Source: a virus
Reading direction: 5' to 3' (one strand)
DNA length: 38,652 bases
IMG/VR virus record: IMGVR_UViG_3300005346_000147
Coordinates: 1 to 38,652 of that record
Shown here: one piece after another, positions 1 through 38,652 of the stretch
Layout: each line of letters begins with the position of its first letter
Position numbering within the stretch: the stretch's first letter is position 1
Made by a program: the position numbers and the translations under genes
The notes under the pieces: generated by a model
What the model was told of the DNA's origin: nothing
The model's input: only the letters and a program-made list of their open reading frames with translations
Database searches by the model: none

Positions 1-91
1 CACAGTCCTTACTGGTTAAGTCTAACACATGTTTTATTTGCGCGTGCGGATTGCGGGGTGTGGTACGCTGGGGGAAGCCAAGAGTTTTTTT

Positions 92-340
92 ATGTCTGTT
101 CAATTTGTCCCGCAGAGTTATCAGCCTGCTCGTAAAAGGAAATTCAGCCCTCGTTCTCGTAAGCCTGCTTGGCTTATGCTTTGTTCTTGGGAAAACGCCC
201 CGTCAGAATATTTTCTTGTTCCGATGTCGTCTCCTCGTCGGATCATTGACGAGCTTCTTGCGTTTCATGCAGGCAGGTTGATCATATGGAAAAGCGTTAG
301 CCTCAAGCCAGATTTTTCCTCCTTCCATTTGATTCTTTAA
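92..340 (+). CDS. Hypothetical small basic protein
   Basis: An 82-residue reading starts at the ATG at 92, after a run of T. The N-terminal third is rich in Arg, Lys and Pro, which may mean nucleic-acid binding, and the rest has no recognisable domain. The frame could be opened further upstream to 29, but the ATG at 92 gives the more protein-like start. The last residues (after HAG, near 275) look less natural, so an indel there is possible. It is followed after 2 nt by another tiny ORF, as in a run of early phage genes. I do not recognise a family. Confidence 0.4.
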   Translation: MSVQFVPQSYQPARKRKFSPRSRKPAWLMLCSWENAPSEYFLVPMSSPRRIIDELLAFHAGRLIIWKSVSLKPDFSSFHLIL

Positions 341-342
341 AA

Positions 343-441
343 ATGCTTCCTGCTAAGGATCAGGAAATAGTTGACAGCATGAAAAGGCGCTACACTAAGC
401 GCGTTATATGGAAGCAATTAGAAGACAATGGGATACAATGA
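343..441 (+). CDS. Small hypothetical ORF (32 aa)
   Basis: A 32-residue ORF starts MLPAKDQEIV, is charged and probably helical, and ends in TGA. That stop overlaps an ATG at 438 in an ATGA junction, a sign of translational coupling. It starts 2 nt after the preceding stop. The spacing and charge pattern are gene-like, but the length makes this only a candidate. It could also be the N-terminal part of the next reading frame, separated by an indel. Confidence 0.35.
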   Translation: MLPAKDQEIVDSMKRRYTKRVIWKQLEDNGIQ

Positions 442-664
442 CAAAGCTGAAGTTGTGTTTGTTGTTAAGTCCGTATGGACAGGCGTTGTGGCGTCTTCAA
501 GATATGTTGGCAAAACTCGCAAATACTTGTATTCTCAATTAAAGCCAAATATCGAGTTTCTTTATAAAAACTCATTAAAAATTTGGATGGCTTTAATTTA
601 CGAATGGTGGACTATAGAGTTGAACAAGAAGACAATAGTGAATATCCAAATTGGTAGCAAATAA
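428..664 (+). CDS. Uncertain ORF region with conflicting frames
   Basis: Three frames carry partly protein-like sequence here. The longest (78 aa from 428) is hydrophobic and aromatic (WMALIYEWW). A second starts at the coupled ATG at 438 and stops at 542. A third, ending at about 657, reads plausibly near its end (VDYRVEQEDNSEYPNW). This looks like one short gene with at least one indel, but I cannot say which frame is real. No function is suggested. Confidence 0.25.
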   Translation: MGYNDKAEVVFVVKSVWTGVVASSRYVGKTRKYLYSQLKPNIEFLYKNSLKIWMALIYEWWTIELNKKTIVNIQIGSK

Positions 665-717
665 TACTTTCCTTTTCCATTGCTCTTCATTAAGATAGTG
701 AAAACCGTAGAGGAGCT

Positions 718-906
718 ATGTTTAACGATTTACCTCGCCCCTTTATGGTTGGCAGTATAAAGATATGGCCAGTGCATAGTCGAGCTGGATTTTCGCATTT
801 TATTGCTTATCAAGGCAAGCCGCATTATTTTCGTAGCAAAAATGATGCAATTTTATTTGCGAAGGACAAGCAGGCCATCACGGACGAGAAAGGGCTTTGC
901 GATTAA
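718..906 (+). CDS. Hypothetical protein, 62 aa
   Basis: An intact 62-residue ORF with a good ribosome-binding site (GAGGAGC just upstream of the ATG). The protein starts MFNDLPRPFMVGSIKIW and contains aromatic/basic patches (HFIAYQGKPHYFRSKNDA) that suggest a small beta-rich fold. Its TAA overlaps the ATG of the next gene (TAATG), so the two are probably co-translated. No family recognised. Confidence 0.65.
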   Translation: MFNDLPRPFMVGSIKIWPVHSRAGFSHFIAYQGKPHYFRSKNDAILFAKDKQAITDEKGLCD

Positions 907-1061
907 TGACAGACGAAGACATCACGAAGCTTGTTGATGATGCTATTAGGCAACATGAACTTCGCGTTGCTTCATGGAGCGGGCTTCTTGGTGCTGCATT
1001 GATGGCTGGCACCTGGCATGCAATTTGGCTATGTCGCGATTTAACACTTTCTTTACGTTAA
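906..1061 (+). CDS. Small single-span membrane protein
   Basis: A 51-residue protein has a charged N-terminus (MTDEDITKLVDDAIRQHE) followed by a hydrophobic stretch (WSGLLGAALMAGTWHAIWLC) that could cross the membrane once. It is translationally coupled to the preceding gene by a TAATG overlap and is the last gene before a strong terminator. Its size and topology recall small phage membrane proteins such as holin-like or superinfection-exclusion peptides, but nothing assigns it to one of those. Confidence 0.6.
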   Translation: MTDEDITKLVDDAIRQHELRVASWSGLLGAALMAGTWHAIWLCRDLTLSLR

Positions 1062-1101
1062 AAAACGGAGCTTTTGCGCTAGCCTGACTTTGTTGATCGG
1101 C

Positions 1102-1123
1102 GCCCCGCTCGGCGGGGCTTTGT
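1102..1123 (+). terminator. Rho-independent terminator
   Basis: A perfect 7-bp GC stem (GCCCCGC / GCGGGGC) with a 3-nt loop is followed by a T-rich stretch (TTTGTCGTCT). It closes the small-gene operon ending at 1061 and separates it from the HNH/reductase genes. Confidence 0.75.
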
Positions 1124-1129
1124 CGTCTC

Positions 1130-1168
1130 ATGGCTTTCAAGGAAAAAGCAAGGTGTGTTAAGCTGACC
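1130..1168 (+). repeat. Diverged copy of the reductase-alpha gene start
   Basis: The ATG at 1130 begins a short reading frame, MAFKEKARCVKL. It closely matches the first codons of the reductase alpha gene at 1701 (MAFKENAKCSKI), at DNA level too (ATGGCTTT-AA-GAAAA-GCAA). The frame stops after 28 codons. The two copies flank the HNH gene. This could be a remnant left when the HNH gene inserted at the reductase start, or a short duplication. The similarity is visible by eye but short. Confidence 0.45.
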
Positions 1169-1187
1169 AGTGTCTCGTCACTGTTTC

Positions 1188-1699
1188 ATGAAAACACACC
1201 TGCCTTTGGACGTTGAGCTTTTAACCTCCAAACTCGAAGTTGACCCCACCAGTCCAACCGGGTTGCGATGGAAAGTGAATCACTGGAAGATGAACGCTGG
1301 CGATGTTGCTGGCTGTGTCAAAAACACTGGGCACTGCATCATCAATTTTTACGGAAAACGTTTTCACGTTCATCGAGTTGTTTGGGCTATCCACAATCAA
1401 ATGGATCCCGGAATAAAAACCATCGACCACATTGATCGCAATCCATCCAACAACACCCCGGAAAATCTTCGTCTTGCTACTCATGAAGGACAATTACGTA
1501 ACATCAAACGCCGCAAGTCAAAATATGGACGAGGCGTTAAAAAAGTTGGCAATAGGTATTACGCTCGGATGCACATAAAAGGCAAAGATAGTAAGCCTCG
1601 GAGGTTTTTTAACACCTAGAAGAAGCGCTCCAAGTGGCAGAGTCAGCCCGAGTTTCCTATCTAGAACAACAGCATTCAACACTTTACCCGAACTTTTGA
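1188..1699 (+). CDS. HNH homing endonuclease (HNH + AP2-like)
   Basis: This is probably a free-standing homing endonuclease that cuts DNA and promotes its own spread. The middle carries the HNH signature: HRVVW, then IDHIDRNPSNNTPENLRLAT at roughly residues 79-98. A C-terminal AP2-like DNA-binding segment follows (GVKKVGNRYYARMHIKGK). The ATG at 1188 is the more usual start; a GTG at 1170 would add six residues. The frame stops at 1619, but LEEALQVAESARVSYLEQQ continues in the next frame to a TGA at 1697, so one base is missing near 1615. The true stop lies 1 nt before the reductase ATG, so the gene is wedged exactly against its neighbour. Confidence 0.85.
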
Positions 1700-1700
1700 A

Positions 1701-3173
1701 ATGGCTTTTAAAGAAAACGCAAAATGCTCCAAAATCGGCGAAAAACTGGGTCGCGTGCAAAGTTGGCTGGACGATCCCGAGGGACGTCTCGCTGTTAGCT
1801 GCACTACATTTGCAGTAGAAGATGCGATGGAGGGAGAAGATGGCATTGAAGCATCATGGCGTTTTGTTTCTCATGCATTGCGTAATGGTGCAGGAGTGGC
1901 TGTGCATCTTTCTAAGTTGCGTGGTCGTGGAGATGAAAACGGCAAGAGGCCTTGTTGCAAGTGGTCCTGTAAGTTTTGGGAAAATTTATTCAACATTGGA
2001 ATGTAAATCTTGCGTCGTGGTGGTAAGTACAAAAAACGGCGCGTGTGTGTTGCATCTAGATTACGACCATCCCGATGCCATTGAATTTATCAAAAGCAAC
2101 AAGACAGGAGTTGCCATGGGTGAAAGCGTTGTCTTGACGTTGATGATAAATTTATTAAAAAATAAGCTCTCAGGAACTTAATTGACGAGCTTTTGAAAGG
2201 CATCGCTCGCGGTGATATTTGGCTGAATAAAAATCAAGTACAATCCAAAAGGCGAACGCATTTACGGCAATGTTTGTCTTGAAGTTTATCTCCCCCCATC
2301 GTGGCACTTGCCTTCTTGAGCATGTCAATCTTGGCGCCTGCGAGATTTCAGATTTGCCTCAATGTATTTGTCGAGGCAATGGCAGAGCTTTGCGAACTTC
2401 ATCGCAATACTGGCGTGGGTGATACAGGCGAATATCTTCCTGCTTCTGTGGACAAGCAAGTAGGACTTGGTGTGTTGGGCCTTGCGAATTTTCCTTTCCC
2501 TCCATAGCATTAGCTACAAAGAGTTTGGTGAAGCCCTGGATGCCTTCCTCATGGATGACCCTCATCCCTGGGCGCATTATTGGACAAACACCGTAGCCGG
2601 AAAAGCCGTCCACGCTTTGTATAAAGGCATTAATAGTGCTGCTGACATTGCTCGTGAGCATGAAATGGAACGCGCTTTTGCCATTGCTCCCACTGCATCA
2701 TGTTCATATCGTTATTTGGATAAAGCAGGTTTTACAACTGCGCCTGAAATTGCTCCTCCCATTGCCCGTGAAGTTGATCGTGATTCTGGCACATTTGGCG
2801 TGGAAAGTTTTAATTATGGCAATGTTGAAATTGCTGCAGAAGTGGGATGGGAGGACTACACGCGAGTTGTTAATGGTATTGTAAATTTATTTGAAACTAC
2901 TGGTCTTTTCCATGGTTATTCATTTAATTCATGGTCTGATGTAGTGAATTATGACATCAAGTTTTTGAAAGATTGGCTAGAGTCAAGTCAAACGAGCCTC
3001 TACTATTCCCTGCAAGTCCTACCGGACACGCAGCGGAAAGATGATGCCTACGCGGCGTTTAGACGACGATTTCAAATCCTATGTTTGGTCTCGATGAAGA
3101 CAGTTCATCGGGAGATGGAGGAGAGTCGTCTTGTGATATTGAGGCAGGATTCTGCGCGGCTTGTGCGGAATGA
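1701..3173 (+). CDS. Ribonucleotide reductase alpha subunit, class I type (frameshifted)
   Basis: Reduces ribonucleotides to deoxyribonucleotides for phage DNA synthesis. Several frames must be joined (breaks near 1950, 2010, 2110, 2160, 2230, 2300, 2360, 2500, 3060 and 3090) to give about 490 residues, short for the family. Visible motifs are an early SC (LAVSCTT); the active-site N-x-C-x-E as GNVCLE; a second redox Cys in RGTCLLEHVNLG; the finger-loop IAPTASCSYRY; a tyrosine pair (TSLYYS) in the radical-transfer position; and a C-terminal CAAC redox pair. The tyrosine pair and the beta gene that follows favour class I over the class II label such short cyanophage enzymes often receive. The TGA at 3171 is 41 nt before the beta ATG. 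No Shine-Dalgarno is visible. Confidence 0.85.
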
Positions 3174-3214
3174 CGAGAGAGGCTCTCTCATTTTCTTTTT
3201 CCATTGTTCCTCCA

Positions 3215-3948
3215 ATGACTAAAAGTCCCTATCTTTCGATGATTGCCAAGAAGCGTCCATGGCAAGCAGTTCCTGTCGAACAGGGGAAGCTTGTCGCCGG
3301 AGGCGAGGAAACCCTATTTCGCGCATTAGCATTGCGTCATCTTGAATTACCTGTCAAAAGATTTTCTTCAACAAGGCTTGGAACGGGATCTCCCTTCTAC
3401 ACCTGGCGTAATTGAAGCTTTGCAGCATAATCAGCAAGATGAAGAGCGTCATGATGAAGCATTGAATTATATTGCCGCTGCTCATGGTGTTGACGATGAT
3501 GCAAGGAAAAGGAAGTGGGGAACATCCTCAAGGCTTGGATGGAGCATCCCGCCCATCCAATTCTTAAGGCTTCTATTCTTGAGCGTTCATTATTCTTTGT
3601 AATCCTTCCGTTTTCCGTTTCTAATGGAGATGTGGGTATTCGCACGGTCAGTGCGGACATTAGTCGTGATGAAATTACTCACGTCGGGGTGCATTCATTG
3701 GTCGCACGCGAGCTTAATGAAAATGCGGGACAGTCTTTAAATAAACTGCGTCGTGCTACTGCATTGTGGATTTTTGTACAAGCTTGGTTCAAAGCGAGAA
3801 CAAATGGCTGGATAAAGATTTCTGGCTGCGTCAGAGTGATAATCTTTTTGCTCGTGGCAAAGCTGAAGAGCTTGACGACACACAGCGCTCTCGTATGCCA
3901 TCTTTCTTTGAAACCGCGAACACAAATTTACCTTCTTACGGTAGGTGA
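3215..3948 (+). CDS. Ribonucleotide reductase beta subunit, ferritin-like (frameshifted)
   Basis: Partner of the alpha subunit. It is a di-metal helical protein that generates the radical for catalysis. Frames must be joined at about 3360, 3510 and 3775, giving about 243 residues, much shorter than the roughly 375 of E. coli NrdB. Two E-x-x-H metal motifs are clear (DEERHDE; SRDEITHVGVHS), and ILERSLFFVILPF fits the helix with the remaining Glu ligand. Counting from the first motif, the position of the usual radical tyrosine (His+4) is Leu. A tyrosine-free radical centre, as in other class I subclasses, is therefore possible. Short beta proteins of this kind follow short alpha proteins in cyano-sipho/podoviruses. 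The protein ends in NLPSYGR. Confidence 0.75.
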
Positions 3949-4115
3949 AAATACTCAGTCCTCAATCTGACTTTTGCGCTATGATGATCGAGCAGCGCAT
4001 GGACTGGAAAATTCTGGTCGCCGCGTTTGTAAATTAAGTCCTGCTTTGGCAGGCCAGGAGAGTTGATCGCCTCCTGCTCCCCCCCTAAGCCTCTCAACGA
4101 TGCTCAAACCTGGGG

Positions 4116-4190
4116 GGCGCTGGCCCTGAAGTGTTGGCACACGCTATGCTCACAGTATAGAATTCCGTGGTTCGATTCCCGGCAGCGCCT
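4116..4190 (+). tRNA. tRNA-Val(CAC)-like gene
   Basis: The acceptor arms pair perfectly (GGCGCTG 4116-4122 with CAGCGCC 4183-4189). The anticodon arm has a 5-bp stem CTATG/TATAG around a 7-nt loop CTCACAG, giving anticodon CAC (4151-4153). The T-loop TTCGATT is flanked by CCGTGG and CCCGG, a perfect stem if the T in CCGTGG is an extra base. The D-arm folds poorly and U8 is not clear, and there is no encoded CCA. It is either a real tRNA with one or two read errors or a degenerate one. The 167-nt stretch before it (3949-4115) holds no gene I can support. Confidence 0.6.
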
Positions 4191-4204
4191 TTTCGCTATT
4201 TCCC

Positions 4205-4749
4205 ATGAGCGCCTTCGTCACAGCAGACCTTCACCTGGATCACGCCAAGATCCTTGATTTCACTGCACCTGACGGCTCTTCAATGCGTCCATATTCTTGC
4301 ATTGAAGAAATGCAACAAGACCTAGAAGGAACGATGGAATAAAACGGTGCATCGGCTTGATACAGTTTATGTTTTGGGAGACGTGGCATTTTCCAAGACT
4401 GGCGTGCGCCTAATGGAGCGTTTCAATGGAAGGAAAGTGCTCATTGCAGGCAATCACGACAGAAATAATGCCAAGCTCTACCTTCAATACTTCGATGACG
4501 TGAGAGGAGCATACTTTCATCAAGGTGATTCTAACAATGCGAGGAGGACTCATCTTCACTCATGTGCCCGTCCATCCATCTTGCCTGTCTGGTCATTATC
4601 TAGGCAACGTGCATGGCCATCTCCATTGCCATCAAATTATCACTAACGGAGACGTGGATGGTAGATATTTTAATGCCTGCGTCGAGCGCAATGATTTCAC
4701 TCCTGTAGCGCTTGATACTATTAAGGATTATTTCAAGCAAAGGCTCTAG
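4205..4749 (+). CDS. Calcineurin-like metallophosphoesterase (frameshifted)
   Basis: A small phosphoesterase of about 180 residues with the full metal-binding series: D-x-H near the N-terminus (TADLHLDH), GD (YVLGDVAF), GNHD (IAGNHDRN), then H motifs FTHVPVH and GHLHCH. This fits bacterial and phage YfcE-like or MPE-type enzymes acting on phosphodiesters or phosphomonoesters; the substrate cannot be told. One extra G near 4329 and a second indel near 4525 break the frame. The start at 4205 follows the tRNA by 14 nt. It ends before a strong terminator, so it closes the rightward early-type block. Confidence 0.8.
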
Positions 4750-4784
4750 AATATAGCTTCCACGCTCCAAGAGCTGGTTACGGA

Positions 4785-4816
4785 AGAAAAAAGGCCCCTT
4801 ATGGGGCCTTTTCTTT
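4785..4816. terminator. Bidirectional Rho-independent terminator
   Basis: An 8-bp stem AAGGCCCC / GGGGCCTT with a 4-nt loop is flanked by A6 on the left and TTTTCTTTT on the right, so it can stop transcription from both sides. On the plus strand it ends the metallophosphoesterase transcript. On the minus strand it can end the terminase operon. Confidence 0.85.
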
Positions 4817-4840
4817 TGTTTGCATTAACAAACAATGAGT

Positions 4841-4869
4841 TTGACTGCATAAGCGCTTATGCTTACGAT
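4841..4869 (+). promoter_or_regulatory. Sigma70-like promoter with palindromic operator in the spacer
   Basis: A -35 like TTGACT (4841-4846) and a -10 like TACGAT (4864-4869) are separated by exactly 17 nt. The spacer contains a perfect 16-bp palindrome, GCATAAGCGCTTATGC (4847-4862). This is the classic layout of a repressible promoter. The only thing downstream on this strand is the short RNA ending at 4936. Confidence 0.5.
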
Positions 4870-4875
4870 GGAATC

Positions 4876-4936
4876 GAAGGGAGCGGAAGCCCTTCAGAGC
4901 GGAACCTGGGAGGGGGTGGTGCCCCTCCTTTTTTTT
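4876..4936 (+). ncRNA. Candidate small RNA of about 60 nt
   Basis: Starting about 7 nt after the predicted -10, the sequence folds into a 6-bp hairpin (GAAGGG / CCCTTC, loop AGCGGAAG). A short linker and a GC-rich terminator hairpin with eight T follow. The octamer GAGCGGAA occurs twice, starting at the end of the first stem and running into its loop (4881), and in the linker (4897); exposed repeats of this kind are often seed regions in regulatory RNAs. It contains no ORF, and the next plus-strand gene lies 4 kb away. Function unknown; expression is not shown by sequence alone. Confidence 0.45.
4909..4936 (+). terminator. Terminator of the candidate small RNA
   Basis: A 7-bp stem GGAGGGG / CCCCTCC with a 6-nt loop and eight T immediately after. 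It is oriented for plus-strand transcripts only and ends at the stop codon of the converging minus-strand microprotein gene. Confidence 0.8.
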
Positions 4937-5047
4937 CTAGGCAACTTTAGTGTAGGACACACCACGATAAATGAGATGTGCAAGTTGCGCTTCGCGTAGA
5001 CGAGCAGCTTTTTCAAGCTTTGCCTTGATCATGGCAAGGATGTTCAT
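4937..5047 (-). CDS. 36-aa microprotein ending in YRGVSYTKVA
   Basis: A small minus-strand ORF has a clear ribosome-binding site (GGAGAA, 5 nt before the ATG). The protein has an amphipathic charged helix (MIKAKLEKAARLREAQLA) followed by HLIYRGVSYTKVA. The YRGVSY core resembles the start of cyanobacterial DUF4278-type proteins, which points to a cyanobacterial host; this is recalled from the family, not searched. It is the last gene of the leftward operon and abuts the terminator of the converging small RNA. Confidence 0.65.
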   Translation of the reverse strand: MNILAMIKAKLEKAARLREAQLAHLIYRGVSYTKVA

Positions 5048-5158
5048 GATGGTTCTCCATGAGCCAGGCCCCGTTGCATGCCTGGTGATCATGCAGCCTC
5101 ATCTCTGAGGCCCAACGTGATTAAATTCTAACAAGTGCCTCTGGCAGGCGCATCATAA

Positions 5159-5398
5159 TCAAACTTCATAAATGCGGCATTCAATTGCCCATGGTTCATA
5201 ACAACAGAATTGATCCCAGAAACGCTCTCTATGCGTGCCTGTAACGGCATAGTATTTTGCCACAGCAATGCGATAGCTTTCGGCTGCAACAGCAAGCGCT
5301 TCGCTTTCTCTGCCCCACAACTCCTCTGCTTCTTGCATGGTATACGCAGCTTCAATGGCTTCATCAAAAGCTTGTTCTGCAGACATGAGGACAGGCAT
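5159..5398 (-). CDS. Hypothetical acidic helical protein, 79 aa
   Basis: An intact minus-strand ORF. The protein is alanine- and glutamate-rich over its first 50 residues (SAEQAFDEAIEAAYTMQEAE, then ESEALAVAAESYRIAVAKYY), which predicts long helices. It ends in a Cys/Trp-rich tail (RERFWDQFCCYEPWAIECRI). The overlapping longer ORF in another frame (5128-5403) has shadow-like composition and was not chosen. It lies in the leftward operon downstream of the terminase. Function unknown. Confidence 0.6.
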   Translation of the reverse strand: MPVLMSAEQAFDEAIEAAYTMQEAEELWGRESEALAVAAESYRIAVAKYYAVTGTHRERFWDQFCCYEPWAIECRIYEV

Positions 5399-5441
5399 GG
5401 CATTAAAGCTATTGCTGTCAGTTTAGCCCTGTAATGTTTTC

Positions 5442-5626
5442 CTATTGTCTTTTACTAATTTTATGAGCTTCTTTTAATTTTGGGAGCAGTTTTTTTTTTT
5501 TTTTTTTTTTTCCGAGGCTTGTAGGCATGTTCTGCTGCTAGTAATTGCAAGGCAGTTTGTTTGTTGGCTTGCAATAAAGTGACAAGAAAAAGTTACTTCT
5601 TTAGCTGAAAGCTCTAGGGTTAACAT
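5442..5626 (-). CDS. Small basic protein with a poly-Lys tract (frameshifted)
   Basis: Joining two frames on the minus strand gives about 61 residues: MLTLELSAKEVTF, then LVTLLQANKQTALQLLAA, EHAYKPRK, a run of Lys, and LPKLKEAHKISKRQ. The Lys run is encoded by 22 consecutive A on this strand (5490-5511), whose true length is uncertain. One indel lies near 5587. The helix plus basic tail could bind nucleic acid. It follows the terminase gene by 41 nt in the same direction. Confidence 0.5.
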
Positions 5627-5667
5627 TGTTCAAGAGTTCTGACAAATTGTCTTTATGTTAATGGTAA

Positions 5668-8409
5668 TTAACGAACAAGGCTATTCAACCAGTCAACATC
5701 ATTATCTTTTGATGCTTCCATGACTGCTGCTGCCAATGCAAAAGCATAGTCATCTACGCCAGTTTCTTTACCACCAGTCACTGCCCATTGACCACTTTGC
5801 CGGTAAATAACACTTAAATTTTTAAGCTGAAATGTGGCCTTCTTATGCGGATACATTTCAACCAACCCAGCATTAAATAGCTCCTTCATTTTGCTAAATG
5901 CTTTCATTTTGGTGCTAACGGACCATGCAAGCTCACAAATCGGGAAGTCTTTGGAGAGACTTTGGATAGTGGCTGAGCTATTAAACTGGTCAAGCACAAT
6001 GGATTGAAATTCATAAATGCGATGATGCTCTTTAATCCAATCTTCTACTTTGGCGATATTAACTTCTTTCTTACCAGCAATTTCAAAGTCAGGCTCAAAG
6101 GCATGGAACTTATCTACGATTAGACGTTCGCCTTCATAATGAACAATGCAAGCAGTGTAGTCATCTCGTCCGACGCCACCACGAGCAGGGTCAAGAGCCA
6201 ACACGTATGTTCCCATGTTATTCTTTCATTGGGAACAATACGCTTCTGTCTTTATTAACTGCACTATCAACAATTTCAGGGGCAAGTAATGCTGATTGGC
6301 TTTTAGCAAATTGCGCTCCAAATTCCACCCAGAAGCTCTCTTCATCTTTTTTGCGAGCATTCTCCAGAAAATCACATCCCCATGGCAAATTTGGATTGAT
6401 TTCCCATGTCGGAATTTGTAATGATTGCATGCCGGGGTATTCACCGCTTTCGGCTTGTTTGAAATGTTCAAAGAACAGTCCGTCCGTGAGCCAAGGAGAA
6501 GACAGTTCAATGATTTTGCCGTATTTACCAAACTGTGCAATGGAAGGCGAAAGGGCGTCGTACATGGCCTTTGGCGCCACGGTTGGCATCGCCTTCGATA
6601 CTGAACGCAAGCTCATCTTGAATGATTGCAACAACTGCTTTACCACGAGAAGCGCGAGCTGATGCTGGAATAGCTTGAAACACACAGCCATTACTAATTT
6701 CTATTTCCATTGCAATCTCTCTAACCACTTCTTGCTCGAAGGGGGCTATTTAAGATCAATTGGCGAATGTTTTCAAGCGCGATTTTGGCTTGGCTTAGGT
6801 CATTTGCAACAGTAATAATGTACCATTTTTCGCCTTTTCTAACTTTGCGAGTGAAGGTAATCTGCTTGCACAAAACACATATAAGTTGCAGCAACTGCAG
6901 CCATGAAGGTCTTGCCGCTGTTGTGATTAACAATACCATTAGCAACAAAAGCATTTGTAACTGGGAACATGAAAATCAAACACTTCTTGCGGGGGTTCAA
7001 TTTCGATCCTTGAGACCGGATCGTAAAACAGCACGGTTTCTGCAAGTTTGCGAAAGTGATTGGCGGCTTCTCCGTACGCAAGATTAGAGTCAAGAAAATT
7101 AACAAGATTTGGCAATCGTCGTGCATTGAATTCTTCGCCAGAATTCTTGAGCGCATTCCCAACAAGCATGCGAAGTTGAGTGACAATACCCCGCCCGCGG
7201 GATTCGCGCAACTCTTCGACAAGGCGCTGGAGGTTGTTTGTTCTGGTGGGGAATGGCCGCAGTATTCCCGCCATCTCGCGTGATGTTTAATCCTTGCAAG
7301 GCTTTTAAACTGCTTAACGCGGAAGGCGAAATTTAATATCAGAGCAAAATATCTGGCGAGCATTCAGCCCAAGCAATGTCAAGTTCCAATAAACCTTACC
7401 GTTCACTGGTTTTGGACTTAATTTGGACAGAATGCCAAGATTAAGAAGAAGCATCTGCACTTCCCGTCCAAGCATTTTGGAAGCAGTGCTAAATGTAATG
7501 GCCCTACCTTGTTTTTCTACGGAACCATCAGTATCAAATAATCCAGAAAGAAAAGCGAAAAACAATTTACTCGGCGAGACTGCATAATAATCCAAGGCAC
7601 TCGCTTTTGATCGCGCATTACTTTGGTTTTCCAACCAAGATCATTCAAAAACGCCCTATAATGGCGCGAATAATACTGCGCTTTGTGTGTTGATTTTCTT
7701 CGATTGTCTTTTGTAATTTTGAAATCAATTCCCAGTCCACGTTTTAGCGAGTCAAGCATAAAAGGCATGTCTTGTTCATGAGACGTGAATCCAACGCCAG
7801 TAGAAACAGTCCACGAGCCATCTCCGACCAACACGCCAATGGCATAGGCCATATCTTCGTTAATCGCTTTGGGAACATTAATTATTTTGGCGCCTGCACT
7901 ATTGGCAGCATTTTCAATATGTTTGGCGGCGATTGCTCTAATGTTGGGATTGTTTTCTGGCCAAGTGTTGGCTCCAGGGCGAATAACAACTTGATCGCCT
8001 TTGGTTAAATCGCCAAGTTGTTTCCATTCATGTTCACCATTTTGCCCCATAACCATTAGGGGATGATTGGGAGTACCAGCAATTTCAAAGCCTCGCGAAG
8101 TTTGAACGCGAATAATATCCTGCTTCCCGCCTTGATAAAACATGGCGGCATTTCTTGCCATTCCGCTTGGTTGAGCAAGTTTTGCATTGCATTTTTCCCA
8201 GCCGTCATGAAGTTTTTCCCCTGTATTTGACAGCGAGCCAATTTCAATCATGCCATTGTCCGTTGCAATTAACGTGTCGGCAGTAACGCACCGTCTTCCC
8301 ATGGCCCAAATGGCGTGATTGGTTTTATCTTCAAACAATCCATTAAGGATTTTCTCTTGTCGCGGCCAAAGTTTAACACCAAGGGCATGCTTGGCAAATT
8401 CAAGAACAT
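5668..8409 (-). CDS. terL: Terminase large subunit, interrupted by an intein (frameshifted)
   Basis: The ATPase and nuclease of the DNA-packaging motor. The N-extein (8409-8291) carries the adenine-binding segment LGVKLWPRQEKIL and the start of Walker A (AMGRR). After the intein, SGKTFMAA completes the P-loop. Walker B is VVAIIQDELAFS and the coupling motif is ELSSPW. The C-terminal nuclease has acidic residues in LALDPARGGVGRDD, SIVLDQF and TGVDDYAFALA. Without the intein it is about 456 residues, normal for the family. Frames break near the start, and near 6830, 6720, 6560 and 6217. The ATG at 8409 overlaps the end of the upstream gene, but the protein frame is reached only after an indel, so the start is uncertain. 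It is encoded opposite to the portal and head genes. Confidence 0.9.
6920..8290 (-). mobile_element. LAGLIDADG intein in the terminase P-loop
   Basis: A protein-splicing element of about 457 residues with an embedded homing endonuclease. The splice junctions are clear: after GRR it begins CVTADTLIATDNGMIEIGS (block A, first Cys at 8290-8288). Block B is GTPNHPLMV. Two dodecapeptide motifs follow, AIGVLVGDG (about 7820-7860) and FLSGLFDTDG (about 7520-7560). It ends EVFDFHV..VTNAFVANGIVNHN before Ser of SGKT (Asn codon 6920-6922). Cys1, the penultimate His, the final Asn and Ser+1 are all present, so splicing looks possible. Indels near 7600, 7320, 7270 and 6960 break the frame but not the motifs. 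Confidence 0.92.
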
Positions 8410-8913
8410 ACTAAAGGAGGCCGGACCAATAATACTAAAGTTTCAATGGAATGCAGAATTTCTTTAGGGACAAAATAAGCGGGGCGACCACGAGCAAAAG
8501 TCTGCCCAATATTTTTCATCCATTGCCTCCCATCCCCAGCACCAGCCATGAATGAGGGTGGTTTTGTCTTCAATGGTAACTAAAACAAAACGCTTTTCTG
8601 GATCTTCGTTTTTCTGCACAATGAGATCATATTTATGTTTACTTCGTGTTTTAATGTCAATTTTACCAGGAAGATCGGAACTTCCCCGATTTGCCTCTGT
8701 TTCCTGGTACAAAAATTGCTTCATACCAAGATGAGAGGCTACGGCCATTTCGCCAGCGGCGCCGAGAAGATGAATTTCTAAGGCTCGATTTCCTTTCCAT
8801 GCACCACGATTCCGTCCGCGAAGCCCCTTTGCTTCATTAACAGACTGTCTCCTCATGCCTTCTTCCATTGAATCTCTCCGCTCTTTCTCAGAAAAGACAA
8901 AATTGATGGGCAT
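8400..8913 (-). CDS. PD-(D/E)XK nuclease-like protein upstream of terminase
   Basis: About 170 residues. A basic N-terminus precedes a restriction-endonuclease-like core: a helix with Glu (GAAGEMAVASHLG), then SSDLPGKIDIKTR, where Asp and the D-x-K pair fit motifs II and III, then beta strands (YDLIVQK; RFVLVTIED). The open frame stops at 8464, but with one base removed from a T run near 8505 it continues (RGRPAYFVPKEILHSIETL) to a TGA at 8400. That stop overlaps the terminase ATG. Coupling to the terminase suggests a role in DNA processing or packaging, but the fold call is by eye. It could also be a non-catalytic relative. Confidence 0.55.
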
Positions 8914-8978
8914 AATTCGGGGAACGACGCTTATATCATAGCCATGTTTAGAATGAGAGTAAGTTAGTAAATGGGAAA
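8914..8978. promoter_or_regulatory. Divergent promoter region between terminase and portal operons
   Basis: This 65-nt gap separates two divergently transcribed operons. On the minus strand, TTACTC and TATGAT are spaced 16 nt apart and could serve the nuclease/terminase operon. On the plus strand no clear -35/-10 pair is visible, and the portal has only a weak GGAAA before its ATG. Phage late promoters read by a different factor would not be recognised here. Confidence 0.35.
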
Positions 8979-10403
8979 ATGAGCGAAGAAGCCGTTGAAT
9001 TGGGCCACGCCACTGAAGGCGGCTTGCGGAATGATGGCCTGACCAATGTGTTTACCGGCATGGGAGTGAGAGGCAGGGATAAAAGCCTTTCCACTCAAAC
9101 GGATCCCATAATCTTCTTGACGCAAGAAGAACTTGAGGGCCTTTATGGCGAATGGCTGCCTCGTCGTATTGTGGACATTTATGCAGAACAGGCAACTCGT
9201 CGTGGCTTCAAAGTGTTATTTGGCGGGGAAGGTGCTGCTGCTGAGGAAGTTGCTGGCATTGAGCAAACGATCGAAGACCTGTATATTCTTGAAAATTTTA
9301 TGCTGGCGTCCAAGAACTCTAGGCTTTATGGCGGTAGCGTGATTTTGCTGTATATCGACGATGGTCGTAGTGCGGATCAACCAGTAAACAAAAACAACAT
9401 TCGTTCTATTGAAGGAATGGAAGTATTGGACAGGTGGCAGATTGCGCCTGTCATTAACGAAAAGAATTTATACGACTATTCCAAAGCAACTTACTATCAG
9501 ATTATTTCTGGCGATCTTATTAACAAACCTCAGCTTATTCGCATTCATAAAGATAGGATTTTGCGTTTTGATGGTGACTGGTTGCCTTATCGCATTAGAC
9601 AAAGGAACTATGGATGGGGAATGAGTAGTCTTCAAACTGTTTATGAAAGCTTCAAGCATTACTGGACAGGATTGCATTCCAGCGCTACGTTGATGAGCGA
9701 ATTTGACATTTTCGTCCATAAGATTAAGGGCTTAGCTCAAATGCTTGCTGCTGGTAAGGAAGGCGACGTGAGGAATCGTTTTGATCTTAAATGACATGAG
9801 CAAGAGCGTTTTATCGTGGCTATGCGATTGATGCAGATAAAGAAGAGCTTGAATTTATTGGGCGAAATTTTGGCGGCATTGGTGAAATTTTAGAGAAGCT
9901 TCGTGTTGATATTATTGGCGCTTCGAAAATCCCTCATACTGTATTGTTTTGGCGAAAGTCCGAGCGGACTTGGTTCTACTGGTCGCAGTGAAGAACGCGA
10001 TTTCGCGAAAACACTTGCAGATTACCAACAAGCCTCTTTCCATCGTCCTCTCAAGAAATTGATGGAATACATCATGCTGAGTTCTGACGGTCCCACGAAA
10101 GGACGAGTTCCAGATTCATGGCGTGTGCATTTTAATGATTTGTTCGAGCTGAACGAACGCGAGAAAGCCGATGTGAGGGCGCGTGTAGCAGCCGTAGACG
10201 GGCGCTACATCCAACTGGGAGTATTGCATCCCAAAGAAGTGGCTGATGCACGTTATGGCGGCTCTGAGTGGTCAATGGAACTCACTCTCGATCCATCGCT
10301 TCCCCGCGAACTGCCCACCCAGGAAGGAGGTGGTTCCCCTCAAAAAAGGGGGTGGTTCCGGGAAGTTGGCCGTGCCTCCTGGTGGCAGAGATCCGATGAA
10401 TGA
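8979..10403 (+). CDS. Portal protein, DUF1073 type (frameshifted)
   Basis: Forms the dodecameric ring at the capsid vertex through which DNA passes. About 470 residues. The N-terminal part matches the DUF1073 portal pattern (LEGLYGEWLPRRIVDIYAEQ; ATRRGFKV), and the second half has the signature IPHTVLFGESPSGLGSTG followed by RDFAKTLADYQ. Frames change near 9790 and 9945. The last residues before the stop at 10401 (REVGRASWWQRSDE) look unnatural and follow an A6G5 run at 10341-10351. Shifting there leads without a stop into the next ORF, so the portal may be longer than annotated. Confidence 0.85.
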
Positions 10404-11070
10404 AGAAAATGGCACGCTGCCAATGGACGGCACTAGGGAGGTGGCTGATGCGGAAGCTGGTTTATTCCTTGAGCGTGATCTTGAAGCAAAGCGCGGTGAT
10501 GTTAAGTTCACGGATAAAGAACTTCACAATCGCGCCGTTAGCTCTGCAAAAAGCAAATTTAAGGTTTGGCCTTCTGCTTACGCCAGTGGTTATGTAGTGC
10601 AGCAATACAAGCGCTTGTATAAAGAAAAGCATGGCTCTCTTTCAGGTGCATTTAAGAGCGATGGCGAAGAACTACATGCTGATGATTTGGATAAGTGGTT
10701 TAAGGAAAAATGGGTGAGGATTGGTGCTAATGGTGAAATTCTTGGTCCTTGCGGCGCGCGAGAAGAGCGTGAAGGAAAGCCGAAATGCCTACCTCAGGCG
10801 AAGGCAAAAGCCATGAGCAAAGAAGAGCGCAAAACAATTGTTGCCCGCAAACGCTCTCAGGATCCCGATCCAGACCGTAAAGGCAAAGCAAAGCTTGTTA
10901 GCAGCAAGGTTGATGCGATTTCACCATTGGCTGCTGATGGTTATATTTTAGGCGAAGTGGATGAAGCTGCTTTGATCAGCGAAGCCGATGTAGAAGAAGC
11001 CTTGAAGCAATGGAAAGAAGAAGCGCCAGAGCGCTTCAAGGACATTCTTGAGGCGAATGATGTTGAATGA
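10397..11070 (+). CDS. DUF5872-like protein, possibly the portal C-terminal domain
   Basis: From the ATG at 10397, about 224 residues, acidic at both ends. The centre matches the DUF5872 pattern of marine viruses: a KELHNRAVSSAKSKFKVWPS helix, AYASGYVVQQYKRLY, then a loop with two Cys (GPCGA..KPKCLPQAKAKAMS) and a basic EERKTIVARKRS. The C-terminus has helical repeats (EEALKQWKEEAPERFKDILE). It overlaps the portal end by 7 nt. The same frame is open back to 10246, and the portal frame shifts into it at an A/G homopolymer, so a portal-DUF5872 fusion is as likely as a separate gene. The role of the domain is unknown. Confidence 0.7.
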
Positions 11071-11740
11071 ACTGTCGTCGTTTTCCGCAGAAATTCTCGC
11101 TACGAGGCTTGATGCGGAATGGTCTTTTGATCCTCGTAGTGGTCGTTATCGGGACCAACGAGGACGGTTCCTTAGCGCTAAAGCGGTACAGGCGCTTGTT
11201 GATAAACGCATCGAAAAGCTTAGTAAAACCCTCCGTCGTTATACACAAATGATGGCTGATGGCAACATTACACTTCAGCAATGGCAACAAAAGCACGAGG
11301 GAAGCCATTAAAGCCGCCCACATCCAAGCGGCAATCATTGGCAAGGGCGGTAGGGAAAACATGACCGCAAGTGATTATGGCCGCATTGGTCAACGCTTGC
11401 GTCAAGAATATGCTTATCTTCAAGGCTTCACAAAAGACCTGCTTGAGCAGCGCCTTTCGGTGCCAATGGCATTAGCTCGCGTGGGGCTTTACGCATCAAG
11501 CGTCAGGGGATCGTATTGGCAGGGCGCAGAACTCAGGCAGCAGGAACAGGGTTATTCATTGATGAGACGAATATTGGATCCCCATGGCAAAGCATTGCGA
11601 GGATTGCATTCGCTATTCGCAAATGGGGCATCAAACCAATTGGATCCCTTCCATTGCCTGGTCAACGTTGCGAATGCGGAGCTAATTGCAAATGCAGCGT
11701 GCAATACATGAGACAGCAAGCGCCGTCTGTGCCGGTTTAG
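11057..11740 (+). CDS. Minor head / head morphogenesis protein (frameshifted)
   Basis: About 225 residues after joining frames near 11300, 11590 and 11640. The N-terminus has a Y-R-D-x-R-G-R-F motif (SGRYRDQRGRFLSAKAV). The middle is helical (GRIGQRLRQEYAYLQGF), and the reconstructed C-terminus is Cys-rich (KHCEDCIRYS then GQRCECGANCKCSVQYM), probably metal-binding, as in gp7-like minor head proteins that sit next to the portal. It starts inside the end of the preceding gene (ATGATG at 11057) and ends at 11740. Its place after the portal supports the call; it links portal and scaffold or is packaged as an internal head protein. Confidence 0.7.
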
Positions 11741-11779
11741 GATTAGCCGCTACTATTGGGCAAGATATCTTCTTTCCCT

Positions 11780-12965
11780 GTGGCGCGAATTCTTTATTGC
11801 GGAGATGCTTTTGTAGAGACAGGCTTTGGACGAGTGGCAAGTCATTTGCTGCCCAAGTTGGCAGAGAAGCATGACGTGCATGTTCTTGCCGTAAATTTCT
11901 GGGGTGATCACCACGAAGAGGCAGTGAAATACAAGGTGTATCCTGCGGGCGTGCATGGCAACGACCCATTTGGTGCTCATCGCATTGCCAGCATTGTGAG
12001 GCAGATCAAGCCTGATTTGATTTGGACTACTAATGATTTTTGGATTAATATCAATCTTTGGAATCAAGTCAAGGACTTAAAAGAAGAAATTGGTTTTAAG
12101 TTCTATTCATATTCTCCCATTGACTCTTATGGTATTTTTCCTGAAACAATGCCCTGTCACTAAAGACTGGGACGGCTTTGGTGTTTTATACGGAATTTGG
12201 CGCTGAAGAGGTGAAGAAAGCTGGCTATGAAGGCATGGTTGATATTATTCCTCATGGTGTGGACCGTAGCAATTTCTTCCCCATGGACAAAGCGGAATGC
12301 CGTAAAAAACTTTGGCGTGCCCGAAGATGTCTTTATTGTCTTCAATGGCAACAGGAACCAACCCCGTAAGCGTATTGACTTGACTATTAAAGCGTTCATT
12401 AGGTTCGCTAAGGGCCGTGATGATGCACGTTTATGGATGAATATGGGACAAAAAGACATGGGATGGGATTTGATTCCATTGTTTAAGCGTGTTGCTAGGG
12501 ACGAGGGATATGATCCCACCGGCAAGCTTATTTTGACAAGTCCTAACTTTGACGTGAACAATTGCTTGACTATTGAGCAATTGAATCAAGTTTATAATGC
12601 TTGTGATGTTGGCATCAATACTTGCATTGGCGAAGGCTGGGGGCTTGTGAATTTCGAGCACGCCGCCACTGGTGTTGCTCAAGTTGTGCCAGATCACACA
12701 AGCCTGAAAGAGATTTTCAATGGCGTAAGGCGTATTGAAAACGAAAGCTGGGAAGTGGATCGCAATTATGGTTTAGATCGTGCAGTGCCTTCTGCTGATG
12801 ATGCAGCTTATCTGCTTGAACGTTATTACGAAGATCGTGAAGTGTTGGCCGCTGATGGTCAGTGGTGTTATGACCGCGTGACAGCGCCTGAGTTTGGTTG
12901 GGATAACATTGGCAACAAGATGTTGAAGATTGTTGATCGCTTGTTGAAAAAACAAAAACTTGTGA
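11780..12965 (+). CDS. Glycosyltransferase, GT4 type (frameshifted)
   Basis: A GT-B fold sugar transferase of about 395 residues. The N-terminus has the glycine-rich start (RILYCGDAFVETGFGRVASH). The C-terminal half has HGVDRSNFFP, a nucleotide-sugar region (FIVFNGNRNQPRKRIDL) and the E-x7-E motif as GEGWGLVNFEHAA. Frames break near 12150 and 12310. The best start is the GTG at 11780; a TTG at 11756 is possible. The open frame runs without stop into the next transferase, but shifting once in the A-rich stretch near 12955 gives a stop at 12963, just before a good ribosome-binding site. I therefore read two genes. Donor and acceptor are unknown. Confidence 0.8.
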
Positions 12966-13003
12966 TTTCTTCTAGCCGTGGCTTTAAAGCGGGAGGCAAT
13001 CAA

Positions 13004-13826
13004 ATGATTGGCGTTCTTGCTTTAGTGCGCGACGAAGCTAAAACGCTGCCCCATTTCTTCGACCAAATGCAACGGCTCGAGTCGATTATTGACGATGAAG
13101 TGGTGTATTCCTTTTATGAGAACGATTCTCAAGATGGATCAGAACTGCTTGTTTCAAAATGGCTTCGTGGCGGCAGGCGTGGAAGTTTGTCAACCGAAAC
13201 ACTTAGCGTGGATCGTGTTCAAGGGCAGGGATCAACGGCGCACGCAAATGCTTGCAATGGCACGTAATACGGCCTTGCATCAATTGAATGTGTTTGAGCC
13301 CGATGTGCTTGTTGTAATTGATCCTGACATTGAATTCAGTGCAGATCATATTGTCACGTTGATTGATGCGCTTAAAGACAAGAGTATTGCAATGGCTTGC
13401 AGCGCAACGATGCAAGATATTCCTTGCGTGTTTGGTGATAGTGCAATGTCATATTACGATTCATGGGCATTTATTGGCAAGAATGACGTGCCAGGCATTA
13501 CATTTGCCTATTGCCCTTCCATCGCCGAGTCTGATCGACAACGCTGGAAGCGTGATGAGCCAATCGAAGCAAAGTCTGCATTTGGCGGCATTGCTGCAAT
13601 GCGATACTGTGACGTGATTGAGCAAGATGCCCAATGGAACGGAGATCAAGGGTGCGAGCATTGGGCCTTTTGTGAATCAATGCAAAATGCCGGCAAGATT
13701 ATGGTCTTTCCTTCGGTGAATCCATTTGTCACGCATCACACAGCAGAAGGCATGCGTGTAGCAACAGAGGAGCATATCAACGCAATGCATCAACTTTACA
13801 CCAAATACAATGGAGTGAAACCATGA
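13004..13826 (+). CDS. Glycosyltransferase, GT2/GT-A type (frameshifted)
   Basis: About 274 residues. It starts at the ATG at 13004, 7 nt after GGGAGG, a strong ribosome-binding site that argues for a gene separate from the one before. The protein opens with MIGVLALVRDEAKTLPHFF, typical of family-2 transferases. It has VYSFYENDSQDGS, a D-x-D-like VVIDPDIEF for the nucleotide sugar, and GDQGCEHWAFCESM with acidic and aromatic residues expected near the acceptor site. One indel lies near 13165. The TGA overlaps the next ATG (ATGA). This fold often transfers a sugar to a polymer or protein; the substrate cannot be read from sequence. Confidence 0.8.
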
Positions 13827-14569
13827 GGATTATTTTTCGCACCACAGATAAAGTGTTTGGCATTCACGCTAAGCATCGTTTTTTCTCTAATGACAAAACT
13901 GAAGTTGCGTTACGTTGTTACAAAAGCTTGCTGAATAGTCTTGATAGTTATCGGGATGAAGTTGAGCTTGTTGTTGTTGCTGATCGCGCTTCTGATCGTC
14001 TTCTTGAGGGGCTTAGTGATTGCGACGTATTGATGCAACGGAGTTATTCAGGACTGAAGGAAAGCATTTTAGACTCCTTTGCAATTGCCAACGAAGAAGA
14101 CAGCGACTGGACATTTTTTATTGAGGACGATTACTTGTTCTGGGATGGTGCTTTTGATTGCTTGATCCCTGACATGAAAGGAGCGTTTGAACGCGGTGCT
14201 GGCTTTAGGGACTATTCAGGAATCATTCTTCATCCATCGGATTACTCTGATCGTTACACGAGAGAAAGCGATGTACGAAAGAAAGGACACATCATGCGTC
14301 CTGCTGACACTTATTATCGTCAAATCTATAACACCACGATGACAGTGTTAATGAATCGCTATGCGTTGGATGAGGCAACGAAAGTAATGGTGCCATTAAT
14401 GGAGCAAAACCAACAAGGTCAAGGTTTTGATGCTATTTTTAGTAAACTTTACCAACGTGATGACATGTTGTGCTTGAGTCCTATTCCTTCCTTTGCGTTT
14501 CATTTGGACAATCACAACACGATGCCACCATTGATTGATTGGTGTGCAATGTGGGAGAGTTCAAATTAA
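13823..14569 (+). CDS. Putative glycosyltransferase, GT-A-like
   Basis: An intact 248-residue protein. The N-terminal strand/helix pattern (EVALRCYKSLLNSLDSY, VELVVVADRASD) and an acidic cluster after the central strand (WTFFIEDDYLFWDGAF) resemble the D-x-D region of GT-A transferases. The C-terminal half (YYRQIYNTTMTVLMNRYALD) has no familiar motif. It is coupled to the preceding transferase by an ATGA overlap, and its position in the cassette supports a sugar role. The assignment is weaker than for its two neighbours. Confidence 0.65.
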   Translation: MRIIFRTTDKVFGIHAKHRFFSNDKTEVALRCYKSLLNSLDSYRDEVELVVVADRASDRLLEGLSDCDVLMQRSYSGLKESILDSFAIANEEDSDWTFFIEDDYLFWDGAFDCLIPDMKGAFERGAGFRDYSGIILHPSDYSDRYTRESDVRKKGHIMRPADTYYRQIYNTTMTVLMNRYALDEATKVMVPLMEQNQQGQGFDAIFSKLYQRDDMLCLSPIPSFAFHLDNHNTMPPLIDWCAMWESSN

Positions 14570-14590
14570 TTAAAATAAAATTTTACTAAC

Positions 14591-15175
14591 ATGACAACTA
14601 ATCTCAATCCTCCGTTTTGGTGTGAAAAGGGGCATTTCAACCTTGACCAATATGCATGTATCGCAAATTTGTTGAAAAACAAAAATATTGAATACGCAAT
14701 TGAAACTGGTTTTTGCACGGGTCGATCTTCTGTTGCCGTATTAAATAACTGCACCGAGTTAAAAACCTTCATTTCAATTGACATCAATTTTGATTACATC
14801 AACCCTTACGGCAAGCTAATGGTTGAAAAATTAAAAAATGCTTTCCCATTTTTTGATGCTATTGAAGGAAGTTCTCGTGCGATTATGACCACAGATTTTT
14901 TTGCCAAAAAATATCCTTTTGGCATTGATTATGCGATGGTCGATGGCGATCATACTTATGATGGTTGTTTAGAAGACTTGTGTCGCATCGCCCCGAACAT
15001 GAACAAAGGGGGTGTTATTGTTGTAGATGACTACAAAAGCGGACCTCCAAATGGCTGCTCCATTCCCGATGTAACGAAAGCTTGTGAAAAATTTTACGAT
15101 GCCAACTCTAACCTTTTTAACATTGAAGAGTGGAATATTAATGGAAAAGGGTTTCTTTTTTATACTAGAATTTAA
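14591..15175 (+). CDS. Class I SAM-dependent methyltransferase (Methyltransf_24-like)
   Basis: An intact 194-residue protein. The SAM-binding loop is AIETGFCTGRSSVAV, an acidic strand end is FISIDINFD, and VDGDHTYDGCLEDL is the characteristic motif of the Methyltransf_24 group often found beside glycosyltransferases. GGVIVVDDYKSG follows as the next strand. It could cap or decorate the glycan made by the three preceding enzymes; that is inferred from the context. It lies 21 nt after the last transferase. Confidence 0.8.
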   Translation: MTTNLNPPFWCEKGHFNLDQYACIANLLKNKNIEYAIETGFCTGRSSVAVLNNCTELKTFISIDINFDYINPYGKLMVEKLKNAFPFFDAIEGSSRAIMTTDFFAKKYPFGIDYAMVDGDHTYDGCLEDLCRIAPNMNKGGVIVVDDYKSGPPNGCSIPDVTKACEKFYDANSNLFNIEEWNINGKGFLFYTRI

Positions 15176-15192
15176 TCAAAACTCTTTTGATC

Positions 15193-15396
15193 ATGACAGT
15201 AAAGGAACGCCGCGAAAAAGTTCGTACTGTAATGCGTGAATTTGAAGCTGGCACTTTGAAAAGCAGCAGCGGCGAACCGGTCAAGAGCAGGCAGGAAGCA
15301 ATTGCCATTGCCTTGTCAGAAGCTGGTATGAGCCGCAAAAGCAAAAGTGATGAATACTGGGATGGTTATTTTGAGGCCATGCTGGGAAAGGACTGA
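15193..15396 (+). CDS. DUF6496-like small protein
   Basis: An intact 67-residue protein of the pattern known in many marine and cyanobacterial phages: KVRTVMREFEAGTLKSSSGE, then VKSRQEAIAIALSEAGMSRK. The short basic helical fold suggests nucleic-acid binding, but the function is not established. The ATG at 15193 is the first credible start. The frame ends GYFEAMLGKD and the next ORF has no start codon, so the two may be one gene broken by a missing base near 15391. Confidence 0.7.
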   Translation: MTVKERREKVRTVMREFEAGTLKSSSGEPVKSRQEAIAIALSEAGMSRKSKSDEYWDGYFEAMLGKD

Positions 15397-15743
15397 GGGG
15401 CGACGCTGAATCGTTTGCCCCTCCATCGTCCGTAAGAGCTGCAGCGCGTCACGGCTTAGAGTTAAGGAAAAAGCATAAGAAAGGAGGTCTTTCTACGCAG
15501 GAGGCTGGTGAGCAGGGCATTGGCAGTGGTGTAGCTCGTGCGTCTGATCTTGCCGGTGGTGGTAAAGTCAGTTACGCCACCATTAAACGCATGGCAGCAT
15601 TCTTCTCTCGTCACGAGAAAAACAAGAGCGGAGGGGAGGATGATGCGGGTTATATCGCATGGAGATTATGGGGCGGAGATGCGGGTCGTGCTTGGGCAAA
15701 TCGTATTATTAAAATGGTTGAAGGTCGCAAAGAACAATCATGA
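15375..15743 (+). CDS. Conserved phage protein of the RAAARxGLELR type, no start codon
   Basis: The frame is open from 15375 to 15743 without a normal start. The sequence reads APPSSVRAAARHGLELRKKH, then GVARASDLAGGGKVSYATIK, RMAAFFSRHEKNK and IAWRLWGGDAGRAWANRII. This module (arginine-rich start, ARA-DL, MAAFFSRHE, LWGGDAG) recurs beside head proteases in phages and cyanobacterial proviruses as I know the family; its role is unknown. A single missing base after KD of the preceding gene would fuse them (KDLRGDAESFAPP). The stop overlaps the next ATG at 15740. Confidence 0.65.
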   Translation, partial: GHAGKGLRGDAESFAPPSSVRAAARHGLELRKKHKKGGLSTQEAGEQGIGSGVARASDLAGGGKVSYATIKRMAAFFSRHEKNKSGGEDDAGYIAWRLWGGDAGRAWANRIIKMVEGRKEQS

Positions 15744-16045
15744 GTGAATTTATGACGATGGAAGAAGAAGAAAGTGGCATCGGCGTAATGCAAGCTTTGT
15801 CAATTCTTTCCGCTCATGAGCATCGTGACACTGCTAATTGGAAACTTGTTCAAGAGCAAAGGTTTAAGAATGGCCGCCTCGACGAAACTCATATCTTTGT
15901 CGAAAGTTTCTATGACAAGGCTAGTGATGAATTTGAGTCGATAAAGATGTTGGTATTTGAAGCGGAAGCTATTGCTAAAGCGTATGTCATGGAAGAAGTG
16001 GAAAGTCAATTAAATGACCTTCGCGATGAAGATGATGAAGACTGA
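15740..16045 (+). CDS. Hypothetical acidic protein, 101 aa
   Basis: An intact, strongly acidic protein (start MSEFMTMEEEESGIG; end LNDLRDEDDED), predicted mostly helical with a central HEHRDTANWKLVQEQRF segment. It is coupled to the gene before it by ATGA. Its 3' end overlaps the converging XRE regulator gene by 40 bp, so transcription of one strand runs into the other. No family recognised. Confidence 0.6.
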   Translation: MSEFMTMEEEESGIGVMQALSILSAHEHRDTANWKLVQEQRFKNGRLDETHIFVESFYDKASDEFESIKMLVFEAEAIAKAYVMEEVESQLNDLRDEDDED

Positions 16046-16320
16046 GCGGCATTAACAATAAAACTTGGATAACCACCAAGCCATAAAATGCTTACGCCGA
16101 ACAATCCACTCATCACCCTGATCTGCAAGAAATCTGGTTGAATTTCTGCCTTTTCTAGGCGTGAGATGGTGCTTTGATTGCAATGCAGCGCAATGGCCAC
16201 GTCTTTTTGCGACATGCCACAATTCATGCGTGCTGCTTTAATGCGAGAAGCGATAATTGCCTTTGCTTCTCCATAGGAAAGCTTTAGCACGTCAGTCTTG
16301 CTGGCTAAAATATGCTGCAT
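16006..16320 (-). CDS. XRE-family transcriptional regulator
   Basis: A 104-residue DNA-binding protein on the strand opposite the surrounding head genes. The N-terminal helix is followed by a classic HTH_3 domain (RIKAARMNCGMSQKDVAIAL, HCNQSTISRLEKAE, then FLQIRVMSGLFGVSILWLGG), as in lambda-type repressors and single-domain phage regulators. The serine-rich tail (SSSSSSRRSFN) is antisense to the acidic end of the neighbouring gene and may not matter. It has its own promoter and inverted repeat just upstream and could control itself and head-gene transcription. No protease or dimerisation domain is visible. Confidence 0.8.
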   Translation of the reverse strand: MQHILASKTDVLKLSYGEAKAIIASRIKAARMNCGMSQKDVAIALHCNQSTISRLEKAEIQPDFLQIRVMSGLFGVSILWLGGYPSFIVNAAQSSSSSSRRSFN

Positions 16321-16321
16321 T

Positions 16322-16377
16322 TTATGCGCTATTGCATAATTTTTAACATTCTACCTTGATTCATGGGCTATTGTTAA
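16322..16377 (-). promoter_or_regulatory. XRE gene promoter with inverted repeat
   Basis: Read on the minus strand, TTAACA (16377-16372) and TAGAAT (16353-16348) are spaced by 18 nt, both 5/6 to the sigma70 consensus. Just downstream, next to the ATG, lies TTATGC-N6-GCATAA (16322-16339), an inverted repeat placed at the start of transcription. This suits autorepression. On the plus strand the same 60-bp gap is the 5' leader of the protease gene. Confidence 0.55.
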
Positions 16378-16380
16378 CAC

Positions 16381-17581
16381 ATGGGCGACACATGCTTTCG
16401 CTACGATGTAGCGCCAATTGATAAATATGAACTCACTCCTGAAGGTTATCTTCGGGCGTGGTCAACTATTGCTCGCACTGGTGTTCAAAATTACACCGAT
16501 GCGGATGGTTCAATTCGGCGTGAATATCGACCGAAAGATGAAGTGGCGTCCCCTGAGAGCCTCGCTTCATTTGCAAGCAAGGTCATCACTTTTGAACATC
16601 CTCCATCGCTTCTCGATTCTGATAACACTAAAAATTATCAGATTGGTTTCACTGGTTCAGAAGTGGTTTTATGACGACGGCTTTGTTCGTGCAGTCATGA
16701 CCATTACTGATCAAGATTCTATTAATCGAATCATGCGAGGTGATGCAAAAGAAGTGAGCGCTGGTTATAAGGTCGAATATGACCCGACGCCTGGCGTCAC
16801 AGAAGACGGCGAAAACTACGACGGGATTCAAAGATCCATTAGTGGTAATCATGTTGCCGTAGTCCGTAGAGGCCGCGCAGGCCCTCAGGTGAAGCTTCAT
16901 CTAGATCGACTAGATGCCGCTGATCCCTCTCTTATTAAACAACTTGAGGAACCATCTATGACCGCTAAGGTTGTGTTCGATGGCGCTGAGTTTGAAGTGA
17001 GCGAGAGCGTTGCTCTGGCGATCACTAAAGAACGCGAAGACGCCAAAATGTCCTACGAGGACATGAAAAAACAATACGAAGACATGATGGCCAAGGCTTC
17101 CAAAATGAAGGAAGACATGATGGCTATAGAAAAAGAAATGAAGGGCAAGGCTGATTCTGCCGAAGGTCGTGCTGATGCACTGTCTGAAGAAGTGGAAAGC
17201 CTGAAAGCTGAGCTTGAATCTGCCAAGCAAGTTAATCTTGACTCCATGGTGGAAGAGCGCATTGCTCTTATTGACAAAGCTCGTAAAACTGTTGACAGCG
17301 AATTTGATTTCTCTGGCAAGTCTGCTCGTGAAATCATGGAAGCTGCTGTCAAGGCAGTGCGTGGCGACTCTGATCTGTCCGAGAAGTCTGACGATTATGT
17401 GATGGCCATGTTTGATACTCTCACTGAAGTTGCTGCTCCTCGTGGCGATTCCGCTGAAACCGAAGAACTCCGCAAAGCAGTTTCTTCCATCGCTTCTCCT
17501 GGTGTTGCGAAGGATTCCTACTGGGAAAACACGACCAATGCTTGGAAGAACCCTCTCTCCACTTCTAAGGAGGCTCGCTGA
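16381..17581 (+). CDS. Prohead protease (DUF2213) with C-terminal scaffold (frameshifted)
   Basis: About 400 residues. The first 180 match DUF2213: CFRYDVAPIDKYELTPEGYL, AWSTIARTGVQNYTDADGS, FEHPPSLLD, then DDGFVRAVMTITDQDSI, AKEVSAGYKVEYDPTPGV and NHVAVVRRGRAGPQV with the catalytic-type His. One indel lies near 16670. The second half is an extended coiled-coil rich in Met, Lys and Glu (MSYEDMKKQYEDMMAKASKM and onward), the usual scaffold part that is cleaved and lost on capsid maturation. An in-frame internal ATG with a good ribosome-binding site at 16958 could yield the scaffold alone. The cement and capsid genes follow directly. Confidence 0.85.
16944..16960 (+). promoter_or_regulatory. 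Internal ribosome-binding site and start for a nested scaffold
   Basis: TTGAGGA lies 7 nt before an in-frame ATG at 16958, where the DUF2213 domain ends and the helical scaffold begins (MTAKVVFDGAEFEVSESVAL). Nested scaffold genes are known for other phages (lambda C/Nu3). This is a candidate for the same arrangement. Confidence 0.45.
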
Positions 17582-17583
17582 TT

Positions 17584-18141
17584 ATGGCCGTCGTTTTCAC
17601 CGCATCTGGTACTGCTGCTGCTGGCGGCGTCCAGTCCACTTATGACCTCACTCATCAGGCTCTCCTTGAGGGTCAACTGAGCGACATTCGTGACAACACC
17701 ATTTCCACGCAAATTGCTGAAGCCGGTAAAGTTGCTTTTGGTAATGTTGTTGTTTACAACTCTGCTGGTACTGTCGCTAATTCCGCAAAGACCATTGCCG
17801 CTACTGGCGACACCGTGCTTGGCGTGAATGTGCTCACTTACGTTGATGAGCAAACCACTGATTCCGATAGTCGTCCCGCTGCTGCAAGCGGCATGACGCT
17901 GAACGTAGCTAACGAAGGCGCTGTTGCTGTTTATGTGACTGGTGCTGTTACGCCCGCTTCGGTTGTACGTGTGCTTTATTCCGCAAGTGGCACTGGCAAG
18001 GCTGGTCAATTCTCCCACGCTTTTGCGTCTGGTAAAACCGTTCGCCTTGCTAACGCTCGTTTCCTGACTAGCACCACTACGTCGGGTATTGCGATCCTGG
18101 AGCTAAACGGCCCCAGCTTCACTCTTTCCGCTGATTCCTGA
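17584..18141 (+). CDS. Head decoration / structural cement protein
   Basis: An intact 185-residue protein rich in Ala, Thr, Val and Gly, beta-structured, with the layout of DUF2190/Gp24-type cement proteins: a short N-terminal arm (AVVFTASGTAAAGGVQSTYD), a region with ISTQIAEAGKVAFGNVVVYN, and the pattern ATGDTVLGVNVLTYVDEQT with a long variable loop. It sits between the protease and the major capsid gene, the usual place for a decoration protein. It starts 2 nt after the protease stop. Confidence 0.7.
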   Translation: MAVVFTASGTAAAGGVQSTYDLTHQALLEGQLSDIRDNTISTQIAEAGKVAFGNVVVYNSAGTVANSAKTIAATGDTVLGVNVLTYVDEQTTDSDSRPAAASGMTLNVANEGAVAVYVTGAVTPASVVRVLYSASGTGKAGQFSHAFASGKTVRLANARFLTSTTTSGIAILELNGPSFTLSADS

Positions 18142-18154
18142 TAGGAGGCCCTCC

Positions 18155-19064
18155 ATGACTGTTGCTCGTTACGATGCTGAAGCTGGACTGTTTTTAAACC
18201 GTTCAGCTTGAGTTTATTCGTCCTCAAATCTTTGAGACGAAATATGCGGATATTAAGTATCCGACCATTCTGCCTGTCACGTCTGAAGCTGGTCCTGGCG
18301 CTCAAACCTACACTTACCGTGTGATGGACTCCACTGGTGAGTTCAAGGTGATTTCTGATGCTGCTGATGATCTGCCTCGGGCTGATGTGACGCAAGTCGA
18401 GAAAACCATCAACATTCGTTCCATTGGTGGTTCTTTCGGCTACACAGTGCAGGAACTGCGTGCTGCTCAAATGGCTGACATTGCCCTTGAGCAACGCCGT
18501 GCTGCTGCTGTGCGTCGTGCTTATGAAGAGAAAGTGGAATCCATCGCTATGTTCGGTGAGTCTGCTGTCGGCCTGACTGGTTTCTTCAACAACTCCACTG
18601 TTGATGTTTACACCGCCGATAAGTGGTTCACTGATAGCGGCACCACTTCTCAGGAGATGTTGGATCTGTTGAACTATGGCGTTAGCGCAATCGTTAATGC
18701 TTCCAGAATGGTTGAGCAGCCCGACACCATTCTGATGGCTTACGAAGATTACAACGTGGTTTCCACTCAGCGGAACTCTGATTCCTCTGATGTGACCGTG
18801 CTTGAATACTTCCTGCGGACCAATCCTTACATCCGCAACATCGAAGCCATCAATCAGCTCGATGCTGATAATAGCAGCCTTATTACCAACCGTATGGTGG
18901 TTTATAAGCGCGATCCTGAGAAGCTTCAACTGCACATCCCGCAGCCTCTGGAACTGTTCCCGCCTCAGCAACGTGGTCTGGAATTCATTGTTCCTGCTCA
19001 TGCTCGTGTTGGTGGCGTGTCCATCTACTATCCCAAGAGCGTGATTTACGTTCAGGCCACCTGA
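18155..19064 (+). CDS. Major capsid protein, DUF2184-like (frameshifted)
   Basis: The main shell protein, about 302 residues. It has a strong ribosome-binding site (AGGAGG at 18144-18149). One extra T near 18200 breaks the frame; the join reads QLEFIRPQIFETKYADIKYP. The rest is intact: RADVTQVEKTINIRSIGGSF, GYTVQELRAAQMADIALEQR, RAAAVRRAYEEKVESIAMFG, GLTGFFNN, then IPQPLELFPPQQRGLEF and ending YYPKSVIYVQAT. The first helix and the surface-loop/strand order match the DUF2184 family with an HK97-type fold. Synthesis will be high, consistent with the best ribosome-binding site in the region. Confidence 0.85.
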
Positions 19065-19102
19065 TTCTGATCGTAAGGTCAATCAAGTAAAAGGGCGTTA
19101 AG

Positions 19103-19519
19103 ATGTTGGCAGTTCTTATTGAACAAAACAATGTTGATCGCTTATCGCCCTGAACTTGAAAATCCTCCTCGCGAAGGTTGGGTTTGGTGTTATTACTGAC
19201 AGTGGTATTATTCAACTTACCCCTGGCATGAACCACGACGTTCCAGATGCAAAATGGGAAGTCGCTAGGAAAAATGGAGCAGTAAAACGCCTAATGGCTA
19301 TTGGGGCCATTGAGGAACTTAAGGCAGAAATTAAGGAAGACAAGATTCCTGATAGTGTGAAAACACTTGCCGGGTTCCCGCTCACTGAAGCTCTTCGTTG
19401 TATCGAATTGATTCACGACGAGGAAAAGCTTGAAGAATGGAAGAAGATTGAAGGACGTGTTCGCGTTCGCAATGCAATCAACCGTCGCAAAAGAAGCCAT
19501 CCGTACTGGAAATGCTTAA
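19103..19519 (+). CDS. Hypothetical head protein / connector (frameshifted)
   Basis: About 138 residues after joining an indel near 19150 and another near 19490 (corrected end RRKEAIRTGNA). It starts MLAVLIEQNNVDRLSP and has a central segment IIQLTPGMNHDVPDAKWEVA, followed by helices (AIGAIEELKAEIKEDKIPDS and HDEEKLEEWKKIEGR). It lies between the capsid protein and a connector and ends 2 nt before it, so it probably belongs to the head-to-tail set; the exact role is not clear. An open frame joins it to the connector, but the corrected stop at 19517 separates them. Confidence 0.55.
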
Positions 19520-19521
19520 TT

Positions 19522-19833
19522 ATGGCAGTCACTTATTCTTCATTTCTTGAGCGCTTTCCTGAATTCACTCCCCACCCATCGGGAATTGTGAACGGAGCAA
19601 TTGAGGAGGCCACCGCAGATGCTTCTGCTGATTTGTTTGGCAATCAAACCGATAGAGCCGTAAAACATCTTGCCGCTCACATTATCGCCATTCAACTTGC
19701 TCAAATGGGCATTCAGATTGGCGCTACTGAAGGCAAGGTTTATGGCAAAGGTTTAGATGCTACGCAATACGGCAAGGAGTTTAAGCGACTGCTCAACACC
19801 ATTCCTTCATCTTCAGTTGGTTTTGTGGTATGA
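19522..19833 (+). CDS. Head-tail connector, DUF4054-like
   Basis: An intact 103-residue helical protein. The pattern FLERFPEFTP, then IEEATADASADLFG, RAVKHLAAHIIAIQLAQMGI and a C-terminal GKEFKRLL matches the DUF4054 / gp6-type connector that plugs into the portal. In siphophages it follows the capsid gene, as here. The next gene overlaps its stop (ATGA at 19830). Confidence 0.7.
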   Translation: MAVTYSSFLERFPEFTPHPSGIVNGAIEEATADASADLFGNQTDRAVKHLAAHIIAIQLAQMGIQIGATEGKVYGKGLDATQYGKEFKRLLNTIPSSSVGFVV

Positions 19834-20219
19834 CAAATAGCCTGCAACCACTTGCAAATGCCACATTGGTTTGGCAGGTGGCTTCTGGCTATACCGTTGA
19901 CGCTGAGACTGGTAATTATGTTGCCTCTGCAACGGGCATCACTTATTACGCAACTCTTACGCAAAAACGCAATCCACAATACGATTACTTACTGGGGAGC
20001 GACAATACTGCTGTTTACATGGAGGGAAGATTAACAAACCCTCTTGTATTTTCTGGAGTTACGCCTGGTTCCAGTGCAGCAGCAACCATTAATGGAAGGG
20101 AAGGGAGATTTGAGCTATTACCTAACGAGCAACTTGTTGAGCATTACTGGCAGTTTCTCGGCACACCAATCAGGGGCATATTTAGACTGGTTGGTAACGG
20201 AAGCGTCTTGAACGCTTAA
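19830..20219 (+). CDS. Hypothetical head-tail joining protein
   Basis: An intact 129-residue protein, mostly beta-like (ASGYTVDAETGNYVASATGI, TYYATLTQKRNPQYDYLLGS, VYMEGRLTNPLVFSGVTPGS). It is translationally coupled to the connector before it. Position and length suit a head-closure or stopper protein, but I see no motif that proves it. Confidence 0.5.
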   Translation: MTNSLQPLANATLVWQVASGYTVDAETGNYVASATGITYYATLTQKRNPQYDYLLGSDNTAVYMEGRLTNPLVFSGVTPGSSAAATINGREGRFELLPNEQLVEHYWQFLGTPIRGIFRLVGNGSVLNA

Positions 20220-20246
20220 AACCATTTCTCTTTCCATTGAGGACCA

Positions 20247-20828
20247 ATGACTCTCTATCATCCAACTGAACTGGTTAAGAGCCAAGACGTTATTGTGCGT
20301 GTTGGCTCGATTGGCGGCACTGCACGCCCTGTGATCACCCAGAGCGGCGCTACGTTCACCGTAAGCGGCGCTCCTACTCTCTATACCCTCCAAGCCGCCA
20401 CGACGGCTTCTGTGGCGTTTAACGACGGCAATCAGGAATTCTATCTCCTTGGTGGTGGTGGTTTCTCTGATAGCGTGATCGTCACTTCTGCCGCCACGGC
20501 TTCTATCACGTCTTATTTCCAGAAAGACGTTGATGGTACGGTGTTTGTCCCTAATAGCTTTGATGAAGCATTCCAAGTGATTACTGCTTCTCGCTATGAC
20601 AAGAACCATGAAGTGTATGTTGAAAATCAACAAGCAATCTGGGTGTTTCTGGCGTCACTTACTACTACGATCGCGTGGCATTTGTTGCTTGCGTGATGAA
20701 CTACAACGAAAGCTATCCTGCTGATAAATCTCGTCGAGGTTACTTTCGACCTTCAAAGCCGTGGTCGTATTGGCATTCACCAAAATGCCACTTCCAGCGG
20801 CACCATCATCCCGACCGCTCCCAACTGA
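20247..20828 (+). CDS. Probable tail tube protein (frameshifted)
   Basis: About 190 residues. The first 130 read in one frame (VIVRVGSIGGTARPVITQSG; DGTVFVPNSFDEAFQVITAS). An indel near 20630 and one near 20725 link to GVSGVTYYYDRVAFVACVMN and VEVTFDLQSRGRIGIHQN, ending at 20826. The compact beta-sandwich character and repeated GG/ST loops fit a major tail protein. A terminator lies directly after it, so it may be made in larger amounts than the genes that follow. The role is inferred from position and composition. Confidence 0.6.
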
Positions 20829-20850
20829 TTTTCTTCCATTGATCTTTGCT

Positions 20851-20880
20851 AGGCTCCTCTATATGGGGTAGCCTTTTCTT
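20851..20880 (+). terminator. Probable terminator after the tail tube gene
   Basis: GGCT-C-CTC / GGGG-T-AGCC forms an imperfect stem and is followed by TTTTCTT. It is weaker than the terminators at 1102 and 4791. The following 150 nt (20881-21032) hold only a 16-codon ORF and no supported gene. Confidence 0.55.
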
Positions 20881-21032
20881 ATGGACATAACACAAATTAG
20901 AGTACTCAATTGTTACGCTTTTAGGTGATAGCCCAAACCTTGATTAGGTAAATATTACTTTTCCCTGATGCGACGGAAGTGCCTGCTTGTTTATGTGGTG
21001 GAACAAAAAAGCGTACCGAGTAGAATAGGAAA

Positions 21033-21299
21033 GTGAAGGGGCTTGAAGTTACGATTCGTCAATACCCTGAAGTGTTACCAGAAGCAGGTGTTGGCATTGC
21101 AACAGTTTTGCAACAATGGGAAACCGTATTGGTTCAATACAATCCTGACGGAAAGGAAATTGCTGATGCAATGGATCGAATGGCACGGCGTTTTCCTGAT
21201 GCAACTTTTCGCTATACGCCTGGCGATGACATTGCTTATGAAAGATGCAGGATTATTATTCCTGACATGACTATTCGTCGTCTTTACGCTGAACCATAA
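21033..21299 (+). CDS. Hypothetical tail/neck protein, 88 aa
   Basis: An intact 88-residue protein starting with GTG (KGLEVTIRQYPEVLPEAGVG) after a TAGGAAA sequence. It has two helices (IATVLQQWETVLVQY; EIADAMDRMARRFPD) and a beta hairpin at the end (RCRIIIPDMTIRRLYAEP). It is coupled to the next gene by a TAATG overlap. No family recognised; the neighbours suggest a neck or tail-completion role. Confidence 0.55.
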   Translation: MKGLEVTIRQYPEVLPEAGVGIATVLQQWETVLVQYNPDGKEIADAMDRMARRFPDATFRYTPGDDIAYERCRIIIPDMTIRRLYAEP

Positions 21300-21759
21300 T
21301 GGCCATCACTGCAAAAAATTGTTGGAATGGAGCTTATTGAAAAAAGCCTTGATGGATGGCTTTGAGCAATGGGCAAAAGAAGACATTAACGACGCCCATT
21401 GGGACGATCAGTTCAAGGAAGACAAGTGGCTATGGGATCAAGAGACAAAACGAAAAAACGGCGAAGTTGTTTTCAGTCCTCGTAATATTTACGACCTTGG
21501 TAATTTATACCAGGCGGGTGTAGATAGCTTGGATATTCAAAAGAGCGCAAATGGGATAAAAGCAAATTGGGACTGGAGCGCAGCAACTAATGCGAATGGA
21601 GATTCCTATGCTTGGTACGTCCATGAAGGCACTAAAAACCACCCTGGCAGGCCATTCACTGATGATATTTCCATTCCATCGTCTTTCTTTAGAAAAGCTC
21701 CCGGCAAGGCCCTTAAATTACGAGTTGGTCAACATCTGGAGAAGCTAAATGCAAATTGA
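21299..21759 (+). CDS. HK97 gp10-like neck protein (frameshifted start)
   Basis: About 152 residues. The ATG at 21299 overlaps the preceding stop. The first codons read MAITAKIVGMELIEKSLDG after removing one A near 21317; then the frame is stable (MDGFEQWAKEDINDAHWDDQ). The C-terminal part YAWYVHEGTKNHPGRPF with FFRKAPGKALK is the typical gp10 pattern (aromatic-x-HEGT...RPF) seen in tail-completion proteins that attach the tail to the head connector. Confidence 0.65.
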
Positions 21760-21974
21760 TTATCTATGGAGTGAAGATAATCGTCTTCATGCTATAAATT
21801 GCAAAGTTAATGGCACAAATTTGGAAGTTGGAATCCTTTGCGCTATTGCTTTTCAATGAAGAGACCACTAGAATCTATAACGAACATCATTCTTTGATCG
21901 TTGAAATCCCTTACGACATTCGTTCAGGGAGCGAAAAAGTGAAGGCTTTTCAACGCTGTATTAAACATCCTTAG
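21749..21974 (+). CDS. Hypothetical small protein, 74 aa (frameshifted)
   Basis: It starts at the ATG at 21749, overlapping the end of the preceding gene. The first frame (MQIDYLWSEDNRLHAINCKV) stops early. After an indel near 21828 the sequence continues ESFALLLFNEETTRIYNEHH and ends DIRSGSEKVKAFQRCIKHP. Probably a beta-rich small tail-region protein; no motif recognised. Confidence 0.5.
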
Positions 21975-21976
21975 CC

Positions 21977-22949
21977 ATGAGCAAGTATAGTTTCGTCCTT
22001 CAAGGTAAAGAGCCAGAATACTTTGAGCTACTACCTACATTGCGCCTACAGAAGCATGGCGGATGGCTGGTGGCTGAAGCTATTGAGCAAGAAGAAGCGA
22101 GTAAAAATCAAAGCCAAGCAACAATTCGTGCCGTGCAACTTGCTAAGCGCATTGCAAAAAGCTAAGGACATTCCATTGACTGAAGCATTTGACTTGTTGC
22201 AAGGTGGTAGCGGCTTGAACGAAATGGAGCTACTAGAAGATTTTGCCGAAGAAACTCTCAGCATGTTGGATGGTTCTGGTGGTGTGGAGGCAAACAATGC
22301 TCGCATGGCTACTACGTTCATCCGTTGTCGTGGTGAAGCAATGATTGATGGCGAATGGACTCGTGTTGACGATTGGTCCATTGAAGACACCAAAGCGATG
22401 GGGCGTTCGTTGATTGCAAAGATGATGGAATTTATTGTATCTGAGCAAGAAGCTAGAAACGAAGGAGGCCGACCTGGGAAAAGCGCCGAAGAAGACGAAA
22501 GCCTCTCCGAACCCGAAAAACTTGAAAGAAGAGCCCGACGAGTTCTAAAAAAACTTACAAATTGGAACGATATTTATTTTCGCTTGTCGTCTTCTGACTA
22601 TAAAGACAGTCGATGGCATGCGGAGAGTTTTGGCATGCAACGTGTGCAAGACGTAGTGGCTGCAATGAAATGGATAGAAAAGCAAGATGTTAACAAAATT
22701 AATCTCCATAGCGTATCAACAGCAAAACTTGGCAATGTTGTTGTTAGTGCATTAGCAGGCAAAAAAGCAAAAGCGAGTGCTGAAGATTTCTTGCCGTTTG
22801 ACCCAAGAAAACAGCGTAAAGAGAATGGTATCACTGACCAAAGCTTGAAAGTATTGAAACGTTTGATGAAAACAAGAAGGATGAATGGTAAAGTTATTAG
22901 CATGCTTGCGGATGAGCTTAAAAACGCATCCTCAAGAGATGTAGAATAG
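21977..22949 (+). CDS. Candidate tail assembly chaperone (frameshifted)
   Basis: About 323 residues, directly upstream of the tape measure, where tail chaperones are encoded. It starts MSKYSFVLQGKEPEYFELLP. One extra A near 22155 breaks the frame, after which it runs cleanly (AKDIPLTEAFDLLQGGS; FIRCRGEAMIDGEWTRVDDW). The second half is highly charged and helical (EKLERRARRVLKKLTNW), and KASAEDFLPFDPRKQ is like the C-terminal part of chaperone T domains. I found no convincing programmed slip site, so the G/GT arrangement is not shown. The role is inferred from position and length. Confidence 0.55.
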
Positions 22950-22980
22950 AGCTAAACTGTAAAATATTGGCGCATTTGAT

Positions 22981-25900
22981 ATGGCTCCTGAGTTAAAACT
23001 TGGCGTAGGCTTGGATCTGGCGTATTTCCGCCAGCAAATGCGGAAAGCTGTCAATATTGCTCAGAGTGAATTCACTGCTCAGTTGCAGGTAAAGTTCAAC
23101 AGGCAAGTCCTTAACAATGAAATAAGAAATTTAGACAGGGCGATAAAACACAAGAAGTTTAATGTTGAACTTAATATAGTTGGCGGGCTTACTAATAAAC
23201 AATTTGACCAAATTCAAGCGCGTCTTGACGCTCTTGCGAAACGTGATGCTGTAGAAATCCCTGTCAGCATTCGCGCTGCGGCATCTCAGCGTGACATCAC
23301 TTCAACGGTTGCGCAATTAAATCGTCGAATCAAGGGGAGTAATGTCCTCTCTAGAACTGGCGGAAAAATTAGGATTCCCGCGACCATTCGCCCTGCCATC
23401 ACACGAGCGGATGTGCGTGATTTTAAGAAAGAAGTTCAAGGTAAACTTTCCGGCATCAAGGTAAAAGTGCAGGCCGATGTGGCACAAGCGGGCGGCTTTG
23501 CCTCCACGTCCGCTGGTGCTGCTGGCCTGTTTGAATATATGCGTACACAAGGGCTGTCTGGAGGCGGTGGCGCTGTTGGGGTTGGTCGTAGTGAGCGTTT
23601 ACGAAAAGCCCTTGATGACCTTACTGTCGTACAGCTTAAAAACCTCGCAAAAGAGCAGGGCATTTCGGGCGTTAGCAAGCTTAAGAAAAGCCCGCTCATT
23701 GATCGGCTTGTTACAGATTTGAACGATGATGTTGCCGAAAACATTTTGGGCAATATTAAAAACCAAATGCAAGACAGTGGTCCAAGGAAGATTAAGAGAT
23801 CTTTTTTCGATCAAAATTGCTCGCGCTGTCATGTATATGGCGGGAATTGATCCCGAAGCGCTGCGGCAGCAAGCAGCAGCGCGAAGGACTTCCTCCTGCT
23901 ATTGATTTTCCTGCGACTGTTCCATCTCGCGGCGTTTCGATTGGCCCTTCTTCAACTGGCAGGGCACTGCCTGGAGTCACTCAAGGCGCTCTTCCTGGCG
24001 GGTCGAGGTTTGCTGCTAAATACTTGCCAACTGATCTCAGTGATGAGCTGAAAAGGATTTTGCGTGGAGCTGCCTATGCCTTTGTTGATTCATTAAATCA
24101 AAGGGTGAGGCAGGTTAGCGTAAGAGAAATTGGTCAAGCACAACTTGCGCCATCACGAGTTGCAGGGTTGTTGCCATCTGCAGTGGGTAGACCCCCTGCG
24201 ATGTATGGCGGAGCAGGAGACACTGTTTCTCGTCGCATCGCTCAAGCACAAGCACGTTCCGCAGAACGCGCTGCAAGGATTATGGCAGAAGGGCCTCGGG
24301 GCTTTTGCGCTTGGGGCTGGAGGTAGTGGCGCTGCGGGACCATTCAGGCCATTTGCGCAGCCTCCTCGCGGTGGTGCGATTGTACCGTATCAGTCGCCAT
24401 TGCCTTCAGGCGGCGGCGAACCGCCGAGTGGTCCCGGTGGCTTCAGAGGGCTCAATCAACGGTTATCTGGCCTTAAGCAAGCAATGGCGCCACTACAGCA
24501 AGCTCGTCTGCCGTTGACTGGCGCAGTGGCTGAACTTGGCGGAGAGTTTGGAAACGCCATTAAGCAAGTTTTACTGTTTGGCACAGCATACAAAGCACTT
24601 GCGTTCATTCTTAATATTCCAGCTCAAACATTTGAAGCGGCTCGTTCTTTGGCGAGTTTTGAAAATCAGTTAATGGCCATCACCGACGGTGGTCCAGCAT
24701 TTGAGCAATCGCTTCAATTCATCTCAGACACGGTTCAACGATTCAATGTGCCATTAGAAAGTGCGCGTACTGGTTTTGCGCGTCTTTATGCCTCAATGGA
24801 GCCCGCTGGTATTGACCAAGGGACTATTCAAGGATTGTTTACTGGTATTTCTCAAGCAGCCGCAACACTTTCTCTTACGCCTGACCAAGTAGATCGCGTG
24901 ACATACGCCTTCTCTCAAATGGCATCTAAGGGCAAAATTATGTCCGAGGAAGTCACGGGGCAGTTGGGTGACGTTATTCCTGGCGCATTATCCCTTATGG
25001 CTGATGCGGCTGGCATGTCTATGGCTGACTTTAAGAAGGCCATGGAAGACGGTCAGTTAAGCGGCGATGCAATGGGACAAGTTTTCAATAATCTTGCCAT
25101 TGTGCTTGACGAAAGGTTTGGGAAAGGCGCTGAGGGCGCAGCGAAAAACACTTCAAGGCGCAATCACCAACATTAACAATTCCCTTCAGTTAATGTATGA
25201 GGCGTTGTCGCCAATTGTTGATCAATTTGCTCAAGCATTTGGACCAAAAATTCAATCCTTTATCAAAGATGTTACTGATGTTTTTACTGTCTTAAGTGGC
25301 AACTTTACCGACACTGCAGATGCCGCTAAAGCTCTCTCTCCGCGAGCGATGGCAATATATCAAGCAATTGAGCAATTAAGACCTGCGGTTCAAAATGCTG
25401 CATCTTCCATTGCATCTCTTGGGCAATTTTTCCTGCAATTATCTCCTGCAATTGTCGGCGTAACTACAGTAGCACTTCAATTTCTGAATACAAATTTAGG
25501 TAGAGGGTTGATTGTTTTTACTGGCGCAGTTGGCGCGTTGACGGCAGCGTTTGGATTATTAAAAGCAACTGGCCTCGTCCCCACCATTGCAGCTCTTTAC
25601 AATTTTATTGCCGCCATGACAGCAGCACAGGCTAAGCAATTTGCGGTGTGGATTGCTGGCTTGACCAGGGGAATGCTTGGGCTTCGCAACGCTTTTAGAG
25701 CTGCTCGTATTTCTGCTGTGTTATTTACTGGAGCATTAACTGCACTTGCGACTGCTGGCATTTCTTTGGTAATTGCCGGAATTGCAAACGCAATGCTTGA
25801 CGTTGGCGACAACGCAAGGCAAGCGGCTAGTGATGTGGCGCAACTGAGGAAGCAATTGGACGCAATGGCTGGCGCCGGAGATGTTGCTGGCACACGCGCA

Positions 25901-27378
25901 AAACTGGCAATTGCCAAGACAAAAGAATCTGCAGCATTGACTAAATTACAAGCAGCCACGGCGGCACAAAAGAAAGGCCCCGTATTTGGAAGAAAGGGAA
26001 CAAGCGTCACGCAGCAACAACTAGATCTTCGTGTTGCTGCAGCGGAAAAAAGCGCACAAGTAGCCACTCAATCCAGAATAGACGCGCAAAGAGCAGCAAG
26101 AAATGCAGAACGTGTCGCAGGGGAGCGAGTAACTGCAACGCTACCCCCTCGGCAAAAAGTAGACCTTTCCGGCGGCGAAGAGACTGGCACTGGCAAGACC
26201 GGTAAAGGAGCTAAAGAGCGTGTAGACATGAGCATTCAAGAGTTGACATTAAGGCAAAAAATCAGGCAACAGGAAGCTGGTATTGAGCAAGGACTAAAAG
26301 GCTATAACGAGTTAAAAACTGATTCAATTAAAATCTTGAACTAGAGCTTTTGCGTATTCGCGAAAGTGATATGTTGATGAACCAGAAATATAACGCCATG
26401 CAAGAAGCTCAGCGCAAAGCTGATTCAGAACGCACTGCAGTTTTCAAGGGCATGTCAAAAGCTGTTTACGAAGGTATAGAAGAAGCGGAGCAGCAAGAAG
26501 AGCGGCGAAGAAATTTGGCCATCGATTATCGAAATTTGATGAATGAAGTGCGTCTCGCTAACGGTGAAATCACTCAAAGGGAATACGAGCAAAACCAAGC
26601 ACTGGCAGAGCGCGAACGCATTATCAAGCGAATTTACGAAATGGTCGGTGGAGGGGCAATCACTCCTGAACAAGGCGAAGCTGCAGTCCAGCAAGTCGAA
26701 GCGACGGCTCTTCCCGGCACACTTGAGGCTGCCATGCGTGATCTGCGTAGAGAGCTTGATCAACTGACAAGCGTTCAAACTCTTGTCATTGAATCAGCTC
26801 AAGGCATTGGAGAAGCATTTGGCGCTTCATTCAATAGCATCATCACTGGAGCATCTTCAGCTAAAGAATCGCTGGCAAATTTCTTCTCAAACGTTGGGAA
26901 AATGTTTGCTGATATGGCCTCGCGAATGATCAGTCAATGGGTGGTCATGAAACAATTGGCCTTGTTGGCAGCTTGCTGCCAGGCGGAGCGGCACCGGCTC
27001 TTAAGTCTTCTGGCGGCGCAACTATGACTGCCGGTCAAGCCACTCAAGCCGGTTTTGGCATGGGAACATTCTTTAGCGCAAGGGTTTTTGCCAATGGCGG
27101 CGTCGTCACAGGCCCCACGCTTTGGCCTCGTTGGCGAAGGGCGTTACAACGAAGCTATCGTGCCGCTCCCTGATGGAAAGTCCACTTCCCGTTGAGCGTT
27201 GGGGGCGGATAGGAAAGAATATAATCAGCAACATTACAGTGAACGTAAGCAACGGTTCAGGCTCGCACTGAAGGCAACTCAAGTGGTAATGATCTTGGTC
27301 GTAAAACTTGAAGGAGCAGTAAAACAAGTTATCATTGAAGAACTGCGCCCTGGTGGCGTATTGGCAAATAGGCGCTAA
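22981..27378 (+). CDS. Tape measure protein (frameshifted)
   Basis: About 1465 residues; it sets tail length and passes DNA into the cell. The N-terminal 200 residues are helical (FRQQMRKAVNIAQSEFTAQL). A SAP-like helix-extension-helix lies at about 23608-23718. The conserved tape-measure domain (LASFENQLMAITDGG, SEEVTGQLGDVIPGALSLMA) spans about 24650-25110. Hydrophobic segments lie at about 25510-25620 and 25720-25800. The glycine-rich end has the usual FANGGVVTGPT...GLVGEGRYNEAIVPLPDGK and stops at 27376. Indels occur near 23800, 23875, 24290, 25150, 26340, 26950, 27115 and 27195. The next ATG overlaps the stop (TAATG). Confidence 0.9.
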
Positions 27379-28394
27379 TGACACAACCAACATTTGCAAT
27401 TCCATGTGAATATGGCCTTGAAGTAACAAGAAAATCTTTTTGGTGAGCGAATTAAACTTGCAGCATCATCTGGTACGGCAAGTCCTTCAACGGATGAACT
27501 TGGCGTTTCGGCATATGAAATAACTACTGTTCCCATTGATAACGATATTGCAAATTCACTTGACGCACAACTACAAGCATTACGTGGCAGTTATTTCTTT
27601 AGCCAGTTTTACTTTGATAACCAGCAGTATAAATATCGAATTATTGATGACACTTGGACCGTGGCGGGTCATTGGCCCTACGGTCAAACGTTTTTGTAAT
27701 TAATGTTGAAAGGCTTTATGAGCCTACGGTCGAATTTGCCATTGATTACGGGCAATCTCAAAGATCAAACCGTATCGGCGCATATTTTTCGCATTGCATC
27801 ATCATCTGGCACTGCAACGCCTGCCATCACGTCTAAATCAATAAAGACAGCATCTATCACGACGAAGCCGATGTCACGAGCAGCGGCATTGGCTTTAGAG
27901 GACATTTTAACTGGATTGAATGGGGGCACATTTTACTCCAAGGCTTATCTTGACACGGCACCAAGGCTTTATCGCTTGCAGCCCAATCAATGGTCATGGA
28001 ATCCAGAAGGCGAAGATTCGTATTCGTGCTCTTTTGTAATGACAGAAGTGTTGGCTAATGCAACAGACATTCCCATTGTTGATACGTTAAGTCTTGAACG
28101 CACATCTCGCGTAAAAACAGTGCAATTTGGCGATGGATATGAACAAATAGCCCTGATGGCATTAATAGCCAAGACTATCGTTATTCCATTGAAACCTTGC
28201 CTTTATCTGACGCGCAAGCGGCTAATATTGAATCTGCATTATCAGCGTTGGAAGGCGATTATTTTTATGCTAAATTTACAAACGACACGCAAGTGTATAA
28301 ATACAGACTTGATGGCAATACATGGACGTGGCGTTCATCTGGGCCTGGGTCAAATGTATTTGCATTTAAGGTGAAGAGGGCTTATGACTTATGA
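27378..28394 (+). CDS. Minor tail protein M-like, three tandem modules (frameshifted)
   Basis: About 338 residues built from three copies of one domain. Each has a T-x-P strand start followed by a helix (L-x-x-x-L-x-x-L-x-G), F, D and Y-R with a Trp near the end: VPIDNDIANSLDAQLQALRG; KPMSRAAALALEDILTGLNG; LPLSDAQAANIESALSALEG. The second-to-third joint has QFGDGYEQIA, the hallmark of lambda gpM-like tail tip proteins. Frames break near 27440, 27665, 27735 and 28160. The order M, L, K, I, J that follows is that of lambda. Lambda M has a single copy, so the triplication is unusual. Confidence 0.75.
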
Positions 28395-29069
28395 CACTTG
28401 AAACTGACGTACAAAAAAATTGGCATGATGGCATTGTCGAGATGTTTGATCTTGACTTGTCCGTGATTACTAACGATTCAAACGATAAATTTTATTTTAC
28501 AAATCAGCTAAAGCCTGATAATACAAAGGTGCAATGGAAGGGTAATACATATGATCCATTGCCCATTATTTCTGCTGGTTAATGAACAAAAATACTACTG
28601 GTCAGATTGCTCAGCCTAACTTTAACCGTGGCAAATGTACTTGGCACATTTACGCAAGTGATTAGTAGTTTGGATGATTTGGTTGGCGCGAAGGTAACAA
28701 GACGCAGAACTTTAGCCAAGTATTTGGACGGAGAACCTGGCGCTGACCCTACTCAAGAGTTTCCAATTGACATTTATTACATTGAGCGAAAAACAGGCGA
28801 AAACGCACTGACTATTACTTGGCAATTGGCAAGCATTTTTGACTTAGAAGGTTTAAAATTGCCACGGCGAATTATTACGCAAAATTATTGTCAATGGCAA
28901 TATCGTAGTAGCGAATGTGGTTAATACGGGCGGGCCAGTTGCTACTGTCACTGATCAAGCTACGAGCGACCCCAATCTTGATGTTTGTGGTAAGCGCGTG
29001 GAGAGTTGTAGGTTAAGATTCCCAAATGGCACACTGCCGTTCGGTGGTTTCCCTGGGGCGCTTATTTAA
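28391..29069 (+). CDS. Minor tail protein L-like (frameshifted)
   Basis: About 225 residues, coupled to the preceding gene by ATGA. It starts with a helix and FDLDLSVIT. After an indel near 28585 it continues IAQPNFNRG, DDLVGAKVTRRRTLAKYLDG, FPIDIYYIERKTGENALTIT and NYCQWQYRSSECG, and after a second indel near 28920 reaches DVCGKRVESCRLRF. The four Cys match the positions that bind an iron-sulfur cluster in lambda gpL, which sits in the tail tip complex. The stop overlaps the next ATG. Confidence 0.8.
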
Positions 29070-29784
29070 TGACAACAGACTGGACTGCATTCAAGGCCGA
29101 CATGGTGGCGCATGCACGGAAGCATGAAAGCGCAGAAAGTTGTGGGCTGATTGCTGGTGAAAAGTTTTGGCCATGCAAGAATACCAATCCCGATCCATCG
29201 AAATATTTTTCTATTAGCGCGGAAGCCTTTGCCCGTGTTGATGAACTTGGTATTGATGTTGTGTTTCATTCTCATCTAGGGTTTGACAATAAATTTAGCA
29301 AAGACGACATCAAGGCTTGTAAGCAAATTAATTTGCCATGGGTGATGTATTGTTTGGGGACTGATGAATGGCATTATATGGACCCTACTGGTAAGGCGCC
29401 ATATTTACAACGCCCTTGGATTTATGGTATTTACGATTGTTATGGCATTGTGCGTGATTATTACAGCAATGAATTCTCCATTGCTTTAGATGACTTTGAA
29501 CGCGGTGAAGAGCGCGAATGGGAAAGCAGCGAATGGCGAATGTTTGAAAAAAAATTTTAAAAAACAAGGCTTTGTTGAAGTAGATAAATGACAACATCAG
29601 GCGAGGAGATATTTTTCTTATGCAACTACAAAGTAACTTTCCCAATCATGTTGCCATATTACATAATTCGTCTTCCGGCGTCTTTTATCATCACTTAACT
29701 GGTAGACTGTCTGAAGCTAGTATTTATGGTGGTTATTGGCAAAAGCACACCAATAAAATTTTACGCCATCGGAGGATGATGTAA
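29069..29784 (+). CDS. Tail tip peptidase K-like (JAMM + NlpC/P60, frameshifted)
   Basis: About 238 residues in two domains. The first is a JAMM/Mov34-type metalloprotease: Glu in HESAESCGLIAGEKF and HSHLGFDNKFSKDD with the H-x-H-x7-S-x2-D pattern. The second is an NlpC/P60 peptidase: catalytic Cys in YGIYDCYGIVRDYY and His in FPNHVAILHN. An indel near 29555-29610 breaks the frame between them; the gene ends at 29782. In lambda the K protein has both domains and assists tail tip assembly or wall degradation. The gene lies between L- and I-like genes. Confidence 0.8.
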
Positions 29785-30411
29785 TGAAAACTATTGAAGT
29801 GAAGTTGTTGGGAGAGCTTGGGCGGAAGTTTGGCAGGAAGCATGAATTTGTTGCGCGTTCGCCTCGTGACGTAATTTCAGCATTATCAAATCAATTAAAT
29901 GGTCTTTAAGGAATATCTAATTACGGCTCATGAGAACAATATTGTATTCAAGTTAGTTGATAAAGATTGCGATGGAATGGAACACGAAAACGTATTAATG
30001 CCATGTGATCGTCTTATTATTGCGCCTGTCATTTCTGGAGGCGCCGGTTCTGTTGGCAAGATTATTTTAGGCGTTGCTTTAATTGGTTTGGCTTTTGTTT
30101 CGTTTGGTGGTAGCGTTGCTGCTGGTAGTTTATTTGCGGGTTTTGCTGGAGGCAAGTTCGCATTAGGTAGTGGTTTGCTGTTTACTGTTGGTGCTTCATT
30201 GGTGTTAAATGGTGTTTCACAATTGCTTACGCCTCAGCCACAAATAGCGGATCCCAATTCTGATGTGCAAAGGCGGGATAGTTTTTTGTTTGATCGTGCG
30301 GCAGACTTAACAAATCAGGGGCGTCCCATTCCAGTGCTGTACGGCAAATTTCTCGCTAATTCGCCATTGATTGTTTCTTCTGCAATCACAACGCAAGCGG
30401 TTCCTGTGTAA
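29784..30411 (+). CDS. Tail assembly protein I-like (frameshifted)
   Basis: About 208 residues. The ubiquitin-like N-terminus (MKTIEVKLLGELGRKFGRKH) ends in an early stop at 29907, and an overlapping frame carries it on (FKEYLITAHENNIVFKL). A glycine/alanine-rich hydrophobic stretch follows (IILGVALIGLAFVSFGGSVA, then a second one), and a conserved tail SDVQRRDSFLFDRAADLTNQ and GRPIPVLYGKF. The layout matches lambda gpI; the hydrophobic part can insert in a membrane. It overlaps both neighbours by TAATG. Confidence 0.8.
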
Positions 30412-32421
30412 TGGCTGATTTACTTGAAAATCTCGAAGAACAAGATTGGATTAGTGGCTCAGGTGGCGGAGGCGGCGGCGGAAGCCGCACGCCCGATCCG
30501 CCAGAGGAAGATCCAGAGTCGCTTAGAAGCCGTGCCGAAGCCTCGTTCCTTGGCATCTTATCTGAGGGCGAGATAGAGGGCTTTGAGAGCGGCGTGCAGC
30601 CTTTGCAGAAGACATTCTTCGATGGCGTGCCAATTCAAAATGATGATGGCACATACAATTTCGATCAACAATATTTAAGTGTTGGTTATCGCACCGGCAC
30701 GCAAGCGCAACAACCGCTACCAGGTTTTGATGATGTTCGCACTGAACAAGCCGTTGGCGTTGAAGTCAAGAGGAGCGTCGGTCCAGTTTCGCGAACTACT
30801 GTTAGTAGCGATTTAAATAAACTCAGAGTAAGGATTGGCATTTCTGCTCTTTATCAAGTAAAACGAAAAAACGGTGACGTAACTGCGAATAGTATTAGCT
30901 TTACAATTCGCATTAGACCACAAAGTGGAAGTAATTTTATTAATGCACAAAAAACAATCAATGGAAAAAGCAGAACTCCTGTCGATTTTGAATATGAATT
31001 TAATTTAACTGGCACTGGACCGTGGGTGGTGCAAGTTGAAATGAATAGCGCTGATGCGGTGGATAGGAGTGGTGAAGATAAACAACATGTTTATCAAGTG
31101 TTTTTTAAGGCAATTGTTGGAATTTTAGAAAGGTCTTTTTCTTATCCCAACACAGCATTGATTGGCGCTAAGGCAAGGGCAGAAGGCTTTACGTCCATTC
31201 CGACATTGGCTGCAGAGCTTTTAGGCATAAAGCTTCGGGTGCCAACTAATTACAATCCGCAATCACGAACATATAGCGGAATATGGAATGGCACTTTTAA
31301 GACTGCCTACAGCAATAATCCAGCGTGGGTGTTTTACGACTTGTTGACAAATACAAGGTATGGCGCTGGGCAATTTGTAACCGAAAGCGATATTGATCGC
31401 TATTCGCTTTATTCCATTGCTCAATACTGCGACGAATTAGTTCCTAATGGTAGTGGCGGTTTTGAGCCTAGATTTACGTTTAATGCTTACATCACAAACA
31501 GAGGAGAAGCTTATGAAGTATTGAACGCAATTGCAGCAGCATTTCGTGGAATGTTGTATTTCAGCGAAGGCACAATTGTCGGCATTCAAGACAAACCCAA
31601 GGCGATGACAAAAATCTTCTCGCCAGCTAATGTTGTGCAAGAAACTGACGACAGAGGCGAATTGTCAACGCCTCCGTTTCAATACGAAGGAACGGCTCGT
31701 AAAGCAAGAAAAACTAGTTGCTTTGGTGTCATGGAACGATCCCGAGGATCAATACAAAGCGAAAACGGAATATGTTGAAGATAGAGCAGGGCTTGATCGC
31801 TATGGCTATAGAGAAACGACCATCAGGGCTTTAGGCACCACGTCACAAGGACAAGCTCAACGCATTGGCCGCTGGACGCTGCTTAGCGATCAACTGGAAA
31901 CTGAAGTGGTTACGTTTAAGGTTTCGGCGGAAGGGCTATTCATCTTGCCAGGTGAGATTATTGGAATTGCTGATCCGTCGAAAGAGGGGAAGCGCTATGG
32001 AGGAAGAGTTGTTTCTGCAACAACAAGCGCAATCACAATTGACGCACCATTCACGATTGCAGGCGGTTCAACGTATCAAGTTTCAGTTATGTTGCCGAGT
32101 GGCAGCATAGAAACGCGATCTGTCACGAACGGAGCAGGAAGCACGTCAGTCCTTAATCTCTCCTCTCCATTGTCCTCTTCTCCTGTTGCAGCGGCGCCTT
32201 GGGTGTTGCAGGAAAACGATAGTAGCGTCAGGAAATTTAGGGTTACGTCTCTTGTTGAGGACGATGGTATCGTGACAGTATTGGCATCATTGTATGATGA
32301 AAGCAAATTTAGCATCGCTGATCAAGATACGTTGTTGTCAAATTATCGCGGCGAAACAAATAGGCCAAGAGTAGTGCCTCGTGTTGATGGCGCAACAATT
32401 GTATTGGAGAGTTACGGCTAA
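30411..32421 (+). CDS. Tail tip J-like protein (frameshifted)
   Basis: About 670 residues; the central fiber/tip protein that contacts the host. A poly-Gly linker (WISGSGGGGGGGSRTPDPPE) is followed by the signature ASFLGILSEGEIEGFESG, FFDGVPIQNDDGTYNF and VGVEVKRSVGPVSRTT of gpJ N-terminal domains. The middle has AWVFYDLLTNTRYGAGQF and AYITNRGEAYEVLNAIAAAF. An indel near 31690 leads into ALVSWNDPEDQYKAKTEYVE and RYGYRETTIRALG, ending at 32419. No C-terminal fibronectin repeats as in lambda J; these appear in the next gene instead. It overlaps both neighbours. Confidence 0.85.
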
Positions 32422-33237
32422 TGGCTTACAACGAAATTTATTGGAACTTCCCGCAGCTCTCTGACTATTCAGTATTGAATGCGATCAACCCTGCCGTGTG
32501 CTGGAATCCGCCACGCAATCATCCCGACATCGAATCATTTTAAGTGCAAATTAAGAATACGGTAGATGAGCAATGGGTAACAATTGGGACAACTGCTGGT
32601 AATTTTATTAGATTTCCGGCTGATAATTACGTCCTTAATTCGTCTTATCAAGCTAGAATTATTACAATCACTATCAATGGAGATAGGTCTGCTTTTTCTG
32701 ATGCACCAAAAGCTCAGACAAGTCCCCTTGAGTTTTGATTTTCACAGCCTCTCAAACCATTTAACAGATCTGATGGTACAATATTACAAAACCAACGTTT
32801 ATTTGTTTTTTGATTCTTTTGATATGGCCAACCTTTTTCGGACTTTGATGCTACTGGTAATAACGCTTACGTAAAAGGCTACTGGCGCTGGATCTAACGC
32901 TGATCCATTTGTCGTTCATAATGATGCCTTTACTTCTGTACTAAAAAGTGCTTTTGTTGCTAGTGGCGTTAGTAGCGACGTAATTGGTGCTGTTGCAAGT
33001 AATAAATTGCGTGTCATGGCAATGGCAATTACTGCTAATTCTGGTTGCACTGTGCAATTGCAAAGCGGCGCTTCAACTAACATTACGCCTCCATTGCATA
33101 TTGGCGCTAATGGTAATTTGACAATAAGCAACTCGTTGGGATTATTTGAAAGCAACAGCGGAGAAAAAATCAATGCCGTACTGACGGGAAGTGCTGACTA
33201 TGCAGTAATGCTCACTTACCGCGAAGTTGCAGCATGA
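32421..33237 (+). CDS. Distal tail protein (fibronectin-like start, frameshifted)
   Basis: I read one gene of about 270 residues with breaks near 32541, 32738, 32810 and 32880. It starts MAYNEIYWNFPQLSDYSVLN and has a fibronectin-III-like strand pattern (YVLNSSYQARIITITINGDR). It continues RSDGTILQNQRLFVF, YGQPFSDFDATGNNAYVKAT, AFVASGVSSDVIGAVASNKL and ends in a beta-rich domain VQLQSGASTNITPPLHIGAN. Probably a tail tip or fiber-attached protein. If one of the breaks is real, it is two genes. Confidence 0.5.
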
Positions 33238-33935
33238 GCACTTTTCTTTCTACATCAGCAATACCTCAAGTTAATCTTAGCTTGATTCGTCGTGATTTTT
33301 TTGAGGGCATGAGCATTTTGCTGCAAGATGAAGATGGCAATCCTTTTAATTTGAATGATGTATATGTTTGTTCTGCTGTATGGAAAAAAACTGATGCCAC
33401 AACACTCACAAAAATCTTAGATGTTAATATTGAAAAGCAAGAGCCGTTAGATGCTGGTCGCATCAGAATTTGGCTTACTTCAGCGCAAACTGCTGCAATA
33501 TGGGATGAATACGACGATCCCTTTGTCGTTGGTGGCGTGTTCTTCCCCTCCACTTATTCAAACAACCTTTCTGCTCCATCGGATTCTTTATTTTGGGATG
33601 TGAGGATTGAGACACAGCAGAAATTATCTAATTTAGTTTCCGTTGCAAGTGGCGTATTTGTAAGTCAAGTTAATCATCAGCTAGCCTCTTCTGAACGTGT
33701 TGTTTTTTAGCGGAACAACTGTTTCTGGAATTAATTATGATGGTACGAGTAATACAATTTATAGCGGCTTGACAGCAATTTCCTATCAAAACGCCATATT
33801 CATTTACAATTTCGTCACTTTCTGGCATCACTGATGCTAATCTTGGTGGTTCAGTTTATAGACTGAAGCAAGGACACTGTGATCAATGGTGGTGTCACTA
33901 TTGACACAAACTTTTTCCAAATTGTTTCCCCGTAG
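33234..33935 (+). CDS. Tail/baseplate-associated protein (frameshifted)
   Basis: About 233 residues, coupled to the previous gene by an ATGA overlap. It begins with strands (INLSLIRRDFFEGMSILLQD-like segment), then GNPFNLNDVYVCSAVWKKTD, RIRIWLTSAQTAAIWDEYDD and LFWDVRIETQQ, the layout of N-terminal domains that attach phage fibres to a baseplate. An indel near 33708 opens SGTTVSGINYDGTSNTIYSG, LSGITDANLGGSVYRLK, ending VSP. Role inferred from position and fold-like pattern. Confidence 0.5.
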
Positions 33936-33944
33936 GAACTTCAC

Positions 33945-35698
33945 ATGGCTGATACATTAAAGGAAGGCGTTGTCAGTTGTTACCGGTTGGCCGTACTGCA
34001 CCAAGTCCCGCCTGGCCCGCAACAAGCAAAGGATAGCCTGCCTGTTGTTATTGCGTCTGATCAGGACGCAGTGCCTGTTAATGTTCAAAATCAGCAGATT
34101 AGTGAAGTTAGCCTTTAGTCTTCTTGGCATCCCGCGTTCTGAAGTTGCGCTTGGTATTTTTGCTGACGTTACTACTTATGACGTAAATCCTAATGAATGG
34201 GAAAGCGAAGGGACAGGAACCACGTCACATATTGCAACTGAAAGTGCAGCAGAAATTAATCTTGGCGCGGGATCAACAAATGCATATCAAATCTTAGGAA
34301 GTAAGCGTTTCTTCCGTTATCAACCGGGTCGTGTTAGCGCCGCAACTTTTGGCGTGAGGATGAACATCACGACTGATTCAACTGATATTAAAAAGTTTGG
34401 TGCATTTGATAAACGCGATGGTTATTATCTTGAGGTGCAAGGTGGTGGGCAAAGTTCAGTCGCAGATAAAGAAGTAAATTTATATTGCGTAAGACGGACA
34501 AGCGCATTTGAAAGCAATGAATCTGGCATTCGCACTCCTAATGTTTCCGATGGAGATAGAGGAACTGCTGGCACTGATCTGGTGATCGTAAGGGCTGGCC
34601 TTACTTATGTTCACGCTGCATTGTTTGACAGGAGCTTGAGAGGGGTTGGTTTTAATATTGGCGGCAATGCTTCCTCTGATGGCAATGCAACGGTTGCAAC
34701 GGCATTTCTGACGGTTCCTGCAGATTATCGCTATACATACGAATATCGCGTGCCTCGTAAATACTTTAGCCATGATCGGCTAGATGCTGAAACTCGTACG
34801 CAGTATTATTCAGACCGCACACCTGGGAAGAATAGTTTTACAATTTCCATTGGCGGAACAGCGGATTCCCCTAATGTGACATATGGCAATGGGTCGTTTG
34901 TTACTGACGAGAATGGTGATATTGTCACCCGAGCAAGCGTATGGGATATTGACTTTTCTAAAGTCACGATGTTTAAAGTGGAATAATAGCTGGTATGGTG
35001 CCGTTGGTGGTCATTTTCTTGCTTATGTTCCAGACGCTACAACTACTGGAGAAGCGCGATGGGTGAGGATGCACCATTTGCGTGCAATCTAATCAATTAA
35101 CAAGCCCTAGTCTTGCCAATCCAACATTGCCAATTAGCTACCTAGTGCAAAAAGCCACTAGCGGCAATGAAAATTCACTGTATAAATATGGTGCTTCTTA
35201 TTACATTGACGGTGGTGATAAGGGGACGATTGTTGCACGAAGCGAAAGCAACAGCACAGATCGCAGTGTAACAACTAGCGGCACTATGCTGCTTGCCATT
35301 GAAGTTCAAGGAAGACGTTAATTCTATTCGCAACAGAATGCAAGTTTATCCGACTAGGCTTGGTGTGGGCACCAGTGGTCGAGGCGTGGTAAAGCTCATC
35401 AAGAATCCAACAACATTATCAGGCACTCCTTCATTTTCATCTGCGGGAGCCCTTAGTCCAGTAAATGTCTCCACTTCTACTGGCGTCAATACTGTTTCTG
35501 GTGGCACTACAGTAGCAACATTTTTCGTAGGGGAAGGGGGGATTGATATTGACTTGGCTCCTTAATTTTGGCTACAACAAAGATTATCTTTCTTATCCAT
35601 TGACTGCAACTGAAGGCGATAGCCTGTATGTTTTTGGGCAGTCTTCTTCGGGTAGTATTGATGCTAGTGCTTCGCTAACCTGGGAAGAGCAGGTTTAG
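33945..35698 (+). CDS. Virion structural protein, paralog A (frameshifted)
   Basis: About 584 residues with indels near 33970, 34115, 34985, 35090, 35310 and 35565. The segment order is a short start (MADTLKEG), a SLLGIPRSEVALGIFADVTT motif, KRFFRYQPGRVSAATFGVRM, a lectin-like sandwich (KRDGYYLEVQGG), YSWYGAVGGHFLAYVP and EARWVRMHHLRASNQLTSPS, then YKYGASYYIDGGDKGTIVAR. The same series occurs in the next gene, so the two are paralogs. The pattern resembles large virion proteins of T4-like cyanophages as I recall it, probably on tail fibres. The C-terminus (DASASLTWEEQV) ends at 35696. Confidence 0.6.
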
Positions 35699-35709
35699 GG
35701 AGATAATCG

Positions 35710-38652
35710 ATGGATGATCTATCGAGCAGGTATCAATTACCAGAGAACCTTGCAGGAGCTGGAGAAGTTGAGGTTGATGCTGAATTAATTGATTTTGCTA
35801 CTGGTCTTGAGCTAATTGATCCAGACGATCAGGAGCAGCTTACTGGGGAAACATTTTCTGATATTATCCTTGCTGACAGGCCGGGATATTGTTTCTCTTG
35901 TTGTTGTTAATGACGAGAGCAGGGCTGTGTCTGTTGATGTTACAAATAGACAGAAAAGCGAAGTGGATACTAGCTTGCTTGGCGTAGAGAGAGCTGAAGT
36001 TGCACTAAATTTGTTTAACACTGTGAATATCTACGGTGTCAATAGTAAAGAATGGACGACTGATCCAGGCGGTAGTTTTACGTACACTTACTATCAGGGA
36101 TCCAACTGACTACACATTTCAGGACAACTTTGGCGATTACACAAGGCACTTGGCACCAGAAAGCGCATTACAAGCTTATTGCTTCCCTCCTCCAGCAAGT
36201 TTCTCTTATTCCATTGATGACAACACTGGACGCTTTCCAGGCGGTTTTACCAATGGTGTAATGACCACATATTGGCAAAGTAAACGCGCGTTTCGTTATC
36301 AACCAGGCCGCGTAACGGGATTTACGATGGGTGTGAGAATGTCAGCAAATAGTGGATATAAAGATGAAGTGATTCAATGGGGATGCAGGAATGATTATGA
36401 GGATGGTTATTATTTTCAACTAGAGAAAGGCACTGATCTTTACATTATTTACAAACGCCGCAATCTCAATGGTGATATTAGAAGAAATAAAAATACCTCG
36501 TCTTTCGTGGAATGGCGATCAGGTTAGCTTAAATCAATCGTCTACTGGATGGTATTTTGGACGTATCTCGTGTGACGATGTTCAAAATTGAATTCAGTTG
36601 GTATGGTGCTGTTGGTGCAAAATTCTTTGCTTATGTTCCCGTGGGTCATGGTGAAGCCCGTTGGGTGTTGTTGCATTATGTGATTATTGAAAACCAACTA
36701 GAAGTTCCTAGTTTGCGTAGTGCATTTATGAAAATGTTTACGCAATGCAGAACCACTGCAGGTACGACTAAAAGCAGCATTTTATACAATTTTTTATGGC
36801 AGTAGCGTTTATATCGATGGTGGTGATAAGGGGTACTGTCACAGTTGGCACCGCACCATTGGCAAATGCAAAAACAATTGACACAATAAGTCGAAGTATT
36901 CTTGGCCTTCAAGTGAAGGGACAAATCAATGGGGTGGATAATCAAAAAGCAGTTTATCCTGTGAACCTAGCGGCTTATGCGTCTGTTCCGGCAAGGTTTG
37001 ATTTGGTGTTGCAAAGCAATGGCATTGGTGCAGGGGAAAGTTATTTTTATGGCAACGGGACAAATTTAACAAGAGGAGCAAGTGCCAGCATTGCAGTTAG
37101 TGGCAATGGCAGCCAATGGAATGGAACATTTCCTTCGGGCATTGTTTCTGAAATTAGTGGCAGCACTAATTATTTATCGGGACGACGTGTAAGAGTTGTT
37201 GGCGCTGGCATCTATAGCACTCATGTCGTTTCAGCATCGCCAACACAAATTACAACAGACCGTTCACTTCCTGATAGTACAACATCTATCAGGCTTTCTA
37301 GGTTTGATGCCTATGCAGTTGCAAGTGGCGTCATTGATAGCGGCACAACAGAAGGCGCTGTGTTTTTCAATACAGGCGGTGGTCAATGGCGTCTTTGGTG
37401 CATGGGTGCAAAGCAGCGGACTAACCCTACAGCGACTCTGAAGATGTAGTGTGGTTTGCCAGTAAATACACCGGATTAAACTTTGATCGCAATGGCAACG
37501 TAATTGGCGAAAGAGCTTTTCCGCTTGAGCCGTATCGCCAAACTTCTTTTTCCATTGACTTTCCAAGCGGCACATCTAATACTGTAATTAATTTTGGTGG
37601 ACAATCTCGTACGTTAACTGGCGTTACCAATCCATGGCCAATCTCTTTAGTGGCAGAAGTAATGGACAGCTCTCAGTTAAATGATGTGGTGGTTGCTAGT
37701 GGCTTTGCAAGTGGCGTCACGACGCCATGGACAATACCAGGAAGCGGCGGCACTGCAGCAATTGCTCAATGGGATGCAGCAAGTGGAGTGACACAAAATT
37801 CATCTTCAGCAGGCGGCACAACGTATGTAGCGAATAAGTTTGAAGCATCATCTTCCGACCCATTGTCTGCTGTGCTAGTTGATACGCAAGGTTATCGTGT
37901 ATTGAAAAGTCCACAACGAATTTGGTACTTATTTTCTAGGAAGTGGTGAAACTAAACAATTTGACCCTCAAGCAACTTGTTTGGACCTGATAAGATGTTT
38001 ATTACAGGGCAGCCCGGCACTGTAAATAATAGTGGAGCCTTATTTGTTGTGGCAACTGCTCGTACGGGATCTGGTGTTGCCAGCGCCACTTTTAAACTGG
38101 GAGGAACAATAAATGGCTACTACCTGGACTTGTTGTCGGCAAATAATTTATCTGATGTTGCAAGTGTTTGAAGCAACATGGGATTAATTTAGGCGTATGG
38201 ATTAAATGCGACCGTCTCAGGCGTCGTCACATCTATTACAATCAAAGGCGCTGATATTTTGGCGCTAAATGGGGTCAACCTCGCTTCAACAGCAGATTTT
38301 ATAAGGCTGAAAGGACTTGCGTCTCCAGCCCAGCCTCGCATCACAGCGGCAGGATTAGACGCTGCTTTAGGAGCTACATTAAGAGATGATGCGCTGTTAA
38401 AAGCATCTGGCACTTCTGTTGGGAATTATTACATCAATCGTGGTGTTTTAAATGCAAATTTGTTGCAGGTTAATGGCGTTGAAGTGGCGTCAATTAGCGG
38501 CGTGCCATTTTCCGGCAACACCGCCCTTTATCCATTGATTATTTCGCTATTTAAAGCTCCTGCAAACTTTAGAATTAGTGAACCAATGCCCGCTAGTGGC
38601 TTGTCAAATCCCGAAACGGCAATTCCAATTGAAACAGAAGATCTTATCCTGT
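35710..38652 (+). CDS. Large virion structural protein, paralog B (partial, frameshifted)
   Basis: At least 980 residues, cut by the window end. It starts MDDLSSRYQLPENLAGAGEV after GGGAG and shares with paralog A: TSLLGVERAEVALNLFNTVN, KRAFRYQPGRVTGFTMGVRM, FSWYGAVGAKFFAYVP and SVYIDGGDKG. It then adds a long beta-rich region (YNGTN-like loops, STNYLSGRRVRVVGAG; FASKYTGLNFDRNGNVIG) and a repeat-like end (ITIKGADILALNGVNLASTA; VLNANLLQVNGVEVASISGV). Indels occur near 35880, 36105, 36520, 36550, 36680, 36800, 37430, 37915, 37965 and 38175-38205. Probably the main fibre or adhesion protein. If the last break is real, the segment from about 38200 is a separate gene. Confidence 0.5.

Follow-up and report, generated by a model that had tools for sequence, protein, structure and literature searches.

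Does a 96-nt interval between two converging operons of a cyanophage genome hold a small-RNA gene of its own, and on what would such an RNA act? The interval (4841-4936) lies in a 38,652-nt IMG/VR virus contig, the whole of which we call the window, and which is related to Synechococcus phage S-CBS4, an estuarine siphovirus (64% identity in TerL). The initial annotation took it for an independent phage small RNA with its own promoter and terminator, placed under a dimeric repressor. Several reading frames of the window are broken, as from homopolymer errors; a run of about 22 T at 5490-5511, together with the broken phosphoesterase and TerL genes, suggests that such sequencing errors are present in the contig. 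An intein-like insert with LAGLIDADG-like motifs also appears to split TerL (6839-8338, minus strand) at the Walker A motif (AMGRR / SGKT), as seen in translated ORFs only.

Anatomy of the interval

To the left, terminator 1 (4789-4812) ends a plus-strand RNR/phosphoesterase operon; it is bidirectional in the window contig and the only leftward terminator in the window. To the right the neighbouring gene is convergent, so that both borders are as initially annotated. The interval opens on the plus strand with a -35 hexamer TTGACT (4841-4846) and a -10 hexamer TACGAT (4864-4869). The 17-nt spacer between them does contain the exact 16-bp palindrome GCATAAGCGCTTATGC (4847-4862) that had been pointed out. 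Scored with a rough, self-made sigma70 matrix, this promoter-like site ranks 11th among 77,234 positions scored in the window. Downstream come hairpin 1 (4876-4895, GAAGGG/CCCTTC), a single-stranded GA-rich linker (4896-4907) and an intrinsic terminator (4908-4936, hairpin 4908-4929) with a GUGGUG loop and a T run, at the coordinates given for them at the outset; the terminator would supply the 3′ end of the RNA and hairpin 1 its predicted 5′ end. Because hairpin 1 begins 6 nt past the -10 hexamer, here and in the relatives of lineages B and C described below, transcription would start at the first base of the hairpin, with a predicted +1 near 4876.

The predicted RNA appears to be noncoding. 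It contains no ATG, the frame from the ATG at 4860 opens ahead of the predicted +1 and is not matched in relatives, and comparison with these relatives showed that the transcript has no ORF that is conserved. On the plus strand no real gene follows until the portal gene, which starts at 8979, and this bears out the annotated lack of any plus-strand gene for 4 kb. Rfam 15 returned nothing at gathering score over 4841-4936; the matches that it gave fell short of the threshold, SorY for example with 21.2 vs 111 bits. Elsewhere in the window Rfam does recognize an abiF RNA (4081-4117, plus strand, 54 bits with a cut-off of 37), immediately ahead of a tRNA-Val-like gene (4122-4190), and it is also present in L023, L025, L027, L069, L076, L079 and L120. 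An abiF RNA has already been reported in cyanophage S-CREM1 (PMC9964418); it might be a decoy against AbiF defence.

Conservation of the module in four lineages

Relatives were gathered as TerL neighbours of the window phage and their element regions were then compared. With the window as lineage A, lineage B comprises L002, L004, L005, L007-L015, L051 and L091 (without L006), lineage C comprises L121/L133 and L124, and lineage D comprises L116-L118, L131 and L132; C and D were picked up by a terminator scan and a broader terminator scan, with the element at the same position. At least four lineages thus have this module at an equivalent position, with TerL down to 58% identity (60% for C and 58% for D, measured against the lineage B protein of L013), and in all of them the terminator of the upstream operon is followed by the promoter-like site, a hairpin near +1, the linker and the GUGGUG-loop terminator hairpin. 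The lineage B interval, for instance, reads promoter-like site, AAAAAA, hairpin GCAAGG..CCTTGC, linker, and terminator GGCGGGG-GUGGUG-CCCCGCC.

The covariation search in relatives that the initial annotation had called for found the fold kept in all four lineages. Built on lineage B alone and with the window excluded, a covariance model recovers the window at 4876-4934 (E 3.6e-7), starting exactly at 4876, as well as lineages C and D (E 3e-11 to 4e-6). When the window is compared with lineage B in alignment A2, which was not fitted to the model, both RNA hairpins are 100% paired and three of their pairs have changed on both sides. A larger alignment, A4 (15 rows), shows changes on both sides with pairing kept in 7 of 14 pairs and a covariation score of 0.314, compared with 0.165 in shuffled alignments (0/500) and at most 0.149 in slid ones, figures that lean towards structure because A4 was fitted to the model and one of its rows, a match on the reverse strand of L015, is spurious. 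Compensatory changes are found in both hairpins, as expected of a conserved secondary structure. Folded as a single sequence, the window element does not stand out (z of -0.85 to -1.05), whereas its relatives give z of -3.2 to -5.7.

The promoter-like site is kept in position more than in sequence. It stands 6-8 nt ahead of hairpin 1 in A, C, D and all of B except L051, and between the -35 and hairpin 1 lineages A and B differ by no indel. The -10 is invariant as TACnnT in lineages A-C and reads TATGTT in D. The -35 is weakly conserved and, in lineages B and C, the least conserved part, its counterparts being TTGTTC, TTGTCG, TTGTCT and TTTCTT, and TTTACG in lineage D. Whole sites accordingly read TTGTTC-17-TACATT or a variant of it in B, TTGTCT-17-TACCAT in C and TTTACG-17-TATGTT in D. 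Homologous sites of lineage B score in the top 0.06-0.45% of positions, L051 excepted (poor, top 2.4%). The conservation of promoter and fold on which the annotation had staked its reading thus holds for the fold and for promoter position, the -35 sequence being weakly conserved, and support for the putative promoter is positional rather than functional. An inverted repeat TAAGC-N6-GCTTA over the -10 of relatives was set aside, as it overlaps the -10 itself and its pairing (85%) mostly fails at one pair.

The element is missing from S-CBS4, the closest isolate seen, and from most other TerL relatives examined, some of which keep the convergent peptide gene. The small RNA itself has no match among the known isolates of the phage collection, the match to S-CBS4 being confined to the region of the peptide gene. 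A strict-pattern scan of genome_contigs for a host copy gave one match, in Bifidobacterium, which we judged to be due to chance.

Small RNA, terminators or operator

The main rival is a cluster of convergent terminators with no small RNA, which we consider unlikely, if the most serious of the alternatives. Terminator 1 and the GUGGUG hairpin would then stop plus-strand transcription in tandem and shield the convergent gene, hairpin 1 would be the leftward terminator, and the promoter-like sequence would be incidental. In favour of this reading, a simple consensus scan found no regional excess of promoters (5 vs 5.5 expected; for terminators it did find one, 12 vs 4.4 expected), hairpin 1 with its A run makes a good leftward terminator in B and C, and in these lineages A6 and the hairpin 1 stem are the best-conserved part and the -35 the least conserved. 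Against this reading, hairpin 1 does not have the form of a leftward terminator (a stem followed by a minus-strand T run) in the window and in D. As the window and D use other leftward terminators (in D terminator 1 and/or a separate hairpin), hairpin 1 has been kept where it does not serve as one, and a good-scoring promoter-like site precedes it in all four lineages, with the one exception of L051. We also observed that upstream of terminator 1, at 4750-4788 of the plus strand and in its homologues in A-C, the 3′ UTR forms a hairpin, followed by GGUUACGGAA, that seems to be kept through compensatory changes.

In nearly all members, moreover, one plus-strand terminator lies at about -76 to -87, counted from hairpin 1, and a second at +32 to +41, the upstream one of L118 scoring under the scan threshold; these two, some 110-120 nt apart, flank the promoter-like site. 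The conserved module, the compensatory changes and the failure of hairpin 1 as a leftward terminator in two of the four lineages together support an independent small RNA, as the initial annotation proposed and as the comparison of promoter position, fold and terminator now upholds. A transcribed small RNA is probably the better reading of these sequences, and the element looks like a real, previously undescribed cyanophage small-RNA gene.

Such an RNA might instead act in trans or as a protein sponge, its GUGGUG loop or GA-rich linker binding an mRNA of host or phage, or else a protein, a possibility that we regard as doubtful. The loop is invariant while both stems covary, and exactly one GUGGUG-loop terminator was found in each of the 12 records examined (12/12). 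In the collection scan GGGG-GUGGUG-CCCC terminators occur at 24 loci, whereas three central-base variants of the loop together occur at 3 and a permuted loop at none, a specificity that is defined by these two loop controls and not by a full survey. The linker, on the other hand, varies in sequence among the relatives, and unrelated transcripts end in the same loop: some GUGGUG-loop terminators merely end genes or come after a tRNA, and those of L122, L123, L125 and L126 belong to no clear promoter-driven small RNA. Since such terminators also occur elsewhere without a clear small RNA, conservation of the loop may belong to the terminator; the loop looks favoured, though it may be the terminator that is favoured with it. 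It nevertheless offers a simple search tag for further such loci. At L115, L119, L120, L127 and L130 a strong promoter-like TTGACA-17/18 stands about 90-105 nt ahead of a GUGGUG-loop terminator, and these apparently noncoding loci, partly in much larger phages, are candidate small-RNA genes; unrelated phages with a GUGGUG terminator showed no convincing common motif ahead of it. In L018, about 1.8 kb beyond terL and just after the RNR beta gene, TTGACA-19-TATGAT leads straight into a terminator.

Control of the small RNA by a repressor, with the palindrome as its operator, is very improbable: the palindrome fills the spacer almost exactly and the window does encode an HTH_3 protein (16078-16242), but perfect 16-bp palindromes arise about once per window by chance (0.95 expected in Markov-1 simulations vs 2 present, at 4847 and 10605), GCATAAGCGCTTATGC is missing from all relatives and has no close second copy in the window (best other match 4/16 mismatches), and neither the window nor S-CBS4 nor G001, a long contig of lineage B, yielded an integrase. 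Chance-level and unconserved, the palindrome thus leaves repressor control unsupported; the exact promoter-plus-palindrome pattern has no match in viral_contigs. The other perfect palindrome, ATACAAGCGCTTGTAT (10605-10620), lies in a coding frame, has the core AAGCGCTT in common with the first and is probably due to chance. The repeat GAGCGGAA, present in two copies in the window element and earlier suggested as a target-pairing seed, was likewise abandoned, being missing from relatives.

A candidate antisense RNA facing a glutamine riboswitch gene

Where the initial annotation saw the end of a converging operon, it missed the identity of the convergent neighbour. This is a gene for 36 amino acids (4937-5047, minus strand) facing the small RNA, whose product is weakly DUF4278-like (Pfam 13.9 bits, under the 25.3 cut-off) and whose leader contains a Glutamine-II riboswitch aptamer (5063-5120, minus strand; 30.7 bits, cut-off 33). 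The riboswitch model, RF01704, matches in lineages A-D and in S-CBS4 (29-33 bits in B, 34-44 in C and D, 44.9 in S-CBS4), and in every lineage the gene that the small-RNA element faces is a tiny one with a glutamine riboswitch in control. Type 2 glutamine riboswitches go with DUF4278 genes in picocyanobacteria (PMC6316151; PMC2864571), and this known pairing of Glutamine-II (Downstream-peptide) riboswitch and small DUF4278 gene is the convergent neighbour itself; a small-RNA gene facing it is not reported in the literature consulted.

No leftward terminator lies between the stop of the convergent gene and the 5′ end of the small RNA in any of 11 members (0/11), so that the 3′ UTR of the leftward mRNA would carry the full complement of the small RNA. 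We propose, at about even chances, that the element is a free-standing noncoding RNA gene of about 60 nt whose product acts in cis as an antisense RNA, as OOP does in lambda, which is less certain than its transcription, the antisense relation being read from geometry alone. The RNA would be transcribed from its own sigma70-type promoter on the plus strand, from a predicted 4876 to about 4935, and would consist of the 5′ hairpin, the short linker and the intrinsic terminator with its unchanging loop. The leftward mRNA of the riboswitch-controlled gene would run through the same stretch, including a mirror hairpin with a CACCAC loop; contact between the GUGGUG and CACCAC loops could start pairing of the two RNAs, and pairing could lead to cleavage or altered stability of the 36-aa mRNA. 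The cis-antisense reading is the most economical in that geometry guarantees the partner, provided that leftward transcripts run that far.

Among known systems, the closest are the phage antisense RNAs OOP of lambda (77 nt) and sar of P22 (68/69 nt) (PMC12197685). The candidate resembles them in being short and of similar length, in having its own (here predicted) promoter, in ending at an intrinsic terminator and in being complementary, here by geometry, to a neighbouring phage transcript. It differs from both in that the overlap lies in a 3′ UTR and not in the coding region of a lysogeny gene, and Rfam gave no match that would relate it to either in sequence. The CfrI antisense RNA of cyanophage S-PM2, about 225 nt long and linked to psbA and a homing endonuclease (PMC12197685), is likewise a noncoding RNA from a cyanophage and also lies where a metabolic gene ends, at its 3′ end, but its locus, size and neighbours are all different. 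A further likeness is to the small RNA NsiR4, which pairs with the 5′ UTR of pirA in Synechocystis, PirA being a small protein (PMC9196836): there too a small RNA controls a small nitrogen-regulatory protein. Unlike NsiR4, the candidate pairs with the leader of the 36-aa gene no better than expected (z about 0), and NsiR4-like pairing with that leader was rejected.

Few cyanophage small RNAs have been described, to our knowledge. This one is conserved across divergent phages, is tied to a glutamine riboswitch and a peptide, and allows precise predictions of both ends of the RNA, 5′ and 3′, and of its antisense pairing. We suggest, tentatively and with more doubt than confidence, that in some cyanophages a small protein gene controlled by a glutamine riboswitch is faced by an antisense RNA gene dedicated to it, which would give these phages double control at the RNA level. 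If true, a single peptide would be controlled twice, by metabolite sensing at the 5′ end of its mRNA and by antisense RNA at the 3′ end, and this doubly controlled peptide may act on the nitrogen metabolism of the host.
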